From NCBI RefSeq assembly GCF_000190595.1, contig NC_015167.1, positions 3,270,501-3,334,500 on the forward strand: DNA of 64,000 nucleotides. Reading direction: 5' to 3'. Source of the stretch: Cellulophaga lytica DSM 7489 (lineage in GTDB: Bacteria; Bacteroidota; Bacteroidia; Flavobacteriales; Flavobacteriaceae). Every line of letters begins with the position of its first letter. The stretch's first letter is position 1. Below the pieces are notes generated by a model. It searched no databases and had not been told where the DNA came from. It was given only the letters and a program-made list of their open reading frames with translations. Position numbers and translations under genes: made by a program. This document shows, in pieces, positions 1-64,000 of this stretch.

Positions 1-624
1 GTAATAAATAGAGTTAATGTGCTTGCATACCAAGAAAATGGAGCTGTAATAGATACTATTATAAACCGTGTGTATTCTAATGTAGGTAAAAGCAACTCTT
101 ATGGTTTAGAAATTGGAGCTACAATAAAACCAACTAAAAACTGGACAAATTTTATTGGAGCAAATGTTTATAGTTATAAAATTAATGGTGTTTTAAACTT
201 TAACCACAGAGATGGTGTTGCACGTACTTACGGTATAAATAGTAAGGCTACTATATACTCTGTAAATCTTAACTCAACTTACAATTTTTGGCAAAATGCA
301 AGTGCACAGTTCTCTTTTAATTATTTATCTGATAGAAATACTGCAATGGGAGAAGACTCTAGGTTTTACTCTCCAAATCTTACGCTTAGAAAATCGTTTT
401 TAGATAATAAATTAACAGCCACGTTACAATGGCAAAATATAGATATGGGCTTATTAAACACTAATGAGCAACGTATTACAACGTCTAGACCTGGTAAATT
501 TTATACCACAACAAATTACAGGTATGAGGTAGATATGGTGTCATTAAATTTATCATATACATTTAATGCAACTAAAAATAAATCTAAATTTATTGATAGT
601 GAATTTGGAAAACGAGAGTTTTAA
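1..624 (+). CDS. Outer-membrane beta-barrel (TonB-dependent receptor type), C-terminal part
   Basis: The reading frame is open from base 1, so only the last 207 residues are visible and the true start lies outside the window. The segment is a run of alternating polar/hydrophobic strands separated by short turns, as in a large outer-membrane barrel. It ends in an aromatic terminus (GKREF), typical of the Bacteroidota outer-membrane beta-barrel family whose full-length members carry a carboxypeptidase-like and plug domain upstream. The family imports or binds macromolecules or siderophores at the outer membrane, but the substrate cannot be told from the barrel tail. A terminator-like hairpin follows at 648-683. 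The next gene is convergent. Confidence 0.75.
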   Translation, partial: VINRVNVLAYQENGAVIDTIINRVYSNVGKSNSYGLEIGATIKPTKNWTNFIGANVYSYKINGVLNFNHRDGVARTYGINSKATIYSVNLNSTYNFWQNASAQFSFNYLSDRNTAMGEDSRFYSPNLTLRKSFLDNKLTATLQWQNIDMGLLNTNEQRITTSRPGKFYTTTNYRYEVDMVSLNLSYTFNATKNKSKFIDSEFGKREF

Positions 625-647
625 TTAACCTGTTAGATTTGTAAATT

Positions 648-683
648 AAAAGCCTAGTTAATGTTTGTATAACTGGGCTTTTG
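648..683. terminator. Bidirectional terminator hairpin
   Basis: AAAAGCCTAGTTA pairs with TAACTGGGCTTTT across a short loop, with T runs on either side. It lies between the convergent barrel gene and the LytTR regulator gene and could serve both. Confidence 0.6.
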
Positions 684-690
684 CTTTTAG

Positions 691-1371
691 CTAAAATAGC
701 TCTTTCTTTACTTTGTCATAATAACTGTCACTTACTGGTATGTTTATACTAGATAGTAGTAAATCTCTGCCTTTAAGACTTGTAACTTTACTTTTGTTTA
801 CAATAAAAGACCTGTGTACACGCATAAATAAATTTGGATCTAAGGTTTTTTCTAAAGATTTTAATGTCTGGTGACTCATTATCTTTTTACCATCTTCTAA
901 ATAAAAATTAACGTACTCACTATCACTTTCTATATGCGTAATGTGCTGTAATTGTATTTTATGCAAGTCATAACCAGATTTAATAGTTATAGTAGTATTA
1001 TTAGTATACTTATTAGGGATTTCTGTTGTTTCAAGTTTATTTACAGCTTGTAAAAAACGTTCAAAAGTTATAGGTTTTAATAAATAATCTAGAGCGTTTA
1101 ACTCATAGCCTTGCAAAGCATACTCAGAATAAGCAGTTGTAAAAATTATTTTAGTAGTAGCGGGTATCATTTTAGCAAAATCTGTTCCCTTTAAATTAGG
1201 CATTTGTATGTCTAAAAAAATAAGGTCAATTGTATTTGCTTTTAGTGTTTGTATAGCGTCAATAGGGTTTTCGTAATCAGCAACAAGCTCTATGTAATCT
1301 AATTTACTAATATAGCTAGTTAATAAGCCCCTAGCTAGTTCTTCATCATCAATAATAATACATTTATACAT
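691..1371 (-). CDS. LytTR-family response regulator
   Basis: A 226-residue response regulator. The N-terminal receiver domain (about 1-120) has the acidic pair near residues 8-9, the phospho-acceptor Asp54 in FLDIQMP, the conserved TTAY segment and LLKP lysine. The C-terminal LytTR DNA-binding domain (about 125-226) contains the family pattern of HIESDSEYVNF and FMRVHRSFIVN. LytTR proteins bind direct repeats about two helical turns apart. It overlaps the upstream histidine kinase gene by 8 bases, so the two are translationally coupled. Its likely targets are the four promoters in this window with ACAG repeats at 21-bp period (before 2600, 28965, 30625 and 45343). That link is inference from repeat geometry and from the first target lying next door. 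Confidence 0.95.
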   Translation of the reverse strand: MYKCIIIDDEELARGLLTSYISKLDYIELVADYENPIDAIQTLKANTIDLIFLDIQMPNLKGTDFAKMIPATTKIIFTTAYSEYALQGYELNALDYLLKPITFERFLQAVNKLETTEIPNKYTNNTTITIKSGYDLHKIQLQHITHIESDSEYVNFYLEDGKKIMSHQTLKSLEKTLDPNLFMRVHRSFIVNKSKVTSLKGRDLLLSSINIPVSDSYYDKVKKELF

Positions 1372-2407
1372 TTTGCTGTAAATTTAATTCAACTTTAAAA
1401 ATACCATCAGTTTTAGAAATAGCTAATGTATGTTTATTAGGGTAAAGTATTTCTAGTCTCTTTTTTACATTATCTAAGCCTATACCTCCTACATCATCTT
1501 TTAAAATATCTTTAGAGGCTATGCTATTTTCTACTTTAAAATTAATGTTACCATTGTCTGCCGTTAATTTAATAGTAATAAATGTAGCATTAAATTGTTC
1601 TATATTACTATGTTTAATGGCATTTTCTACAAATGGTATAAGTAACATTGGGGCAATTTGTATACTACTATCTTTTACGTTAAATGTAGTGTTTATAGGG
1701 TATTTTTTACTGCTTTTTAAGGTAAAAAGTTTTATGTAGTTCTCTATATATTCAATTTCTTTAGAGAGGAGTACAAAAGGTCTCTCGCACTCATATAAAA
1801 CATACCTTAGCATTGTAGATAAATAACTTATGCTTTCTTGGGTTTTAGCAGTATCTATAGCAGATAACGCATAAATGTTATTTAAAGCATTAAACAAAAA
1901 ATGCGGATTTATCTGTGACTTTAAAAGTTTTAATTCTGTTTCTAAATTTTCATTTTTACTAATAATTATTTCTTCTTCCTTTTTTTTAGTATACACAATA
2001 AACTCTATTACAGTAGCTAAAATATATGCAATAAATAAAAGTAATATTTGTGTAAACTGCCTAGACGGTGGCCTTGGTATGTTTTCCCTATTTATATTAG
2101 GTAATTCTGCAGCCTGTGGTATTCTTGGTAAAGGCAAAGGACGTTCTTGAGGGAGTAACACAGACATTAGAGCTATAAAAATACCCAGAGCTATTACAGA
2201 TATTATAACAAATTGTAAATGTTTTTTAGGGAATAAAAACTTTGGAGCAGTATAAAAAATTAATAATGCTATTAATACTATTTGTCCTAAAAAAGAAAAT
2301 AAGTTTTGCTCTATAAAATTTGTAGCCCAACCTTGTTGTGACCATAAAACAAACCACAAAGCAAACCATAAAATGGATTGAGAAATAAATCTAATTGTTG
2401 TATTCAT
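1364..2407 (-). CDS. LytS-type sensor histidine kinase
   Basis: A 347-residue membrane kinase of the His_kinase (LytS/YehU) class. Four hydrophobic segments (about 8-25, 36-55, 64-84 and 118-140) form the membrane part, with a Pro-rich loop between the third and fourth. The cytoplasmic part starts with a short coiled coil. The phospho-acceptor His169 sits in the family signature INPHFLFNALN, and the ATP-binding domain has the N box (PFVENAIKHS) and G box (GGIGLDNVKKRLE). No extracytoplasmic sensor domain is evident, so the signal is probably sensed in or at the membrane. It is the first gene of the pair with the response regulator and is divergent from the EF-hand operon. Confidence 0.95.
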   Translation of the reverse strand: MNTTIRFISQSILWFALWFVLWSQQGWATNFIEQNLFSFLGQIVLIALLIFYTAPKFLFPKKHLQFVIISVIALGIFIALMSVLLPQERPLPLPRIPQAAELPNINRENIPRPPSRQFTQILLLFIAYILATVIEFIVYTKKKEEEIIISKNENLETELKLLKSQINPHFLFNALNNIYALSAIDTAKTQESISYLSTMLRYVLYECERPFVLLSKEIEYIENYIKLFTLKSSKKYPINTTFNVKDSSIQIAPMLLIPFVENAIKHSNIEQFNATFITIKLTADNGNINFKVENSIASKDILKDDVGGIGLDNVKKRLEILYPNKHTLAISKTDGIFKVELNLQQNV

Positions 2408-2481
2408 ACTGCAAATAAATGAAAATAAAAATCAATGTATGTTTAAAAAACAGCCTATTTACCCAGTGTAAAATAGATTTG

Positions 2482-2565
2482 GCAGAATATAAAAACAGTT
2501 TTACAGAAAGCTTAGCTGCATTCACTTAAAACCAAACATCTGCATTAATCTTATGCTCATCTTTG
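2482..2565 (+). promoter_or_regulatory. Promoter with three LytTR-type direct repeats (site L1)
   Basis: Repeat cores lie at 2482 (GCAG), 2503 (ACAG, within TTTTACAGAAAG) and 2524 (ACTT, within TTCACTTAAA), each 21 bases apart. Exactly 30 bases after the third core is the -7-like element CATCTTTG (2558-2565). The geometry is the same as at 28850-28933, 30535-30618 and 45226-45309. The promoter points to the EF-hand operon, and the two-component system lies just upstream in the opposite direction. Confidence 0.7.
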
Positions 2566-2599
2566 AAATCTAAAATAGTAGAATTTTAAAAATAAAAAG

Positions 2600-2890
2600 A
2601 TGAAAAATACAACAGTAAAAAAAGGAGTTTTAGTAGTAGCGTTAGTAGCATTTGGTGCAATGGGATTAAAAGCACAACCACCAAAAGGAGAACAACGTAA
2701 AAGACCTACGTTAGAAGAGATTTTTAAACAGATGGACGCTAATGAAGATGGTAAACTTACTAAAGAAGAGGTAAAAGGACCTTTAAAAAAAGATTTTAAG
2801 AAAATTGATGCCAATGAGGATGGGTTTTTAACTAAAGAAGAAATAGAAAAAATGCCTAAGCCAGAAAAGAAAGAGAAACCATCTAAATAA
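2600..2890 (+). CDS. Secreted EF-hand calcium-binding protein
   Basis: A 96-residue protein with a signal peptide (hydrophobic core about 8-22, cleavage near the AQ at 25-26). Two canonical EF-hand loops follow: D46-N48-D50-G51-T54-E57 and D70-N72-D74-G75-T78-E81. Both have acidic or amide side chains at positions 1, 3, 5 and 12, so both should bind calcium. The rest is rich in Lys, Glu and Pro. It probably acts in the periplasm or outside the cell as a small calcium-responsive protein; its partner is unknown. It is the first gene after promoter L1 and is 5 bases from the YHYH lipoprotein gene, so it heads an operon that seems to be under LytTR control. Confidence 0.88.
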   Translation: MKNTTVKKGVLVVALVAFGAMGLKAQPPKGEQRKRPTLEEIFKQMDANEDGKLTKEEVKGPLKKDFKKIDANEDGFLTKEEIEKMPKPEKKEKPSK

Positions 2891-2895
2891 AACTT

Positions 2896-3741
2896 ATGAA
2901 AATTTCTAAATTAAAATATATACCATTATTTAGTATAGCAACTATTGTTACTGTAGCATTTATTGCCTGCAGTAATGATAGTAATTCTGATGAGGATGCT
3001 ATAAATAATGATGATACAAGTGCTGAATTACACGCAGCTTTTGCAGAGTTTGATTCTGAGAATGTAACAATTTTATTAAATGGTACAGAAGTAGAAATAG
3101 AAACTAACGGAATGCCAAACCATACGTCTCCGTATTGGTCTAATACTACAGAACGTTCTGCTGTAGACCCAATGGGTAATACGTTAACTACAGAAGCAGC
3201 AGATAGTAATCATCCTTTATTTGTAGAGCCTACGGTAACTAGTTTTGAAAAAATGGCTCCAGGTAATATTGATGATTTTAATGGATCATATTCTTTGACT
3301 GTTCCCCAAACACCAACTAAGGCATCTACAAGTACTTCTACTGGTTTAGGAGCTATTGGTATAGCTGTAAGTGGTGCAATGATTTATAATGATGAAGAAG
3401 GACCAAATGTACCTTTAGATGATGCAGTAGGCTCTTTAGATTATACAGCAGCACATACAGGTCCGCAAAGTTACCATTACCATTTAGAAACCAAAGCATG
3501 GTCTAATGATGATGAAAATTTAATTGGTATTATGGCCGATGGTTTTTTCTTATATGGTAGAAAATGTAATGCTACAGGCACTTATCCTACAGATTTAGAT
3601 GCTTCTGGCGGGCATACAAGTACAACACAACACTCAACTGAAGAAGAATATCATTATCACATACAAAATGAGTTATATCTTAACCAATTTTACATTCTAT
3701 TCCCAGGAGATTACCAAGGTACGCCAGCTACTATTTTATAA
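2896..3741 (+). CDS. YHYH-domain lipoprotein
   Basis: A 281-residue protein with a lipoprotein signal (hydrophobic segment ending in the lipobox FIAC, followed by a Ser/Asn/Asp-rich linker). The C-terminal half matches the YHYH family: the SYHYHLE and EYHYHIQNE motifs that name it, the GAIGIAVSG segment and the IGIMADGFFLYGR segment. The function of the family is not established. In Bacteroidota such proteins are often near CotH and EF-hand genes, and here the CotH gene at 28965 carries the same promoter architecture. It is part of the operon led by the EF-hand gene. The following MORN-like gene overlaps its 3' end if an ATG start is used. Confidence 0.85.
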   Translation: MKISKLKYIPLFSIATIVTVAFIACSNDSNSDEDAINNDDTSAELHAAFAEFDSENVTILLNGTEVEIETNGMPNHTSPYWSNTTERSAVDPMGNTLTTEAADSNHPLFVEPTVTSFEKMAPGNIDDFNGSYSLTVPQTPTKASTSTSTGLGAIGIAVSGAMIYNDEEGPNVPLDDAVGSLDYTAAHTGPQSYHYHLETKAWSNDDENLIGIMADGFFLYGRKCNATGTYPTDLDASGGHTSTTQHSTEEEYHYHIQNELYLNQFYILFPGDYQGTPATIL

Positions 3742-4285
3742 GTTGTTGTTAGTTGTTGCTTTACTGTTTGTAACTAGTTGTACAACGGTTACTGCTGTAT
3801 CAAAAAAGAACTTAGAAGTAAAAAATAATCAAGGGCTTGTGTATTATAAAAACAAGCCTTTTACTGGCTTAGCTATTAGTTTTTATAAAAATGGTGGCAA
3901 GTCTGAAAGTATTAGCTATAAAAATGGAAAAAAAGATGGCAATTACCAAAAATGGTTTTATACGGGTGATCTTAGTTACCAAGCATATTACAAAAACGGA
4001 AAAAAAGAGGGCGTGGCTAAGTCTTGGTGGAGCAATGGTAAACTAAGGTCTAGATCTGTTTTTGAAAACGGAATTGTAAACGGTATACAAAAGCAGTGGT
4101 ACAAAACAGGAGCAAAATTTAAGGAGATGAATATTGTAAACGGAAAGGAAGAAGGCTTGCAAAGAGCATGGCGTAAAAACGGAAAAATATACAATAATTA
4201 TGAAGCAAAAAACGGTAGAATTTTTGGACTTAAAAGAGCAAATCTTTGTTTTCAATTGGAAGATGAAATTGTACAGGTTAAATAG
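3668..4285 (+). CDS. MORN-like repeat lipoprotein (YwqK family)
   Basis: The protein has a hydrophobic segment ending in a lipobox (FVTSC), then about six repeats of the type YKNGKKDGNYQKWFYTGD, the MORN-like repeats of the YwqK (so-called antitoxin) family. The role is unknown; in this phylum they are usually surface or periplasmic proteins. The start is uncertain. The ATG at 3668 lies inside the YHYH gene and adds an unusually long 22-residue leader before the signal sequence. A TTG at 3743, right after the YHYH stop, would give a normal short lipoprotein signal. I list the ATG but think the TTG is equally likely. The gene overlaps the SCO1 gene by 23 bases, so the four genes look like one operon. 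Confidence 0.75.
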   Translation: MSYILTNFTFYSQEITKVRQLLFYKLLLVVALLFVTSCTTVTAVSKKNLEVKNNQGLVYYKNKPFTGLAISFYKNGGKSESISYKNGKKDGNYQKWFYTGDLSYQAYYKNGKKEGVAKSWWSNGKLRSRSVFENGIVNGIQKQWYKTGAKFKEMNIVNGKEEGLQRAWRKNGKIYNNYEAKNGRIFGLKRANLCFQLEDEIVQVK

Positions 4286-4919
4286 CTTGTTTACAGCATT
4301 TTTACTTGTTTTTACATTGTTAGGATGCAATAATAAATCTAACAGTGAAAAAGAGAGTGCTTTACCTTATTACGGTGAATCTAGTTTTACTCCAAAATGG
4401 TTGGCTACAGATAGTAAAGAAGCTATGGAAATGCATAGAATACCCAATTTTAGTTTAATAAACCAAAACGGAGAAGTAATAACACGTAATACTTTTAAAA
4501 ATAAAATTTATGTAGCAGATTTTTTCTTTACTAGTTGTTCTGGTATTTGTCCTAAAATGACAAGTAATATGTCTGTATTACAAGAAGCTTTTAAAACAGA
4601 TGATGATGTTTTGTTGTTATCACATACGGTAACTCCGGAGACAGACACAGTAGAAGTTTTAAACGAATATGCAAAAACTAAAGGTGTTAAGCCTAACAAA
4701 TGGCATTTAGTTACTGGTAGTAGAAGTGAAATTTATAACTTAGGTAGAAATGCCTATTTTATAGAGGAAGACTTAGGAGAACTAAAAACAGATGATGATT
4801 TTTTACACACAGAAAATTTTGTTTTAATTGATAAAAACCAACACATTAGAGGTATTTATAACGGGTTAAACAAAACTGCTATACAACAACTTATTGCTGA
4901 CATTAAAACTTTAAAATAA
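4263..4919 (+). CDS. SCO1/SenC-type copper chaperone lipoprotein
   Basis: A 218-residue thioredoxin-fold lipoprotein. The ATG at 4263 is chosen because it gives a clean signal with lipobox LLGC; the upstream extension has no signal. The SCO signature is complete: the CxxxC copper site (SCSGICPKM) and the distal His in LHTENFVLID. SCO proteins deliver copper to the CuA site of cytochrome c oxidase or to other cuproenzymes, or act as thiol-disulfide reductants. As the last gene of an operon with EF-hand, YHYH and MORN proteins, it may serve a metal-dependent surface function here instead of respiration; that is inference. It overlaps the preceding gene by 23 bases. Confidence 0.9.
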   Translation: MKLYRLNSLFTAFLLVFTLLGCNNKSNSEKESALPYYGESSFTPKWLATDSKEAMEMHRIPNFSLINQNGEVITRNTFKNKIYVADFFFTSCSGICPKMTSNMSVLQEAFKTDDDVLLLSHTVTPETDTVEVLNEYAKTKGVKPNKWHLVTGSRSEIYNLGRNAYFIEEDLGELKTDDDFLHTENFVLIDKNQHIRGIYNGLNKTAIQQLIADIKTLK

Positions 4920-4943
4920 GAGTCTTAATTACTTGTTTGCTAT

Positions 4944-5846
4944 TTAGTTAGAATATAATATTAAAGCAACACCTAAAAGTATACCAGCAAGCGGAATAAG
5001 CTTTTTTCGTTTGTTTTTTTCTTTAAACAAAATTCCGCCTAATAATACGGCTATTAAAATTTGACTCCTTTTTATGGCAGATAAAAGCATTATTAATGCA
5101 TCTGGATCTTGTAGTGCTTTAAAGTAAAAATAATCTGCAGTTTGCAATAAAATACCAACAGCGGGTATAGACCAACGCCATTTAAACGCTTTTCTTTTGT
5201 CTGCCTTTGGAAACCAAGTTATGGCTAGTATAACTAATAATATTAAAATAGTATACCAGCAAAACCAAAACTGTAGTGTTTGCGGATTTAAATTTACCTG
5301 TTGTATTAAAAATTTATCATATAAACCGCTAGATGAGCCTAAAAAAGTAGCACCTATTATAGCAAATATCCATTTGTTCTTTTTAAAATTGATACCTTCT
5401 TGTTTTCCAATTCTAGAGTATAAAAAAACAGAAAATATGATTAAGAAAAAGCCAATCCACTGCCAATAATTTGGTCGTTCATGATAAATAAAAATTGCAC
5501 CAATAAAAGTAAAAAAAGGTCCGGCGGAACGTATTGGAGTAACAATAGTAATGGGCAAATGTTTTAAGGCTTGGTAAGCCAATACCCAAGAGCCAGCCAT
5601 TAGCATAGATTTTATAACAATTAATGCGTGGTTTTGCCAAGGAATATCTGTGATGTAAAAACCAATTTCTTTAGTAAACTCAGGATAAAATTTAGATCCT
5701 AAATAAAAAGGTAGTAACAGTAAAAAACCAGCAGTTATAGTACCTAAAAGTACAGGAAAAACCTCATTGCCTTGTACAGCATGTTTTTTGCACAAATTGT
5801 GCAATCCTAAAAATAAAGCCGATAAAAGGCCTAAATACATCCACAT
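4944..5846 (-). CDS. EamA/DMT-superfamily membrane transporter
   Basis: A 300-residue integral membrane protein with about ten hydrophobic segments in two EamA-like halves. It begins with a segment of the SALFLGLHNLCKK type, and the second half starts near GSSSGLYDKFLIQ. The ends of the halves carry the conserved family segments TPIRSAGPFFTFIGAIFIYHE and AIKRSQILIAVLLGGILFKE. The family exports metabolites such as amino acids or nucleotides; the substrate is not predictable from the sequence. It is convergent with the SCO1 operon, 24 bases away, and has no obvious partner gene. Confidence 0.85.
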   Translation of the reverse strand: MWMYLGLLSALFLGLHNLCKKHAVQGNEVFPVLLGTITAGFLLLLPFYLGSKFYPEFTKEIGFYITDIPWQNHALIVIKSMLMAGSWVLAYQALKHLPITIVTPIRSAGPFFTFIGAIFIYHERPNYWQWIGFFLIIFSVFLYSRIGKQEGINFKKNKWIFAIIGATFLGSSSGLYDKFLIQQVNLNPQTLQFWFCWYTILILLVILAITWFPKADKRKAFKWRWSIPAVGILLQTADYFYFKALQDPDALIMLLSAIKRSQILIAVLLGGILFKEKNKRKKLIPLAGILLGVALILYSN

Positions 5847-5891
5847 GGCCGCGAAGATAGTTTTTTAGATAAATTTTAAGAGTGTTGTGTA

Positions 5892-7208
5892 TTATTTTAT
5901 GTCATATTTCTTCAATTTAAACGGATTTAAACTAATGTATATTATGGTATAGATAAATAACAGAAGTAAATACCAGGTATTACTTATTAAGTCTGTATAT
6001 GTTAGTTTTCCTTCAGAAAAGCTTAAAATCATTAATACTTGTGCTCCATAAGGTAATAATCCTTGTGTAATACAGGCAAAAATATCTAATATTGAAGCCG
6101 TATTTTTATTGTCTAACTTATACTCATCGTTTATAGTTTTGGCAATAGTACCAGAAATAATTATGGAAACGGTGTTATTTGCAATAGCCATATTAACCGT
6201 ACTTACTAGTGTGGCAATTCCAAATTGTGCAGATTTTTTACTCTTTATAAGTGTTTTTATTTTATTTAGAATATAGTCTATCCCTCCATTTTTAGCAACC
6301 AAAGCAGCTAAGCCACCAGACAATAAGGATAACAAAAAAATCTCTGTCATACTCGTAAATCCTGCATATGCATACTTAGTAGATTCAATTAGCGTAAAGT
6401 CACCGTAAAATATACCAATTATTGCAGCTAAAATTACACCAAGTAATAAGGTAACAAAAACGTTTACACCAATAACAGATAGTGCAATTACAAATACATA
6501 AGGTACTATTTTTAGTAGGTTATAATTATAGGTTGTATTTTCTAAACTATGCGCATTTAAATCTGCTCCTTTAAAAATTAATACAACAATTGTAATTAAA
6601 GCTGCTGGTAATGCAATTTTTATATTTTGTTTAAATTTATCGCTCATTTTAACTCCTAAAGATTGTGTTGCTGCAATAGTTGTATCTGATATTACAGAAA
6701 GGTTATCTCCAAACATAGCACCACCTAAAAGTGCACCACAAAGCACGGCTAAAGATGCACCACCTTTATCTGCAAACCCTATAACAATTGGTGTTAAAGC
6801 TACAATGGCACCTACAGATGTACCTGTAGATATAGATAAAAAGGCAGCAATAATAAACACTCCAAAATAAATGTATTGTATAGGAATTATATCTAACCCT
6901 AAACTCACAATAGCGTCTACACTACCTGTTTCTTTGGTAATTGTTGCAAATGCACCAGCCAACAAATATATAAGGCACATAGTTAGTATTTTACTATCTC
7001 CACAGCCTTCTAAAAGTGTATTAATTTTAGCATTAATAGTTTGTTTAAATAATAAAAAAGCGGCTATAATACCTGCAATAACAGCTATAGGCGCTGGTAA
7101 TGCATAAAAGTCGTTCTGATAAATACCTACGCCTAAAAATGTAAATACAAATACAAATAAGGGTAATAATGCTATAAGCTTTGGTGTACTATTTTTTATT
7201 GCAGTCAT
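5892..7208 (-). CDS. NhaC-superfamily transporter, probable methionine uptake (MetT-like)
   Basis: A 438-residue integral membrane protein with about 11-12 hydrophobic segments and the NhaC-family signatures (GTSVGAIVALTPI, GGAMFGDNLSVISDTTIAA, LLSGGLAALVAKNGG). Annotation pipelines usually call these Na+/H+ antiporters. However, a branch of the superfamily (MetT) is a predicted methionine transporter, recognised in Firmicutes by its SAM-riboswitch control. Here the roughly 200-base leader holds a SAM-I-like RNA element (7285-7357 on the same strand), which makes sulfur amino acid transport the better guess. The evidence is the leader, not the protein sequence. The gene is monocistronic. The upstream DUF1853 gene reads in the same direction but is 205 bases away. 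Confidence 0.8.
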   Translation of the reverse strand: MTAIKNSTPKLIALLPLFVFVFTFLGVGIYQNDFYALPAPIAVIAGIIAAFLLFKQTINAKINTLLEGCGDSKILTMCLIYLLAGAFATITKETGSVDAIVSLGLDIIPIQYIYFGVFIIAAFLSISTGTSVGAIVALTPIVIGFADKGGASLAVLCGALLGGAMFGDNLSVISDTTIAATQSLGVKMSDKFKQNIKIALPAALITIVVLIFKGADLNAHSLENTTYNYNLLKIVPYVFVIALSVIGVNVFVTLLLGVILAAIIGIFYGDFTLIESTKYAYAGFTSMTEIFLLSLLSGGLAALVAKNGGIDYILNKIKTLIKSKKSAQFGIATLVSTVNMAIANNTVSIIISGTIAKTINDEYKLDNKNTASILDIFACITQGLLPYGAQVLMILSFSEGKLTYTDLISNTWYLLLLFIYTIIYISLNPFKLKKYDIK

Positions 7209-7284
7209 TTTTATTGTTTTGCAGAATCACAATAAGAAAAAGACAAATAATAAGGAGTTAAATTAACATTTTTTCCAAAGTATT

Positions 7285-7357
7285 GGCTTATCCTTTTTTA
7301 GCACCTTGCTCGTTATTGCAGGTTGCTATCTCTTTTTTTTGAGATTCTTGATAATTA
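7285..7357 (-). promoter_or_regulatory. SAM-I-like riboswitch (reduced form)
   Basis: Read on the minus strand, the leader has TTATCAAGAA, a small hairpin (ATCTC with GAGAT round an A-rich loop), TAGCAACC, a stem (CAACCTGC with GCAAGGTG), GTGCTAAAA and finally GGATAAG, whose GATAA pairs with the opening TTATC. The TTATCAAGA, AGCAACC, AAGGTGCTA and GATAAG blocks, in that order, are those of Bacteroidota SAM-I riboswitches. The G-rich kink-turn arm (P2) is replaced by a plain hairpin and P4 is missing, so this is a reduced or variant aptamer. It lies 77 bases before the transporter's start codon. Confidence 0.55.
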
Positions 7358-7412
7358 AGTGCGCAAAACTAAAGCATAACAACGAGATAAAATCATAATT
7401 TTCTGTTATTTT

Positions 7413-8225
7413 TTACCACCAAACAACAAAAAACTTTTCTAATTCTCCGTTAGGAAATTTTATCCAGCATAATGGAGACTTTTTGGCAGTAATTAAGGTG
7501 TTAACCTCTGCAGTAAATGTATTATATGTTAGCCAGTTTACTTGTGTTTTTACTTCTTGCAGCCAATTAGTTTTGTTAGGTATATAAAACTTACACTTAT
7601 TAAATTGCTCTAATTGTGCATGCTTAACATAAAAACCTTTTACACAGTTCTTATTTAACTGCTTAAATTTTACACTTCTTTTGTAAGGTGTAAATAGTTG
7701 TGCTTTAAAAAATACACGTTGTTTAATTTTATTTAAACTTAAATTTAGCTTTTTAATTATTGGGGTTGTATGGGTGTTGTAGAGTAGTGGTAGTTGCTTA
7801 TCTTTAAGTTTATCTAACTTTTTAATTAGAGAATCATTTCTGTTTGGTCCAATCCAATAATCTAACTCAGTACTACCAACCGTATCATCAAACAGGTAAA
7901 ATTTATAAATTATTTCTATATGATAGGCTATTTTGTTTTTTATTAAAATACAGTCTATTTCACCAATAGTAAGCTTATTGTTTTGTATTTGTAGGTTTTC
8001 TGCTAAAATAGTAATGTCTTTAGATTGCTTAAAATCTGTGCTAACATAGCGTTCTACCCTTTTTCCTAATCTTAAATTTGTTGGTATCTTATCAGTAAAT
8101 TTTGGAGTATCATTTTTTTCTAGTTCAAACTGTTTTAAACCATACACGCTGTTGCTTACCCATAGTGTTGGGGTATTTACATAACCAATAAACTGTTGCT
8201 CTATGTCTTTGTATTGTAATGTCAT
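7413..8225 (-). CDS. DUF1853 family protein
   Basis: A 270-residue soluble protein matching DUF1853. It has the central LDYWIGPNRNDSLIKKLDKL segment, the FKAQLFTPY segment and the WIKFPNGELEKFFVVW C-terminus. The invariant acidic and basic residues around GEIDCILIK and AYHIEIIYKF resemble the core of a PD-(D/E)XK-type nuclease fold (E-x-D ... E-x-x-x-K/Y), but no function has been shown for this family as far as I know. It has no signal or membrane segment, so it should be cytoplasmic. It is monocistronic and divergent from the PAP2 gene at 8306. Confidence 0.8.
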   Translation of the reverse strand: MTLQYKDIEQQFIGYVNTPTLWVSNSVYGLKQFELEKNDTPKFTDKIPTNLRLGKRVERYVSTDFKQSKDITILAENLQIQNNKLTIGEIDCILIKNKIAYHIEIIYKFYLFDDTVGSTELDYWIGPNRNDSLIKKLDKLKDKQLPLLYNTHTTPIIKKLNLSLNKIKQRVFFKAQLFTPYKRSVKFKQLNKNCVKGFYVKHAQLEQFNKCKFYIPNKTNWLQEVKTQVNWLTYNTFTAEVNTLITAKKSPLCWIKFPNGELEKFFVVWW

Positions 8226-8279
8226 TTAAAACAAAGTAAACACTTGTACTAATTAATTAACTATTTCTACAAATAAAAC

Positions 8280-8287
8280 TATATTTG
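8280..8287 (+). promoter_or_regulatory. Bacteroidota -7 element TATATTTG
   Basis: A perfect TAnnTTTG element 18 bases before the ATG of the PAP2 gene, so the mRNA leader would be only about a dozen bases long. Confidence 0.5.
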
Positions 8288-8305
8288 TGATAATAAATGG
8301 TTTAA

Positions 8306-8875
8306 ATGAAAATTAAAATAGCTCAATTTATATCTGTATTAGGACACCCGTTGTTGCTATTTCCTTTTTTAATTTTAATTTTTAATCTTAATGATAAGGA
8401 AACAGTCTTTTCCCATACCTTATCTCTTATTTATGGCATTTTTTTTCTAGTTTTAATTGCTTGGGTCTATATAGGAAAAAGAAGAGGAAAATATACAGAC
8501 TTAGATGTATCTAACAAAAGGGAGCGTAGATCGTTGTATATATTTGCTTTACCACTAATGGTTTTGGTTCTTTTCTTTTTATTTTATACAAAACAGCCTG
8601 TTTACATTTGCACTAGCTTTTCTATAGCTACGCTTATGCTTTTAGCTTCTTTCGGAATTAATTTTCTTATAAAAATATCTATGCACGTGGCTATAAACAT
8701 ATATTTAGCACTTGCTATTATATTTGTAAATAGGCGTTTAGGTGTTGTTCTTATATTATTTACATTTTTAGTAATGTGGTCTAGACTTGTATTAAAAAGG
8801 CACACACCAAAAGAGGTTGTTACAGGCTTAATTATAGGCTCATTGTTTGGGCTAACCTTAGTACTTATTTCTTAG
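8306..8875 (+). CDS. PAP2-type phosphatase-like membrane protein
   Basis: A 189-residue protein with about six hydrophobic segments. The end has a recognisable but altered PAP2 (type 2 phosphatidic acid phosphatase) motif: SRLVLKRHTPKEVVTG, where the family has SRxxxxxHxxxDxxxG, so the usual Asp is Glu. A His in the fourth segment (SMHVAINIY) fits the central motif. The K-x6-RP motif is not clear. It may dephosphorylate an undecaprenyl or lipid phosphate in the membrane, but the substituted acid leaves activity open. It is transcribed alone, divergent from the DUF1853 gene. Confidence 0.7.
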   Translation: MKIKIAQFISVLGHPLLLFPFLILIFNLNDKETVFSHTLSLIYGIFFLVLIAWVYIGKRRGKYTDLDVSNKRERRSLYIFALPLMVLVLFFLFYTKQPVYICTSFSIATLMLLASFGINFLIKISMHVAINIYLALAIIFVNRRLGVVLILFTFLVMWSRLVLKRHTPKEVVTGLIIGSLFGLTLVLIS

Positions 8876-9014
8876 AAGTTCCTTAAAGTAATTTTAAAAC
8901 GAAAATATATCAATTACAATTAAATATATATTAGATAGCTACATTTTTATATTCTAATATAAGACTCAGTAACTGTTTGGCTAGTTTTGGAGTGTAAAAC
9001 AATCAAACATAAAA

Positions 9015-9635
9015 ATGAAAAATACTTTAAAAATTACGTTTCTACTTGTTATGTTGTTAATAACTTCCTGTGGTAGCGATAAAGACACAATCAGAATTTC
9101 TACACTAGAAGGCTTACAAGCAGCCAAACAATTAGCAATGACTAGTTTTGGAGCCGATTTAGAAGTTTATAGGTTAGAGTTTTATTCTAAAGAAGATTTA
9201 AACTCAGATTTAGGTAGCATTACCATTAAGTATTTAAAAGATGGTAAATTATTTAGCAGACGTTATACCACAAAAACAAATTATGCTGAAGCTACTTTAG
9301 AAGATGAAAAGCTTTTGAATGATGCCTTTCAGAAAAAATTTCATATCAAAAATGCACAAGGTAAACTTAAAATTAGTGATCTAGATGTAGATGCTATTTT
9401 TTCTAATGTAAATAAAGGTGTTGTACTTATTGAAGAAGAAATGGAAATAGACAACTATCAAGTTAGAGAATACTACGTTGAAGTAGACACTAAGACAAAT
9501 AAAATATCTTCAGATTTTGAAATACACGTAACAGAACCTAACAATGAAACCATTGAAGGACGTAATATAGTAACTAATTTTTATGAAGTTGAGTTTAAGG
9601 TCGATGAAAATGGTGAACTTACCATTAAAGGCTAA
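9015..9635 (+). CDS. Lipoprotein of unknown function
   Basis: A 206-residue protein with a lipoprotein signal (lipobox LITSC after a hydrophobic stretch of about 12 residues). The mature part is acidic, mixed alpha/beta, with repeated beta segments such as YYVEVDTKTNKISSDFEIHV and FYEVEFKVDENGELTI. I do not recognise the family. It appears monocistronic: 140 bases from the PAP2 gene and followed by a strong terminator at 9674-9709. It probably faces the periplasm. Confidence 0.75.
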   Translation: MKNTLKITFLLVMLLITSCGSDKDTIRISTLEGLQAAKQLAMTSFGADLEVYRLEFYSKEDLNSDLGSITIKYLKDGKLFSRRYTTKTNYAEATLEDEKLLNDAFQKKFHIKNAQGKLKISDLDVDAIFSNVNKGVVLIEEEMEIDNYQVREYYVEVDTKTNKISSDFEIHVTEPNNETIEGRNIVTNFYEVEFKVDENGELTIKG

Positions 9636-9673
9636 TAGTAAATATACAATATAAAGCGTTCCCCGCTTTTTAC

Positions 9674-9709
9674 AAAGGTTGTCCTATGTTCCTATAGGCA
9701 ACCTTTTTT
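9674..9709 (+). terminator. Rho-independent terminator
   Basis: AAAGGTTG, then CCTAT, pair with ATAGG, then CAACCTTT, round a short loop, followed by a T run. It lies 38 bases after the lipoprotein gene. Confidence 0.8.
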
Positions 9710-10016
9710 ATTTTTAGGACTAAATTACATAGACAAAGTAAGTGTATGTAAAAGTTTTTTCTTACAAAAAATATTTTATAAGATAGATTTGTAATTTTAT
9801 TTTCAGCTGTATTTACCAACAATATAGTTGTTTTACCGATAAAATGCATAAGTTTTAATAGGTTATTTATATGCCTGTTGAGTATTTGTCTAGTGTATAT
9901 TTATCATATTTTTCTTGTTAAATAGTAGTTTCGTATTAAATAATTTTAGTCTGTTTCCCCAGGATATGAATTTTTTAGAAGAAAATAATTTAATCAATAT
10001 TTAAACTACATTTTTT
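9710..10016 (+). other. Non-coding stretch before the agarase gene
   Basis: About 300 AT-rich bases with no ORF or RNA gene that I can support. It must hold the agarase promoter and control sites, but I see neither a clean TAnnTTTG element nor a clear dyad. The regulation of the agarase is therefore unresolved from the sequence. Confidence 0.4.
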
Positions 10017-11444
10017 ATGAAAAAGATTAGCCTACTATCAATTATTATGTTTCTACAATTGCTATTTGTTAATGCTCAGTACGATTGGGATAACATACCT
10101 ATACCCGCAAATGCCGGATCAGGAAAAACGTGGCAATTACAAGTACAAGCCAGTGACGATTTTAACTACCAATTTTTACCTTCTACCAATGTTACCGATT
10201 TTGGCCCAGGAAATAATAAAAAATGGTATAATAAATACCATAATTTACCAAGTGGTGCTCCCAATAATTTTGAAGGTCCAGGACCAACAAAATGGATGCA
10301 AAACCACGTAGCTGTTTCTGGAGGTCATTTAAATATTTGGGCATCTAGAATCCCTGGAGCAACCAAGTCTTTTGTTGGCTCTAGCGGAAATTTAATTTCT
10401 AGACCAGAAACAAGAGCTGGTTGTATAACTAACAAAACGCGTGTAAAATTCCCTGTATTTGTAGAAGCTAGTATAAAAGTAATGAACTCTTCATTAGCTT
10501 CGGATATTTGGCTACTTAGCCCAGATGACACACAGGAAATAGACATTATAGAATGTTATGGAGGGCCAGGAGACGACAATAGAAATGGTTTCTTTGCAAA
10601 TAAAATACACCTTAGTCATCATGTATTTATTAGGCCTCCAAACTTTAAAGATTACCAACCTGCAGATTTTAATAGTTGGTGGCAAAAAAATGGAGTTAAC
10701 CAATGGGGAGGAAGAGTTGTAAGAATTGGTGTTAATTGGGTTTCAGCTACAAGATTAGAGTATTATGTAGACGGGCAAATGGTACGTGTTTTAGATGATA
10801 CTGCAGTACAAACCAGATTAGCAGATGGTACTTGGCAATATACATACCCAGCTGGTGTAACAAGTACTGGTGTTAACGGACAGTTAGTTAGAGAAAATGG
10901 ATATCAAAAAATGAATATTGCTACTAGTTTAAATGATGCAAAAAACAAGTCTAATATTAGTGTTATAGATCCATTTAATTATTTAAATAACCAGAGAAGA
11001 TTTACAAAAGAAATGGATATTATTATTAATGTAGAAGACCAAAGTTGGCAAGCAGAGGCTAACAGATCTGCTACAGATAAAGAGTTAGAGAATTTTGAAA
11101 ATAATAATTTACTTGTAAATTGGATTAGAGTATACAAACCTGTTAATGCTAGTAACTTTGTTAATACAGAGATTTCTAATAATTCTGCTAGAACTTTAAC
11201 TTTTAATGAAGAAGAAAAGCAAGAGCTAGCAGTATTTCCTATTCCTGCTAAAGACGTTGTAAATATTAGTAGTAAAGACTATGTACAGGCTAAGGTTTAT
11301 AATTTGCAAGGACTAATTGTTTTAAGAAAAGATGTTGCAGATGGTACACTAAATGTTTCTTCTTTAGAAAAAGGTATTTATGTACTAGAATTAGCCAAAG
11401 CAAATGGTGAGTCTACAAAGCAAAAAATTGTAATATCTAAATAA
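10017..11444 (+). CDS. Secreted GH16 beta-agarase with T9SS sorting domain
   Basis: A 475-residue glycoside hydrolase. A signal peptide (1-20, ending NAQ) precedes a GH16 catalytic domain (about 25-380). The catalytic signature E174-I-D176-I-I-E179, followed by CYGG, is the beta-bulge ExDxxE motif typical of beta-agarases; E174 is the nucleophile and E179 the acid/base by family analogy. The surrounding segments (FFANKIHLSHHVFIR, WGGRVVRIGVNW, LVNWIRVYKPV) also match agarases. Residues about 403-475 are a type A T9SS C-terminal sorting domain (FPIPAKD, VYNLQG, GIYVLEL, KIVISK). The protein is therefore exported by T9SS and cleaves agar outside the cell or on its surface. Porphyranase or carrageenase activity is less likely given the motif context. 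Confidence 0.9.
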   Translation: MKKISLLSIIMFLQLLFVNAQYDWDNIPIPANAGSGKTWQLQVQASDDFNYQFLPSTNVTDFGPGNNKKWYNKYHNLPSGAPNNFEGPGPTKWMQNHVAVSGGHLNIWASRIPGATKSFVGSSGNLISRPETRAGCITNKTRVKFPVFVEASIKVMNSSLASDIWLLSPDDTQEIDIIECYGGPGDDNRNGFFANKIHLSHHVFIRPPNFKDYQPADFNSWWQKNGVNQWGGRVVRIGVNWVSATRLEYYVDGQMVRVLDDTAVQTRLADGTWQYTYPAGVTSTGVNGQLVRENGYQKMNIATSLNDAKNKSNISVIDPFNYLNNQRRFTKEMDIIINVEDQSWQAEANRSATDKELENFENNNLLVNWIRVYKPVNASNFVNTEISNNSARTLTFNEEEKQELAVFPIPAKDVVNISSKDYVQAKVYNLQGLIVLRKDVADGTLNVSSLEKGIYVLELAKANGESTKQKIVISK

Positions 11445-11463
11445 CAATTTTCTTTATTAACTT

Positions 11464-11500
11464 AAAACCCAAAACATAAATTATGTTTTGGGTTTTATTT
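11464..11500. terminator. Bidirectional terminator hairpin
   Basis: AAACCCAAAACATAA pairs with TTATGTTTTGGGTTT, followed by TATTT. It separates the agarase gene from the convergent lipoprotein gene. Confidence 0.8.
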
Positions 11501-11966
11501 ATAATTTAGTTTTTTCACTTTCCTTAGGTTCAACTTTAGAAGAATATTTTTTTAAAAATTGCTGCTGTTGCTGTAGCATTCTATTTCTAATTTTATCTAA
11601 CTGCATAAAATCTTCTCCAAAATCACTAGAGAAAAAATCATCATTAAAAAAACTATCCATAAATATAGAGTCTATATCTTGTGGTGTTGGAAAGGAGTGT
11701 AAACTAGAGAAAAACTTTGACTTGTAACTGTGTAACAAGCTGTCTTTTTCTAGATCAGATAAGTTGTTGTATGTGTTACTAGATGACCAAGAGTAAATAC
11801 TATCATACTGTATTAAATTTCCCTTATCATCATACTGTTTATTCACTTTCCAGTCACCTGGCGGAACTTTTTCTGCCGTTTTTGGCGTTGTTTCTTCTTT
11901 GTTATTTTGCCCATTACAACTAACGTTTAAGCAAATTAGTAGGGCTAGAGCTAAATACTTTTTCAT
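11499..11966 (-). CDS. Small lipoprotein downstream of hsp20
   Basis: A 155-residue lipoprotein with lipobox NVSC. The mature part has a WKVNKQYDDKGNLIQYDSIYSWSSS segment, then an Asp/Ser/Phe-rich region (MDSFFNDDFFSSDFGEDF), then a Gln run and a basic tail. The family is not one I can name. It lies 67 bases downstream of the Hsp20 gene in the same direction, with a hairpin between them, so it may be partly co-expressed with the heat-shock gene. A role in envelope stress is only a guess from that position. Confidence 0.7.
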   Translation of the reverse strand: MKKYLALALLICLNVSCNGQNNKEETTPKTAEKVPPGDWKVNKQYDDKGNLIQYDSIYSWSSSNTYNNLSDLEKDSLLHSYKSKFFSSLHSFPTPQDIDSIFMDSFFNDDFFSSDFGEDFMQLDKIRNRMLQQQQQFLKKYSSKVEPKESEKTKL

Positions 11967-11993
11967 AGTGTAAAAATTAATTAGACATTATAA

Positions 11994-12028
11994 AATAACA
12001 GGAAGCTAATTGTTAGCTCCCTGTTATT
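11994..12028 (-). terminator. Hairpin between hsp20 and the lipoprotein gene
   Basis: AATAACAGG...AGCTAA pairs with TTAGCT...CCTGTTATT. The T tract on the minus strand is short, so it may attenuate rather than end the hsp20 transcript. Confidence 0.5.
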
Positions 12029-12033
12029 ATTAA

Positions 12034-12510
12034 TTAAGATATATTTATTGTTCTAGCAGGCTTTTGCTTTGCCTCTTCTTTTTTTGGTAAGGTAATATGC
12101 AAAATACCATTTGTATACTTTGCATCTATACTAGCGTCATTAACAGTTTCTGGTAGTGTAAAAGTTCTTTTAAAAGATGAGTATCCAAACTCTCTACGCG
12201 TATAGTGTTGGTTGTTAGTTTCTTCTTCCTCTTTAATTTCTGCAGAAATAGTTAAAGAGTGGTTATCTATTTCTACCTGAAAATTAGACTTATCTAACCC
12301 AGGAGCAGCCATATAAACTAAAAATGACTCTGGTGTTTCCTTAATATTTACCTTAGGCAAAGTTATACCTGTATTAAAGTTAGATGTAAATACAGTAGGT
12401 AAATCTAAATTAAACATATCGTCTATTACTCTAGACCAGCTAGGAAAGTTAATAGGTGAATTTGTGCTTGTTAAACCTCCGTTTTTAGGAACATTAATTA
12501 AATTGCTCAT
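12034..12510 (-). CDS. Hsp20/alpha-crystallin small heat-shock protein
   Basis: A 158-residue small heat-shock protein. The N-terminal arm (about 1-45) is variable. The alpha-crystallin domain (about 48-145) has the family segments VNIKETPESFLVYMAAPGLDK, the YGSFKR-like YSSFKRTFTLPE, DASIDAKYTNGILHITLPK and the conserved A-x-x-x-n-G-v-L core. A short C-terminal extension ends in a basic Ile-containing tail. It acts as an ATP-independent holdase in the cytoplasm. No CIRCE-like inverted repeat is visible upstream. The gene is followed by a hairpin and a lipoprotein gene in the same direction. Confidence 0.95.
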   Translation of the reverse strand: MSNLINVPKNGGLTSTNSPINFPSWSRVIDDMFNLDLPTVFTSNFNTGITLPKVNIKETPESFLVYMAAPGLDKSNFQVEIDNHSLTISAEIKEEEETNNQHYTRREFGYSSFKRTFTLPETVNDASIDAKYTNGILHITLPKKEEAKQKPARTINIS

Positions 12511-12631
12511 AATTACAAAAATTTTAAATTAAACAAAAAATCAAATACTTAATATGTAAGTAGTTAACAGCAAAAAAAATGCCAATTTATAAAACTGACA
12601 CATTAAAAAAATCTTAATATTAAATACTTTT

Positions 12632-13528
12632 TTAAGCTCTAATAGATGGTGCACAAGAACCTCGTTTTAATAACATATATTCTCCGTTATTTTTAAACTC
12701 TTTAATAGAAGTACCTGCGTAGCGTTTAAATGTTTTAGATAAGTGACTAACATCTGTAAACCCTAATTCATCAGCAATTTCTGTAAGTGTAAAATCAGAG
12801 TTTAATAAGCGTATCTCTACTAACTTTAGCTTTCCTTTTATAATATATTCTCTTAGTGACATTTTTACTTGTTTTTTAAAATATTCACTAACATAGGTTG
12901 GTGACATCATAAAAACATCTGCCAAATTTTCAACTTTTAACAATTCCGCCTTGTCAATGTTTTCATTTATATATGCAAGCATTTTTGTAATTCTATTATC
13001 AGAATTATTGTTAGGAGTTTCAAAATAAGTACTGTTTTTAATATTGCGTATTAATATTTCTAAAATACTAGTCATAAAACTAGTTATTAAGCTAACCGAG
13101 TCTTCACCATAACTTCTAGACTCTTGCAATATCATATCTATTAAACTTTCTAAATAATTGCGGTCTACTTCATTTTTAATAATATCTCCAGGCAATTGGT
13201 TGTAATTAGATAGTATGTATGATGCTTCTTTAAACCATTCATTTCTATCTATAGTCACTTTATTTACATTTTTAAAAAACGAATCTGTAAATTTTAAAAA
13301 CACAAAATTAGTAGACTCTTTTATATTAAAAGAATGGCATTTTAAAGGAGGTAACAAAAATATACTACCTTTTTCATATTCATAGTCGTTGTAGTTTATA
13401 CACTGGGTTCCTTTACCATTTTTTATTAAAACCAACTCAAAAAAATTATTTTTAACAGGTCGCTGTTTCCAGTCTGTTAATTCTATTTCTTGTATTTCAA
13501 AAGGTTTATGTGCTTCTAGTACTTGCAT
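12632..13528 (-). CDS. AraC-family transcriptional regulator (paralog 1)
   Basis: A 298-residue AraC/XylS regulator. The N-terminal half is a cupin-like effector domain (about 25-90, with GKGTQCINYNDYEYEKGSIFLLPPLKCHSF). Two helix-turn-helix motifs fill about 195-290: NLADVFMMSPTYVSEYFKKQVKMSLREYI and TEIADELGFTDVSHLSKTFKRYAGTS. The DNA-binding part is clearly paralogous to that of the regulator at 18820-19686 (both contain YVSEYFKK/YISEYFKK, KLKLVE and ELGFTD). It is divergent from the AlkB-like gene. I infer that it binds the 21-bp direct repeats found before 13693, 14537, 19898 and 21996. The effector is unknown; an electrophile or quinone would fit the target genes. Confidence 0.92.
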   Translation of the reverse strand: MQVLEAHKPFEIQEIELTDWKQRPVKNNFFELVLIKNGKGTQCINYNDYEYEKGSIFLLPPLKCHSFNIKESTNFVFLKFTDSFFKNVNKVTIDRNEWFKEASYILSNYNQLPGDIIKNEVDRNYLESLIDMILQESRSYGEDSVSLITSFMTSILEILIRNIKNSTYFETPNNNSDNRITKMLAYINENIDKAELLKVENLADVFMMSPTYVSEYFKKQVKMSLREYIIKGKLKLVEIRLLNSDFTLTEIADELGFTDVSHLSKTFKRYAGTSIKEFKNNGEYMLLKRGSCAPSIRA

Positions 13529-13590
13529 TTTTGAGATAATTAAGCTTTAAATGCACTAAAATAGAATATATTTTGAAAATTGTATAAATA

Positions 13591-13659
13591 TTAACCTTTA
13601 TTTATACAATGCTATCCTGTGTAATTACTTATAAATAGATAATAAAGTGAGTACCTTTG
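13591..13659 (+). promoter_or_regulatory. Degenerate AraC-type repeat promoter (site D)
   Basis: TTAACC (13591) is followed by TTTATTTATACA, with a second half core ACT at 13627, 21 bases after ACA at 13606, and a TACCTTTG -7 element at 13652-13659. The TTAACC-to-promoter layout is one base shorter than in the three strong sites and the second repeat is poor. It may be a weak or diverged member of the same regulon. It lies in the divergent region between AraC paralog 1 and the AlkB-like gene. Confidence 0.45.
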
Positions 13660-13692
13660 CTAAAGGTATAATTATATTGTTTTAAAAATTAA

Positions 13693-14322
13693 ATGGATTT
13701 ATTTAATCAAACCAATTTATTTTCAACTAAAGAAGTCCGTAAAACTACTTTTGATTTACCAGGAGCGGATATTACGTTGTTCGAAAATTTCTTCAGCATT
13801 GAAGAGAGTAACAAGCTGTATAAAAGTCTACTTCATAATACGCCTTGGCAGCAAGAACAAATTAGCATTCACGGTAAATTGGTAGATTATCCTAGATTAA
13901 CAGCTTGGTATGGAGATGTTGACAAAGACATTAAATACACGAATACAAAAAGTAAAATGCATTTGTGGAATAACGATTTACTTTTCATTAAAGAACGTAT
14001 AGAGAAAGAGGTGGATATCAAATTTACACGCTGTTTACTTAATTATTACCGTGACGGAAAAGATAGCGTAGACTGGCATCAAGACTACAAAGGAGAACAA
14101 CGAAAAAATACGGTTATAGGTTCAGTTACCTTTGGTGCAACCAGACCTTTTCAGTTAAAACACATATCAAGAACAGATTTAAAACGTGTAGATATTCCAT
14201 TAGCAAATGGTAGTCTTTTGTTAATGCAAGGCGCTACACAAGAAAATTGGAAACATAAAATACCTAAAACAAAAAAACATATTCTACCTAGAATAAATTT
14301 AACCTTTAGGTGGATTGCTTAA
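13693..14322 (+). CDS. AlkB-like Fe(II)/2-oxoglutarate dioxygenase
   Basis: A 209-residue AlkB-family dioxygenase. The jelly-roll core carries the iron triad H129-x-D131 (in WHQD) and H188 (NWKHKI). R200 and R206 in PRINLTFR bind 2-oxoglutarate and substrate. Length and motifs match bacterial AlkB homologs of the ALKBH2/3-like type, which remove methyl adducts from N1-adenine or N3-cytosine in DNA or RNA. It acts in the cytoplasm. The gene is divergent from an AraC regulator and has a TACCTTTG promoter with a degenerate repeat, suggesting induction together with the detoxification genes downstream, which would suit a response to reactive electrophiles. Confidence 0.92.
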   Translation: MDLFNQTNLFSTKEVRKTTFDLPGADITLFENFFSIEESNKLYKSLLHNTPWQQEQISIHGKLVDYPRLTAWYGDVDKDIKYTNTKSKMHLWNNDLLFIKERIEKEVDIKFTRCLLNYYRDGKDSVDWHQDYKGEQRKNTVIGSVTFGATRPFQLKHISRTDLKRVDIPLANGSLLLMQGATQENWKHKIPKTKKHILPRINLTFRWIA

Positions 14323-14432
14323 TTAAAAAAACTTGTATTAATAAAGGTTTAACATTAACTTAATGTACGTTTTAATGCTTTAAATCCTTTTTTTTAGGTT
14401 GTTTTATGAATATTTTAAGAATAAACCTCTAA

Positions 14433-14502
14433 TTAACCTTTTTTTGTACCTACTTCTCCTTTTTTTGTACTATTAAATAGCTTTATACCCTACATATCTT
14501 TG
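14433..14502 (+). promoter_or_regulatory. AraC-type direct-repeat promoter (site A)
   Basis: TTAACC is followed by a T-rich stretch ending GTACC (ACC at 14448-14450). A second T-rich stretch ends GTACT (ACT at 14469-14471), 21 bases on. After exactly 23 more bases comes a perfect TATCTTTG (14495-14502). The same 70-base layout occurs at 19783-19852 and 21854-21923. A 21-bp period is two helical turns, as expected for AraC-family binding next to RNA polymerase. Confidence 0.75.
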
Positions 14503-14536
14503 CCTTAAAATTAAACAACATATAAAAAAAGATATA

Positions 14537-15211
14537 ATGAATACACCAAACATTGCAAAGGAAGATATTTTAAACGCGTTTAACTACAGACACGCTACCA
14601 AAGAATTTGATGCATCAAAAACATTAACCGATGAGCAAATCAATTTCATCTTAAAAACAGCAAATTTATCTCCAAGTTCATTTGGTTTTGAACCTTGGCA
14701 CTTTATAGTTGTACAGGATAAAGAATTACGTGAGCTATTAAAGCCAGTAGCTTGGGGTGCTCCGGTAAAATTAGATACTGCTAGTCACTTTATTCTAGGT
14801 TTGGCAATGAAAGCTCCTATGGTAAAGCATAATGCGCCATATATTGAACATATGATGAAAGAGGTAAAACAAATGCCGGAAGATGTTGTAGAAATGTACT
14901 CTAAATTTTACAGAGAGTTTCAGGAGCGTGATTTTACCTTAGATTCAGATAAAAAGTTATTCGATTGGTCATCAAAACAGACTTACATTGCTCTAGGTAA
15001 TATGATGACTGCTGCCGCACTTACAGGAATAGATTCTTGTCCTATTGAAGGTTTCCATATAGAGGATACGGAAGCTTTATTAAGAGATAAATTCGGGGTG
15101 GATACAGATAAATATGGAATTTCTTTTATGGCTGCATTCGGATACAGAAAAGCAGATCCTGAATTCCCTAAGTCTAGAAGACCACTAGAGGACATTGTAA
15201 CTTGGAAATAA
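14537..15211 (+). CDS. Nitroreductase-family NAD(P)H oxidoreductase (NfsB-like)
   Basis: A 224-residue FMN-dependent nitroreductase. The N-terminal YRHATKEFDASKTL holds the Arg that binds FMN phosphate. NLSPSSFGFEPWHFIVV is the family's flavin-contact segment, and the GMD-type C-terminal pocket residues appear in PIEGFHIEDTEALL. Family members reduce nitroaromatics, quinones or flavins with NAD(P)H in the cytoplasm. It is the first gene of an operon under site A, followed 8 bases later by an alcohol dehydrogenase. The set of neighbours (quinone reductases, an SDR and the Kef system) suggests defence against quinones or other electrophiles. Confidence 0.92.
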   Translation: MNTPNIAKEDILNAFNYRHATKEFDASKTLTDEQINFILKTANLSPSSFGFEPWHFIVVQDKELRELLKPVAWGAPVKLDTASHFILGLAMKAPMVKHNAPYIEHMMKEVKQMPEDVVEMYSKFYREFQERDFTLDSDKKLFDWSSKQTYIALGNMMTAAALTGIDSCPIEGFHIEDTEALLRDKFGVDTDKYGISFMAAFGYRKADPEFPKSRRPLEDIVTWK

Positions 15212-15219
15212 GAAATAGT

Positions 15220-16227
15220 ATGAAAGCAATAGGGTACAAAGAGAATCTTCCAATTGACAATATAAAGTCTTTACAAGATGTAGAATTGGAAACTCCAAAA
15301 GCTACGGGAAGAGATATTTTAGTAGAAATAAAAGCTATTTCCGTAAATCCGGCAGATTATAAGGTACGTGCAGGAATGCCTGCAGAAGGTGACAACTGGA
15401 AAGTTATTGGCTGGGATGCTACCGGAATAGTTACAGCAATTGGTGAAGATGTGACTCTTTTCAATGTTGGAGATGAAGTTTGGTACGCAGGCGATTTTAC
15501 TCGTCAAGGTAGTTATGCAGAATATCAAATTGTAGATGAGCGTATTGTTGGTAAAAAACCACAAAGCTTATCTTATGCTGAAGCTGCTTCATTACCATTA
15601 ACCACACTTACAGCCTACGAAATGTTGTTTGATCGATTAGAGGTATCTAAAGACGATGCCAACAAATCTATTTTGGTAATTGGTGCCGCTGGTGGTGTAG
15701 GTTCTATTTTGGTGCAATTGGCTAAAAAACTGACCAAGTTGAATATTATAGGTACGGCTTCTCGTGAAGAAACTACGTCTTGGTTAAAAGAATTAGGTGC
15801 AGACACGGTTATTAACCACAGAAATAAATTGAGCGAAGAGTTCGAGAAATACAATTTACCGGCTCCGGAGTATGTAGTAAGCTTAAATGCTACGGAACAC
15901 CACGTAGATGAAATTGCTAAACTGATAAAACCTCAAGGGAAATTCGGATTTATAGATGACCCAAAATCGCTAAATGTAATGCCTTTTAAAGGTAAAGCGG
16001 TTTCTACGCATATAGAGTTAATGTTTACACGCTCTATGTTTCAGACCGAAGATATGATTGAGCAGCATAATATATTGAACAAAGCTTCTGAATTAATCGA
16101 CAACGGAACTATTAGAACTACGTTAGGAGAAAATTTTGGAACTATAAATGCTGAAAACCTTAGAAAAGCTCACGCTTTCTTAGAAACAGGTAAAGCAAAA
16201 GGTAAAATTGTTTTAGAAGGATTTTAA
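15220..16227 (+). CDS. Zinc-type alcohol dehydrogenase / quinone oxidoreductase family protein
   Basis: A 335-residue medium-chain dehydrogenase/reductase. I chose the ATG at 15220, since the longer frame would start at a TTG inside the nitroreductase gene. It has the catalytic-domain segments SVNPADYKVRAGMP and GWDATGIVTAIGEDV, and the Rossmann motif VIGAAGGVGSILVQLAKK. The zinc ligands of classical alcohol dehydrogenases are missing, as in NADPH:quinone or enone reductases. It most likely reduces quinones or alpha,beta-unsaturated carbonyls with NADPH. It is second in the operon after the nitroreductase gene. Confidence 0.9.
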   Translation: MKAIGYKENLPIDNIKSLQDVELETPKATGRDILVEIKAISVNPADYKVRAGMPAEGDNWKVIGWDATGIVTAIGEDVTLFNVGDEVWYAGDFTRQGSYAEYQIVDERIVGKKPQSLSYAEAASLPLTTLTAYEMLFDRLEVSKDDANKSILVIGAAGGVGSILVQLAKKLTKLNIIGTASREETTSWLKELGADTVINHRNKLSEEFEKYNLPAPEYVVSLNATEHHVDEIAKLIKPQGKFGFIDDPKSLNVMPFKGKAVSTHIELMFTRSMFQTEDMIEQHNILNKASELIDNGTIRTTLGENFGTINAENLRKAHAFLETGKAKGKIVLEGF

Positions 16228-16254
16228 GTGCGATAAGCCAAAAAACATATTATA

Positions 16255-16728
16255 ATGAAAATTAATATTACACTTGTAGCAGTAGCTATAACAGCATTAT
16301 TTATAAGTACTACGGCAAATGCTCAAGTAAATACCATAGATTCTGTAGCCACTTCAAAAGTGCAACATTTCAATTTTGATGAAATGGAATCTGAGTCTAT
16401 AGGTGAAGGCATTAAAAGAAAATGGTTTCACGGTGAAAAAGGGCAAATGACCATTTTTGACTTGGAAAAAGGAGCACATATTCCTTGGCATAAACACCCT
16501 AATGAGCAGATAACATACATTATGTCTGGTAAGGTAAAAATCAAGACCATAATTGATGGCAAAGAGGAATTTGTAATTGTTTCTGGCGGAGAAGTAATTG
16601 TTTTCCCAGAAAATGTACCGCACGAATTTTGGGCATTGGAAAAAACAGTGGATTTAGATGTTCACGTTCCTGTTCGCCAAGATTGGTTAAGTAAAGAATT
16701 ACCAGATTATTTAAAGAAAAGTAAATAA
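16255..16728 (+). CDS. Secreted cupin protein
   Basis: A 157-residue protein with a Sec signal peptide (1-24, ending ANA-Q) and a single cupin domain. The metal-binding pattern is complete: [17 protein letters not shown] (two His and a Glu) and [12 protein letters not shown] (third His). It should therefore bind a divalent metal in the periplasm. Its substrate is unknown; small exported cupins of this kind are often quercetinase- or isomerase-like. It is third in the operon under site A. A second, double-cupin exported protein follows, which suggests that the pathway has a periplasmic step. Confidence 0.85.
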
Positions 16729-16760
16729 CAGAATATTATAACATTATAAAAAGTATCAAA

Positions 16761-17594
16761 ATGAAAAAAACAATATTACTTGCATTAGCAATAGCAACAA
16801 CGGCATATACAAGTGCACAAACACCAACAACGGATCCTGCCAAATCTGAAAATGAGGTGGTAACGGCAGACAATGTAGAATGGGGTTGGTTAAATCCGTT
16901 ACGTGGAGACAAAAGTCCGGCTGCCGGAAAACTTTGGGGAGATCGTACAAAGAATGAACCTGCAGGTTTTTTAGTGAAATTTAAAAAAGGATTTTCATCG
17001 CCTCCACACATTCACAACATCACTTATAGAGGTGTTGTAATACAAGGTTTATTACACAATGACGATGAAAAAGCAGAAAAACAGTGGTTGCCAGCAGGAT
17101 CTTATTGGCAGCAACCAGCAGGAGAAGCACATATTACAGCTGCTGATGATAATGAAAATATGGCTTTTTTAGATATTCAAGAAGGACCGTATTTAGTACA
17201 ACCAACATCGGAAGCTTTTGATAATGGCGAAAGACCTATTAATGTAGACAAAACCAATATGGTTTGGCTAAATGCTAACGATATTGAATGGGTTTCTGCA
17301 AAGAGTAATGTTGAAACTGCTTTTTTATGGGGAAGCCACGAGGAAAATCAATTGCGTGCAACACTTTTAAGGTTACCAGCAGGCTTCAGTGGAAAAATCA
17401 AAAATTTGAGTCCTAATTTTAGAGCAGTTGTTATTTCTGGTGGTATAACTCATCAGTTTTCTAAAAAAGATGCTAAAAATGAGTTGCAGCCTGGTTCTTA
17501 TTTTGGAGCTAAAAAAGGTGCTACATCAAAAATTTCAACAGAAAAAGAAACAGTTATTTACATAAGAAGTAACGGTAATTTTGAAGTGAAGTAA
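16761..17594 (+). CDS. Secreted double-cupin protein (DUF4437)
   Basis: A 277-residue protein with a signal peptide (1-20, TSAQ) and two cupin-like halves (about 35-145 and 155-275), matching DUF4437. The first half has a likely metal site in [13 protein letters not shown] and [12 protein letters not shown]. The second half ([24 protein letters not shown]) lacks most of those His residues, so it may be structural. The function is not established. Its stop codon overlaps the start of the next gene (TAATG), showing tight coupling with the royal-jelly/SMP-30-like protein. Confidence 0.85.
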
Positions 17595-18703
17595 TGAAGA
17601 AAAAGGCAAGTTTAGTATTAAGTTTAATCATTTCAATTATGGTTACACAGGCTCAAAATACTTTAGCAGAATTAGAAATATACGCAACCGTAGACCAAGC
17701 AGTTGGTAATATCACATTTACTAATTCAGGAGATTTGGTTTACAGTCATCATCCATTTTTTTCTCCGGATATAAGAGTGGTGAAGTTTGATAAAAAAACG
17801 AATACGACAACGCCTTTTCCTAATTTAAAATGGAATACACCACGAGAAACCGATGATAATTACTTGAGCAATGTTTTAGGAATCCGTAATGATGAAAATG
17901 GTGTTATCTGGATGATAGATATGGCGCAACGTAACAATGTAACGCCAAAAATTGTAGGTTGGAATACAAAAACTGATAAATTAGAACGTTTATATTACTT
18001 GCCAGAGTCAAGTGTACCTTCAATTAGCCAACCTAATGATATGGTGGTTGATACCAAACACGGTTATTTTATTATTGCCGATGAAGGTATTGGTAAAGGA
18101 GGAGATGGAAGCAAGGCAGCTTTTATCATCGTAGATATGAAAACGGGAAAAACACGTCGGGTTTTGGAGGGTACACGTACTACAAAACCAGAAAATACCC
18201 CAACGGTTATAAATGGTAAGCATCTGGCAGTAAACGGTAAAGATTTGTTGATTGGTAATGACGGAATTACTGCCGATGCTAATTTTGAATACATTTACTA
18301 CGGACCGTTAAACGGACCAAAAATCTATCGTATTAAAACACTGGATTTGGTAAATGAAACGTTTACAGATGTCGAATTAGATGCTAAAATTGAAACCTAT
18401 TCTAATAAGCCTAATAATGGAGGAATGTCTATTGATAAAGAAGGAAACATTTACTTAACAGCTTTGGAGACTAAAAGCGTAGCTGTAGTTTTAGCAAAAG
18501 ACCGAAGTGTAAAAACTATGGTGCAAGATGAGAATATGGTATGGCCAGATGGTGTTAGTTACAATCACGCAGATGGGTACATGTATGTTTCAGCCGCACA
18601 GGTAAATATGGGAGCTCCTTTTAATGATGGTAAAAGTGTAGCGACCAAGCCTTTTTATATTTTTAGGTTCAAGCCTATTGTTAAAGGCGTTGCTTTTAGA
18701 TAA
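17594..18703 (+). CDS. Major royal jelly / SMP-30-like beta-propeller protein, secreted
   Basis: A 369-residue exported protein (signal about 1-20, ending TQAQ) with repeated beta-propeller blades, for example NDENGVIWMIDMAQRN, QPNDMVVDTKHGYFIIADEG and WPDGVSYNHADGYMYVSAAQ. This matches the bacterial major-royal-jelly/yellow family, related to SMP-30 gluconolactonases. It may bind or hydrolyse a lactone or an aromatic amine-like ligand in the periplasm; the substrate is unknown. Its start codon overlaps the stop of the DUF4437 gene by one base. A strong hairpin follows at 18773-18799. Confidence 0.85.
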   Translation: MKKKASLVLSLIISIMVTQAQNTLAELEIYATVDQAVGNITFTNSGDLVYSHHPFFSPDIRVVKFDKKTNTTTPFPNLKWNTPRETDDNYLSNVLGIRNDENGVIWMIDMAQRNNVTPKIVGWNTKTDKLERLYYLPESSVPSISQPNDMVVDTKHGYFIIADEGIGKGGDGSKAAFIIVDMKTGKTRRVLEGTRTTKPENTPTVINGKHLAVNGKDLLIGNDGITADANFEYIYYGPLNGPKIYRIKTLDLVNETFTDVELDAKIETYSNKPNNGGMSIDKEGNIYLTALETKSVAVVLAKDRSVKTMVQDENMVWPDGVSYNHADGYMYVSAAQVNMGAPFNDGKSVATKPFYIFRFKPIVKGVAFR

Positions 18704-18772
18704 AAAATAATATAAATAAACCATTTAGAGGCTGTTTTTTTAGTATATTACTTGAAAGACTGTTCCCCAATG

Positions 18773-18799
18773 AAAAGTCGCTTTAGGGCGACTTTTCTA
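18773..18799 (+). terminator. Terminator or attenuator before AraC paralog 2
   Basis: AAAAGTCGC pairs perfectly with GCGACTTTT round a six-base loop and runs into TCTATT. It ends only about 20 bases before the ATG of the second AraC gene, so that regulator probably depends on read-through of the operon. This would give a low, operon-linked level. Confidence 0.7.
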
Positions 18800-18819
18800 T
18801 TAAAAATAAAACCAACAAA

Positions 18820-19686
18820 ATGCCACGTACCATAATTGAAAATATTGTAATTCAAGAATACAAAGAGCAAACGTTTTTTGAATTTTGTAAATACACAACC
18901 ATTCGGTTTTTTGAAATTGTTTATTTTGAAAAAGGTACAGGGACCATTAAAATTAATGGTAAAACGGTAAACTATTCGGCTAACAGTATTTTCGTTTTTG
19001 TGCCAGATGATATTTATATTGTAAATCCGGAATCGGCAACTACAACTGTAGCCATTAAGTTTTTAAAGAGCTTTTTTAGGGGAGATGCTCCGCAAAATGC
19101 AAATCTTCCAATTAACGATTGGTTTCGTAAAATTGAAGGTATTTTAAACAGTGAAAGTCATCAATTACGTGAAATGCGTTTTGAAACGGAATCGGACAAA
19201 ATACACCTAATATCACTGATAAAAATGGTGGCTGCGGAAAACGATAAAAAGAAATCGTATGATCTCTTTATCATTCAAAATTCACTTTCTGTAATTCTTC
19301 ATTTAATTGCGCGTAACATTCAGTTTTTAAATGCCGATATGAGTACCAAAATTGTTGAATCGTCTAAAATTCAGCAAATCATCAATTTTATTCACGCTAA
19401 TATTTACAATTCAGAATTGCTTACCACCAAAAACTTGGCAGAAGAGTTTCATATGGCGGACAATTATATTAGTGAGTACTTTAAAAAGCATACCGATGTT
19501 TCTTTAAAAAAGTACATTCTTAACTACAAATTAAAACTGGTAGAAACCCGTTTAAAATATACCGATTTGCAGTTTTCAGAAATTGCAATGGAATTAGGGT
19601 TTACAGACTCTAGTCACCTTAACAAAACTTTCCAAAGCTACAAGGGGATGACTATTGGGGCGTATAAGGCTAGTATTTCTGCATAA
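18820..19686 (+). CDS. AraC-family transcriptional regulator (paralog 2)
   Basis: A 288-residue AraC/XylS regulator. Its cupin-like N-terminal domain (about 20-85, GTGTIKINGKTVNYSANSIFVFVP) matches paralog 1 in layout. The C-terminal double helix-turn-helix (about 185-285) has NLAEEFHMADNYISEYFKK and EIAMELGFTDSSHLNKTFQSY. It closes the operon under site A, behind an attenuator-like hairpin, and lies 212 bases before operon B. With two paralogs and a common operator layout, the pair could be an activator with a competing or partner regulator. No dedicated promoter is visible. Confidence 0.92.
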   Translation: MPRTIIENIVIQEYKEQTFFEFCKYTTIRFFEIVYFEKGTGTIKINGKTVNYSANSIFVFVPDDIYIVNPESATTTVAIKFLKSFFRGDAPQNANLPINDWFRKIEGILNSESHQLREMRFETESDKIHLISLIKMVAAENDKKKSYDLFIIQNSLSVILHLIARNIQFLNADMSTKIVESSKIQQIINFIHANIYNSELLTTKNLAEEFHMADNYISEYFKKHTDVSLKKYILNYKLKLVETRLKYTDLQFSEIAMELGFTDSSHLNKTFQSYKGMTIGAYKASISA

Positions 19687-19782
19687 TTTTTCAATGAAAT
19701 AGTTTTTTATAACTGCTGTCATCGATTTTCATAATCGATGGTTTTAGGGTATTCTATAGTTTGTTTACCTAAAAAAATTCCA

Positions 19783-19852
19783 TTAACCTTTTTTTTTACC
19801 AGAAGCCCTTTGTTTTTTACCCATTTAAAAGTGTATGTCCAAGATACCTTTG
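19783..19852 (+). promoter_or_regulatory. AraC-type direct-repeat promoter (site B)
   Basis: TTAACC and nine T lead to ACC (19798-19800). A second T-rich run leads to ACC (19819-19821), 21 bases on. After exactly 23 bases comes TACCTTTG (19845-19852). The layout is the same as at sites A and C. Confidence 0.75.
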
Positions 19853-19897
19853 TACTATAATTAATACAGAATAAATATCAACCAAAAACTTAATACT

Positions 19898-20743
19898 ATG
19901 GACTACAAGAATTTTCAAACATTTACGGCAAAACAAACAGGAGGAATTTTAACAATTGATATCAACTTTGGACCAGTAAACGTACAAGGACAAGAAATGT
20001 TAGCAGATTTAAGCAGCCTTTGTTTACGATTAGAAAGAGATAGAAGTGTAAAAGTAGTCGTTTTTGAATCTTCTAATCCAGATTATTGGGTGTGTCATTA
20101 TGATACCAACTTGCTTAGAGATATGTCTATAGAAGCAGTACCAAGAAACGAAGTACAGTTATTGGACTTACAAGCTGTTTTAGAACGCTTAAGCAAAGTA
20201 CCACAAGCAACTATAGCAAAAATTGAAGGTTTTGCGCGTGGTGGCGGACACGAAATGGCATTGGCTTTAGATATGCGTTTTGCAGCCAGAGGAAGAGCCA
20301 AATTTATGCAAATGGAAGTAGGTATGGGCATTTTACCCTGTGGTGGTGGAGCTTCACGTATGGCAAGACAAGCAGGATTAGGAAAAGCATTAGAAATAAT
20401 ATTAGGAGCAAGAGATTGGGATGCTGATGAAGCTGAAAAATTTGGAACCATAAACAAAGCTTTAGACGCTGATGAAATAGGACCTTATGTGAATGCTTTG
20501 GCAGAACGTATTTCAAAATTTCCGGCAGATTCTATTGCAGCTAGCAAACGCGCAGTTTATGCGTCTATAGACTTACCAATTAAAGAGGCTTTAAAAGAAG
20601 AAGCGTACCAATTGTTTCAGGCAACAAGTAGAACACCAGCCGTTAAGCGTTTTCAATATGCAGATGATAACGGTGCCCAGTTTGACCATAACAACCAAAA
20701 GAATTGGGAGCAAATGGTGATGGATATTCAAGAAGTAAATTAA
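19898..20743 (+). CDS. Enoyl-CoA hydratase/isomerase-family protein
   Basis: A 281-residue crotonase-fold protein. It has the oxyanion-hole segment KIEGFARGGGHEMALALDMRFAA and the downstream MQMEVGMGILPCGGGASRMARQAG. The Glu at the usual catalytic position falls in the QMEVGMG segment. The C-terminal third (RISKFPADSIAASKRAVYA) fits the family, but the N-terminal acyl-CoA segment is unusual, so the substrate may not be a CoA ester. It is the first gene under site B, 39 bases before an NADP-dependent oxidoreductase gene. The enzyme class is well supported; the reaction is not. Confidence 0.88.
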   Translation: MDYKNFQTFTAKQTGGILTIDINFGPVNVQGQEMLADLSSLCLRLERDRSVKVVVFESSNPDYWVCHYDTNLLRDMSIEAVPRNEVQLLDLQAVLERLSKVPQATIAKIEGFARGGGHEMALALDMRFAARGRAKFMQMEVGMGILPCGGGASRMARQAGLGKALEIILGARDWDADEAEKFGTINKALDADEIGPYVNALAERISKFPADSIAASKRAVYASIDLPIKEALKEEAYQLFQATSRTPAVKRFQYADDNGAQFDHNNQKNWEQMVMDIQEVN

Positions 20744-20782
20744 TAAAACAAGAATTATAATTTAATAAAAACAGAGATTGAT

Positions 20783-21766
20783 ATGAAAGCAATGTTATTA
20801 AACAGTTACGGAGAGAATGCAAATTTTGAAGTTTCAGAAATAGCGAAACCAGAAGTTACCGCAAATCACGTTTTAGTAAAAATAGCGGCATCTAGTGTAA
20901 ATACTATAGACACTATGATTAAAAATATGGGTAATGATTTGCCTTTGTCACCTGCAACTCCAGCATTATTGGGAATGGATTTTTCAGGTATTGTAGAAGC
21001 AGTTGGTGATGGTGTAGAAGGTTTTAATGTTGGTGATGAAGTATATGGTTGTGCAGGCGGACTTGCAGATTTACCAGGTACATTAGCAGAATACATTGTA
21101 GCAGATAGCAACCTTGTGGCTCACAAACCAAAAGGATTAACAATGCGCGAAACTGCAGCCTTACCATTAGTAGCTATTACAGCTTATGAAGGTTTAACTA
21201 GAGCAGGCGTAGAAGCAGGTCAAAAAGTATTGGTACACGGTGGTTCTGGTGGTGTAGGTCACTTAGCGGTACAATTGGCAAAATATTTTGGTGCAGAAGT
21301 TTTTGCTACTGGTACAGGAGAAAACCAAAAAGCAATTGTAGAAAAATTTGGTGCAACCTTTATTGACTTTAAAACTGAAAAGGTAGCAGATTACACAGCA
21401 AAATATACCGATGGTGGTTTTGATGTTGTTTTTGATACAGTTGGTGGTCCAAACCTAACCAATTCTATTGAAGCGGTTGCCTTAAACGGACACATTTCTA
21501 CAACAGTATCATTATGTGAGTTAGATTTAACACCGTTACACTTTAAAGGAGCTACATTACACGTAGTATTTATGTTAATACCAATGTTACATAATTTTAA
21601 AAGAGACGTTCACGGAAATGTATTAGAGCGTTTAGCAGAAATTTCTAACGAAGGACACTTAACTCCAATTGTAGATGAAAACAGCTTTTCTTTAGAACAA
21701 GTTGGTGATGCTTACGCACATTTACAAAGTGGTAAAGCTATTGGTAAAATAGTAGTAGAAAACTAA
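20783..21766 (+). CDS. NADP-dependent quinone/enone oxidoreductase (MDR family)
   Basis: A 327-residue medium-chain dehydrogenase/reductase of the quinone oxidoreductase type. It has SSVNTIDTMIKNMG, PALLGMDFSGIVEAVGDGVEGFNVGDEVYG and the cofactor motif VLVHGGSGGVGHLAVQLAKYFGAEVFATG. No catalytic zinc ligands are present, pointing to one-step NADPH reduction of quinones or activated alkenes. It is the second gene of operon B and is followed by a terminator (21814-21842). It is the second quinone-reductase-like enzyme in this regulon. Confidence 0.9.
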   Translation: MKAMLLNSYGENANFEVSEIAKPEVTANHVLVKIAASSVNTIDTMIKNMGNDLPLSPATPALLGMDFSGIVEAVGDGVEGFNVGDEVYGCAGGLADLPGTLAEYIVADSNLVAHKPKGLTMRETAALPLVAITAYEGLTRAGVEAGQKVLVHGGSGGVGHLAVQLAKYFGAEVFATGTGENQKAIVEKFGATFIDFKTEKVADYTAKYTDGGFDVVFDTVGGPNLTNSIEAVALNGHISTTVSLCELDLTPLHFKGATLHVVFMLIPMLHNFKRDVHGNVLERLAEISNEGHLTPIVDENSFSLEQVGDAYAHLQSGKAIGKIVVEN

Positions 21767-21813
21767 AAATAATAGGGATTTGCAATGTATCCTTATGTCT
21801 GACTAATAGTGAT

Positions 21814-21842
21814 GAATGCCTCTTTTGTAGAGGCATTTTTCA
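21814..21842 (+). terminator. Rho-independent terminator
   Basis: GAATGCCTC pairs with GAGGCATTT round a short TTTTGTA loop, followed by T residues. It ends operon B. Confidence 0.8.
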
Positions 21843-21853
21843 TTTTTAGAAAG

Positions 21854-21923
21854 TTAACCTTTTTTTTTACCTAAACTTCCATTTTTGTTACCATTATATA
21901 AGAGTAAAGGCATTGTATCTTTG
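21854..21923 (+). promoter_or_regulatory. AraC-type direct-repeat promoter (site C)
   Basis: TTAACC and nine T lead to ACC (21869-21871). ATTTTTGTT leads to a second ACC (21890-21892), 21 bases on. After exactly 23 bases comes TATCTTTG (21916-21923). It is the third copy with identical spacing and drives the SDR gene. Confidence 0.75.
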
Positions 21924-21995
21924 TTATAAGATTATGTATTTAGAAACGGGTTACAAGAGTGTTGGCTAACATATATCAATATTAAAAAAAATAAA

Positions 21996-22778
21996 ATGAA
22001 ACATATATTAATTACAGGAAGCACAGACGGTATAGGCAAATTATTAGCCTTACGTTTAGCTAAGGAAGGACATTATATTGCCATTCATGGTAGAAGTGAA
22101 TCTAAATTAACATTAACCTTAAAAGAAATAAAAGAGCAAGCTAATACAGATAATGTAATTGGTTTTTTAGCAGATTTTTCGGATTTAAATGATGTGAAAA
22201 AAATGGCTAGTGAAGTTATTTTAAAAATGCCAAAGATTGATGTATTAGTGAATAATGCCGGTGTTTTAATTTCAAATGGAAAAAGCACAACTACAGACAT
22301 TAGATTACTGGTAAATTATTTTGCTCCTTATGTATTAACCAATGGATTATTAGCAAATTTAAAAGCATCAGACGCACCAAGAATTGTGAATTTAAGTTCT
22401 GCTGCACAGTCTACGGTTAACATACAAGCATTAGAAGGTAAAACTAGTTTAGGTGCCAATGAAGCATATGCACAGAGTAAATTAGCGTTAACAATGTGGA
22501 GTTTTTATTTAGCAGTACAAGAGCCTTCAATTACAGTAGTAGCTGTAAATCCAGGTTCTTTATTAAATACAAAAATGGCAAAAGAAGCATACGGACAACA
22601 CTGGTCTCCTGCAGATAAAGGTGTAGATATTCTTTATGATTTAAGTATGACGGATTTAGCTAAAACAGGCAAGTATTTTGATAATGATAAAGGTACATAT
22701 GCATCAGCGCACTCAGATGCTTATGACACAAATAAAATTGAAAAATTAATTGAAGTTACAATATCTAATTTAGTGTAA
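21996..22778 (+). CDS. Short-chain dehydrogenase/reductase
   Basis: A 260-residue classical SDR. The N-terminal cofactor motif is TGSTDGIGKLLA (TGxxxGIG), NNAG is present, and the active site is Ser (NLSSAAQ) with the YxxxK motif (YAQSKLA). The next Arg at the cofactor edge (GRSESK) favours NADPH. The substrate is unknown. It is the only gene between promoter C and a 98-base gap before the Kef genes, which may still be co-transcribed. As a member of the same regulon as the nitroreductase and quinone reductases, it may reduce a carbonyl product. Confidence 0.92.
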   Translation: MKHILITGSTDGIGKLLALRLAKEGHYIAIHGRSESKLTLTLKEIKEQANTDNVIGFLADFSDLNDVKKMASEVILKMPKIDVLVNNAGVLISNGKSTTTDIRLLVNYFAPYVLTNGLLANLKASDAPRIVNLSSAAQSTVNIQALEGKTSLGANEAYAQSKLALTMWSFYLAVQEPSITVVAVNPGSLLNTKMAKEAYGQHWSPADKGVDILYDLSMTDLAKTGKYFDNDKGTYASAHSDAYDTNKIEKLIEVTISNLV

Positions 22779-22876
22779 CATAGTTTATTATTGTTGTTTT
22801 TTAAAATGAGTTTTTGGTTGTTTAACGCAACTAGAAATTCATTTTTTTGTATCTTATTTTCAACTAAATTCGCAAG

Positions 22877-23470
22877 ATGAAAAAAATATTAGTTTTGTTT
22901 TCTCACCCTAACTTTGAAAAATCTAGGGCGAACTCTATTTTAATTGAAAAAATTAAAGAAAAAGAAGGGGTTACAATACATGATTTGTATGAACGTTACC
23001 CAGATTTTAATGTAGATGTAGCTGTAGAAAAAGAACTTTTAAATTCTCATGATATAATTATTTGGCACCATCCTTTGTATTGGTATAGTTGCCCTCCTTT
23101 AATGAAACAGTGGATGGATATGGTTTTAGAATTTGGTTGGGCTTACGGTCCTAATGGTACCGCTTTGTATGGTAAAAAGTGCTTAAATGTTATAACAACA
23201 GGTGGTACAAGAGCTGTTTATTGTAAAGAAGGTACCAATAGTTTTTCTGTAAATGAGTTTTTACGTCCTTTTGAGCAAACAGCAAATTTGTGTGGTATGT
23301 ATTACTATCCACCATTTACCGTTATGGGAACGCATAAAATTGAAGAAGAAGCATTACATAGTTACGCACATCAATATGATAATTTATTAGATTTACTTAA
23401 GCAAGACTTAACTTTAGAAGAAATAGGTGAATTTTCATTTTTAAACGATATACCACAATTAAATACATAG
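22877..23470 (+). CDS. KefF-like NAD(P)H oxidoreductase
   Basis: A 197-residue flavodoxin-like quinone oxidoreductase (Flavodoxin_2). It has FSHPNFEKSRAN at the FMN phosphate site, the family segment IIWHHPLYWYSCPPLMKQWMDMVLEFGWAYGPNGTALYGK and TTGGTRAVY. In enterobacteria the homologous KefF binds and activates the potassium efflux protein KefC and also reduces quinones. It lies 3 bases before the Kef-type antiporter gene, so the two form a functional unit. No TAnnTTTG promoter is clear in the 98-base gap before it. Confidence 0.93.
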   Translation: MKKILVLFSHPNFEKSRANSILIEKIKEKEGVTIHDLYERYPDFNVDVAVEKELLNSHDIIIWHHPLYWYSCPPLMKQWMDMVLEFGWAYGPNGTALYGKKCLNVITTGGTRAVYCKEGTNSFSVNEFLRPFEQTANLCGMYYYPPFTVMGTHKIEEEALHSYAHQYDNLLDLLKQDLTLEEIGEFSFLNDIPQLNT

Positions 23471-23473
23471 ATT

Positions 23474-25372
23474 ATGACAGGTAGTATTCTTTTTGAGGCT
23501 ATTGTTTTTTTATTAGGGGCAATTATTTGTGTTTCTATAGCCAAACGCTTAGGACTAAGTTCTGTACTTGGCTATTTGTTTGCTGGTGTTTTAATAGGAC
23601 CTTATGTTTTAGGTTTTATTGGAAAAGAGGGTGAAGACATATTGCACTTTGCAGAGTTTGGAGTGGTAATGATGCTTTTTTTAATTGGTTTAGAAATAGA
23701 ACCCAAAAATTTCTGGAAAATGAGAAAAACCATTGTAGGTATGGGTGGCTTACAAGTAGCTGGTACAATGCTAATTTCTTATTTTTTATTTTCTCTATTG
23801 GGTTTTGATTGGAAAGTGGCGCTAACATTTTCAATGGCAGTAGCATTGTCATCTACAGCAATAGCATTACAAACAATTAAAGAAAAAGGGTTATTAAATA
23901 CAACATTTGGTGCTTCATCTTTCTCTATACTACTGTTTCAGGATATTATAGTAATTTTTATGTTGGGTGCATTGCCATTGTTAGCAAATACAACTAATAA
24001 AGTGTCTGAAAATACCTCTGGACACGCTAATTTATTGCAAAATTTGCCTTTAGGTTTGCAAACACTAGCAATACTAGTTTCTGTAGTTTTAATAATTGTT
24101 ACAGGTAAATATTTAATAGTACCAATGTTGCGTAAGGTTGCAAAAACAGGAGTTAGAGAACTACTTATAGCTGCTGCCTTACTTATTGTTTTTGGAATCT
24201 CATTTTTAATGGAATTAGTAGGTTTGAGTCCAGCATTGGGTGCTTTTTTAGGTGGCGTAGTTTTGTCTAACAGTGAGTTTAAACACGAGTTAGAAAGTAC
24301 TTTAGAGCCCTTTAAGAATTTACTATTAGGTTTGTTTTTTATGGCTGTTGGAGCATCTATTAACTTTGTAGTTATAGCTAAAAGCCCGTTTATTGTAGGC
24401 GGTATTTTAGTGGGGGTTATAGTACTAAAATCTTTGGTACTTTATATAACAGCTACTGTATTTAAACTTAAATTAAATCAGAAATTACAACTAAGTTTTA
24501 CATTATCGCAGGTAGGAGAGTTTGCGTTTGTTTTGTTATCTTTTGCTTTTTCATTACATATTTTAGAGCAAAACCAGTTAGATATTATGTTGGTAGTTAC
24601 TGCCTTAACAATGACAGTAACGCCAATTATAGGTATGATTAATGAACGCGTTATATTACCACGTTTAGGAACTAAAGAGTCTATAAAAAGACCTATGGAC
24701 CATATTGCCAAATCCCAGAAGATAATTTTAGTAGGTTTTGGACATTTTGGTAGTACAATTGGTCGTTTTTTGCGTACACACGGAGTAGAAGCTACAATTT
24801 TAGATCACGACTCTAATCGTGTTGATTTTTTACGTAAAATGGGTTTTGAAGTTTATTACGGTGATGCCACACGTACAGATTTGTTAGAATCTGCAGGTAT
24901 TGCAGAAGCTAATATTTTAATATGTGCTATGGATAACCCAGACGTTATTAAAAAATTGGCTAAAACAGTAAAGAACAAATATCCACAGGTTAAACTTATG
25001 GTACGTGCAAAAAATAGGTATGCTGCTTATGAGTTTTTAAATATGGATATAGATCATATTTACAGAGAATCTTTAGAAACATCATTAAAATTGGCTAGTG
25101 AAGTTCTTAGTCAAATGGGTTTTAGAAAGTATACGTTACAACGACAAATACAAAACTTTATAAAGTATGATGAAGATAGCCTAAGACGATTAGCAAAAGA
25201 AACTAAAATAGGAGATGATAGCTATATTTTTAAAGCCAGAAAAGAATTAGAACAGCAAGAAAAACTGTTGGAACAAGACTTTAAAAGAGGTGTTGTTGAG
25301 TTTGATGGACATTGGGATGCAGAAAAAATTAGAATTTCATTAAATAAAAATAAAGCAATTAAAAATGCTTAA
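23474..25372 (+). CDS. Kef-type K+ efflux / cation-proton antiporter with TrkA-N domain
   Basis: A 632-residue membrane protein. About 12 hydrophobic segments (1-385) form the Na_H_Exchanger domain, with the LGYLFAGVLIGPYVLG opening and the LALSSTAIALQTIKEKG motif typical of KefB/KefC. A cytoplasmic RCK/TrkA-N domain (about 413-530) has the Rossmann motif ILVGFGHFGSTIGRFL and the acidic residue in ILDHDSNRVDFLRKMG. In KefB/KefC this domain is gated by glutathione adducts and releases potassium to acidify the cytoplasm against electrophiles. The KefF-like gene just upstream and the electrophile-type enzymes nearby support that role. Flavobacteria often use other thiols, so the ligand is uncertain. 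Confidence 0.93.
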   Translation: MTGSILFEAIVFLLGAIICVSIAKRLGLSSVLGYLFAGVLIGPYVLGFIGKEGEDILHFAEFGVVMMLFLIGLEIEPKNFWKMRKTIVGMGGLQVAGTMLISYFLFSLLGFDWKVALTFSMAVALSSTAIALQTIKEKGLLNTTFGASSFSILLFQDIIVIFMLGALPLLANTTNKVSENTSGHANLLQNLPLGLQTLAILVSVVLIIVTGKYLIVPMLRKVAKTGVRELLIAAALLIVFGISFLMELVGLSPALGAFLGGVVLSNSEFKHELESTLEPFKNLLLGLFFMAVGASINFVVIAKSPFIVGGILVGVIVLKSLVLYITATVFKLKLNQKLQLSFTLSQVGEFAFVLLSFAFSLHILEQNQLDIMLVVTALTMTVTPIIGMINERVILPRLGTKESIKRPMDHIAKSQKIILVGFGHFGSTIGRFLRTHGVEATILDHDSNRVDFLRKMGFEVYYGDATRTDLLESAGIAEANILICAMDNPDVIKKLAKTVKNKYPQVKLMVRAKNRYAAYEFLNMDIDHIYRESLETSLKLASEVLSQMGFRKYTLQRQIQNFIKYDEDSLRRLAKETKIGDDSYIFKARKELEQQEKLLEQDFKRGVVEFDGHWDAEKIRISLNKNKAIKNA

Positions 25373-25378
25373 TTAAAT

Positions 25379-25711
25379 ATGGCTGTTTCTGATGGGTTTT
25401 TAAAGTATGTTTTAGATCAATTAAAGTTAGATAATATTACGTCAAAGAAAATGTTTGGGGGTGTAGGACTGTATTGTAATGAACTAATGTTTTGTTTACT
25501 TTATGAAGATGTTGTAGCGCTAAAAATAGATGACACCAACATAAAAAAATATATAGACGCAGGAGAAACACCTATTAAAGTATTTAAAAACAGAACTCCT
25601 ATACCATCATATTATACAGTGCCTACTTCAGTTTTAGAAAATAAAAATGTTTTTACAGTTTGGGCAAAAGAATCTTACCAAATACAATTAAATAAAAATA
25701 ATATATCATAG
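25379..25711 (+). CDS. TfoX/Sxy N-terminal domain protein
   Basis: A 110-residue protein made only of the TfoX N-terminal domain. It has ITSKKMFGGVGLYCNELMFCLLYEDVVALKID (family signature MFGGxGxY...FAxi) and the later FKNRTPIPSYYTVP. Full-length TfoX is a competence regulator, but stand-alone N-terminal domains are widespread and of unknown function. It is 6 bases after the Kef gene, so it is the last gene of that unit. A hairpin follows at 25719-25752. Confidence 0.88.
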   Translation: MAVSDGFLKYVLDQLKLDNITSKKMFGGVGLYCNELMFCLLYEDVVALKIDDTNIKKYIDAGETPIKVFKNRTPIPSYYTVPTSVLENKNVFTVWAKESYQIQLNKNNIS

Positions 25712-25718
25712 TAAATAT

Positions 25719-25752
25719 AAAACAGCCATTATATATGTAATGGCTGTTTAGT
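25719..25752. terminator. Bidirectional terminator hairpin
   Basis: AAACAGCCATTA pairs with TAATGGCTGTTT round a TATATG loop, between convergent genes. Confidence 0.8.
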
Positions 25753-25768
25753 TTATAGTTTTTTTTGC

Positions 25769-27244
25769 TTAGTTACAAGAATTAATAGTGCCAACACCTT
25801 TGTTACAAATTTTAGCCGTATTATGCTTAACACGTAATATGTGGTTGCTAGGAAAACCTTGTACATTAGATGTACTTACGTTTACATTGTAGTTTCCAAG
25901 ACTATTATCTCTTTTAGTATTATCTATGGTAACGCCTAAAGACGGACCGTTATACTCAAAACCAGAAGGTCCTGGTTTACACAATTTAGACCATTCTGAG
26001 CAAGGCAAATATGGTAAAAAGGCTTGCTTTAGCTTAGCTCCTGTATTTTTGTAAGTTACTTTTACATTTTTTACAGTAGAGTTTTTAAAACTTCCTGGCT
26101 TAATACCATTTACAGCTGGGTTAGAGTGGTTGTATGCTATTTCACTAAAATCATTAGCTATTCTTGCAGCCCAAGTTCTTCCATTATTTCGCCTGTATAC
26201 AATTTCTACAGAACCTACACCCAAAATACCCTCTATATAGTTTTTAAAAGCTTCACTGCTAGCTCTATTTTGCTTATCAAAAATCTCTATAAAACCGTGT
26301 TCTACACGTACAGCGTAAGCACAACCAATAGCGGTAACATCATCTATGGTTACTTTTCCGTTTTCCATAAAATGAGGAGAAAACATTACTGGTGTTAAAC
26401 CACTAGTGTTACTAATTTTTGTAGCAAAAATATCTCTTACACCACCTCTGTTAGCAGCTTTCATTGCCAAGTTATCTGTCTCTAAACGTAGTGTTACTCC
26501 TCCTTTACATTTAAGGTTTTTAAATAAAATATTATCTGCAGCATAAGCCTGTATTAATCCATAACCAGTATGTGCATTTGTCTGATTTATATTTTGAACT
26601 ATACCTTTATGCGGCCAAGCATTACCAGGTTTCCCTGTAAAACTTACTAAAATAGATGCAAAAACTGTTTTTTCATCTTTAATAGTAATATTAGATAGTT
26701 TAAAGTTTTCTACATTTCCTAAATCAGCAACTATTAAGTTTTTAGAAGAATTACCTCTTAGATCCACAATAAACTTTCCCCCTTTACCAATAATACTTAC
26801 GTTTTCTATTTTATCTCCTGTTTTGCTGGCAAAATCAAAAATTCTATGATTGCTATTAGCAGCAATGCCTCTAGTAGGATATATTGTAGCTCCATTTTCA
26901 ATTTCTAAATGGACATTAGATCGCATTCTAATTTTATTTAAGTAATACTTGCCTCTAGGAATAACTAATTTTCCTCCACTAGAAGCTAAACTTGCTATTG
27001 CGTTATTTAATTTTGCACTATCATCATTAGTATCTCTGTTATTTACATTAAAATCTGTAACCAAATTTTTAACATTAGATATCACTGCATTTGTAGGTGG
27101 TGTGTAGAACCTACCATCTGAAACCCTTAACTCTGTTGGTGTTTCTAGAATTTCTGAATTTTCATTTTCTTCAACTTCCTTAGAACATCCAATAGCAAAT
27201 AAAGCCATAGATGCAACGTAAAAATGTTTTAATTGTACTCTCAT
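25769..27244 (-). CDS. GH82 iota-carrageenase (lipoprotein)
   Basis: A 491-residue beta-helix glycoside hydrolase. A lipoprotein signal ends in lipobox FAIGC (Cys20), which would anchor the enzyme in a membrane, probably on the cell surface. The helix starts with TDFNVNNRDTNDDSAKLNNAI. The catalytic pair proposed for GH82 fits E255 and D257 in RLETDN. Q232 (LIQAY) and H291 (FSPHFMENG) are plausible further active-site residues by analogy with the Alteromonas enzyme. The length is normal for the family. It cleaves beta-1,4 links of iota-carrageenan with inversion. It is monocistronic; no SusC/SusD pair or sulfatase is nearby, so the rest of the pathway must be elsewhere. Confidence 0.9.
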   Translation of the reverse strand: MRVQLKHFYVASMALFAIGCSKEVEENENSEILETPTELRVSDGRFYTPPTNAVISNVKNLVTDFNVNNRDTNDDSAKLNNAIASLASSGGKLVIPRGKYYLNKIRMRSNVHLEIENGATIYPTRGIAANSNHRIFDFASKTGDKIENVSIIGKGGKFIVDLRGNSSKNLIVADLGNVENFKLSNITIKDEKTVFASILVSFTGKPGNAWPHKGIVQNINQTNAHTGYGLIQAYAADNILFKNLKCKGGVTLRLETDNLAMKAANRGGVRDIFATKISNTSGLTPVMFSPHFMENGKVTIDDVTAIGCAYAVRVEHGFIEIFDKQNRASSEAFKNYIEGILGVGSVEIVYRRNNGRTWAARIANDFSEIAYNHSNPAVNGIKPGSFKNSTVKNVKVTYKNTGAKLKQAFLPYLPCSEWSKLCKPGPSGFEYNGPSLGVTIDNTKRDNSLGNYNVNVSTSNVQGFPSNHILRVKHNTAKICNKGVGTINSCN

Positions 27245-27503
27245 AGTAAAAATTTTAAATTAGTTTAAGCAATATTAAAATGTATATTCTTACTTATATA
27301 GAAGTAAATTACTGTTAATTAGCATTATTTTAACTATTAAACATTATTAATAGGTATAATAATTAAATAACATTATTTTTTTGTTGCAAAAAAAATCATT
27401 TAAGTGTTGATAATTAGGCGATTACGTTTGTGTGTGACTAATAGTTTAGGAGTTAAATTAGTTTTCTTTAAAAATAGCACTACCAATACTTTAGTATAGT
27501 TAA
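27245..27503. other. Non-coding stretch upstream of the iota-carrageenase gene
   Basis: An AT-rich divergent region with no ORF that I can support. The carrageenase promoter must be here, but I see no clean CAAAnnTA (minus-strand -7) or dyad. It continues into the Crp/Fnr remnant at 27504. Confidence 0.4.
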
Positions 27504-27578
27504 AACCTAATAGAACAACACATTGCTAATTATTTAGGTGTATTTCCAGAAAATTTAAGTAGAGTGGTTAGCAGTTAA
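27504..27578 (+). pseudogene. Remnant of a Crp/Fnr-family regulator (C-terminal HTH)
   Basis: One frame reads NLIEQHIANYLGVFPENLSR, then VVSS and a stop. This is the recognition-helix end of Crp/Fnr regulators (compare SYIGITAQALSRIRK at the end of the intact regulator at 47799-48368). In-frame stops lie just upstream and no start or cAMP-binding domain can be found, so only about 24 codons survive. It lies just before the OYE-family reductase gene in the same direction, where a lost regulator of that gene would be expected. Chance similarity is possible over so short a stretch. Confidence 0.5.
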
Positions 27579-27634
27579 AAAAGTTAAATATATCTTAATT
27601 GATATAGGTCAATGAAATTGACAATAAGCTCTTG

Positions 27635-27642
27635 TAAATTTG
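27635..27642 (+). promoter_or_regulatory. Bacteroidota -7 element TAAATTTG
   Basis: A TAnnTTTG match 31 bases before the ATG of the OYE-family gene. Confidence 0.5.
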
Positions 27643-27673
27643 TAATTCACCATAATTATAAAAAACATATTTT

Positions 27674-28768
27674 ATGAGTAATCAAAATTTACTAAAACCA
27701 TATACTAAAAATATAGAACTTAAAAACAGAGTTGTAATGGCTCCAATGACTCGTAGTCGTGCTACAAATAAAGAAAAGGCGGCTACAGATGAGCTGCAAG
27801 GACTCTATTATGAGCAAAGAGCTTCTGCAGGGTTGCTAATTACAGAGGGTTCTCAGGTATCAAAAAAGGCTGTAGGTTATATAAATACACCAGGTATATA
27901 CTCTAGCGAACAAGTAGAAGGCTGGAAAAAAGTTACCAAACGTGTGCATAATAAAGGTGGTAAAATCTTTATACAATTGTGGCACGTAGGTCGTATGTCT
28001 CATCCAGATTTTCATAACGGAGAATTACCACTAGCGCCATCTGCCATAAACCCTAATGAAAAATCTTATACAGAAGAGGGTTTTAAAGATACTGTTACGC
28101 CAAAAGCAATGACAATATCAGAAATAAAAGCAACAATACAAGATTTTAAAAATGCTGCTTCAAATGCTGTAAAAGCAGGTTTTGATGGTGTAGAAATTCA
28201 TTCTTCTAACGGTTATTTGTTTCATCAGTTTTTTACAGCAACGTCTAATACCAGAACAGATGAGTACGGAGGTAGTATAGAAAATAGATCTCGTTTTTTC
28301 TTTGAAGTTTTAGATGAAATGAAACAAGTAATTCCGCAAGAAAAAATAGGCGTACGTTTTAATCCTTCTTTAAATGGGCTATTTGGTATTACTATGGATG
28401 AAGAAACTATACCTACGTTTGAATATATTATAAAAAAATTGAACGATTATAATTTAGCATATGTTCATTTATCAGAACCATTTACAGATGTGTCTAACAT
28501 ACCATTTGCGGTTACAGAAATAGCAAAACATTTTAGACCGTTATACAACGGAACATTAATGATTAATTCTGGCTTTGATAAAGAATCAGGGAATAAGGTA
28601 ATAGAAAATGGTTATGCAGATTTGGTGGCTTATGGTAAACCATATATATCTAACCCGGATTTGGTAGAGCGTTTTAGAGATAATGTGGCACTTGCAGAGT
28701 GGGATGAAAGTACTTTTTATGTTCCAGGAGAAAAAGGATATACAGATTATGAAAGGGCAACCAAGTAA
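27674..28768 (+). CDS. Old Yellow Enzyme family alkene reductase
   Basis: A 364-residue FMN-dependent (beta/alpha)8 barrel of the OYE/NemA type. It has VVMAPMTRSRA at the flavin site, LWHVGRMSHPD, FDGVEIHSSNGYLFHQFF and DEYGGSIENRSRFFFEVL. The usual GANGYL is SSNGYL here. The enzyme reduces alpha,beta-unsaturated carbonyls, nitro compounds or related electrophiles with NAD(P)H in the cytoplasm. It is monocistronic, between a promoter at 27635 and a terminator at 28784. It extends the electrophile-reduction theme of the AraC region but does not carry the AraC repeat. Confidence 0.93.
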   Translation: MSNQNLLKPYTKNIELKNRVVMAPMTRSRATNKEKAATDELQGLYYEQRASAGLLITEGSQVSKKAVGYINTPGIYSSEQVEGWKKVTKRVHNKGGKIFIQLWHVGRMSHPDFHNGELPLAPSAINPNEKSYTEEGFKDTVTPKAMTISEIKATIQDFKNAASNAVKAGFDGVEIHSSNGYLFHQFFTATSNTRTDEYGGSIENRSRFFFEVLDEMKQVIPQEKIGVRFNPSLNGLFGITMDEETIPTFEYIIKKLNDYNLAYVHLSEPFTDVSNIPFAVTEIAKHFRPLYNGTLMINSGFDKESGNKVIENGYADLVAYGKPYISNPDLVERFRDNVALAEWDESTFYVPGEKGYTDYERATK

Positions 28769-28783
28769 TATATAAGTATGCAT

Positions 28784-28821
28784 AAAAAAGGGATATTACT
28801 TAATTGTATTATCCCTTTTTT
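28784..28821 (+). terminator. Rho-independent terminator
   Basis: AAAAAAGGGATA pairs with TATCCCTTTTTT round an ATTACTTAATTGTA loop, right after the reductase gene. Confidence 0.75.
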
Positions 28822-28849
28822 AGTTTTAATCGTATTGCATTAATTTTTT

Positions 28850-28933
28850 ACTGTATATATTTTACTTTTCACAGAAGAGAGTCATTGGTTTACAGAAATT
28901 CGTTATTTCATTTGTTTCTAATTTTCATATTTG
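28850..28933 (+). promoter_or_regulatory. Promoter with LytTR-type direct repeats (site L2)
   Basis: Repeat cores lie at 28850 (ACTG, in TTTACTGTA), 28871 (ACAG, in TTCACAGAA) and 28892 (ACAG, in TTTACAGAAA), each 21 bases apart. Exactly 30 bases after the last core is CATATTTG (28926-28933). It drives the CotH gene. Confidence 0.7.
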
Positions 28934-28964
28934 TCATATAATTTAATTTTAATACAAAGTAATA

Positions 28965-30428
28965 ATGAAAAAAAATAATGTATTTACCATACTATTTATA
29001 GCTCAGATTTTCTTATTTATATCATGTTCTAGTGATTCTGACGATAGTATAGATACAACAGAGGAACAGCCTGAAACAGAAACTACAGCTTATGTAGAAA
29101 CATATGAAGATAGTGACTTTGAAGCTATAGACTGGACAGATGCTAGACACAGTAAAAGTGCAGATCCTAATTTTGAAGAAGTATTTAGTGATACAGAAGT
29201 AAAGAGATTAGATTTAGTAATTACAGAAGAACGTTGGCAAGCAATGTTGGATGATATGACAGCTAATTACGGAGAATTTGGCACAAGTGTTAGTGCTGGT
29301 CCGGGTGCTGGTGGTCCGCCTGCAGGTAACGGATTAGTAGATACAGATGAAGACCCTATTTTTGTTCCAGGTGATGTTTATTATGAGGGTAAAGAATGGT
29401 ATAGAGTGGGATTACGTTTTAAAGGAAACTCTAGCTTACAATCTACTTGGTCTAATGGAAATTTAAAACTATCATTTAAGTTAGATTTTGATGAGTTTGA
29501 AGATGAATATCCACAAATAGACAATCAGCGTTTTTATGGATTTAAAAAATTGAGTTTAAAAAACAACTACAACGACAAGTCTATGCTTAGAGAAAAAGTT
29601 GCAGCAGATGTATTTACAGCAGCAGGCGTTGTTAGCTCACACACTGCTTTTTATGCAGTATATGTAGATTACGGAGACGGACCTGTGTATTTTGGTTTAT
29701 ACACTATGGTAGAAGAAGTAGATGATACAGTTATAGACACACAATTTGCAGATAATGATGGTAACTTATACAAACCAGATGGTGATGGCGCAAGTTTTGC
29801 AGATGGCTCTTTTACTGAAGATGTTTTTGTAAAGAAAACAAATGAAGACGATGAAGATTATACAGATATTTTAAGCATTTTTGAAGCTTTACACGCAGAA
29901 AATAGAACTACAGATTCTGAAACTTGGAGAACTAATTTAGAATCGGTTTTTGATACAGATATGTTTTTAAAATATTTAGCTGTAAATACTGTTATACAAA
30001 ACTGGGATACTTATGGTAGAATGACTCATAATTACTTCTTATACAACAATCCAGATACAGAAAAATTACAATGGATACCTTGGGACAATAATGAAGCATT
30101 ACAAAATGGTAATATGCAAGGTTCTTTAGCTTTAGATTTTTCTGATGTAAACTCAACAGAATGGCCTTTAATTGGCTATTTATATGCAGATGATATTTAT
30201 AAAGCTACATATAATGCTTATGTGCAAGATGTAGTAGACAATGCATTTAATACAAGTACAATGCAATCTAAATACGCTAATTATGCATCATTAATAGAAC
30301 CTTATGCAACTACAGAGTTAGAAGGACATACATTTTTAAACTCTAGTGCAGATTTTTATATAGAAGTAGACGAATTAAAAAATCACGTTAGTGAACGTGC
30401 AACAGCAGTTCAAAACTATTTAAATTAG
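28965..30428 (+). CDS. CotH-family protein, lipoprotein
   Basis: A 487-residue lipoprotein (lipobox FISC, then a Ser/Asp/Glu-rich linker) with a CotH domain over about residues 70-460. Typical segments are VGLRFKGNSSLQ, FYGFKKLSLKNNYNDKSMLREKVAADVF, VYFGLYTMVEEVDDT and the kinase-like core NTVIQNWDTYGRMTHNYFLYNN, then WIPWDNNEAL. CotH proteins are atypical protein kinases in spore formers. In Gram-negative bacteria they are secreted or surface proteins of unknown target. A Gly/Pro patch (SAGPGAGGPPAGNG) interrupts the early domain. It shares the LytTR-type promoter with the EF-hand/YHYH operon and the gene at 45343, so these proteins probably act together at the cell surface. Confidence 0.9.
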   Translation: MKKNNVFTILFIAQIFLFISCSSDSDDSIDTTEEQPETETTAYVETYEDSDFEAIDWTDARHSKSADPNFEEVFSDTEVKRLDLVITEERWQAMLDDMTANYGEFGTSVSAGPGAGGPPAGNGLVDTDEDPIFVPGDVYYEGKEWYRVGLRFKGNSSLQSTWSNGNLKLSFKLDFDEFEDEYPQIDNQRFYGFKKLSLKNNYNDKSMLREKVAADVFTAAGVVSSHTAFYAVYVDYGDGPVYFGLYTMVEEVDDTVIDTQFADNDGNLYKPDGDGASFADGSFTEDVFVKKTNEDDEDYTDILSIFEALHAENRTTDSETWRTNLESVFDTDMFLKYLAVNTVIQNWDTYGRMTHNYFLYNNPDTEKLQWIPWDNNEALQNGNMQGSLALDFSDVNSTEWPLIGYLYADDIYKATYNAYVQDVVDNAFNTSTMQSKYANYASLIEPYATTELEGHTFLNSSADFYIEVDELKNHVSERATAVQNYLN

Positions 30429-30449
30429 TACCTAAACAACATTAATTTT

Positions 30450-30485
30450 AAAAGGCCAGTTATAGTATTATAGCTGGCTTTTTTA
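30450..30485 (+). terminator. Rho-independent terminator
   Basis: AAAGGCCAG..TATA pairs with TATAG.CTGGC round a GTAT loop, then runs into TTTTTT. It ends the CotH transcript and separates it from the small RNA promoter. Confidence 0.8.
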
Positions 30486-30534
30486 AGGTTTTTTTGTATG
30501 TACCATTAAAAGTATACTAGTGTAAAATACAATT

Positions 30535-30618
30535 ACAGAATTAAACAGGGCATTTACAGAAAACCAGCCCCATTACACAGATAGTACAACATTAGCATTA
30601 CTAAATACCGCATCTTTG
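30535..30618 (+). promoter_or_regulatory. Promoter with three LytTR-type direct repeats (site L3)
   Basis: Perfect ACAG cores at 30535, 30556 and 30577 (21-base period), in ATTACAGAA, TTTACAGAA and the slightly different TTACACAGAT. Exactly 30 bases after the last core is CATCTTTG (30611-30618). This is the cleanest of the four LytTR-type sites, but no ORF follows. It must serve a non-coding transcript. Confidence 0.7.
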
Positions 30619-30624
30619 TAGTGT

Positions 30625-30755
30625 AAATAAGATTTTTTATAATAGTAGTTTTTTAGATTGATTGAGATTTAACTACTTGTAGTTGGTAGTTAAATTGGTT
30701 AGTAGTTGAGTTAGTTTTAAAAAACCGGTTATTTTATAAATAACCGGTTTTTTTA
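30625..30755 (+). ncRNA. Putative LytTR-controlled small RNA
   Basis: A stretch of about 130 bases between promoter L3 and a strong terminator (30719-30754). It has no ATG on the plus strand, and possible TTG starts give only a few codons. An internal perfect 7-bp stem (TAACTAC with GTAGTTA, 30670-30692) sits in the middle, followed by a single-stranded-looking TTGGTTAGTAGTTGAGTTAG region that could pair with target mRNAs. The transcription start is estimated from the position of the -7 element. The RNA has not been seen, only inferred from promoter and terminator. It may act in the same response as the EF-hand, CotH and Gly-rich proteins. Confidence 0.5.
30719..30754. terminator. Strong bidirectional terminator
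   Basis: AAAAAACCGGTTATT pairs with AATAACCGGTTTTTT round a short loop, then a T run. It serves the putative small RNA on the plus strand and the convergent NrtR-like gene on the minus strand. Confidence 0.85.
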
Positions 30756-30777
30756 TGTTTTAATATTTATGAGCTTG

Positions 30778-31521
30778 TTATATGCTAATTAAATAGTTTT
30801 TCTGAAACATTTTATCATATATATCCTTACTAAACATATACAATTGTGCAGGTTTTTTAGAAACCCCAACCTGCTTTTCATCTAAAGCAATTATATATTT
30901 TTTATTAATAAGCTTTCGTCTAAAGTTTCTATTATCAATTTCTATGCATAAAATAGACTGGTAAAGATCTTGCACCTCATTTATTGTAAATTTATCTGGC
31001 AATAGTTTAAAAATTATTGGTTCAGACAAACACTTTACTTTTAAATCTTCATAAGCTTCTAAAATAATGTTTTTATGGTCAAAACCAACTTCGGGTAAGT
31101 TGCTTACCGGAAACCATTTAGCATTGTATTTGTTCTTATTTAAATCTACATCATCTGTCTTTAATAAAAAATAATAGGCTATAGTTATGGTTCGCAAATT
31201 AAATTCTTCGTTTTTAATCCAAACAAGGTCCTTTTCATTCATTAATCTATCTGGATCACCAAAGGCTTTAAATTGTTTTTTATATTGATTTTTTAAACCA
31301 GTTAATTCCTCTAATACTCTTGTAGCCGTTTGGTCTAAAGTTTCGTTTTCATAAACGTGGTATCCTGTTAATACATAATCATCTACAAGTACTTCTTTAT
31401 TTTTCTCTAAATACCTTTTAATAAGTAAAACATTTAAAGATTTGGTAATGGTGTCAAAACCAAAAACCACACAATCTACAGATATATTTAATATTTTTTT
31501 CTGTTCCATATTATAAATCAA
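30778..31521 (-). CDS. NrtR-family (NUDIX-wHTH) transcriptional regulator
   Basis: A 247-residue protein with an N-terminal NUDIX-like domain (about 10-150) and a C-terminal winged helix (about 160-240, with FTINEVQDLYQSIL and NRNFRRKLINKKYII). The NUDIX box (NETLDQTATRVLEELTG) has lost key residues of the hydrolase signature, so the domain probably senses a ligand, as in NrtR regulators of NAD or sugar metabolism. In Bacteroides, members of this family control arabinose use. It is divergent from the mannitol operon, and two matching palindromes lie between the two. I infer that it is the mannitol operon regulator. An internal ATG at codon 5 is an alternative start. Confidence 0.88.
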   Translation of the reverse strand: MIYNMEQKKILNISVDCVVFGFDTITKSLNVLLIKRYLEKNKEVLVDDYVLTGYHVYENETLDQTATRVLEELTGLKNQYKKQFKAFGDPDRLMNEKDLVWIKNEEFNLRTITIAYYFLLKTDDVDLNKNKYNAKWFPVSNLPEVGFDHKNIILEAYEDLKVKCLSEPIIFKLLPDKFTINEVQDLYQSILCIEIDNRNFRRKLINKKYIIALDEKQVGVSKKPAQLYMFSKDIYDKMFQKNYLISI

Positions 31522-31572
31522 TCTAGAGGTGTAAAGTATATTATTTAAGCTAATATACCTATTTTTTAATAA

Positions 31573-31593
31573 TAAACGTAATAATTACGCTTA
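31573..31593. promoter_or_regulatory. Operator-like palindrome O1
   Basis: TAAACGTAAT and ATTACGCTTA are inverted repeats round a single base, with one mismatch. It lies 52 bases upstream of the NrtR-like gene and shares the ATAAACGT half-site with O2. Confidence 0.65.
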
Positions 31594-31720
31594 GATAATT
31601 TTCTAATTCTATTATGAATTTGATAATTTAAAGGTAAAATAATACACATAAGTGTTAAATTACTATATTTTTATTGCTATTTATTAGGTTTTTATGTTTT
31701 GTTTTATTTACATTTGAAAA

Positions 31721-31743
31721 ATAAACGTAAAAATGACGTTTAT
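31721..31743. promoter_or_regulatory. Operator-like palindrome O2
   Basis: ATAAACGT and ACGTTTAT are perfect 8-base inverted arms separated by seven bases. It is close to the start of the mannitol operon, so binding here would block transcription or translation of the first gene. It shares the AAACGT half with O1. Confidence 0.65.
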
Positions 31744-31772
31744 AATTTAATGCAGTAAATATGTTACTAGTT

Positions 31773-32603
31773 ATGAAAAATTGTAAGCTATTCTCTTTTA
31801 AAAATATTGGTATTTATATGGGTTTATCAATACTTTTTGGAGTAAATTTAAGTCAAGCTCAAAATGATAGTTTAGTTAGTTACAAACCATTTAGCGTTAG
31901 TGCTCATGTAAAAAATATGCATATATGGCACGGGTTTGTTGTACATTCTGGAGCTGTATTAGCAACAAGTTTAGAGTTTAACTCAAAAAATGAAAAATTT
32001 ACTTTTGGTTTTTGGGGCGGAGGTAGTTTTGCCACTACAGATGTAACAAATAAAAATACGGGAGAAAATGTAAGTGCTTATTATAAAGAGTTGTCTATTT
32101 ATACTAAATACCGCTTTTCAGACAAGTTTTTTATAGAAGCTGTTACGCATAACAATTACACAGGAGTAGAAGAAAGAGGAGACAAATTAAGTTATTGGAG
32201 TTATGACAAAACTCAAGGTTACAACTTTGTAGACCTAAACTTTGGGTATAATGTTACACCAAATACGCTACTATACTTAGCTACAATTATTAATGGTGGT
32301 GCAGGAGATTATGAAATTTTAAATGATGGTAGTTTAAAAAACTCTTGGACACATTATTTTGAAATTAATAGTAAAGTATGGCAAGATAAAAATTCAAGTT
32401 TATCTGTTTTTGCTGGTGGGGCTTGGTCTTTTATTACAGATAAAACTTTTTATACAGAAAGTAGTGGTAATATTATAAATGTTGGTACAACTTATAATAA
32501 AAACGTAGATATAAAAGGGTATAAGTTGCCTGTAGATGTAACTTTAATGTGGAATCCTGAAGCAGAAAAAGCTGTATTGCAATTAGATATAACCTTATTT
32601 TAA
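31773..32603 (+). CDS. Outer-membrane barrel protein of the mannitol operon
   Basis: A 276-residue protein with a signal peptide (about 1-26, ending SQAQ). The start at 31773 (MKNCKL) is preferred because it gives a typical signal; an ATG 12 bases earlier is possible. The mature part is a series of amphipathic strands (SVSAHVKNMHIWHG, FTFGFWGGGSF, FIEAVTHNNYTG) ending in a C-terminal Phe (LDITLF), as in small outer-membrane barrels. I infer a porin-like channel for entry of mannitol or oligomers into the periplasm. The family has no name that I can give. It is the first gene of the transport and catabolism operon, 22 bases before the binding protein gene. Confidence 0.75.
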   Translation: MKNCKLFSFKNIGIYMGLSILFGVNLSQAQNDSLVSYKPFSVSAHVKNMHIWHGFVVHSGAVLATSLEFNSKNEKFTFGFWGGGSFATTDVTNKNTGENVSAYYKELSIYTKYRFSDKFFIEAVTHNNYTGVEERGDKLSYWSYDKTQGYNFVDLNFGYNVTPNTLLYLATIINGGAGDYEILNDGSLKNSWTHYFEINSKVWQDKNSSLSVFAGGAWSFITDKTFYTESSGNIINVGTTYNKNVDIKGYKLPVDVTLMWNPEAEKAVLQLDITLF

Positions 32604-32625
32604 TAACAACTAAAAAACTTAAACT

Positions 32626-33690
32626 ATGAAAACTATTAACTTTAAAATAGCATTTAATAAGCTATGTGTACCATTACTGGTATTTACTTTGCTTTTAAAT
32701 ATGGTTAGTTGTGCAGAGGAAATTAAAACTAATAAACCAACTAATGGTGATGAAGAAGAAACCGGACAATTTTTTAAAAGTGCAATAGATTTAACAGGTA
32801 AAAAAATTGGCTACTGCACACCGTCATTAAATGCTCCTTATTACCAAGCTTTACTACAAAGTATAAAATCTACTACAGAAAAAAACGGAATGGAGTTTAT
32901 TTCTGCAGATGGTCAAGATGATATAAACAAGCAAGTTGCCGCAGTAGAAGATTTAATTACAAAAGGTGTAGATGTTTTGCTTTTAAACCCAAAAGATCCG
33001 GATGCCTTAGTAGGTGTAACTAAATTGGCTAAAGCTTCAGGTATACCTGTGTTTATTATTGATAGCTCTATAAACCCTGCTGCAGAGTTTGTAACAACTA
33101 TACAGTCTAATAACCTAGCAAATGGTGAGTTGGCAGGTGAATGGTTGGTAAAAAAGATGGGGAAAACTAAAATGAATATTGCCTTATTAAGTGGCAATGC
33201 TGGTAACCCTGTTGGTAAAAAACGTAAACAAGGCTTATTGCAAGGTATTACAGAAGAACAATTAAGAACCCAAGGTAAAATAGATTTAAATGTGAAAACC
33301 CAAGCTTATACAGACTGGTCTTACGCAGGCGGACTAAAAGCTATGGAGGATATTTTAGTAGCTCACCCAGATATTAATGTAGTAATTACAGAGTCTGATG
33401 TTTGTGTACTTGGCGCTATAAAAGCTATTGCACAAGCGGGCAAAACAGATGATATTTTAATTGTAGCTGGTGCAGACGGACAAAAAGAGGCTATAAAGTA
33501 CATAATGGACACAGATTTTTATGGTTGTACAGCAATGAACAGTCCTGTGCAAATAGGTATTAACTCTGTAAAATATGCAATTGAGTATTTAAATGGAAAA
33601 AGAGACTTTGATAAAACATCTTTTACAGCTCCATTATTAATTACTAAAGAGAATGCTGCAAAGTATTACAATCCTAAAGCAATATTTTAA
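32626..33690 (+). CDS. Sugar/polyol ABC transporter substrate-binding lipoprotein
   Basis: A 354-residue periplasmic binding protein of the RbsB-like (Peripla_BP_4) class. A lipoprotein signal (lipobox VSC) precedes two Rossmann-like lobes, starting at GKKIGYCTPSLNAPYYQALLQS and containing VDVLLLNPKDPDALVGVTKLAKASGIPVFIID, the family hinge. The ligand is inferred to be mannitol, because the operon continues with mannitol dehydrogenase and fructokinase. Anchoring by lipid is unusual for Gram-negative binding proteins but common in this phylum. It is one base from the ATPase gene. Confidence 0.92.
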   Translation: MKTINFKIAFNKLCVPLLVFTLLLNMVSCAEEIKTNKPTNGDEEETGQFFKSAIDLTGKKIGYCTPSLNAPYYQALLQSIKSTTEKNGMEFISADGQDDINKQVAAVEDLITKGVDVLLLNPKDPDALVGVTKLAKASGIPVFIIDSSINPAAEFVTTIQSNNLANGELAGEWLVKKMGKTKMNIALLSGNAGNPVGKKRKQGLLQGITEEQLRTQGKIDLNVKTQAYTDWSYAGGLKAMEDILVAHPDINVVITESDVCVLGAIKAIAQAGKTDDILIVAGADGQKEAIKYIMDTDFYGCTAMNSPVQIGINSVKYAIEYLNGKRDFDKTSFTAPLLITKENAAKYYNPKAIF

Positions 33691-33691
33691 T

Positions 33692-35215
33692 ATGGAAAGT
33701 TCTACTAACAAGTATCGTTTAGAAATGTCTGGAATCTCTAAAAGTTTTGGAAATGTTTCTGTACTAAAAGATGTAAATATAAAAGTAAAGCACGGAGAAA
33801 TTCACGCTTTATTAGGTGAAAACGGGGCTGGAAAATCTACCTTAATAAAAATACTTAGTGGTGTGCACCAAAAAGATACAGGTAAGGTGGTTTTAGATGG
33901 TGAAGAAATTAAACCAAAAAATACACATGATGGTCAGGTTTTAGGTATAAATGTAGTGTACCAAGAGTTGTCTTTGGTGCAAGATTTGTCTGTTGCAGAA
34001 AACATTTATCTGCATAAACTTGGCACTACTAAGTTTTGGATGAATTGGAAAGAATTAACCAATAATGCACAAGAATTATTAGACTCTTTAGATTTTGAAA
34101 TTAACGCATCTGCAAGAGTTAGAGACTTAAGTATAGTACAAAAACAAGTAGTAGAAATAGCAAAAGCCATATCTGAAGACACTAAAGTTTTGGTGCTAGA
34201 TGAGCCAACAACAGTTTTTGATCCTACAGACATAAAAAAATTATTTAGTAACCTATTTAAATTAAAAGAAAAAGGGATTTCTATTATTTATATATCTCAT
34301 CATTTAGATGAAATTTTTAAAATAGCAGATACCATTACTGTGTTAAGAGATGGTGTAGATACAGGCAGTATGTCTACTTTAGACACAGACAAAGACAGTG
34401 TTATTCATTTAATGATTGGTCGTGAGTTAAAAGATTTATACCCTAAAAAAGATAATCTAGTAGGAGAAATTCCTGTTTTTGAAGTTAAAAATTTAACAGC
34501 AAAAGATACTATGGTTTATGATGTATCTTTTTCTGTAAAACCAGGAGAAATACTAGGTATTGCAGGTTTGGGAGGTAGTGGAAGAACAGAAACTGCTAAA
34601 CTTATTTTTGGTGCAGATAAAAAAAAATCGGGCACATTACTTTTAGAAGGAAAGGAAATTAAAACAAATTCTCCTGTAGATGCAGCTGCACACCAAATAG
34701 GTTTTGTATCTGAAGACAGAAAAGAGGAAGGTGTGTTTTTGCCATTATCTATTAGGCGTAATATAAGCGTTACCAGCTTTAAATCTATCTCTAGTAAATT
34801 AGGTTTTATAAATATAGATAGTGAATATAAAAAGGTATTGGGTTTAATTAAAAAGTTAAATATAAAAACTCCAAACTCAGAGGTTAATGTAAAAAACCTA
34901 AGTGGAGGAAATCAGCAAAAAGTAGCATTAGCCAAATGGCTAAGTATAGATAGTAAAGTAATTTTTATAGATGAGCCAACAAGAGGTGTAGATGTTGGTG
35001 CTAAAATTGAAATTTATAAGCTTATAAATGAAGTTGCTAAAAAAGGAGTAGGTGTTGTAGTAATATCTTCTGATATGCCAGAAATTATGGGGATTACAGA
35101 CCGTATTTTGGTAATGCACCAAGGAACAATTTATGGTGAGCTACAAAAGCATCAATTTTCTGAAGAAAACATTTTACGTTACTCCATAGGAGAACCATTA
35201 AAACAAACTAATTAA
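33692..35215 (+). CDS. Sugar ABC transporter ATP-binding protein (double cassette)
   Basis: A 507-residue protein with two ABC domains, like RbsA. Domain 1 has Walker A GENGAGKST and Walker B VLVLDEPT; its signature is altered (LSIVQKQ). Domain 2 has GLGGSGRTE in place of a canonical Walker A, an intact LSGGNQQK signature and IFIDEPTRGVD. This one-normal, one-degenerate pattern is typical of monosaccharide ABC importers. I use the ATG at 33692, one base after the binding protein's stop; the longer frame overlaps that gene. It energises import through the permease encoded next. Confidence 0.93.
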   Translation: MESSTNKYRLEMSGISKSFGNVSVLKDVNIKVKHGEIHALLGENGAGKSTLIKILSGVHQKDTGKVVLDGEEIKPKNTHDGQVLGINVVYQELSLVQDLSVAENIYLHKLGTTKFWMNWKELTNNAQELLDSLDFEINASARVRDLSIVQKQVVEIAKAISEDTKVLVLDEPTTVFDPTDIKKLFSNLFKLKEKGISIIYISHHLDEIFKIADTITVLRDGVDTGSMSTLDTDKDSVIHLMIGRELKDLYPKKDNLVGEIPVFEVKNLTAKDTMVYDVSFSVKPGEILGIAGLGGSGRTETAKLIFGADKKKSGTLLLEGKEIKTNSPVDAAAHQIGFVSEDRKEEGVFLPLSIRRNISVTSFKSISSKLGFINIDSEYKKVLGLIKKLNIKTPNSEVNVKNLSGGNQQKVALAKWLSIDSKVIFIDEPTRGVDVGAKIEIYKLINEVAKKGVGVVVISSDMPEIMGITDRILVMHQGTIYGELQKHQFSEENILRYSIGEPLKQTN

Positions 35216-35233
35216 TAATATAAAACCAACATT

Positions 35234-36202
35234 ATGGCTATCACATTAAAAGAACAATTAAGCAGTCCAGGTGGTGTTCTTAAGTTTTTAGTAAAATATA
35301 ATACAGTATTTATTTTTTTATTATTAGTGCTATTTTCTGCACTAATTTCAGATGTGTTTTTTACATCGGTAAACTTGTCTAACTTATTAAAACAAGTATC
35401 TGGAATAGGAATTATAAGCATTGGTATGCTTATCGTAATTTTAACTGGTGGTATAGACTTGTCTGTAGGCTCTATGGTAGCGTTATTGGCAGTAACATTT
35501 GCTATTTTGGTAAATATATTTGCTTTGCCATTGGCAATTTTAATGACACTTGCCATTGGTTTTGGCTTAGGTAGTATTTCGGGTTATTTAGTTGCTTATC
35601 AAAAAATGGCTCCCTTTGTTGCTACATTGGCATTAATGACTATTGCACGTGGTTTAGGTTTTATTTACTCTAAGGGTTCTCCTGTAACTTTTAAGACCTA
35701 CGGCGGATTATACATGTCTAATTTTGCAAACAACTCTACCTTAGGTATTCCTAACATTGCAATTGTATTTTTTATTATAGTTGGTATTACTATGGTTATG
35801 CTTAGGTACAATGTTTTTGGTAGGTTAATAATAGCTATTGGTAGTAATGAAGAAGCCTCTAGACTATCTGGTATTAAGGTAAATAAGTATAAATTTTTAG
35901 TATATGCTATTTCTGGTACATTGGCAGCAACAGCGGCTATAATTGTAGCTTCAAGAACAAATTTAGGTTCTCCTAATATGGGAATGTCTTGGGAGTTAGA
36001 TGCCATTGCTGCTGTGGTAATTGGTGGTGCCAGTTTAAATGGTGGTAAAGGAACTGCCATTAATACTTTAATGGGTGTGCTAATTTTAGGACTTATAGGT
36101 AATATTTTAAACTTATTAAATGTACCGTCATATCCACAACAAGTGGTTAAAGGTGGTATCATCATATTTGCTGTATTGTTACAAAGGTTTGAGCGTAAAT
36201 AA
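35234..36202 (+). CDS. Sugar ABC transporter permease (RbsC-like)
   Basis: A 322-residue membrane protein with about 8-10 hydrophobic segments, of the BPD_transp_2 family. It has GIDLSVGSMVAL near the first third, MAPFVATLALMTIARG, and the conserved late segment ELDAIAAVVIGGASLNGGKG, which contacts the ATPase. A single gene suggests a homodimeric permease. It is 18 bases after the ATPase gene and 13 before the mannitol dehydrogenase gene. Confidence 0.93.
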   Translation: MAITLKEQLSSPGGVLKFLVKYNTVFIFLLLVLFSALISDVFFTSVNLSNLLKQVSGIGIISIGMLIVILTGGIDLSVGSMVALLAVTFAILVNIFALPLAILMTLAIGFGLGSISGYLVAYQKMAPFVATLALMTIARGLGFIYSKGSPVTFKTYGGLYMSNFANNSTLGIPNIAIVFFIIVGITMVMLRYNVFGRLIIAIGSNEEASRLSGIKVNKYKFLVYAISGTLAATAAIIVASRTNLGSPNMGMSWELDAIAAVVIGGASLNGGKGTAINTLMGVLILGLIGNILNLLNVPSYPQQVVKGGIIIFAVLLQRFERK

Positions 36203-36215
36203 AAAAGATTCATCA

Positions 36216-37712
36216 ATGGAAAATTTAAAATTAAATAACAGTAATCTTTCTAAAATATCAGAAAGAGTTTTGGTTCCTAATTACAATAGGTTAGATATTA
36301 AAACAGGTATTGTGCACGTTGGTATTGGTGGTTTTCACAGGGCTCACCAAGCTTATTACACAGATTTGCTTTTGCAAAACAATAAAAATAAAGATTGGGG
36401 AATTTGTGGTGTTGCTCTATTAGATTTTGACACTAAAATTTACAACACCTTAAAGGAACAAGATGGCTTGTATACATTAATAATTAAAGAATTAGACGGC
36501 ACACATACCAAACAAGTTATAGGATCTATAGTAGAGTATTTATTTGCGCCAGAAGACCCAGTAAAGGTGATAGAAAAAATGGCACATCCTGATGTAAAAA
36601 TTATTACACTTACCATTACAGAAGGTGGTTATAACTACAATGAAGCTACTAGGGGTTTTGACTTTGGTAATACGCTAATTAAACACGATTTAGAATTTCC
36701 TAATAATCCTAAAACCATATACGGTTACTTAACACAAGCCCTTAAATTAAGAAAAGAAAGGGGGTTAAAAGGTTGCACCATACAGTCTTGTGATAATATA
36801 CAAGAAAACGGACATATGATTAAAAATATGCTACTTAGTTATGTAAAAAAGGCGCAACCAAGCTTAACTAACTGGATTATAGAAAATGTATCTTTTCCTA
36901 ATGCAATGGTAGACCGTATAACGCCAGCTACATCCTCAGAAGATATTACAAGTTTAAAAAATACATCTGGTATTTTAGATGCTTGGCCAGTAGTTTGTGA
37001 GCCATTTAAGCAATGGGTTATAGAAGATAACTTTGCACAAGGTAGACCAGATTGGGGAAATGTAGGAGCACAATTTGTTACTGATGTTGTCCCTTATGAA
37101 AAAATGAAATTAAGTTTGTTAAATGCAGGACATTCTGTAATTGGTATTTTAGGTGCTTTACTAGGTTACCAAACCATAGACCAAGCAGTACATAACAAAA
37201 ACATTAGTACATTTTTACATTTATATATGAATGTAGAAGTTACACCAATACTAGGTAATTTAGAAGGTTTAGACTTAGATTTATATAAGAAAACTCTATT
37301 AGAGAGGTTTGGAAACAAAAATATAAAGGATCAAATAGAACGAATTTGTTCTGAGAGCTCTGCTAAATTTCCAATATTTATTTTGCCAACGGTTAAGGCA
37401 CAATTAAAAAATAATGGTTCTGTAGATTTAGCTGCTTTTATAGTAGCTGCTTGGGCAATATATAGTTTAGGAAAAGATGAAAACGGAGTGCCATTAGTTA
37501 TAAAAGATGCTAATAAATTGTTGTTAGATGTAAAAGCTACAGCAGCTGTAACCAACCCAGAAGCATTTTTAGAATTAGAAACAATTTTTGGAGAATTAAA
37601 AAATTCTACAAAGTTTAAAGAGGCATATATAAAAGCATACAATAACATTACTAATAATGGAGTAGAGCAATGTTTAAGAGAAATAAATAGTAATAGTTTA
37701 AGTCATATTTAA
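36216..37712 (+). CDS. Mannitol 2-dehydrogenase
   Basis: A 498-residue polyol dehydrogenase of the mannitol dehydrogenase family. The N-terminal Rossmann segment is VHVGIGGFHRAHQAYYTD. The family active-site pattern K-x5-N-x2-H is present in MKLSLLNAGHSVIG. The length matches mannitol 2-dehydrogenases and fructuronate reductases. I prefer mannitol because a fructokinase follows directly: mannitol is oxidised to fructose with NAD+ and fructose is then phosphorylated. A mannitol cluster with this logic has been described in the alga-degrading flavobacterium Zobellia galactanivorans. I chose the ATG at 36216, since the longer frame overlaps the permease. Confidence 0.9.
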   Translation: MENLKLNNSNLSKISERVLVPNYNRLDIKTGIVHVGIGGFHRAHQAYYTDLLLQNNKNKDWGICGVALLDFDTKIYNTLKEQDGLYTLIIKELDGTHTKQVIGSIVEYLFAPEDPVKVIEKMAHPDVKIITLTITEGGYNYNEATRGFDFGNTLIKHDLEFPNNPKTIYGYLTQALKLRKERGLKGCTIQSCDNIQENGHMIKNMLLSYVKKAQPSLTNWIIENVSFPNAMVDRITPATSSEDITSLKNTSGILDAWPVVCEPFKQWVIEDNFAQGRPDWGNVGAQFVTDVVPYEKMKLSLLNAGHSVIGILGALLGYQTIDQAVHNKNISTFLHLYMNVEVTPILGNLEGLDLDLYKKTLLERFGNKNIKDQIERICSESSAKFPIFILPTVKAQLKNNGSVDLAAFIVAAWAIYSLGKDENGVPLVIKDANKLLLDVKATAAVTNPEAFLELETIFGELKNSTKFKEAYIKAYNNITNNGVEQCLREINSNSLSHI

Positions 37713-38597
37713 ATGAAAAAAATTGTATGTTTTGGAGAAGTTCTTTGGGATATTTTTCCTACTCATAAAAAAATTGGAGGCGCACCTTTAAATGTAGCAT
37801 TAAGGTTAAACTCTTTAACTAATAATGTGTCAATTATTAGCAAAATTGGTGATGATGAAAACGGTGAGTTAATCAAAAAATATATTGATGAACAAGGTGT
37901 AAACACCAATAACCTTCAGGTAGATGATGCTTTGCAGACAGGAGAAGTAAAGGTTATGCTTAACTCTAAAGGTTCTGCTACATATGACATACAGTTTCCT
38001 AGAGCTTGGGATAATATATCACTAACAACCAACACAAAGGAAATTGTTAAAAGTTCTGATGCTTTTATATACGGTAGTTTAGTTGCTAGAGATACAACTT
38101 CTAGAGATACATTGTATAGTTTATTAAAGCTGGCCAAGTTTAAAATTTTTGATGTAAACTTAAGGAGTCCTTATTATACAATTGAAGTTTTAAATTATTT
38201 AATGAAAGAGGCTAGTTTTATTAAATTTAATGACGATGAAATTTTTGAGATAGGAAATGCATTACACTCTAAAACACACTCATTAGAACAGAATATTAAG
38301 TTTATTGCAGAGCATACCCAAACCAACTCTATATGTGTTACTAAAGGTCGTCATGGAGCAATTTTATATTATAATAATACCTTTTATTACAATAGTGGTT
38401 ACCAAATAGATGTTGTAGATACAGTAGGAGCAGGTGATTCTTTTTTAGCTACACTAATTAATAAATTATTAAAAGAGAATAATCCACAAAATGCAATAGA
38501 CTGTGCTTGTGCTGTAGGTGCTTTGGTTGCTGGTAGTGAAGGCGCTAACCCTACAATTAAAACAGAGGATATTGAAAAATTTATACATCCAGATTAA
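37713..38597 (+). CDS. PfkB-family fructokinase
   Basis: A 294-residue PfkB/ribokinase-family kinase. It has the N-terminal FGEVLWDIFP, KIGGAPLNVALRL with the di-Gly lid, and the C-terminal catalytic motif DTVGAGDSFLATL, whose Asp is the base. It starts immediately after the stop of the mannitol dehydrogenase gene, so translation is coupled. It probably phosphorylates the fructose made by that enzyme to fructose 6-phosphate, which enters glycolysis. A terminator follows at 38624. Confidence 0.9.
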   Translation: MKKIVCFGEVLWDIFPTHKKIGGAPLNVALRLNSLTNNVSIISKIGDDENGELIKKYIDEQGVNTNNLQVDDALQTGEVKVMLNSKGSATYDIQFPRAWDNISLTTNTKEIVKSSDAFIYGSLVARDTTSRDTLYSLLKLAKFKIFDVNLRSPYYTIEVLNYLMKEASFIKFNDDEIFEIGNALHSKTHSLEQNIKFIAEHTQTNSICVTKGRHGAILYYNNTFYYNSGYQIDVVDTVGAGDSFLATLINKLLKENNPQNAIDCACAVGALVAGSEGANPTIKTEDIEKFIHPD

Positions 38598-38623
38598 AAT
38601 ATATACCCATTAAAATGGTACTA

Positions 38624-38659
38624 CAGAGGCTATGTAACACCACATAGTCTCTTTTTTTT
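38624..38659 (+). terminator. Rho-independent terminator
   Basis: AGAGGCTATGT pairs with ACATAGTCTCT (one G-T pair), followed by eight T. It ends the mannitol operon. Confidence 0.85.
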
Positions 38660-38706
38660 ATTCATTTTTATAAAATTAGATTATATATACTATTTTTTTA
38701 CATAAA

Positions 38707-38724
38707 TTAGTAAACGTTTACTAA
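38707..38724. promoter_or_regulatory. Perfect 18-bp palindrome, TetR operator
   Basis: TTAGTAAACGTTTACTAA is its own reverse complement over all 18 bases. It lies 28 bases before the ATG of the TetR gene, where autorepression would be expected. Confidence 0.75.
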
Positions 38725-38751
38725 AACGTTGGTTTTAATCTATATATTTAA

Positions 38752-39378
38752 ATGAAAAGTAAAATAAAAAGTACAGCAATTTCATTATTTAATGCCAATG
38801 GTATTGCAAACGTATCTATGAAGCAAGTTGCAGATTGTTTAAAAATTAGTGCAGGAAATTTAAGCTATCACTATAAAAACAAAGCAATATTATTAGCTGT
38901 TATTTATACAGATATGTATGAAGAAACTTTAGATTATATACTTCCTGAAAACAGCTATATCACATTATTTCATTTTGAAGAAATGATGCTTAAGTTTGAT
39001 GATTTACAACAACGTTACTGTTTCTTTTTTAATGACATAGTACATATAATAAAAACCTACCCAGAAATTGCTAAAAAGTATGAAGCATCTAACCTTATTA
39101 GGTTTAAAGACGCTAGAAAACTTATAGATTATTACATAGAAACAGACCGTATTATACCAGAAAATGATAGTATAGATTACAATAAAACTATTTATAATAT
39201 TTGGATGACAAGTACATTTTGGCAATCACAAAAACTAGCAATACACACAGCTAGTTACACAATTAATAAATGTGGGTCTATAGAAATGCTGTGGAGTATT
39301 TTATTGCCATACCTAACAACAAAAGGCCTAGAAGAATACCAGCAGCTTAGAAAATTTGTAAAATTACCAACCAACTAA
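38752..39378 (+). CDS. TetR/AcrR-family transcriptional regulator
   Basis: A 208-residue regulator. The N-terminal HTH (about 1-50) is typical of TetR: FNANGIANVSMKQVADCLKISAGNLSYHYKNKAILL. The C-terminal ligand domain is helical and matches the flavobacterial TetR group that ends in a conserved tail. A perfect 18-bp palindrome 28 bases upstream is the likely binding site for autoregulation. It is 10 bases from the Mpo1-like gene and probably controls it. The ligand may be a fatty acid or acyl compound, by analogy with the target enzyme's known chemistry in yeast; that is inference. Confidence 0.9.
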   Translation: MKSKIKSTAISLFNANGIANVSMKQVADCLKISAGNLSYHYKNKAILLAVIYTDMYEETLDYILPENSYITLFHFEEMMLKFDDLQQRYCFFFNDIVHIIKTYPEIAKKYEASNLIRFKDARKLIDYYIETDRIIPENDSIDYNKTIYNIWMTSTFWQSQKLAIHTASYTINKCGSIEMLWSILLPYLTTKGLEEYQQLRKFVKLPTN

Positions 39379-39388
39379 ATATACAACT

Positions 39389-39874
39389 ATGAGAAAAATT
39401 GATATGCTATTGGCAGAATACGCAGTAAGTCATCAAACAAAACTAAATATAGCTATACACTACATTTGTGTGCCGCTTATTTTTTTTAGTTTAATTGGTT
39501 TATTAGCCAGTATACCTATCCCAAACGTTATTACAAATGCATTACCAGTTTTTTTAGTGCCTTATGCTCATTTAGGCACACTTGTTATAATTTTTGGCTT
39601 ATTGTATTACCTTAAACTATCTAAAGCTTTGTTTGTAGGAATGTTATTTTTTTCTGCCTTAGTTTTATTAACCATAAATTTTGTGTCCTTATTTGTTGCT
39701 GTACCTTTATGGTTAAGTATGCTACTAATTTTTGTTGTTGCTTGGATAGGGCAATTTATAGGGCATAACCACGAGGGTAAAAAGCCATCTTTTTTAAAAG
39801 ATTTACAGTTTTTAATGATTGGTCCGGCTTGGACAATGAGTCATTTGTTTGATGCTTTAGATATTAAGTTTTAA
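39389..39874 (+). CDS. Mpo1-like (DUF962) membrane protein
   Basis: A 161-residue protein with four hydrophobic segments and the DUF962/YGL010w pattern: an N-terminal YAVSHQTKLNIAIHYICVP and the later IGQFIGHNHEGKKPSFLKDLQFLMIGPAW. In yeast, Mpo1 is an Fe(II)-dependent dioxygenase that removes one carbon from 2-hydroxy fatty acids, using conserved His residues such as those visible here. Bacterial function is not established, but lipid oxidation in the membrane is plausible. It is co-transcribed with the TetR gene. Confidence 0.88.
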   Translation: MRKIDMLLAEYAVSHQTKLNIAIHYICVPLIFFSLIGLLASIPIPNVITNALPVFLVPYAHLGTLVIIFGLLYYLKLSKALFVGMLFFSALVLLTINFVSLFVAVPLWLSMLLIFVVAWIGQFIGHNHEGKKPSFLKDLQFLMIGPAWTMSHLFDALDIKF

Positions 39875-39903
39875 TATGTAATAACTACTACTATTAAGTG
39901 TTG

Positions 39904-41292
39904 TTAAAGCATATTAATAACACTTAGTAGTTTAGATTTACTTAAAAATAAGTTGTACTCTGTATCTATTTCTTTAAGCTGAGTCTCTATTAATTTTACT
40001 TCTCTGTAATTTACTAAAAATAGGGAGCCTTCACCTAAGTTAAACTTTCGTTCTTCTGTATACACTAGTTTTTTATAATCTTTAACCAAGTCTTTAATAA
40101 TAGTATGTTGGTTGTTGTAAGATTCTATTTGTTGTAAACCACTTTCTATTTTGTTACTAAGGTTAACCTTAGTTGCCATAATATCAAAATCTATATCTTT
40201 TAATTTTACCTTGGTTAATTTTAAATCTGCTCTTTCTTTTCTTAAAAATAAAGGAAAACTAACTGCTAATCCTGTTTTATAGTTTGATGTATTAAAACTA
40301 TCTAAATTTTTATAATCTGAACTTAAAAAATTGTATTGCAAATCTATTTTAGGCAACAAATTATTGGTTTTGTACCTTTTATCTATCGTTAAAATGTTTT
40401 TCTTAATCTGTAACTCTTTTAATTTAGGGTGATTTTCTACCAATTCTTCAGTAGTATTAAGTAATGAGCTATTTAAAACAGTATTTATGCTATTAATTGT
40501 TGTTGTATCTGGAGTAATAGCATCTGTAATTTCTAATGGTAAATTATTCTGTAGCCACAAAAAGTTAGATACTTCTAATTTAGATTTTATGTATCCTATT
40601 CTTGCTTTTTCAATGTCTAGCAATCTATTTTTATAATTAATACTAGCTTCTAGCGTATCTACCGCAGGTTTATCACCCGCAAAAAAGCTCTTTTTTACAT
40701 TTAACAATCTAACTTCTGCATTTTTTAAATATGCAGAATATACAAGTTTAGCCTTGTAGTTTTTTAACCAATTAAAATAAGCCTCTGTGGCATCAAACAA
40801 AAAGTCGTTTACAACTAATTTTTGCTTGGCAGCAGCTTGTTGGGTGTATAATTTAGCTTGTTTTAATGTTGCCATTCTTTTATTAGTAAGCAACCCTTTA
40901 GCTAAAGAAACAGAAACTCCAGCACTGTATAAACCGTCTTCTGGCGTATTATATTCGGGGTTTAAATAGGTACCTTCGTTATTTTCATAGTTTGCTTTTA
41001 GTTCTACGCCATACCATGTAGGAATTTTAAAAGCAGCATTTAATTTATCATAATATGTAGTTCCTTTAAATTCTTTATTGCTAAAATCTACTTCTAATTT
41101 AGGATCAAAAGCACCTCTAGATTTTAATAGTTTTGCTTCACTCTCTGTAGTTATTAAACGTGCTTGTTTTACTATAGGATGGTATTTTTTTACATAACCT
41201 AAGTATTCTTCTAAGCTTAATATGCTATCTGTTTCTTGGGCTTGTGACGTAAAGCACAGTATAGAAAAAAATAGAATTATATATTTATTCAT
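39904..41292 (-). CDS. TolC-like outer-membrane efflux protein
   Basis: A 462-residue outer membrane efflux protein (OEP family). A signal peptide (1-18, ending SQAQ) precedes two repeats of long amphipathic helices (about 40-260 and 280-450), with typical segments ATEAYFNWLKNYKAKLVYSAYLKNAEVRL and EERKFNLGEGSLFLVNYREVKLIET. It forms the outer-membrane duct of a tripartite system with the HlyD-like adaptor and ABC exporter encoded just upstream in the same operon (4 bases between it and the adaptor gene). Confidence 0.92.
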   Translation of the reverse strand: MNKYIILFFSILCFTSQAQETDSILSLEEYLGYVKKYHPIVKQARLITTESEAKLLKSRGAFDPKLEVDFSNKEFKGTTYYDKLNAAFKIPTWYGVELKANYENNEGTYLNPEYNTPEDGLYSAGVSVSLAKGLLTNKRMATLKQAKLYTQQAAAKQKLVVNDFLFDATEAYFNWLKNYKAKLVYSAYLKNAEVRLLNVKKSFFAGDKPAVDTLEASINYKNRLLDIEKARIGYIKSKLEVSNFLWLQNNLPLEITDAITPDTTTINSINTVLNSSLLNTTEELVENHPKLKELQIKKNILTIDKRYKTNNLLPKIDLQYNFLSSDYKNLDSFNTSNYKTGLAVSFPLFLRKERADLKLTKVKLKDIDFDIMATKVNLSNKIESGLQQIESYNNQHTIIKDLVKDYKKLVYTEERKFNLGEGSLFLVNYREVKLIETQLKEIDTEYNLFLSKSKLLSVINML

Positions 41293-41296
41293 TCGT

Positions 41297-42643
41297 TTAT
41301 TTTTTATCAGAAGTTGATGTTTTAGGAGTGTAATAATTTGGAGGGAAACTGTTTATTTGTCTCCAAATTTCAAACCAAATAGGGACATTTTCTAATAGTG
41401 CAATTGTTTTGGCACCAGAACCAACACGTATAGCCTCTGGCCAAGGAGCATCTTCTGCATTTGGCTTTAATAACACTCTATATTTTCCATTTGTACTTAT
41501 AAAGTTTTCTATTGCTACTATTTTTGCTCCGTAGGTACCGTATGATACGTTTGGCCAACCACTAAATACAATTGCTGGCCAACCATCAAACTGTACACGT
41601 ACATCTTCACCAATATGTATTAAAGGCAAATCTATTGGGCTAACATACATTTCTACAGCCAAATCATAATTAGCAGGCATAATATGCACCAAAGGCTCTC
41701 CTTCTTTAAAAGTTTCTCCTAAACCAGCCTTAATTGTTTTATTAATATAACCAGCTTGCGGAGCTGTAATGTATAACAAACTACTTCTTTTTTTGTAATT
41801 AGCTAAACTGGTTTCTAGTTTAGATACTTGTGCTTCAGTGTCTAAACCACTAGATTCTGCAGTATATAAACTACTTTGTGCTTTTGCTATTTTATCTGCA
41901 TAAGTGGCCCTTAATGTAGCAATAGCAAGTTTACTATTTACCAAGTCTTGCTTAGTACTTAGTAACTTGTTTTGTTGTGAGGTTAGCTTAGCATTAACTT
42001 CTTGCAATTTAGATTGCTTTTCTTCTACATCCTTTACAGCTTTTATACCTTCTGCCTGTAAAGCAATTGCACGCTGGTATTGAGTATTTGCAATATCTGC
42101 CTTAATTTTAATAGCTTCTAAATCTATACTGTCACTAGTTACTTTTAAAGCCGTTTGCGCTACTTTGTTTTTAGCTTGCTCTAGTTTTAAAACACGTTCT
42201 TGCTCTAGGGCTTTAATTTGGTTTTTTAAAGCATCAGTTTTGTTTTTGTAAGCTACAACAGAAGAAGCCTTAGCAGTTAACTGGTCATTAGTTCTTTGTG
42301 CAAGGTTTTCATCAAAATAATCACTTTTAACTTCAGATATACGTAAAATAGTATCTCCCTTTTTCACAAAATTACCTTCTTGTACATACCATTGTTCTAC
42401 ACGACCTGGAATCTGAGATTGCAGTGTTTGTGGTCTTTGGTTAGGCTTAAGCGTAGTAACATTACCTTGACTTGTGATATTTTGTGTCCACGGTAAAAAC
42501 AAAATTAGCAACAAAAAGATACTAAAAAATTTAAGAAAATTTTTAAAACCTTTGTGATACTCTTTATTAAATATTTCTTTTCCAGACCTATAGTTAGATA
42601 AGTCTATATTTTTAGCTACTTGATTTTCAGATATATTTAGCAT
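41297..42643 (-). CDS. HlyD-like membrane fusion protein
   Basis: A 448-residue periplasmic adaptor. One transmembrane segment (about 36-55) is followed by a biotinyl-lipoyl half motif (IPGRVEQWYVQEGNFVKKGD), a long coiled coil (about 120-290, rich in Lys, Ala and Gln), the second lipoyl half (ITAPQAGYINKTIKAGLGETFKEGEPLVHIMP) and a beta-barrel domain. It links the inner-membrane ABC protein to TolC. It is 3 bases after the ABC gene. Confidence 0.93.
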   Translation of the reverse strand: MLNISENQVAKNIDLSNYRSGKEIFNKEYHKGFKNFLKFFSIFLLLILFLPWTQNITSQGNVTTLKPNQRPQTLQSQIPGRVEQWYVQEGNFVKKGDTILRISEVKSDYFDENLAQRTNDQLTAKASSVVAYKNKTDALKNQIKALEQERVLKLEQAKNKVAQTALKVTSDSIDLEAIKIKADIANTQYQRAIALQAEGIKAVKDVEEKQSKLQEVNAKLTSQQNKLLSTKQDLVNSKLAIATLRATYADKIAKAQSSLYTAESSGLDTEAQVSKLETSLANYKKRSSLLYITAPQAGYINKTIKAGLGETFKEGEPLVHIMPANYDLAVEMYVSPIDLPLIHIGEDVRVQFDGWPAIVFSGWPNVSYGTYGAKIVAIENFISTNGKYRVLLKPNAEDAPWPEAIRVGSGAKTIALLENVPIWFEIWRQINSFPPNYYTPKTSTSDKK

Positions 42644-42646
42644 AGC

Positions 42647-44314
42647 TTATGATTTAGAAGAGATTATAACACCATTTTTTAATGTTATTTTCTTATTACA
42701 TTTCTTTTCCCAACTTTTATTATTACTAACAATTATTAAACTCCAAGGGTGCGTTTTTAGCGATAAATAATCTATAATTTGGTTTGCTTCTTGTTCTTCA
42801 AATAAATCTAATGGATTTTCTAAAATTAGTACCTTGGGTTGTTTAACTATAGCTCTAGCTAAAACCAATTTTTTAGTTGTTGTATAGGCAATTTGTTTGC
42901 CTTCTGGAATTAATATTGTATTTAAACCTAGAGTTTGTTGCTTTAAAAAATCTATTAGTCCTAAGTGCTGAAAGGTTGTGTATATAGCTTCATCACTAAT
43001 TTCTTCGTTTCCAAAGGTTACATTTTCCCTAATACTACCTTCAAAAGTAGTTTCTTCAAATAAAGACATTCCTAAGTTTGCTCTGTAGTTGTTTATAAGT
43101 AAACCGCTAATAGCCAAATCGTTCACGTGCAAATAGCCACTTGTAGGTAACACAAGACCAGCCATTAATTGTAATAAAGTAGACTTTCCAGATCCACTTT
43201 CACCAGTAACTAAAACTCTATCTTTAGGATTAACAGTAAAAGATATGTCTTTTAAAATTGTTTTATTTCTTTCCCCTACGGTATATGATATGTTATTTAA
43301 TTCTAAGGTAAAATCATCCTTTTCATTAATAATTTCACCTGTTTGTGGTTCCAAAGGTTTGTCTACAATTTGACCAAGTTTTTCAATAGAAGTTAAAACA
43401 TCGTAAAAAGACTCTAAGCCTAATATCAATTTTTCAACAGAATTAATAACAAGTAAAATTATAATTTCAGCAGCAACAAACTGACCAATATTCATACGTT
43501 GGTCTAGTACTAAAAAACCTCCAATAGATAGTAAGCCAGCTGTAACTATAACTTTGAACCCTATCATTTGTAAAAATTGCACCTTTAAAATAGAAAAGTG
43601 ACTTTCTCTAGATTTTAAATAGTTATCTACTAGGTAATCTGTTTTTTCTAGAGCTAATGATGTTTTTCCGGATAGTTTAAAACTAATTACAGATCTAGAA
43701 ATTTCTTGTAACCAGTGGGCAACTCTGTACTTATTTTTAGATTCATTTAAACTAGTGTCTAAACCTTTTTGAGAAGTGTATTTAAAAACAACATACGCTA
43801 AAAGAACCAACAATATTCCAAATAGAATAAAGAACGGATGATAAAAGGAAAGTAAAATTAAAGCAAAAATTATTTGTAAAAGGGCAGAGGGAACATCTAT
43901 TAAAATTTTAGATAATCCTTTTTGTATTGTTAGGGTATCAAAAAACCTATTTGCCAATTCAGGAAAATGCAAATTTCTTAATTCTACCATTTTTATTTTA
44001 GGAAAACGATAGCTTAACTCAAACGAGGCACGTGTAAAAATTCGTTGTTGTATGGTTTCTATAATTCTTATTTGCATTAGTTTTAAAACACCAGAAAAGG
44101 CAACTCCTATAGTAACTAAAACAATTAAAACTACCCAAGAAGCAGATACTTGGGCGCCTTGTAGTAAATTTATAATGGTTTGTATACCAATAGGTAAACT
44201 AAGGGCTACTATACCTTCAAAAACAGCATAATAACCAATTTGTAATATATCTTTACGCTCTAACTGCAATAGCCCTAAAAATCGTTTCCAAGGTGTTAAA
44301 GTTTTATTTGGCAT
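42647..44314 (-). CDS. ABC exporter (fused permease and ATPase), type I secretion-like
   Basis: A 555-residue ABC half-exporter. Six hydrophobic segments (about 20-310) precede a nucleotide-binding domain with Walker A GESGSGKSTL. The signature and Walker B region is divergent: the LSGGQ position reads TTKKLVLARAI and VLILENPLDLF follows, with Glu-Asn in place of Asp-Glu. The N-terminal C39 peptidase-like domain of bacteriocin exporters is missing. The altered motifs suggest a slow or asymmetric ATPase. With HlyD and TolC partners it should export a peptide, lipid or drug. It overlaps the TetR gene by 11 bases. Confidence 0.88.
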   Translation of the reverse strand: MPNKTLTPWKRFLGLLQLERKDILQIGYYAVFEGIVALSLPIGIQTIINLLQGAQVSASWVVLIVLVTIGVAFSGVLKLMQIRIIETIQQRIFTRASFELSYRFPKIKMVELRNLHFPELANRFFDTLTIQKGLSKILIDVPSALLQIIFALILLSFYHPFFILFGILLVLLAYVVFKYTSQKGLDTSLNESKNKYRVAHWLQEISRSVISFKLSGKTSLALEKTDYLVDNYLKSRESHFSILKVQFLQMIGFKVIVTAGLLSIGGFLVLDQRMNIGQFVAAEIIILLVINSVEKLILGLESFYDVLTSIEKLGQIVDKPLEPQTGEIINEKDDFTLELNNISYTVGERNKTILKDISFTVNPKDRVLVTGESGSGKSTLLQLMAGLVLPTSGYLHVNDLAISGLLINNYRANLGMSLFEETTFEGSIRENVTFGNEEISDEAIYTTFQHLGLIDFLKQQTLGLNTILIPEGKQIAYTTTKKLVLARAIVKQPKVLILENPLDLFEEQEANQIIDYLSLKTHPWSLIIVSNNKSWEKKCNKKITLKNGVIISSKS

Positions 44315-44984
44315 TTGTTAGTGTTTTAAAAGTTAAGTCTGTATAAAAATCTGTTGGTGTAATTTTGCTATTACAGTTGGTAATAGACTTAAAATGTAGC
44401 TTTAAAAAATGCTGGTGTAACGCACCTTCTACCAAACTACTAGCAAAACTTAAAGCGTAGTTGTAATTAGGGTTATAAGCTGCTATTATTTCTGCTATAC
44501 GTTGTACAGTACGTTTATAAGGCATAAAAAAACCTTCTTTATTATCTTGGTCTACACCTTTGGTGTAATATGCTTTAGAGTTTTCATTAATAATAATGGT
44601 ATATAACAACTCTTCGTTAATATGACTATACTTATTATCTTGCTCAGTAGTTTTGGTAACCACCTCTATTGCTTTTTTTAATTTTTCTTTAGTATTGCTA
44701 ATGCTGTACGTTTCTATAACCAATTGGTACTCTATCCAACCCCAGTACCAAGCAGTTAAATACATCAATAGTTTATGTTTACTCTCAAAATATCTATATA
44801 TAGAACTTTCATTAGAACCAATATTTTTACCTAGTTTTTTAAATGTAAAATCTTCAAAACCAATTTCTTCTAAAAGCGTAATACTGTGTTCAATAATTTT
44901 TTTCCCTAGTGTAGATGATTCCGGGTCTTTTAAATAGATTCCTTCAGGTATTTCTATTTTAATATTTGATAGTAATTTTTTCAT
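44304..44984 (-). CDS. TetR-family regulator of the ABC efflux operon
   Basis: A 226-residue regulator. I chose the ATG at 44984; the longer frame would start at a TTG inside the palindrome. The HTH (about 30-75: LLEEIGFEDFTFKKLGKNIGSNESSIYRYFESKHKLL) is typical of TetR, and the C-terminal helical domain is unassigned. It is the first gene of the ABC-HlyD-TolC operon and overlaps the ABC gene, so it probably represses its own operon. A strong inverted repeat 8 bases upstream of the start codon is the likely operator. Confidence 0.88.
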   Translation of the reverse strand: MKKLLSNIKIEIPEGIYLKDPESSTLGKKIIEHSITLLEEIGFEDFTFKKLGKNIGSNESSIYRYFESKHKLLMYLTAWYWGWIEYQLVIETYSISNTKEKLKKAIEVVTKTTEQDNKYSHINEELLYTIIINENSKAYYTKGVDQDNKEGFFMPYKRTVQRIAEIIAAYNPNYNYALSFASSLVEGALHQHFLKLHFKSITNCNSKITPTDFYTDLTFKTLTNAK

Positions 44985-44991
44985 AACTAAA

Positions 44992-45023
44992 ACTATTATA
45001 TGCAAATATAATAGTAATACTAT
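44992..45023. promoter_or_regulatory. Inverted repeats before the TetR-ABC operon
   Basis: ACTATTATAT and ATATAATAGT are perfect 10-base arms with a GCAA centre (44992-45015). A second dyad, ATAGT-AAT-ACTAT, overlaps it (45011-45023). It is a likely TetR operator with two adjacent sites. Confidence 0.7.
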
Positions 45024-45225
45024 TAAAAAAGAAACGCGTTCTATTAACGTATTAATATTTAATAGGTTAAAATTAACTAAAACACTAATAAAATAAGGTC
45101 TTTGGCAAGTTAATTAAATATGTGTTAAATGTTATTAATGTTTATTTTAAAACAAAAAATTAAAGGTTTGTATCAGTTTTTAATACAAATTATACTAGCA
45201 ATACAACACCTTACATATACTTAAA

Positions 45226-45309
45226 ACACCTAAAAGTTAAGGTTTCACAGAAAACCTAAGGGTGTTTACAGAAAGTTACTTTTTTACATAGTTACTATAC
45301 ATAGATTTG
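45226..45309 (+). promoter_or_regulatory. Promoter with LytTR-type direct repeats (site L4)
   Basis: ACAG cores at 45247 (in TTTCACAGAAAA) and 45268 (in TTTACAGAAAG), 21 bases apart, with a weaker ACAC at 45226. Exactly 30 bases after the last core is TAGATTTG (45302-45309), a perfect -7 element. The rest of the 45016-45342 gap holds nothing else that I can support. Confidence 0.7.
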
Positions 45310-45342
45310 AAATAAAAATAGAAATTAATATAGAACAGGACT

Positions 45343-46113
45343 ATGAAACTAAAATTAACAACAGTACTTTTTTTAATCTGCACCGCACTTATAGCTCAGA
45401 ATAAAGAAACGTTTACAGGTAGTGAAGATAATGTAGAATATAAAGCCATTTTTGATGGGCAAAATGTTTATTTAACATTGCGCACGGAGTTTAAAGAGAC
45501 TATGCAATCTATGTTGCACCGAGGTTACACCATTTATTTTGATATAAAAGGGAAGAAAAAGAAAAATGTAAGTATACAGTATCCGTTAAAAGCAGAACGT
45601 CCAGAAAAAGGAGCTAGACCAGAAAGAGGTGAGCGTAGAGAAAATAGAGAGAATAGCGAGCAAAAAGGACCAGATATTGCAAAAATGATAGAAAACTTGC
45701 CTAAAAAAGCAAATTACTCCTATTTTGATTCTTCTGAAGATTTTAATTTAGATATGAATAATTTGGGTATTGTAATGAATTACAGCTATTCTGAAAATGA
45801 AGAAGAAGGTCCTGTTTTAGAATATCATTTAAAAATACCAGCATCTAAAATATCCACAGAAACTGGCAATCTCTCTAAGCTGTCTATTGGAATTGTATCT
45901 ACCAAACAAGAACAAAAAAACAGTCAACAAAAGCCTAATATTAGTATGGGTGGCAGACAAGGTGGTGGTGGCCAAGGCGGACGTTCTGGTGGTGGCAGAT
46001 CTGGTGGTGCAGGAAGAGGAAGTGGCGGAGGAAGACCACCACAAGCAAACACAGATTCACAAGTAGAGAAAATAGATTTTTGGTTTAAACTATATCCAAA
46101 AAAGAAAAAATAA
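45343..46113 (+). CDS. Secreted protein with Arg/Gly-rich tail
   Basis: A 256-residue protein with a signal peptide (about 1-19, LIAQ). The first domain (about 20-90) has strands such as AIFDGQNVYLTLRTEFKE. A charged linker rich in Arg and Glu (ERPEKGARPERGERRENREN) follows, then a second beta-rich part, and a low-complexity Gly/Arg/Ser tail (about 203-232, RGG-like) before a short C-terminal strand ending in Lys. I do not recognise the family. The promoter matches those of the EF-hand/YHYH operon and CotH, so it belongs to the same putative LytTR response. The Gly/Arg stretch is unusual for an exported bacterial protein. Confidence 0.75.
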   Translation: MKLKLTTVLFLICTALIAQNKETFTGSEDNVEYKAIFDGQNVYLTLRTEFKETMQSMLHRGYTIYFDIKGKKKKNVSIQYPLKAERPEKGARPERGERRENRENSEQKGPDIAKMIENLPKKANYSYFDSSEDFNLDMNNLGIVMNYSYSENEEEGPVLEYHLKIPASKISTETGNLSKLSIGIVSTKQEQKNSQQKPNISMGGRQGGGGQGGRSGGGRSGGAGRGSGGGRPPQANTDSQVEKIDFWFKLYPKKKK

Positions 46114-46156
46114 AGAAGAAACACTAACCATAAATAATTTTTTAGTTTGTTTTCTT

Positions 46157-46190
46157 TAAGCCGGTTACGTTGTTGTAATCGGTTTTTTAA
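46157..46190 (+). terminator. Rho-independent terminator
   Basis: AAGCCGGTTAC pairs with GTAATCGGTTT (with one mismatch and a G-T pair) round a GTTGTT loop, then a T run. Confidence 0.7.
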
Positions 46191-46302
46191 TTTAAGAAGT
46201 AATTAACTATAAAAGCTAAGTTTTTTTAGATGCTTGTTTAAACTTTTAACAAAAACCAGTGTCTTATATGTAAAGAAAGTATAATCTTAAAATGTATTAG
46301 TT

Positions 46303-46893
46303 ATGAAAACATTAATAAAAAAATACATCATACCTGTAACACTTTTAGTTGCAATAACAGCTCAGGCTACTGCACAAAGAAAACGTACAGCAAATGAGAA
46401 AACGGTAGTAAAAACTACAACCACAAGAACAACAGTAAGCAAAAGAGTACCAAGTACAAAAGTTACTTATAAAACTCCTAAAAAGAAAGTTGTATCTGTA
46501 AGAACAATTCCTAACAGAACCGTTATAAAACACAGAGGTACTAATTATTACTATGCTAATAATAAGTTTTATACACAGTCTAGAGGTAGGTATATTGTAA
46601 TTGCTCCAAAAGTAGGGTTTAGAATACATGTATTACCACCAAACTATAAAAGAGTACGTTTTAAAAACCATAATTATTACACTGCACAAGGTATTTTTTA
46701 TGTTCAGGTAAATAATGAATATGAGGTTGTAGAACCTGAGGTAGGTACTGTTGTATATGAGCTACCAAGTGATTATGAGAAAGTTAATTTAGACGGACAA
46801 ACCTATTATGAGTATGCCAATGTACTATATGAAAAAGTACAGGTAAATGGTACTAGAGCTTATGAAGTAGTTGGTATTATAGATATGGATTAA
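46303..46893 (+). CDS. DUF6515-family secreted basic protein
   Basis: A 196-residue protein with a signal peptide (about 1-25, ATAQ). A Thr/Lys/Arg-rich linker (about 26-75, for example KTTTTRTTVSKRV) leads to a Tyr-rich repeat region with three units of the type YYYANNKFYTQSRGRYIVIAP, YYTAQGIFYVQVNNEYEVVEP and YYEYANVLYEKVQ. That repeat pattern is typical of DUF6515. It has no known activity. It is probably attached to the envelope. It is monocistronic, with a terminator at 46932-46970. Confidence 0.8.
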   Translation: MKTLIKKYIIPVTLLVAITAQATAQRKRTANEKTVVKTTTTRTTVSKRVPSTKVTYKTPKKKVVSVRTIPNRTVIKHRGTNYYYANNKFYTQSRGRYIVIAPKVGFRIHVLPPNYKRVRFKNHNYYTAQGIFYVQVNNEYEVVEPEVGTVVYELPSDYEKVNLDGQTYYEYANVLYEKVQVNGTRAYEVVGIIDMD

Positions 46894-46931
46894 CGTAAGT
46901 AACTACTGCATTTACAGCAGTTTATTGCTAT

Positions 46932-46970
46932 AAAAAGAGGGTAACTAGCATCTAGTTATCCTCTTTTTAT
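46932..46970. terminator. Bidirectional terminator hairpin
   Basis: AAAAAGAGG..AACTAG pairs with CTAGTT..CCTCTTTTT, between the DUF6515 gene and the convergent desaturase gene. Confidence 0.8.
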
Positions 46971-46973
46971 GTT

Positions 46974-47717
46974 TTATTTTTGCGCAACGGCAACAGGTTT
47001 AAGCCTTATAATACCAAAGGCATTAAGTATTTTAATAATAACGTAAGTAACATCTACCTCGTACCATTTTACACCAAAATTAGCTCTACTTGCATACTTA
47101 TGGTGGTTGTTATGGTAACCTTCTCCCATCATTAAAAAATCGAATCTAAAAAGGTTTTTACTCGTGTTTTTCATTTTAAAATTTACATAGCCATAAATAT
47201 GTCCAAACCAGTTTATAATAACGCCATGTATTGGTGCCATTAAAAATGTAATTGGCAACAAAGCCCATTGCCAAGCGGCTGTAGTAAAGTAAACAAAAAA
47301 TAAAATGTATAATGTAATCCAAAGTAATCTAGAGAATCTAGAGCTTGCAAATGCATCAAAAGATTTCCATTGTGGTACGTTTTTAGTAAACCGTTTGTCT
47401 ACTGCAATACGCTCTTTATTAATGTCTTGGTAAACCGTTTTTGTGCGCCACATCATAGAAAACAAATTGTCGTCATAAGCAGGGGAGTGCGGGTCTTTTT
47501 CTGTGTCTGTATACGCGTGGTGCATACGGTGCATAACACCATAACCATATGCGCTTAAGTAACTAGACCCTTGAAAAATCCAGGTAAGTACAAAGGTAAT
47601 ACGCTCTGTAGTTTTAGACATTGTAAATACTTGGTGTGCGGCATAACGGTGTAAAAAGAACGACTGAAAAAACAGACCTCCATACCATAATACCAAAACA
47701 AAAATGACTATAGCCAT
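46974..47717 (-). CDS. Acyl-CoA / fatty acid desaturase (delta-9 type)
   Basis: A 247-residue membrane desaturase. Hydrophobic segments lie near 1-20, 35-55 and 120-165. The three His boxes are present: HRYAAH, HRMHHAYTD and HNNHHKY. They bind a di-iron centre that introduces a double bond into an acyl chain. I use the ATG at 47717 because the longer frame starts at a TTG and spans the promoter element (CAAAGGTA at 47732-47739 on the plus strand). Adaptation of membrane fluidity to cold would fit. The Crp/Fnr gene lies 81 bases upstream in the same direction. Confidence 0.88.
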   Translation of the reverse strand: MAIVIFVLVLWYGGLFFQSFFLHRYAAHQVFTMSKTTERITFVLTWIFQGSSYLSAYGYGVMHRMHHAYTDTEKDPHSPAYDDNLFSMMWRTKTVYQDINKERIAVDKRFTKNVPQWKSFDAFASSRFSRLLWITLYILFFVYFTTAAWQWALLPITFLMAPIHGVIINWFGHIYGYVNFKMKNTSKNLFRFDFLMMGEGYHNNHHKYASRANFGVKWYEVDVTYVIIKILNAFGIIRLKPVAVAQK

Positions 47718-47731
47718 ATAACTTTTTTTTG

Positions 47732-47739
47732 CAAAGGTA
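47732..47739 (-). promoter_or_regulatory. -7 element TACCTTTG for the desaturase gene
   Basis: A perfect TAnnTTTG on the minus strand, 14 bases before the chosen ATG. The mRNA leader would be only a few bases, so the gene may be nearly leaderless. Confidence 0.5.
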
Positions 47740-47798
47740 AACGGGAGTTTTTCGCAAAACAATGAACCTAAGTCAATAAAAAGCCGCTATATGTAGGC

Positions 47799-48368
47799 TT
47801 ATAGGCGCTTTCTTATACGGCTTAGAGCCTGTGCTGTAATACCAATGTAAGAACTTATGTACTTAAGCGGAATTACCTTTAAAAGTTCTGGTCTTTCTTT
47901 AAACAATTTTAAGTAACGTTCTTCTGCGGTTAGGTTAAGTAAGTTTTGCTCTCGTTTAGATTTTATTAAAAATAAACGCTCTGCAGTTAGCCTACCTATA
48001 AAATTACCAATTTGTGTTTTAGCGTAAACCTCTTGCAAATCGTTATAAGTTATGCTTAAAAGTGTTGTTTTTGTTAACGCTTGTAATTGGTATGCAGAGG
48101 GCTGCTGAGTTAAAAAGGAATCATATGCACTAATAAATTGGTTGTTAAAACTAAACCCAAACGTAATTTCTTTTTCTGGGTTGTCTTTTGGTATAAACAA
48201 ACGCACAACACCAGTTTCTATAAAAGAAATATGATTTTCTATCTCGTTTACTTTTAAAAATATATCCTTTTTAGGAATTTCTCTACGTTGTAATTTAGAG
48301 GTAAAAAACGCCCAATCTTCATTAGAAATTGTTGCAATCTGATCTAAATATGCCTTTATCTGCTCCAA
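47799..48368 (-). CDS. Crp/Fnr-family transcriptional regulator
   Basis: A 189-residue Crp/Fnr regulator. The cyclic-nucleotide-like N-terminal domain (about 10-115) has the beta roll without the phosphate-binding cassette of cAMP receptors. The central helix leads to a C-terminal HTH (about 145-189) ending in SSYIGITAQALSRIRKRL, the recognition helix of the flavobacterial branch. There are no Cys clusters of Fnr type, so it is not likely to sense oxygen through an Fe-S cluster. The targets are unknown. It lies next to a desaturase gene in the same orientation. An intact C-terminus of this kind is what the remnant at 27504 resembles. Confidence 0.9.
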   Translation of the reverse strand: MEQIKAYLDQIATISNEDWAFFTSKLQRREIPKKDIFLKVNEIENHISFIETGVVRLFIPKDNPEKEITFGFSFNNQFISAYDSFLTQQPSAYQLQALTKTTLLSITYNDLQEVYAKTQIGNFIGRLTAERLFLIKSKREQNLLNLTAEERYLKLFKERPELLKVIPLKYISSYIGITAQALSRIRKRL

Positions 48369-48637
48369 ACCTTAATATTACTAGTGTTTTAAGTTGGTAA
48401 AGATACGTATTACTGTTTTTTAAAGCATCAAATTAATTAATATATAACGTATTCATATTCGTCTTGCATAAACGTGTAGACTATATGTTTTTACACTAAA
48501 ACTTACCTTAATTTTAATTGTATTATTTGCAGATACAATTCAGCTAAAAATCATTTTAATTAGTACTTTAAATATTTTTTATAAATTATTTATTAATAAT
48601 AAGTTACAAAAAAGAGCCTTTCTATTTTTATTGGCAC

Positions 48638-48645
48638 TATCTTTG
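48638..48645 (+). promoter_or_regulatory. -7 element TATCTTTG for the cold-shock gene
   Basis: A perfect TAnnTTTG, 43 bases before the ATG of the CspA-family gene. The leader would be about 35-40 bases, much shorter than the long thermosensing leader of E. coli cspA. The rest of the 48369-48688 gap holds nothing else that I can support. Confidence 0.6.
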
Positions 48646-48688
48646 CACTATTGATATCAAATTATCAAATTATTAATACAATATTATT

Positions 48689-48880
48689 ATGAGTAAAGGA
48701 ACAGTAAAGTTTTTCAACGACACAAAAGGATTCGGATTTATAACTGAAGAAGGAGTAGAGAAAGATCATTTTGTACACATTTCAGGATTAGTTGATGAAA
48801 TCCGTGAAGGTGACGTAGTTGAATATGACTTACAAGAAGGAAACAAAGGATTAAATGCAGTAAACGTAAAAGTTATCTAA
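48689..48880 (+). CDS. CspA-family cold-shock protein
   Basis: A 63-residue single cold-shock domain. The RNP1 motif KGFGFI and the RNP2-like HFVHIS are present. It binds single-stranded RNA or DNA and acts as an RNA chaperone in the cytoplasm. The promoter has a perfect TATCTTTG. A strong terminator (48902-48934) follows, so the transcript is only about 280 bases long. Confidence 0.95.
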   Translation: MSKGTVKFFNDTKGFGFITEEGVEKDHFVHISGLVDEIREGDVVEYDLQEGNKGLNAVNVKVI

Positions 48881-48901
48881 ATATATATTTCAAGTTTTTA
48901 C

Positions 48902-48934
48902 AAAAGTCCATCATTAGTTTGATGGACTTTTTTT
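48902..48934 (+). terminator. Rho-independent terminator
   Basis: AAAAGTCCATCA pairs with TGATGGACTTTT round a TTAGTT loop, then more T. It ends the cold-shock transcript. Confidence 0.85.
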
Positions 48935-49013
48935 TATGCCCAAAAACGAGTAATTGCAATAAATGTGAGCTTATTTTAAAATGATTTGTATTTTGCTAAA
49001 AAATAGAAATAAA

Positions 49014-49484
49014 ATGAGTGATGACAAGTTTATGCAAGAAGCTGTAAATGCAGCTTTAAAAGGAATGCAAAACAATGAAGGCGGGCCATTTGGTTGCGTT
49101 ATAGTAAAAGACGGTAAAATTATAGGCAAAGGAAATAATAAAGTAACATCTACTAACGACCCAACTGCACATGCAGAGGTTACAGCAATTAGAGATGCGT
49201 GTAAAAACCTAAACTCTTTTCAGTTAGATGGTTGTATAATTTACACCTCTTGTGAGCCTTGCCCTATGTGTTTAGGAGCTATTTACTGGGCAAGACCAGA
49301 AAAAGTATACTATGGTAGTAGCCAAGCAGACGCTGCTAATATTGGTTTTGATGACGAGTTTATTTATAAAGAAATTCCGCTACCTTACAATGAAAGAAGT
49401 ATACCTTTTGAGCAATTGTCTCCTGAAATTGCAATAAAGCCTTTTCAAGAATGGACTAAAAAAGAAGATAAAACAGAGTACTAA
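49014..49484 (+). CDS. guaD: Guanine deaminase (GuaD-like cytidine-deaminase fold)
   Basis: A 156-residue zinc deaminase. The catalytic motif HAEVTAIR (His ligand and proton-shuttle Glu) and SCEPCPMCLGAIYWAR (the PCxxC zinc site) are complete. The C-terminal part (DAANIGFDDEFIYKEI and ERSIPFEQL) matches the domain-swapped guanine deaminase GuaD of Bacillus, not TadA. It converts guanine to xanthine and ammonia. The ATG at 49014 is preferred, since the upstream extension (MICILLKNRNK) is not conserved in the family. It is monocistronic with its own terminator. Confidence 0.85.
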   Translation: MSDDKFMQEAVNAALKGMQNNEGGPFGCVIVKDGKIIGKGNNKVTSTNDPTAHAEVTAIRDACKNLNSFQLDGCIIYTSCEPCPMCLGAIYWARPEKVYYGSSQADAANIGFDDEFIYKEIPLPYNERSIPFEQLSPEIAIKPFQEWTKKEDKTEY

Positions 49485-49503
49485 TTATAAGTTACTTGGT
49501 TTT

Positions 49504-49552
49504 AAAGCACTACTTAAACGAGTTAAATACTGGTTTAAGTAGTGCTTTTTTA
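49504..49552 (+). terminator. Rho-independent terminator
   Basis: AAAGCACTACTTAAAC pairs with GTTTAAGTAGTGCTTT (16-base stem) round a 13-base loop, followed by T residues. Confidence 0.85.
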
Positions 49553-49647
49553 TTGATTGGAGAATAAATGTATAGCGTTAACAAAAATTTTAATTACGAT
49601 AATACCACAATTCCAATACCTATAATTTTGACTTTAAAAAAATAGAT

Positions 49648-50169
49648 ATGGAAAATTGGTTGTTTGCCTCAGGTGAAATTATAGGAAAAGTTATACTAAG
49701 TATTTTAGCAATTTTTACAATAGTTATTGTAATTACTAGAATATCTGGCTTACGTACTTTTGCCAAAATGTCTAGTTTTGACTTTGCATCTACCATTGCA
49801 ATAGGCTCTATATTAGCGTCTATAGTTTTAAATTCTAGCCAATCTATTACTAAAGGTGCAATAGCTTTAGGTGGTATTATATTATTTCAATCTGTTTTTT
49901 CATATTGCAAACGCAATTTTGAATGGTTTAATAATTTGTTTACCAATAAACCAATGTTATTAATGGATAATGGGGAATTTATACTTAACAATTTAAGAAA
50001 AACAAATGTAGATGCTAAAGATGTCTATGCTAAGCTTAGAGAAGCTAATGTAAAAGATAAAAGCGAAGTTTTAGCCGTAATATTAGAAAGCACCGGAGAT
50101 ATATCTGTACTACATAAAAGTAAAGATGTTGAGCTGTCTAAAGATATTTTAACGGGTGTTAAAAAGTAA
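49648..50169 (+). CDS. DUF421 (YetF/YcaP-like) membrane protein
   Basis: A 173-residue protein with three hydrophobic segments (about 12-30, 42-62 and 68-86), then a soluble domain (about 90-173). The family motifs are RISGLRTFAKMSSFDFASTIAIGSILAS in the membrane part and LLMDNGEFILNNLRKTNVDAKDVYAKLREANV in the soluble part. The family is associated with the envelope and spores, but the molecular function is unknown. It is monocistronic. Confidence 0.85.
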   Translation: MENWLFASGEIIGKVILSILAIFTIVIVITRISGLRTFAKMSSFDFASTIAIGSILASIVLNSSQSITKGAIALGGIILFQSVFSYCKRNFEWFNNLFTNKPMLLMDNGEFILNNLRKTNVDAKDVYAKLREANVKDKSEVLAVILESTGDISVLHKSKDVELSKDILTGVKK

Positions 50170-50226
50170 ACAGACTAAAAGATATGCATTACTTTTGTAC
50201 TAATTAGGTATTATAAAAACTATAAT

Positions 50227-50826
50227 TTGTTAGAAAAAAGGCAACAATTGCCCTCAGAGCAATTAACAGATACAGACTATTTTATTTACTGCTTAGAGGC
50301 TGTAGAAGATATAGAAATTGATACGGTTACCACTGCACAAAAAAAGTTAGCAGAATTAACCAAGCAATATGGTGTAGCCAGTATTTACAAAACATGCGAT
50401 ACTATAGAAGGTTTAGAAGCTAGTTTAAATACATTGCTTTTAGATGATCATAACTTTAAAAATTACGAGGTAATTTACCTTGTTATTACAGGCGAGGCTA
50501 ATAGTATTTGTTTAAATGATTATTACTATAGTTTACAAGAAATTGCAGAAATTTTTGAAGGAAGATTGCAAAATAAGATTCTACATTTTTCTAATGCCAA
50601 AATTTTAGATTTAGACGAAGAAGAAGCACAGTATTTTATAGATATTACAGGTGCTAAAGGTGTATCTGGTTACGGTAATGCCTACAATGGTATATCTAGT
50701 GCAGATTTAGATAAAGCATTTTTTAATTTATTTAAAGAAGATGATAATATGTTTGATGTTGTAGAAGAACTACACCAAAGACATTATAAAATGTGTAAAC
50801 TATTAGATTTTAGAATGTATTACTAA
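50227..50826 (+). CDS. DUF6642-like protein of unknown function
   Basis: A 199-residue cytoplasmic protein, acidic and mixed alpha/beta. It resembles a family found across Bacteroidota: it has YFIYCLEAVEDIEIDT, YKTCDTIEGLEASLNTLLLDDHNF, ILHFSNAKILDLDEEEAQYFIDITGAKGVSGYG and the C-terminal HYKMCKLLDFRMYY. The assignment to DUF6642 is from memory. No catalytic pattern is obvious; possibly it relates to CHAT-like or caspase-fold proteins. No ATG precedes the conserved part, so the TTG at 50227 is used; the start is uncertain. It is 57 bases from the DUF421 gene, but the two genes are not obviously linked. Confidence 0.65.
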   Translation: MLEKRQQLPSEQLTDTDYFIYCLEAVEDIEIDTVTTAQKKLAELTKQYGVASIYKTCDTIEGLEASLNTLLLDDHNFKNYEVIYLVITGEANSICLNDYYYSLQEIAEIFEGRLQNKILHFSNAKILDLDEEEAQYFIDITGAKGVSGYGNAYNGISSADLDKAFFNLFKEDDNMFDVVEELHQRHYKMCKLLDFRMYY

Positions 50827-50941
50827 ATACAATTACAGCATATTAAACTGTTTATTTACTATAGCAATTATTATTTTTCTATTTTATATAGTGATAATTA
50901 GTAATACTTTTTAATAATACAATAACCACTACTTATGTGTA

Positions 50942-51709
50942 TTAAATGTGTTTTTCACTTAAATATTTCCAATAGCGTTTAGGAACATGTTGTATATGTA
51001 GTTTCATATTTTTTCTAGAAGCAATGTTTGTGCTCTTAAAGTAATCGTTCCATAATTGCTGAAACTCTAACTCTACAGCAGCAAAAATTTCTGAAGATGT
51101 TTTGGTAGGGTCAAAGTCTGCACCTAATTCTAGCGTAATAATATCTACTTTATCTAAGTTATAATACAAGCCATACTTCCGTTTTAAATCGTAAATAAGC
51201 CATTTTTGGTCTGCATAACGTTTTTCAAAATGTCTTTTTATAAGTGGCAGTACATTAAAATCTGGTTCTATATTAGCAAAGTAAATACCATCTTTAGTTA
51301 GTTTAAAACGTACAAAAGCTTCCATTCTGTGTTTTTCTCGTCCTACGTTTTTAGTAAGTTTGGCTATCTCTAAAATATGAGCGTTTGTAAAGTCAGACCC
51401 TACATTTTTTTTAGCAGCAAAAACATACACTATTGCATTAAATAAAGTATCTTCTACAGTAGGTTTTTCACTTAAAAAGGCATAGTAAAACCTGCGTAAT
51501 TCATCTGTAGACATCTTCTTTTTTAAGCCAGCCCAAACACGGTTACTTTTTTCTTGGTCTGTATACACCGTATCAAAACTTCCAAATAAAGGCTGCTGAA
51601 AACGCTGTTCTGTAACAATTTTAACGGTCTTTAATTTTAGCTCAAAAGCAGTAAAAACGGCAGTTAAAAATCCATCAAAAGTAGCGTCATAAATTAGCGT
51701 AGTTTCCAT
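50942..51709 (-). CDS. DNA-metabolism protein paired with a radical SAM enzyme (TIGR03915-like)
   Basis: A 255-residue soluble protein matching the conserved family found next to radical SAM DNA-repair proteins: an N-terminal IYDATFDGFLTAVFTAFE, RMEAFVRFKLTKDGIYFANIEPDFNVLPLIKRHFEKRYADQKWLIYDLKRKYGLYY, and a C-terminal HIQHVPKRYWKYLSEK. Some members are fused to uracil-DNA glycosylase, which led to the idea of a DNA-modification or repair role. It is the second gene of the operon, 9 bases after the radical SAM gene. It acts in the cytoplasm; the exact function is unknown. Confidence 0.85.
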   Translation of the reverse strand: METTLIYDATFDGFLTAVFTAFELKLKTVKIVTEQRFQQPLFGSFDTVYTDQEKSNRVWAGLKKKMSTDELRRFYYAFLSEKPTVEDTLFNAIVYVFAAKKNVGSDFTNAHILEIAKLTKNVGREKHRMEAFVRFKLTKDGIYFANIEPDFNVLPLIKRHFEKRYADQKWLIYDLKRKYGLYYNLDKVDIITLELGADFDPTKTSSEIFAAVELEFQQLWNDYFKSTNIASRKNMKLHIQHVPKRYWKYLSEKHI

Positions 51710-51718
51710 TTTAAAAAT

Positions 51719-52981
51719 CTATCCAAAAAGGTTTAATTGGTTGCTAAGCATATCTGTATACTTACTTTTAGAATTTTGTAAAATAAGGCCTTTAATTTTC
51801 TCGGCTGTTAAATCTCTGCTTTCAAATTTGTTAGATGCACACACCAAAAAGTATTGCGCACGGTTTAAAGACACCCCAATAGCTTTTAAATGCTCCCAAT
51901 TAAGTTGCCTGTACCGCCTAGCTTTTAGTATTTTGTATACAGATTTCATTCCTAAACCAGGTATTCTTGCAAGCATATGCTTATCTGCCTTGTTTACATC
52001 TACAGGAAACTCGTGCATATTACGCAATGCCCAACCCAGTTTAGGGTCAATATCTAAATCTAAATGCTGGTGTTGCTCGTTTAGAATTTCTTCAATATTA
52101 AAACCATAAAAACGTAACAACCAGTCTGTTTGGTACAGTCTGTTTTCGCGTAACATAGGTACAGGAGTGCCAATTTGCGGTAAGCGTGTATCATAACTAA
52201 TAGGCACATAACCAGAGTAGTACACACGTTTTAAATTAAAATTTTTGTAAAAATAATTAGAGGTGTACATAATTTGCATATCATTTTCACCACTGGCACC
52301 AACAATCATTTGTGTACTTTGCCCACCAGGAGCATATTTTGGAGTACTTTTAATAAGTTTTTTCTCGTTTTTGTACTGTATAATTTCATTTTTCACCTTA
52401 ATCATAGGTTTAATAAAATCTTCTCTATTTTTATCTGGAGCCAAAAGTTTTAACCCTTTTTTAGTCGGAATTTCAATATTTACACTAAGTCTGTCTGCAT
52501 ACAAACCAGCCTCACGCATTAGCTCATCACTAGCACCCGGAATAGATTTTAAATGTATGTATCCATTAAAATTTTCTTCTAAACGCAATTTTTTAGCCAC
52601 AGCAACCAAACGCTCCATAGTATAGTCGGCACTTTTAAAAATACCAGAGCTTAAAAAAAGTCCTTCAATATAATTACGTCTGTAAAAATTTATAGTTAAA
52701 TCTACCACCTCTTGTACTTTAAAAGCAGCACGTTTAATGTCATTACTTTTACGCGTAACACAGTAGGCACAATCAAATATACAATAGTTGGTAAGTAGTA
52801 TTTTTAAGAGCGATACACAACGGCCGTCTTCTGTATACGTATGGCAAATACCAGAAGCAGATGCATTACCTAATCCCTTATTAGTGTTGGTTCTGTTGCT
52901 ACCGCTAGAGGAGCATGATACATCATACTTTGCAGCATCTGCAAGGATGTTTAATTTTTCTTGTACACGTTGAAAAGACAT
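51719..52981 (-). CDS. Radical SAM protein, putative DNA modification/repair (TIGR03916-like)
   Basis: A 420-residue radical SAM protein. The cluster motif C-x3-C-x2-C is in NYCIFDCAYCVTRKS. The N-terminal RVQEKLNILADAAKYDVSCSSSGSNR is the family hallmark. The C-terminal part has a helix-hairpin-helix (LARIPGLGMKSVYKILKARR), supporting DNA binding. The ATG at 52981 is chosen because the upstream extension is not family-like. The pair with the gene at 50942 is conserved in many bacteria and is predicted to act on damaged bases. It is divergent from a LexA-like regulator, fitting DNA-damage control. Confidence 0.9.
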   Translation of the reverse strand: MSFQRVQEKLNILADAAKYDVSCSSSGSNRTNTNKGLGNASASGICHTYTEDGRCVSLLKILLTNYCIFDCAYCVTRKSNDIKRAAFKVQEVVDLTINFYRRNYIEGLFLSSGIFKSADYTMERLVAVAKKLRLEENFNGYIHLKSIPGASDELMREAGLYADRLSVNIEIPTKKGLKLLAPDKNREDFIKPMIKVKNEIIQYKNEKKLIKSTPKYAPGGQSTQMIVGASGENDMQIMYTSNYFYKNFNLKRVYYSGYVPISYDTRLPQIGTPVPMLRENRLYQTDWLLRFYGFNIEEILNEQHQHLDLDIDPKLGWALRNMHEFPVDVNKADKHMLARIPGLGMKSVYKILKARRYRQLNWEHLKAIGVSLNRAQYFLVCASNKFESRDLTAEKIKGLILQNSKSKYTDMLSNQLNLFG

Positions 52982-53050
52982 ACCTAAAAATTTAAGTTTA
53001 GACTGTAAAGATACAATGTAAACAAATAAAAAACACATTTTGTAATTAAT

Positions 53051-53096
53051 TTATATCTCATATTATGATATATAAGTATGTAATGTACTATATTTG
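53051..53096 (+). promoter_or_regulatory. Dyad and promoter between the radical SAM and LexA-like genes
   Basis: TTATATCTCATA and TATGATATATAA form an imperfect dyad (about 53051-53075). A perfect TATATTTG lies at 53089-53096, 21 bases before the ATG of the LexA-like gene. The dyad may be the binding site for that regulator and control both directions. Confidence 0.55.
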
Positions 53097-53116
53097 ACAC
53101 TGAAAATAATGCAGTT

Positions 53117-53722
53117 ATGAACCGTATTAAGTACGTATTAGAAGACAAGGGTATAAAGCAAACTTGGTTAGCAGAAAAGCTAGGTAAAAGTTACAATATG
53201 GTAAATTCTTATGTACAGAATAGGAGGCAACCCAGTTTAGAATTGTTGTATGAAATTGCCCATATTTTACAAGTAGAAGCCAGAGATTTGTTAGATGGCA
53301 ACCAAGCAGTTTTTAACACCAATAATACAGTTAAAACAGACACCGTTAGTATACCTTTAGTAGGCTCTGTAGCTTGCGGATTGCCAATTTTTGCAGAAGA
53401 ACATATTGAAGCTAAAATTGAAGTTTCTACCAAGCTAGTAAAAAAACCTTCAGATTATTTTTTGTTAAGAGCCACAGGAGACTCTATGAACAAAAAAGGA
53501 ATAAACAGTGGCGATTTACTACTTATTAAACGCCAACATACTGCAGAAACCGGAGATTTAGTACTTGCCTTGTTAGATAATGAAGCTACGGTTAAAGAGT
53601 TTATAAACAACGGTAGCAACCTTGTTTTAAAACCGCACTCTACAAACCCAAAACACCAACCAATTATTTTAACTACAGACTTTAAAGTACAAGGTGTTGT
53701 AGCAGATGTTATTAAGGTGTAG
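53117..53722 (+). CDS. LexA-like XRE/S24 self-cleaving regulator
   Basis: A 201-residue regulator. The N-terminal XRE-type HTH (about 1-60) has KGIKQTWLAEKLGKSYNMVNSYVQNRRQPSLELL. The C-terminal S24 peptidase domain (about 75-200) has the cleavage site Cys-Gly in VACGLP, the catalytic Ser in ATGDSMNKKG and the catalytic Lys in ATVKEF. Such proteins self-cleave on RecA filaments after DNA damage and release repression. It is divergent from the radical SAM/DNA-metabolism pair and lies beside the defence island, so it may regulate either. It is not a phage repressor by any nearby phage gene. Confidence 0.92.
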   Translation: MNRIKYVLEDKGIKQTWLAEKLGKSYNMVNSYVQNRRQPSLELLYEIAHILQVEARDLLDGNQAVFNTNNTVKTDTVSIPLVGSVACGLPIFAEEHIEAKIEVSTKLVKKPSDYFLLRATGDSMNKKGINSGDLLLIKRQHTAETGDLVLALLDNEATVKEFINNGSNLVLKPHSTNPKHQPIILTTDFKVQGVVADVIKV

Positions 53723-53980
53723 TTAAATACATAAGTTTTTTAGTATTTTCTTTTGTACAAAGCAGGAGGGAAGTAGCATTTTGTATTTAGGATAAAAGAT
53801 GTTACCCATAATTAATTTTATACCATTTATAAATAAATAGTACCCAAGTATACATATCTGTAATTACACTTAAAAAAATAGTTTTACATTGTAGGAGAAT
53901 TAAACAACCAAAAGTAAAGTAAACTACACTATGTGTGTTTATATGTAGTTTTGCCTAATGCGAAAAACGAAAACTACGAA

Positions 53981-55540
53981 ATGAAAATTATAGAAAAAAT
54001 CAAAATAAAGAATTTCGGACGTTTTAAAGAATTCACTCTTGGATTTGACAAATCTCTAAACCTTCTAATTGGAGACAATGAAGCTGGAAAAAGTACAATT
54101 CTTTCTGCAATTGATATCGTACTAAGTGGAAGTCGCAGTAAAGTAGAAAATTTTGGAATTGATCACCTTTTCAACACTGATGTAATTGATGACTTTCTAG
54201 CATCGGAAAAAAAATATGAAAACTTACCAATATTATACATTGAACTCTACCTAAATGACCAAGGAAACAAGGATTTGGATGGCAAGTATAACTCTGAGAA
54301 TATTCCATCTCACGGAATTTTGTTAATGTGTGAACCAAGAGAAGATTTAAGCAAGGAAATTAAAGAAATTTTAGAACAGGATGACGATAATTTTCCATTT
54401 GAATACTACTCAATAAACTTTAAAACATTTTCTGGAGAAAGCTATACTGGCTATCGAAGATTTATGCAACATTTATTGCTTGACAACACGCAAATAAATA
54501 ATGAATACGCAACAAAATCATATATTAAAACACTTTATCATAATAGTATAAAAGATGCTGAAAAGAACAAGCATCAAAATGAATATAGAAAACATAAAGA
54601 AAATTTTCGTACCACTGTACTAAATGAATTGAATGAGCGTATAACTGATTATTCATTCTCTGTCAGAACAAACTCTAAAGCAAACCTTGAATCTGATTTA
54701 ACAATCAAAGAAGGTAACATCGAAATAGAAAATAAAGGTAAAGGAAGACAATGCTTTATAAAAACTGACTTTGCATTGCAAAAAAATGAAAATGAACTAG
54801 ATATAATCCTTCTCGAAGAACCAGAAAATCATTTAAGTCATATAAATATGAAAAAGTTAATCCAAAGGATTAACGAATCAGAAAACAAACAACTGTTTGT
54901 TGCTACTCATAGTAATCTAATAAGTACTCGTTTAGATTTACGAAAAGCAGTAATGCTTAATAGTAATAGTTCGCAACCAATTCCATTAATTGCAATTCCA
55001 GAGGATACTGCTAAGTTCTTTATGAAAGCACCAGATAATAATATTTTAGAATATATTTTATCTAAAAATGTAATTCTAGTAGAAGGAGATGCCGAATTCA
55101 TTTTATTAGAAGCATTTTATAAAAAAGTTACAAATAAAAAACTTGAAGATTCAGAAATTCATATAATTTCTGTTGGAGGTACTAGTTTCAAAAGATACCT
55201 AGACGTAGCTAAGCTTCTGAATATTAAAACAGCCGTAATTCGTGATAATGATGGCAACTTTCAGTTAAACTGTGTTGATAGATATTCAGATTATACAGAA
55301 GATAACATAGAAGTATTTTATGATACTGATAACGCTATTTCAACCTTTGAAATTTCTTTTTTTAAGAATAACGAAGTTATTTGCAGCGAATTATTTTTTG
55401 CTGGTCGAAAAACACTAACAGTTCAAGAATATATGCTAAAAAACAAAGCTGATGTTGCCTTTGAGTTATTGGATAAAAAAGCTGACGTTTTAGTCGTTCC
55501 AGATTATATTAAAAGAGCAATTGAATGGATAAAAGCTTAA
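53981..55540 (+). CDS. OLD-family ATPase/TOPRIM nuclease (GajA-like)
   Basis: A 519-residue class 2 OLD protein. The ATPase domain has Walker A GDNEAGKST (31-39) and Walker B ILLEEPENHL (Glu279-Glu280), then the D-loop-like SHINM and the switch His in ATHSN. The C-terminal TOPRIM domain has VEGDAEF (Glu368) and the metal-binding RDND (Asp422 and Asp424). The start ATG at 53981 is chosen because MKIIEKIKIKNFG is the typical SMC-like N-terminus. The next gene, a UvrD-like helicase, overlaps by 16 bases. That pair is the Gabija defence layout, where GajA cuts DNA when nucleotides are depleted. Other OLD-helicase pairs exist, so Gabija is likely but not certain. Confidence 0.85.
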   Translation: MKIIEKIKIKNFGRFKEFTLGFDKSLNLLIGDNEAGKSTILSAIDIVLSGSRSKVENFGIDHLFNTDVIDDFLASEKKYENLPILYIELYLNDQGNKDLDGKYNSENIPSHGILLMCEPREDLSKEIKEILEQDDDNFPFEYYSINFKTFSGESYTGYRRFMQHLLLDNTQINNEYATKSYIKTLYHNSIKDAEKNKHQNEYRKHKENFRTTVLNELNERITDYSFSVRTNSKANLESDLTIKEGNIEIENKGKGRQCFIKTDFALQKNENELDIILLEEPENHLSHINMKKLIQRINESENKQLFVATHSNLISTRLDLRKAVMLNSNSSQPIPLIAIPEDTAKFFMKAPDNNILEYILSKNVILVEGDAEFILLEAFYKKVTNKKLEDSEIHIISVGGTSFKRYLDVAKLLNIKTAVIRDNDGNFQLNCVDRYSDYTEDNIEVFYDTDNAISTFEISFFKNNEVICSELFFAGRKTLTVQEYMLKNKADVAFELLDKKADVLVVPDYIKRAIEWIKA

Positions 55541-56556
55541 TATTAGCAGTTGCAGGTTCGGGAAAAACGACTTTAATCGTTGATAAATTAAATCTTGAAG
55601 AAAGGTTTTTATTGATTACTTACACAATTAATAATACACGAAACTTAAAAGAAGCGATTGTTACAAAGTTTGGCTATTTACCCGAAAACATCAATCTATT
55701 CTCTTATTATAATTTTCTTTATTCATTTTGCTTCAGACCCTTTTTAGGATATAAATTAAAAACCAAAGGAATTTTTTGGGACTTTACACCAGTTTTCACC
55801 AATAAACTTCCTTTAAGTAATATATCTAGGTATATGACCAAGGGAAAGCTATTATACCATAACAGAATAGCAAAACTACTTGAACAAGCAAATGTATTAG
55901 GCGATATAAATAAACGTCTATCGAAATATTATGACCACATATTAATCGATGAAATTCAGGACTTTGCTGGTCACGATTTTAACTTATTAAAAAATATATG
56001 TCAATCTGAAACAGAAATTATACTTGTAGGAGATTTTTATCAGCATACTTTTGATACAAGTAGAGATGGCAACACCAACGCTAATTTACATAGCGATTAT
56101 GAGAAGTATCAAAAAATATTTGAAAAGGCAAAAATTATTCCTGATACTGAATATTTAAATAAAAGCTACAGATGCACTAAGAGTGTTTGTCAATTCATTA
56201 CAGACCAAATTGGAATAGATATTCAATCACATAAAGAAATCGATAGTAATGTTATTTATCTAGATGACATAGAGGAAATCGAAACTTTATTTAATGATAA
56301 TAATATTATTAAATTATTTTATCGAGAAAATTATAAATACGATTGTTATTCAAGAAATTGGGGAGATTCTAAAGGAGAGAATCATTATAATGACGTATGT
56401 GTTGTTTTAAACAAAACAACTTTAACTCACTATAGGCAAGGGAAATTATCGGAATTAAAACCTGTATCTAAAAACAAATTATATGTTGCTTGTTCGAGAG
56501 CTAACAATAATTTATATCTGATTGCTGAAGAAAAAATCAAACATTATAAAAACTAA
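55525..56556 (+). CDS. UvrD-like SF1 helicase/NTPase (GajB-like, short)
   Basis: A 343-residue SF1 protein. Walker A is AVAGSGKTTL (8-17), the Walker B/DEAQ-type motif is IDEIQDF (DEIQ at 142-145), motif III is VGDFYQHTF, an NKSYRCTKS segment serves as motif IV/V and YVACSRANNNLYL is motif VI. It is clearly shorter than typical GajB (about 480-500 residues). It seems to lack most of the 2B insertion and has few residues in the second RecA domain. It may only sense DNA ends or NTPs and signal to the nuclease. It overlaps the nuclease gene by 16 bases, ensuring joint expression. The first long repeat starts right after its stop. Confidence 0.82.
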   Translation: MDKSLILAVAGSGKTTLIVDKLNLEERFLLITYTINNTRNLKEAIVTKFGYLPENINLFSYYNFLYSFCFRPFLGYKLKTKGIFWDFTPVFTNKLPLSNISRYMTKGKLLYHNRIAKLLEQANVLGDINKRLSKYYDHILIDEIQDFAGHDFNLLKNICQSETEIILVGDFYQHTFDTSRDGNTNANLHSDYEKYQKIFEKAKIIPDTEYLNKSYRCTKSVCQFITDQIGIDIQSHKEIDSNVIYLDDIEEIETLFNDNNIIKLFYRENYKYDCYSRNWGDSKGENHYNDVCVVLNKTTLTHYRQGKLSELKPVSKNKLYVACSRANNNLYLIAEEKIKHYKN

Positions 56557-56557
56557 A

Positions 56558-56710
56558 GCACTGGCTACAACACCATATATAATTAATGGCTGGTTTTAGC
56601 CTACATATGAATCCCTAAGCGTTAGGACTAGCGGACTTTCTATCTGTGATTTATTTGCTAAATTAGGTGCTTAAACCACTCAATAAACTATATACAAACA
56701 AGTTAGGTGC
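56558..56710 (+). repeat. Long folded repeat, copy R1 (attC-like)
   Basis: A 153-base dyad. The outer arms (ATATATAATTAATGGCTGG and CCACTCAATAAACTATATA) are inverted but imperfect. A conserved middle arm pair (GTTTTAGCCTA with TTAGGTGCTTAAAC) encloses a core with CCTAAGCGTTAGG and ACTTTCTATCTGTGATTT. It ends near GTTAGGT, which fits the integron core site GTTRRRY. It follows the helicase gene and precedes the sterol-desaturase-like gene. Confidence 0.75.
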
Positions 56711-56756
56711 AAGTTGAAAAAACATAACAAGACAATTAATCTAATATATTTAAACT

Positions 56757-57578
56757 ATGGATTTAATAAACAAATTATTGGGAATAGACCCAAATTATAT
56801 TGTGATTGGATTAATTGCCTTTTTCTTTTCATTGGAGCAAATAATGCAATCGCCATTTAGCTTCAAAAAAAGAATTAACCATCTGTTTCAAAATGTACTG
56901 TTCCAAATTATTCTTGTGTTTTTAAATATCTTTTTTGTAACATTTCAGGTGTTTTCAATTGAATGGTTAAATGGAAACAATATTGGACTTCTATATCTGA
57001 TTGAATTACCTGTTTGGGTTAAACTTTGTGTTTCTGTTGCCTTATATGACATAACAGCGTATTGGATTCATAGAGGAACCCACAAAATTCCTTTACTATG
57101 GAGATTTCATAGAGTACATCACAGTGATACAACAATGGATTCTTCAACGGTTTTTCGTTTTCATCCTATTGAATTAATTCTTGTATTTGGAGTTGGAAAT
57201 ATAATTACTGCTGCGCTATTTGGTACAGATGTCTTTTCTATGGCTCTGTATTATTTTATCCTTTATGTTTTTTTCTTTTTCGAACACGCAAATCTAAATT
57301 ACCCAAAATGGCTGAATTCGTCTTTAGGATTATTATTTGTAATGCCAGACCATCATAGAGTTCACCATCAACAAGAACAGATATACACAGATTCAAACTA
57401 TGCCGATATATTTATAATTTGGGACAGGTTATTTGGGACTTTTAAGATGATGCCAGTAGAAGATATGAAATATGGATTGGCAGAATTTGATACGGACGAA
57501 AAACAATCATTCCTCTATTTAATTAAAAGTCCTTTTATAAATATTAAAAGAATTAAAACTGATAAGAAATCTGAATAA
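56757..57578 (+). CDS. Fatty acid hydroxylase / sterol desaturase family protein
   Basis: A 273-residue membrane protein with about five hydrophobic segments. The His boxes of the family are present: HRGTH, HRVHHSD and DHHRVHH, which hold a di-iron site. The family hydroxylates or desaturates lipids. The gene stands alone between repeats R1 and R2, with its start 47 bases after R1, so it looks like a cassette. Its link to the defence genes is unclear. In cassette arrays, cargo genes are commonly unrelated to each other. Confidence 0.88.
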   Translation: MDLINKLLGIDPNYIVIGLIAFFFSLEQIMQSPFSFKKRINHLFQNVLFQIILVFLNIFFVTFQVFSIEWLNGNNIGLLYLIELPVWVKLCVSVALYDITAYWIHRGTHKIPLLWRFHRVHHSDTTMDSSTVFRFHPIELILVFGVGNIITAALFGTDVFSMALYYFILYVFFFFEHANLNYPKWLNSSLGLLFVMPDHHRVHHQQEQIYTDSNYADIFIIWDRLFGTFKMMPVEDMKYGLAEFDTDEKQSFLYLIKSPFINIKRIKTDKKSE

Positions 57579-57589
57579 AAAACCAGTAT

Positions 57590-57730
57590 CTAACAATGTC
57601 TATAAGTAATTGCTAGTTCTAGCCTACTTACAAATCCCGAAGCGTTAGGACTATCGTACTTTCTATTCGGTTTTTATTTGATAACTTTAGTACTTAAACC
57701 ACGTAACAAACTATATACATCAACGTTAGC
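57590..57730 (+). repeat. Long folded repeat, copy R2 (attC-like)
   Basis: A 141-base dyad. It opens with CTAACAATGTCTATAAGTAAT and its 3' end read backwards begins CTAACGTTGATGTATATAG, so the outermost arms match. The core (GCCTACTTACAAATCCCGAAG, then CGTTAGGACTA) matches R1 and R3 with a few changes. It ends with AACGTTAG, 15 bases before the next start codon. Confidence 0.75.
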
Positions 57731-57744
57731 AGTAATTAAAGAAA

Positions 57745-58296
57745 ATGGGAGATTGGCATCAAGACATAGTGATTAAAGATGTTTCTAATGAAGAATTGCA
57801 AAATGTAGCGACTCAGATTATTGAATACCTGGTAGCTGAAGAAATTATAAGTACAAAAATGTCCGATAATGTTTTAGGGACTGATAAAGGATATTGTCCT
57901 GGCAGAAACTGGCAAAAAGTTGTTAAATACCCTGATGAAAAACAGTTTTTAGAACTATGGACAAATGGACTTGATGTAATTAAAAAAAGAAATATTTTTT
58001 ATGCAGATGGTGGTGAATTTAACGCAATTAATTGTCCTATTTGCGGAGTAAATAATCTAGAATGTAATTGGGGAGAATTATTTGGGGAATGGCTTGAAGA
58101 TCCAAAATCAGCAGATTTGGAATGTATAAAATGTAAACAATCTAATTCTATTAGTGAATATATATTTGAACCGACTTGGGCATTAAGCAATCTAGGGTTT
58201 GTTTTCTGGAATTGGCCCATTTTCAAAGACTCATTTATTGCTGAATTGAAGGAATTCACAGGAAAGAGAATTATAAAAGTGGAAGGAAAACTATGA
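57745..58296 (+). CDS. Unknown protein with zinc-ribbon motifs
   Basis: A 183-residue soluble protein. Two Cys pairs, CPIC (about residue 96) and CIKC (about 131), could form a zinc ribbon. The ends are Trp-rich (LGFVFWNWPIF). No catalytic motif is visible, and I do not recognise the family. Its start lies 15 bases after R2. No repeat lies between it and the Mrr gene (76 bases), so the two may form one two-gene cassette or a deletion has removed a repeat. A toxin or defence role is possible but unsupported. Confidence 0.65.
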   Translation: MGDWHQDIVIKDVSNEELQNVATQIIEYLVAEEIISTKMSDNVLGTDKGYCPGRNWQKVVKYPDEKQFLELWTNGLDVIKKRNIFYADGGEFNAINCPICGVNNLECNWGELFGEWLEDPKSADLECIKCKQSNSISEYIFEPTWALSNLGFVFWNWPIFKDSFIAELKEFTGKRIIKVEGKL

Positions 58297-58372
58297 ATAA
58301 AATTGCCTAACTTACACGCTACTGCCATACCCAAGTCCGTTTGAAAAATATTAAAAAACACCAGAATAATAA

Positions 58373-59269
58373 ATGGAATTACCTAAATATCACGAAACTT
58401 TTATACCAATTTTGGAAACATTGAATTCTATTGAATCAACTAGTAGTCGAGAATTAGCAAGAAAAGTTAGAGATAATTACTATTCAGAACTTCCAAAAGA
58501 ACTTTTGGACAAAAAGACAAGTTCAGGAGCAAATGTTTTAATTGACAGAATACTTTGGGGAAAATCTTATCTGAAAATGGGTAAATTTGTATCCTACCCT
58601 AGAAGAGGAATGGTTAAAATCACGGACAAAGGAAAACAAACATTAACAAATGGTCAACTTCTTTTGTCAGATTTAAAAAATGATCCTGATTTTGTTCAAC
58701 ATCGCACGTCTGTTAAAAGTAAAAAAGACGATAAAACAGAATTAGAAACTGTTGATGTTGATAGTTCATCACCACAAGATTTAATAGATACTGGCTTTGA
58801 AACAATTGAAACAGAGGTTAAAACTGAACTTTTAGATAAACTTAAAGAACTTGACCCATATTTCTTTGAAAAAGTAATTTTGATATTACTTAAAAAAATG
58901 GGTTATGGAGATTTTATTGAAACTTCAAAATCAGGAGATGGTGGAATAGACGGAATAATAAATGAGGACAAACTTGGACTTGAAAAAATTTATACTCAAG
59001 CAAAAAGATATAATGAAAACAAAGTAAGAGAAAAGGATATAAGAAACTTTATTGGAGCTATGAGTGGAGACACTTCTAAAGGAGTTTTTATAACTACATC
59101 AACATTTGACGCTTCTGCAATAAAAAAAGCAAGAGAGGCACATCATTCAATTATTCTGGTTGACGGGCCAAAATTGGTAGACTTAATGCATCAGTATAAT
59201 GTTGGAATACAAGTAAAAACAACATATGAAGTTAAAGAAATTGATTATGATTTCTTTGAAGGAGAATAG
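58373..59269 (+). CDS. Mrr-family restriction endonuclease
   Basis: A 298-residue type IV restriction-like enzyme. A winged-helix Mrr N-terminal domain (about 1-110) is followed by a linker and an Mrr catalytic domain (about 155-285). The PD-(D/E)XK core is visible: FEKVILILLKKMGYGDF, SGDGGIDGII with the first acidic residue, and YTQAKRY with the Gln-x-Lys of the Mrr type. The DNA-binding and nuclease domains are intact. It probably cleaves methylated foreign DNA. It supports the view that this island carries defence cargo. It is followed by repeat R3. Confidence 0.9.
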   Translation: MELPKYHETFIPILETLNSIESTSSRELARKVRDNYYSELPKELLDKKTSSGANVLIDRILWGKSYLKMGKFVSYPRRGMVKITDKGKQTLTNGQLLLSDLKNDPDFVQHRTSVKSKKDDKTELETVDVDSSSPQDLIDTGFETIETEVKTELLDKLKELDPYFFEKVILILLKKMGYGDFIETSKSGDGGIDGIINEDKLGLEKIYTQAKRYNENKVREKDIRNFIGAMSGDTSKGVFITTSTFDASAIKKAREAHHSIILVDGPKLVDLMHQYNVGIQVKTTYEVKEIDYDFFEGE

Positions 59270-59280
59270 AGCAATCAAGC

Positions 59281-59425
59281 TCAACAACGTACAAGATTAA
59301 TTACTAGTTTTAGCCTAAATATGAATCCCTAAGCGTTAGGACTATCATACTTTCTATCTGTGATTTATTTGCTAAATTAGGAGCTTAAACACGCAGCTAA
59401 TCTTAAACAAAATTGCTGTGTGCAA
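59281..59425 (+). repeat. Long folded repeat, copy R3 (attC-like)
   Basis: A 145-base dyad. The inner core (ATGAATCCCTAAGCGTTAGG, then ACTA) is identical to R1 over 24 bases, and a second block ending in TTTGCTAAATTAGG is identical to R1 over 33 bases. The outer arms differ from R1 (AAGATTAATTACTAGTTTTAG against AAGATTAGCTGCGTGTTTAAG on the reverse strand). It follows the Mrr gene and ends 15 bases before the VOC start codon. Confidence 0.75.
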
Positions 59426-59439
59426 CCTAATAATACACT

Positions 59440-59832
59440 ATGGACTTTAAACGAACAGGAATAATATTGTACACTATTGAGTATAAAAAATGTGTAGACT
59501 TTTATGAAAACATACTTGAATTAAACAAAATGTTTGAAACTGAAAATTTAACGTGTTTTGAATTTGGTAACTCTTATTTGATGGTAGAGCTAGATGATGA
59601 ATATAACGGAACACAAACTGAATCTGAACGAATTAAGACTTGTTTACGAATGAACGTTTCAAACGTTAAAATTCTTGCAAACAAACTGATTGAAAAAAAT
59701 ATTGAAGTAGACTACCAAGAACACACTTGGGGAACAATTGCGAAATTTTTTGACCCAGACGGAAATTTATGTGCCTTTAAGGACAATGAAACGTTTGAAA
59801 AACAAATTGCAGACGGAATTAAAGTGAACTAA
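59440..59832 (+). CDS. VOC-family (glyoxalase/bleomycin resistance-like) protein
   Basis: A 130-residue two-module betaalphabetabetabeta protein. It has IILYTIEYKKCVDFYENILELNK, typical of the fold's first module, and HTWGTIAKFFDPDGNLCAFKD, the usual second-module end with the DPDGN turn. Possible metal ligands include Glu and His at the usual positions, but the set is incomplete. It may confer resistance to a small toxic molecule, or act as a dioxygenase-like enzyme. It sits alone between repeats R3 and R4, like a resistance cassette. Confidence 0.85.
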   Translation: MDFKRTGIILYTIEYKKCVDFYENILELNKMFETENLTCFEFGNSYLMVELDDEYNGTQTESERIKTCLRMNVSNVKILANKLIEKNIEVDYQEHTWGTIAKFFDPDGNLCAFKDNETFEKQIADGIKVN

Positions 59833-59843
59833 GCAGAAGAAGA

Positions 59844-59918
59844 GTTAACTAACACTTGTACAAGACTATTTTTATTTGCTAAATTAGGTGTGTAAACACG
59901 TTGTAAAACACTAACAAA
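59844..59918 (+). repeat. Shortened folded repeat, copy R4 (attC-like)
   Basis: Compared with R3, the centre is deleted: TAACACTTGTACAAGACTA runs directly into TTTATTTGCTAAATTAGGTG and then TGTAAACACGTTGT. The outer arms still pair (CACTTGTACAAGAC with GTGTTTTACAACGTG on the reverse strand). At about 75 bases it is the shortest copy. It ends 6 bases before the next ATG. Confidence 0.7.
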
Positions 59919-59923
59919 AACAT

Positions 59924-60514
59924 ATGAAAAAGTACTATTATATAATATCAATTATTTTATTGCAATCATTGTTTGCTTGTAAAAATAACTGTACACCAGA
60001 TATTACAGGAGTAAATTTAACCAATTCCATTTTTCTTACTACAATTGATTCCTTAAAAAGTGTTGATGCTAACAGTTATAGAATTGAACTTCGTTTAGAT
60101 ATAGATCAAATAAATAAAAGACAAGATAAAGATTGCATCCAAGGAGAAAAAGGACTAAAAAGTAATATTAAAGAGTTAAGTATTGTTTCAAATGCTAATA
60201 TTTTTAATACTACAGCTGGAGAAAAAATTAATCTTGACAATTTTAGAATTTATGACTATGTCGGATTTATTTCAGATGATTACGGTGAGGATATTGATGC
60301 TAATTTTAAAAGATATAGATTAAATGAATGGATTGATATGATCAATAATGACTATAGAGATACATACGACTCAACCTTTAAGTTTTATAATAATTTTTAT
60401 ATCGAATTCTCAGACAAAAACCAGTCAGCAAACAATGTTAAATTCAAATTAATAGTAACACTAATGAATGGTAATGTATTTGAAGCAGAAACAAAGCCTA
60501 TAAATATTACTTAA
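59924..60514 (+). CDS. Lipoprotein in the repeat-separated array
   Basis: A 196-residue lipoprotein (lipobox LFAC, followed by a CKNNC-like Cys pair). The mature part is mixed alpha/beta, with NSYRIELRLDIDQINKRQDKDC and KFKLIVTLMNGNVFEAETKP near the end. I do not recognise the family. Its start codon is only 6 bases after R4. It is the last plus-strand gene of the array. The sequence just after its stop (GCTAACGC) resembles the 5' end of a repeat, but no 3' half follows, as the convergent Pmp3 gene begins there. Confidence 0.7.
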   Translation: MKKYYYIISIILLQSLFACKNNCTPDITGVNLTNSIFLTTIDSLKSVDANSYRIELRLDIDQINKRQDKDCIQGEKGLKSNIKELSIVSNANIFNTTAGEKINLDNFRIYDYVGFISDDYGEDIDANFKRYRLNEWIDMINNDYRDTYDSTFKFYNNFYIEFSDKNQSANNVKFKLIVTLMNGNVFEAETKPINIT

Positions 60515-60533
60515 CTTTAAGTTGCTAACGCAT

Positions 60534-60686
60534 TTAATCATTAACTATAAATGCGTGTATAACTCCTGGTAACCAACCAATAATAGTTAGTATAAGACTA
60601 ATTAAAAATGTTTTTCCTATTCCGTGTTTCATAAATACTGCTAATGGTGGTAGTACTATATTTAGTATAATTGTTAGTAATGACAT
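60534..60686 (-). CDS. Pmp3/YqaE-family small membrane proteolipid
   Basis: A 50-residue peptide read on the minus strand: it starts MSLLTIILNIVLPPLAVFMK, followed by HGIGKTFLISLILTIIGWLP and GVIHAFIVND. Two hydrophobic segments joined by a short turn, with the PPLAVF and GWLPGVIHA patterns, define the Pmp3 family. Such proteins sit in the cytoplasmic membrane and affect membrane potential and stress tolerance (salt and cold). It lies at the right edge of the repeat array and is convergent with the lipoprotein gene. It is a stand-alone gene. Confidence 0.9.
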   Translation of the reverse strand: MSLLTIILNIVLPPLAVFMKHGIGKTFLISLILTIIGWLPGVIHAFIVND

Positions 60687-60738
60687 ATGTAGTTATTTTA
60701 ATTAATAATTCTATTTTTCTAAGTTTTTTTTATTCTAG

Positions 60739-61272
60739 TTATTCTTCTTCTTTCTCATCTACCAACATCCTATGATCACTTTTCTTTAACCCAACAATGG
60801 CAATAATATTTGTAACGGTACCATATAACATTAGTATGGTAATAACCATCATTCCGCTAATAATAGAGGAGGAGAAAAGTGTTCCCCAATAAATATATTT
60901 GTACCACCAAACGGCTACGTTATCTGCTTCTGTAATTGGAATATTAAAAAACTGAAAGAGAATTAATGTACTTATAAAAAGTATGGTGTCAAACTTAGCA
61001 ATACTTAATACCTGTGTATAGTGTTTCTTTTTAAGTTTTGTTTCTGTACCTGTACTTATCCCCAGTAAAGTTAATAGTAAGGCTAAAATTGTGGCAGATG
61101 CCAATATTATGGTATTACAAAGCATATTAAGACCTTGTATAGATGAACTTAACAGTTTTTTAGCCTCATAGCCCGATATGTTACCTAAAATAAAGACACC
61201 AAATGCTATAAAAATTGTTGTTACAGCACCACCTATAAAGGCGCGTTTATGATTTTTAAAAAAGTTGCTCAT
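60739..61272 (-). CDS. Four-segment membrane protein
   Basis: A 177-residue protein with four hydrophobic segments (about 11-31, 45-70, 90-110 and 125-160), a charged cytoplasmic C-terminus and no signal peptide. The segment ILASATILALLLTLLGISTGTETKLKKKHY is the most distinctive. I do not recognise the family. It is the last gene of an operon with DUF1989 and YqcI/YcgG genes, 2 bases after DUF1989, so it may anchor or export the product of that pathway. Confidence 0.75.
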   Translation of the reverse strand: MSNFFKNHKRAFIGGAVTTIFIAFGVFILGNISGYEAKKLLSSSIQGLNMLCNTIILASATILALLLTLLGISTGTETKLKKKHYTQVLSIAKFDTILFISTLILFQFFNIPITEADNVAVWWYKYIYWGTLFSSSIISGMMVITILMLYGTVTNIIAIVGLKKSDHRMLVDEKEEE

Positions 61273-61274
61273 TT

Positions 61275-61850
61275 TTATATGATCTTATATCCTATGGGTT
61301 TAAAACTTCCACCATTACTATCTTTTGCAGAGCAAGCTGTTAAAGCTACAATTAAATCCATTTGGGCTTCAAAACAAACATAATCACCAGATTGTGATGT
61401 GGGTGGCTCAACTTTTATTTTCCCAGATTTATTAAAAACAACATTCATAAATATATTAAATGCAGTAGGTATATCATCTTTTTGAATACCGTAGGGCTCT
61501 AAATTTTTGTAAAGGTTTTCAAAACAACTTGGGTGGTATTCTTCAATACCGTAAAAATGTTTAAACGTTTTTCTATCACACGGTGCAAGTAAAAAATCGT
61601 TTCTACCGTTTGTATCTTCTATAATTTTTACCATTTTATTACTTCTGTTACTCCAGAGGTAATTGCCTTTTGTTAGTAAAATAGACTCTTCAAAATCTAA
61701 TGTTTTACCTGAAGATACTTTCTCTTTTATATCGGTTTTATTCAAAAATAAAATGTCTGATACTTGCTTACCTTCAATATCAATAACCTTAAGTATTTGA
61801 CCCTTTTTAAGTTCTAAAGCTGCTCCGGATTTTGGTGGTATAGTAATCAT
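61275..61850 (-). CDS. DUF1989 protein (urea carboxylase-associated type)
   Basis: A 191-residue soluble beta-rich protein. It has family segments IPPKSGAALELKKGQILKVIDIEGKQVSDILFL, a DFLLAPCDRKTF with Cys and YVCFEAQMDLIVALTACS near the end. DUF1989 members are linked to urea, amide or guanidine metabolism, but their reaction is unknown. It overlaps the YqcI/YcgG gene by 4 bases (ATGA), so the two are translated together. In other genomes the same pair occurs, suggesting a shared pathway that acts on a guanidino compound. Confidence 0.88.
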   Translation of the reverse strand: MITIPPKSGAALELKKGQILKVIDIEGKQVSDILFLNKTDIKEKVSSGKTLDFEESILLTKGNYLWSNRSNKMVKIIEDTNGRNDFLLAPCDRKTFKHFYGIEEYHPSCFENLYKNLEPYGIQKDDIPTAFNIFMNVVFNKSGKIKVEPPTSQSGDYVCFEAQMDLIVALTACSAKDSNGGSFKPIGYKII

Positions 61851-62521
61851 TTTTTATGAAATTGGTATGGACATTTCCATTTGTTATTTACTGCTCTTCC
61901 GCTATATTGTCTTGCTTCGCTACCAGCTCCAAAATCTTCTAGCATTGGATTTATAGAACCTTGATATTCCTTATCTCTACGCCTAATTAAGTCTCTTACG
62001 CGAGTATAACGATTGGTTTTACGAAGCTTATCAAACTGATTATGTAAGTTAAACACAATCATAGGAAATGGTGATGATCTTGCTTTTCTGGAAGCATTAG
62101 GATGCATACCAACTATGTAGAACGACTTGCCTAAGATGCTCATACTAAATTTTGGCGAGGATACATCAGAATCTGTACTATTATCCCATTCACAATCATC
62201 CTTACAGTGTAGTTGATACAGTAATTTCCAGAGTGCGTTTTCAAAAGCTAATTCAGTTTTAAATTCGTCATCTTTAAATACGGCAATAAAGGTTTGAAAC
62301 TTTTTAGATTCATCATTAATTTCATTTAAGTAACTATTTAAATCGTTTAATAGAGTAGGGACACATTGTTTAGAAATTTTACTATAATTATGAATAGATA
62401 TAGTATCATTTGCAACAACACTTTGTGCCATAACACAAGGATGATCGTCAAGAATAAATTCTTTTACCATATCATCAACAGCAGTTGTATTCTCTATTTT
62501 GTCCATTGTGTGTAATTCCAT
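61847..62521 (-). CDS. YqcI/YcgG-family protein, GntA-like heme N-hydroxylase
   Basis: A 224-residue soluble protein of the YqcI/YcgG family. It has DDHPCVMAQSVV (a possible heme thiolate Cys region), FYIVGMHPNASRKARSSPFPMIVFNLHNQFDKLR (the family signature) and RDLIRRRDKEYQGSINPML. Characterised members such as GntA are heme-dependent enzymes that N-hydroxylate guanidine groups (for example enduracididine in guanitoxin synthesis, or arginine). It probably hydroxylates arginine or a related amine here. It is the first gene of the three-gene operon. The stop is TAA in the overlap with DUF1989. Confidence 0.88.
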   Translation of the reverse strand: MELHTMDKIENTTAVDDMVKEFILDDHPCVMAQSVVANDTISIHNYSKISKQCVPTLLNDLNSYLNEINDESKKFQTFIAVFKDDEFKTELAFENALWKLLYQLHCKDDCEWDNSTDSDVSSPKFSMSILGKSFYIVGMHPNASRKARSSPFPMIVFNLHNQFDKLRKTNRYTRVRDLIRRRDKEYQGSINPMLEDFGAGSEARQYSGRAVNNKWKCPYQFHKK

Positions 62522-62695
62522 TTTTCAATGCTTTAATGCGTTTGTATCATTTTTATGCTAAATTAAATGGAGTGTAGTTTAAGCTTTATCTCAATCCGTC
62601 ATATTATTAACCTTATCAAGTATATAAGAATTTATGCATTATTTCTTCACTTGTATTTTATAAAAAGGCTAGTAGTTTTAGTATTTATATGATAC

Positions 62696-62722
62696 TAATA
62701 TGGTGTAATTAGCACCATATTA
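62696..62722. promoter_or_regulatory. 27-base near-perfect palindrome before the carrageenase gene
   Basis: TAATATGGTG and CACCATATTA are perfect 10-base inverted arms with a 7-base centre. It is a strong operator candidate for a dimeric regulator. It lies 110 bases before the ATG and about 60 bases before the TAGATTTG promoter. No copy is seen before the agarase or iota-carrageenase gene. The rest of the 62522-62831 gap holds nothing else that I can support. Confidence 0.6.
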
Positions 62723-62784
62723 CCCAATGCTAAAACTATTTTAGCAGTCTTACATATTTTATTATTTTGTAATATATTTCTTAC

Positions 62785-62792
62785 TAGATTTG
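62785..62792 (+). promoter_or_regulatory. -7 element TAGATTTG for the carrageenase gene
   Basis: A perfect TAnnTTTG, 40 bases before the ATG. A possible -33 TTTG-like run lies at about 62766-62769. Confidence 0.5.
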
Positions 62793-62831
62793 TTTCAAAA
62801 CAACAATGTTAATTACAAAAAACAGACTACT

Positions 62832-64000
62832 ATGAAATTAAAAATTATGAAACCAAAAAAGGTATTTTTAAGTTTTCTTCTGGCATTTATTTGCTTGCTA
62901 GGGTACAGCCAAAAACCAAACGGACAAACATCTAATCCGAATGATAATTTTAAATTATTAAACGATTTTTCAGATGAATTTAATACAGGTAACATTAATT
63001 GGAGCAAATGGAGTAAAACGGCTAATTTACCAAACACAAAAGCTTGGAAGTGGGATAACAATGCCAATGCTAAACCGGTAAATTATAAAGGTGAGCGTTC
63101 TGTTGAGCTTACTATGCGTCAAAACGCCAATAATGCAAGAGATGGCATTACATATTTTAAAAGTGGCTGTTTACAAACTATTAAACAGTTGCCTAAAAAC
63201 TTTGTAGGTTATGTAGAATCCAGAATTTATGGTGCAGAAATTAACTCTCCAAAAGCAACAGGTCTTGACAAATACAGAGGTGTGTGTCCGTCTTTTTGGT
63301 TATACAGTAAGTTTTTTGATAATAAACCAATTGGTGAGGCTGTATACACAGAAATTGATGTTGTAGAACTACAACAATTTGATTTTGATCCTAATGGTCC
63401 GGTTGGGCATCAACAAGATTTAATTACAGATGCAGAATCTAATCTTCATTTAGTAAAAAAAGCAAGTTTTGGTAGAGATTGGTTTAGACCAAAACAACCA
63501 AAAGCAAGAGCTACTCAATTAAATAAGTATGAGTTACCTGGTAAATTTGATCCTACAAAAGGTTGGCATACCTATGGTTGTGAAATAACACCTACTAAAT
63601 TATATTTTTATGTAGATGGCGTTAGAGTAGGTAGAGCTTTAGATAATACTTATTGGAGTGATAATCCTATGTATGTTATAGCATCATTAGGTTTAAGAGT
63701 ACCATTTGTAGCGTTTCAGGGTAATGTATTTGAGCCTGTGAACCCAGAAGTAAATCCTAGAGCAAAAAAGAATATAGATGAAATGCCAGTATCTATGCAC
63801 GTAGACTATATAAGAGTATGGGAAAAAAATGGTTCTGGAGGAACTAATAATCCTGTTGGTAACTGTTCAACAGCTCCAACTTGGAAAAAATCAGGAAATT
63901 TTACAAAAGGAGACAGAGTAAAGCTTAATAATGCAATTTATGAACTAAAAGCTAGTAATGGTAGTTGTAGACCAGGTGGAGCTTCTGGCTGTTCTTCAAA
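62832..64000 (+). CDS. GH16 kappa-carrageenase-like enzyme (open at the right edge)
   Basis: The first 389 residues of a secreted GH16 enzyme. A signal peptide (about 1-27, ending GYSQ) precedes the catalytic domain (about 45-345). The catalytic motif is E174-I-D176-V-V-E179, followed by LQQ, the pattern of kappa-carrageenases. Further family segments are WHTYGCEITPTKLYFYVDGVRVG, YVIASLGLRVPFVAFQGNVFEP and MHVDYIRVWEKNG. After a Gly/Asn linker a small domain begins (CSTAPTWKKSGNFTKGDRVKL), like a carbohydrate-binding module of the chitin-binding type (CBM5/12-like). The frame runs past base 64000, so the C-terminus, possibly a T9SS domain, is unseen. Furcellaranase activity is an alternative. 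Confidence 0.85.
   Translation, partial: MKLKIMKPKKVFLSFLLAFICLLGYSQKPNGQTSNPNDNFKLLNDFSDEFNTGNINWSKWSKTANLPNTKAWKWDNNANAKPVNYKGERSVELTMRQNANNARDGITYFKSGCLQTIKQLPKNFVGYVESRIYGAEINSPKATGLDKYRGVCPSFWLYSKFFDNKPIGEAVYTEIDVVELQQFDFDPNGPVGHQQDLITDAESNLHLVKKASFGRDWFRPKQPKARATQLNKYELPGKFDPTKGWHTYGCEITPTKLYFYVDGVRVGRALDNTYWSDNPMYVIASLGLRVPFVAFQGNVFEPVNPEVNPRAKKNIDEMPVSMHVDYIRVWEKNGSGGTNNPVGNCSTAPTWKKSGNFTKGDRVKLNNAIYELKASNGSCRPGGASGCSS

Follow-up and report, generated by a model that had tools for sequence, protein, structure and literature searches.

Integrons spread resistance genes in other bacteria, and a locus in the flavobacterium Cellulophaga lytica DSM 7489 raises the question of whether a cassette system of this kind is present there and which enzyme would serve it. 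Within a window of 64,000 nucleotides (the whole stretch of DNA that was analysed), an earlier note made from the letters alone had described four dyad repeats, R1 to R4, between genes of the same direction and had read them as the attC-like sites of a cassette array without a visible integrase. Our analysis of the repeats, of the genes between them, and of the tyrosine recombinases in this and related genomes indicates that R1 to R3, with R4 as a remnant, are very probably integron-attC-like cassette recombination sites served by a tyrosine recombinase that lacks the additional (I2) domain of IntI.

The array in the window and in congeners

Table 1. Features of the array in the window. The profile that scored R1 to R3 was built from this genome's copies, R1 to R3 themselves included.
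Feature	Position	Strand	Evidence or remark
attI-like left junction, GTTTATATGTA then G|TT	53937..53950	+	putative crossover at 53948|53949
GajA-like gene, Gabija-type defence pair, first array content	53981..55540	+	PADLOC GajA E 3.9e-112, scored on 53933-55540; listed ORF starts at GTG 53933, in-frame ATG 53981 is our choice
GajB-like helicase gene, Gabija-type pair	55525..56556	+	PADLOC GajB E 3.1e-51
R1, attC-like site	56562..56711	+	G|TT at 56702|56703; profile E 9e-39
Fatty-acid hydroxylase cassette gene	56757..57578	+	PF04116
R2, attC-like site	57587..57734	+	G|TT at 57725|57726; profile E 3e-37
183-aa ORF, zinc-ribbon-like Cys pairs (by eye)	57745..58296	+	no match in Pfam or PADLOC
Mrr-type restriction endonuclease (type IV)	58373..59269	+	PF04471 E 6.5e-34; PADLOC mREase_IV E 2.4e-55
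R3, attC-like site	59280..59424	+	decayed 3' end, GCT replaces GTT at 59415; profile E 8e-34
VOC/glyoxalase-like cassette gene	59440..59832	+	common to congener G537, 92.7% over 587 bp
R4, attC-like 3' remnant	59869..59921	+	profile E 2.8e-6, covering model positions 88-140 alone
Lipoprotein-like ORF, final array gene	59924..60514	+	no Pfam match
Right junction	60505..60511		conserved flank (~195 bp, 94-95% identical) restarts in three congeners

The array holds three full sites in 2.9 kb with no recombinase between them (Table 1). The description of four dyad repeats between same-direction genes held for R1 to R3, which are about 150 nt long (R2 and R3 being 75% and 72% identical to R1) and lie between genes of one strand, but R4 proved to be a remnant; only about 53 nt of its 3' half are recognisable and its 5' arm cannot be aligned, contrary to the claim that it keeps paired outer arms. 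Start codons do follow shortly downstream of each repeat, the sequence shows a 33-base block common to R1 and R3, and GTTAG terminates R1 and R2, with GTTAGGT in R1 conforming to GTTRRRY, all as the earlier note had stated. The Mrr-type gene and the 183-aa ORF form one cassette. No ortholog of the fatty-acid hydroxylase cassette gene was found in the 17 congeners searched (37% identity at best).

In three congeners (G536, G537, and G539), flanks 88-95% identical to those of the window enclose mostly different genes, an outcome of the strain comparison proposed earlier that favours a cassette array. Identity with all three stops at 53943-53950, where a left junction common to the window and the three congeners, GTTTAT(A/G)TGTA|GTT, gives way to divergent letters; in the window, this junction resembles TGCGTTTACTAACTA|GTT, located behind the integrase gene treated below. 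The VOC/glyoxalase-like gene has other neighbours in G537 than in the window. The right-flank gene (61847-62521) had no match in nine congeners, and in ten genomes, nine of them from other genera, the flank genes were matched in 1/10 and 3/10, too few for synteny. The window thus appears to contain a cassette array anchored at an attI-like junction, partly decayed, and without a local integrase.

With one repeat as the query, BLAST returned 26 matches in the genome at E<=0.002, more than expected by chance, and the profile found 37 site matches in several clusters (E<1e-4, in the fetched regions), the sites being about 130-150 nt long with a conserved centre. The sites of the window array were counted with our own profile model, not with IntegronFinder. 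Sites of this type were present in 202/249 sampled genomes of the family; counts per genome are lower bounds, being capped at 13 in this survey and at 11 in a second one. As a DNA query, one site had matches in five plasmid records and none in phage records.

Matching of site arms and folding

The earlier note held that the outer arms of each repeat pair within the copy. This is not the case in the window, where the variable R-arm letters within R1, R2, and R3 pair at 2/8, 2/8, and 3/8 positions, no more than expected by chance; pairing goes with the cassette and not with the copy. In this genome, 22 cassette-wise arm pairs matched at a mean of 4.86/8 positions versus 2.72 in shuffles (the maximum of 20000 shuffles being 4.09), and 27 same-site arm pairs were indistinguishable from shuffles (p=0.44). 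The comparison was extended to 80 integrase regions, namely the first 60 relatives listed after the own genome plus 20 (L132-L151) chosen on long contigs, some of them picked since sites had already been seen on the same contig; by our count, sites were present in 37/60 of the former and 17/20 of the latter, and the 26/80 regions that had no site did so in part through contig ends. Across 168 cassettes from these regions, the mean arm match was 6.09/8 versus 2.64 +/- 0.11 in shuffles; 142 of them matched at 6-7 of 8 positions, far beyond any shuffle, and 140 had a perfect stem of 9-10 bp between the cassette ends. Same-site pairing was slightly higher than in shuffles (2.87 versus 2.63, p about 0.004). 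The longest ORF ran in the direction of the site in 152/168 cassettes and opposite to it in 3, with no ORF of 50 aa in the other 13, and only one pair of cassettes (76%) was common to two genomes among 190 cassettes. The R' form GTTRRRY did not hold generally, since the letter after GTTR was T or C in 143/229 sites and R1 alone conforms in the window; behind GTT, the next three positions are mostly A/G, T/G/C, and A/C/G, in that order, and later ones are free.

Because a site's 5' arm finds its partner at the beginning of the same cassette rather than in the 3' arm of that site, each cassette would behave as a circle that is cut at G|TT. A cassette would comprise a single site together with one or two genes; it would open with TT-N7 and close with the site, in which the 5' arm (N7'-AAC) is complementary to that opening. 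With complementary ends, the arms would pair only in the circular cassette. A tyrosine recombinase would cut between G and TT and move the circles into and out of arrays and an attI site. Within the window, arm matching is weak (R1 versus R2 4/8, R2 versus R3 2/8), so this array may be without activity. Judged by eye in the window, G536, and G539, the first cassette start at the junction fits the arm of the first site in G539 but neither that of R1 in the window nor that of the first site in G536.

These arms also bear on a rival reading, in which REP/MITE-like or other non-autonomous transposable elements came to lie between genes by chance. Dozens of dispersed copies with inverted arms in one genome would suit such elements, but the copies stand in same-strand arrays with mostly one gene between them, their arm letters match across the gene rather than the repeat, the duplicated unit is a gene plus a repeat cut at G|TT, and the sites keep one fixed side and strand per recombinase type, all of which makes this explanation very improbable.

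Folding of single copies gave mixed results. The single-stranded DNA folding energy of the four copies was not better than that of shuffles on either strand (z -0.94 to +1.60), and RNAalifold predicted zero pairs on 27 copies. A site structure named by eye was scored against slid and shuffled controls: 85% of its cells were paired versus 27-49% when slid, and 24 cells had two-sided changes versus 9.5 +/- 3.5 when shuffled and 3-15 when slid, whereas its six pairs with a two-sided change were equalled in 63/500 shuffles. For the L-arm pairs, 12 two-sided cells compared with 4.9 in shuffles, and the number of pairs with such changes was matched by 141/500 shuffles. The by-eye structure is partly supported. 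In the favoured reading, the recombination substrate would be the folded single strand. A conserved core, a partly supported stem, and start codons close behind would also fit transcription terminators or structured RNAs with a regulatory role in front of the genes; such elements would leave the cassette-matched arms and the exchange of cassettes unexplained, and there was neither an Rfam match at the repeats, even at E up to 5, nor an excess of folding. We regard this as the least probable of the alternatives, with next to no weight, although the repeats could play a secondary role in expression.

The candidate recombinase and its attI-like site

A tyrosine recombinase elsewhere in the genome, which the earlier note had suggested looking for, was found as a candidate integrase of 297 aa at 1686.1-1685.2 kb. 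It lies 1.64 Mb from the window and is directly followed by an attI-like site and an array of its own. At E<=1e-40, its sole relative in the genome is itself; a weaker tyrosine recombinase match lies at 3657624 (58.9 bits), and two further Xer-like recombinases have 312 and 302 aa. The catalytic R, K, HxxR, H, and Y were present in 52/52 array-linked integrases compared, a number that results from dropping one region (protein with X) from the tree and counting another with a single odd-place site as having none. The spacing from K to HxxR was 58-59 in all 52 and in 80/80 named relatives (the named loci being the best 80 of 534) versus 100 in 19/19 IntI, and by spacing and alignment the I2 domain is absent from each of the 52 array-linked integrases measured. 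The recombinase scored 206.8 bits against TIGR02249 (cut-off 265) and 207 bits against its best NCBIfam model, NF040815, below a cut-off of 220 that two other group members exceed. Its best PDB sequence matches were XerC-like 4a8e, followed by IntI4 2a3v, and its C terminus is an SPLD-like stretch that IntI has too and that the two Xer-like proteins of the genome lack. In many relatives the N terminus is longer by about 100 residues, an extension for which Pfam gave no confident match in five such proteins. The NCBI name of NF040815 already reads 'site-specific tyrosine recombinase/integron integrase'.

At the attI-like site behind the integrase, about 28 nt are identical up to ACTA|GTT in four congeneric integrons, and four more are close, with eight different continuations. 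In the 38/80 regions whose first site was on the strand of the integrase and no more than 2.6 kb away, a GTT-N7 matching the arm of that site at 6-7/7 letters was present between integrase and site in 38/38, and in 27/38 it lay 26-128 bp behind the integrase stop; when arms were swapped between regions, a match occurred in 6.8% and 5.0% of 1394 tries. Around the integrases, 209 sites were downstream on the same strand, 26 upstream on the opposite strand, 2 upstream on the same strand, and 0 downstream on the opposite strand. The combination of integrase, attI-like site, and array recurs across the family.

A cassette of 748 bp is duplicated in this genome at 100% identity with both ends precisely at G|TT, and, together with the change of cassettes among congeners, it supports the earlier proposal of an attC-like cassette array in a flavobacterium. 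Arrays might instead vary by homologous recombination between the repeats, the adjacent recombinase being incidental or a chromosome-dimer resolvase: the repeats are similar along about 150 nt, the recombinase scores like the XerA/XerC/XerD families, and many duplicates end away from detected sites (by our count, 11/34 within-genome duplicates of at least 250 bp had an end <=30 nt from a detected G|TT in both copies). Homologous recombination would, however, not maintain cassette-matched arms of 9-10 bp, the clearest duplicate loses identity precisely at G|TT on both sides, the attI-like site shares little with cassette sites beyond GTT, yet cassettes start precisely there, and the genome has the two other Xer-like recombinases. 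This account is accordingly very unlikely.

About equally unlikely is that a true IntI moved the cassettes in trans, from a plasmid or a lost integron, and that the adjacent recombinase has another role. In the phylum outside this family, true IntI is common (84/296 genomes), a site of the present type lies in one IntI region (G311), and IntI1 recombined one of the two Polaribacter-phage attC sites tested in PMC9892861. Nothing in this genome scored above the IntI cut-off, however, and none of the 86 IntI-matching genomes belongs to the same family (whose 249 genomes were not searched as a set), even though most of the sampled family genomes have these sites and the attI-like site lies close behind the I2-less gene in 27/38 regions. 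We favour the 297-aa protein as the likely recombinase in this genome, which would catalyse cassette recombination and act on the window array in trans. Since it has no IntI additional domain, the term 'integron' fits the apparent mode of action and not strict family membership.

Relation to known systems

PMC7790495 describes the I2 domain as a requirement for the capture of cassettes and as conferring single-strand recombination, reports it in no other protein, and states that intermediates are lacking. As judged from sequence, we describe here an integron-like system without IntI, which is possibly that missing intermediate. One survey, according to the part of PMC2426708 that describes its selection, chose integrases by the I2 domain, and such a system would be missed that way. 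It seems likely, with less confidence than for the sites themselves, that the Bacteroidota, and Flavobacteriaceae above all, harbour a widespread second type of integron in which I2-less integrases act on folded sites, with IntI as a branch or sister of an older I2-less group. The strand would perhaps be chosen by means other than I2, perhaps involving the extra N-terminal region of about 100 aa in many members. Should the enzymes prove active, natural proteins would allow direct tests of how integron recombination arose and of what I2 does, and a large, little-noticed pool of cassettes, including defence genes, would open to searches.

The copies differ from REP/MITE elements in being neither independent of gene order nor mobile without a gene. 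The recombinase resembles XerA/XerC/XerD in its best PDB and NCBIfam matches and differs from them in its link to attI and cassette arrays and in its SPLD-like end. Like a CALIN, the window array has at least two sites and no nearby integrase; it departs from a CALIN in beginning at an attI-like junction and in having a candidate integrase at another locus of the same genome. In Treponema integrons, as described in PMC3607928, transcription of the integrase runs toward attI and has the same direction as the cassettes, which is also the arrangement of 209/237 sites here; the Treponema enzymes are called IntI in that text, and the comparison is by description only. Matched ends also occur in true IntI regions of the phylum; in 7/20 of them, the classic position carries chains of 3-10 cassettes, with none longer than 2 on the other side. 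A separate tabulation of chains for the named loci covers those with a downstream stretch of about 1.5 kb or more, and its valid control is the upstream one, as the pattern reads identically in reverse complement and the reverse-strand control therefore has no value. Relative to IntI integrons, the present system differs in the missing I2 domain of every array-linked integrase measured, in a cassette-specific stem of 9-10 bp, in letters after GTT other than GTTRRRY, and in sites of about 130-150 nt with a conserved centre, and it shares with them a tyrosine recombinase, an attI beside its gene, a same-strand array, AAC/GTT sites, G|TT boundaries, and cassette-matched arms.

Site family and arm pairing

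The R1-R3 sites share the consensus N7-AAC ... GTATAT ... TTGC ... apical hairpin ... GCAA ... ATATAC ... G/TT-N7 (slash, inferred crossover), and BLAST across the 3.77-Mb single-contig genome returned 26 matches to their family at E<=0.002, while a profile returned 37 at E<1e-4 and 43 at E<0.01 in the fetched genome regions. Site clusters lie near 1.04-1.09, 1.66-1.71, 1.91-1.92, 1.98-1.99, 2.48-2.49, 2.66, and 3.33 Mb, the last being that of the window, and strand is uniform inside every cluster. Folding energies of the sites gave no support for a folded structure, and covariation gave partial support.

Sites of integron arrays are composite: the bases past the G of GTT already belong to the next cassette. 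A site's 5' arm is thus expected to be complementary to the first bases of the cassette that it closes, which are the end of the previous site, rather than to the 3' end of the same site. In the own genome, 22 cassettes averaged 4.86 of 8 arm pairs versus 2.72 when shuffled (maximum of 20000 shuffles, 4.09), and 27 sites paired against themselves did not differ from shuffled (2.67 versus 2.61, p=0.44). The survey of 80 same-family integrase regions (60 from top-ranked relatives and 20 picked on long contigs, some for sites seen there) yielded a mean of 6.09 for 168 cassettes versus 2.64 +/- 0.11 shuffled, with a perfect 9-10 bp stem in 140; the 227 same-site pairs averaged 2.87, slightly over the shuffled 2.63 (p about 0.004). 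The positive control, 20 regions from the phylum with true IntI, contained chains of 3-10 matched cassettes in the classic position in seven, and no chain over two cassettes on the opposite side.

Coordinates of the features in the window (five digits or fewer) and at the home array of the same chromosome
Feature	Position	Remark
SAM-I/IV riboswitch	7259-7359 (-)	window's only Rfam match at gathering score
Cro/C1-HTH plus S24-peptidase gene (LexA-like)	53117-53722	immediately left of array junction
End of left-flank match, G543	~53727	left flank only, short stretches apart
End of left flank common to G536, G537, G539	53943-53950	88-92% identity
First junction (attI-like site)	53948/53949	
Gabija-like GajA/GajB pair	53933-56556	defence; first content
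R1	56562-56711	
R2	57587-57734	
Mrr-type restriction gene	58373-59269	defence; later cassette
R3	59280-59424	
R4	59869-59921	remnant of a site's 3' part
Start of right flank common to G536, G537, G539	60505-60511	~195 bp, 94-95%
Segment right of array	60709-62550	absent from matches in G536, G537, G539
Following segment	62551-63995	matched again in G537 and G539
Best TIGR02249 (IntI model) match	1685213-1686019 (-)	two pieces, model positions 177-238 skipped
Home-array site cluster	1684.6 to 1660.7 kb	same strand, integrase directly upstream
748-bp cassette, two copies	1684453-1683706; 1676060-1675313	100% identical

Cassette boundaries and the window locus

The home array, directly behind the candidate integrase, holds a duplicated 748-bp cassette in which identity begins at CGTT and ends at CGTT and the neighbours differ between copies. 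A second duplicate there (96.8%) extends through the preceding site and has an end 3 nt past the G in both copies, and a third (96.9%) contains the cassette next to attI, its ends blurred by ~20 nt. Of 34 within-genome duplicates counted over all regions, 11 had, in both copies, an end no more than 30 nt from a detected G/TT; the others did not. Four congeneric integrons have AAACGCAATAAACTGCGTTTACTAACTA in common behind the integrase, up to the crossover, and relatives hold close versions in four further copies; after GTT, all eight continue with different sequence. All 38 regions whose first site lay within 2.6 kb contained a GTT-N7 that agreed with the arm of this site in 6-7 of 7 letters, and in 27 of them it lay 26-128 bp from the integrase stop; among 1394 swaps of arms between regions, 6/7 was reached in 6.8% when the full stretch was considered and in 5.0% close to the stop.

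At the window locus, gene content between the shared flanks differs among the window and the congeners G536, G537, and G539, in all of which the array starts at GTTTAT(A/G)TGTA/GTT. The window array runs GajA-GajB, R1, fatty-acid hydroxylase, R2, zinc-ribbon ORF plus Mrr, R3, VOC, R4, lipoprotein; from ORFs of at least 70 aa, G537 has a 663-aa gene, site, 268 aa, site, the VOC cassette as in the window, and 170 aa; G539 has 192 aa, site, and 210 aa; and G536 has 724 aa, site, 171 aa, site, and 171 aa. No ortholog of the fatty-acid hydroxylase was found in 17 congeners (best 37%). By eye, the array start of G539, GTTCTAAG, pairs with its first site's arm, and those of the window and G536 do not match theirs. 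Because arm matching within the window array is poor, this array may be old. We infer that the recombinase acts on it in trans. The LexA-like gene is a possible stress link of the array. The segment right of the array reads as a second indel.

The candidate integrase and array orientation

The candidate integrase (297 aa) is Xer/IntI-like by family models, yet under all curated cut-offs listed. Its nearest named relative, among the best 80 of 534, is from Cellulophaga sp. 20_2_10 (93%); among the matches listed (H7-H31), Acinetobacter plasmids carry a recombinase 49-50% identical to the candidate integrase, named TnpF in one record.

Sites were present in 54 of the 80 regions and numbered 237, of which 209 lay downstream and co-oriented with the integrase, 26 upstream and oppositely oriented, two upstream and co-oriented, and none downstream and oppositely oriented. 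The divergent layout comprises two integrase clades (six rows) plus L171, with sites ~15 kb off; arrays on the divergent side in L132, L135, L136, L148, L149, and L157 therefore indicate that the layout switched within the integrase group. At 80 further organism-named loci (best 80 of 534), all 25 model matches were downstream on the integrase strand, and on the downstream side of the integrase the assembly ended within 3 kb at 51 loci, versus seven on the upstream side, an excess that repeats would cause. One genome (G159) has three integrase-array loci (L113, L114, L158), two of them with identical integrases and attI regions and different first cassettes.

Distribution and comparison with IntI integrons

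The R1 site model matched 202 of 249 genomes of the own family and 36 of 296 phylum genomes. True IntI occurred in 84 of those 296, and none of the 86 genomes with an IntI match in that search belonged to the own family. One of the 20 true IntI regions (L229 of G311; 8746-8875 and 9906-10847) had a strong R1 site, 1 kb upstream of IntI on the other strand; cassettes have possibly been exchanged there between two integron types. Site-like DNA also occurs in CP116298.1, CP116296.1, NZ_CP092416.1, NZ_AP025294.1, and NZ_AP025293.1, which are plasmids of Tenacibaculum, Flagellimonas, and Persicobacter; therefore, sites of the present type are also plasmid-borne.

Judged from their sequences, the array-linked enzymes lack I2, the additional domain specific to IntI: the conserved Lys-to-HxxR spacing is 58-59 residues in the candidate integrase of the own genome, in each of 52 array-linked enzymes, and in each of 80 named relatives, versus 100 in 19 of 19 IntI. 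The array-linked enzymes compared retain their catalytic residues, and many have ~100 additional N-terminal residues; a Pfam scan of this region in five proteins gave no confident match. In a quick tree, IntI formed a single clade (support 100) and array-linked enzymes were split over several; its root depended on two long Xer-like rows, and joins between long branches triggered a program warning, so an I2-less ancestor and secondary I2 loss are not separable. Cassettes with perfectly matched ends also follow I2-less integrases in Rufibacter (L281, L291), where the sites are quite unlike the others (~59 nt and, by eye, with a GC-rich hairpin). The I2-less system may be active.

Genomic attG sites have reportedly been described. 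Among the titles and abstract openings searched in open PMC, none described I2-less integrases accompanied by cassette arrays in Flavobacteriaceae. One paper calls the I2 domain necessary and says that intermediates are lacking (PMC7790495). Of the hints found, the nearest are another paper's description of the insertion as 'not fully conserved' within one integron-like recombinase subgroup (PMC8138268) and the NCBI label of NF040815, which reads '.../integron integrase'.
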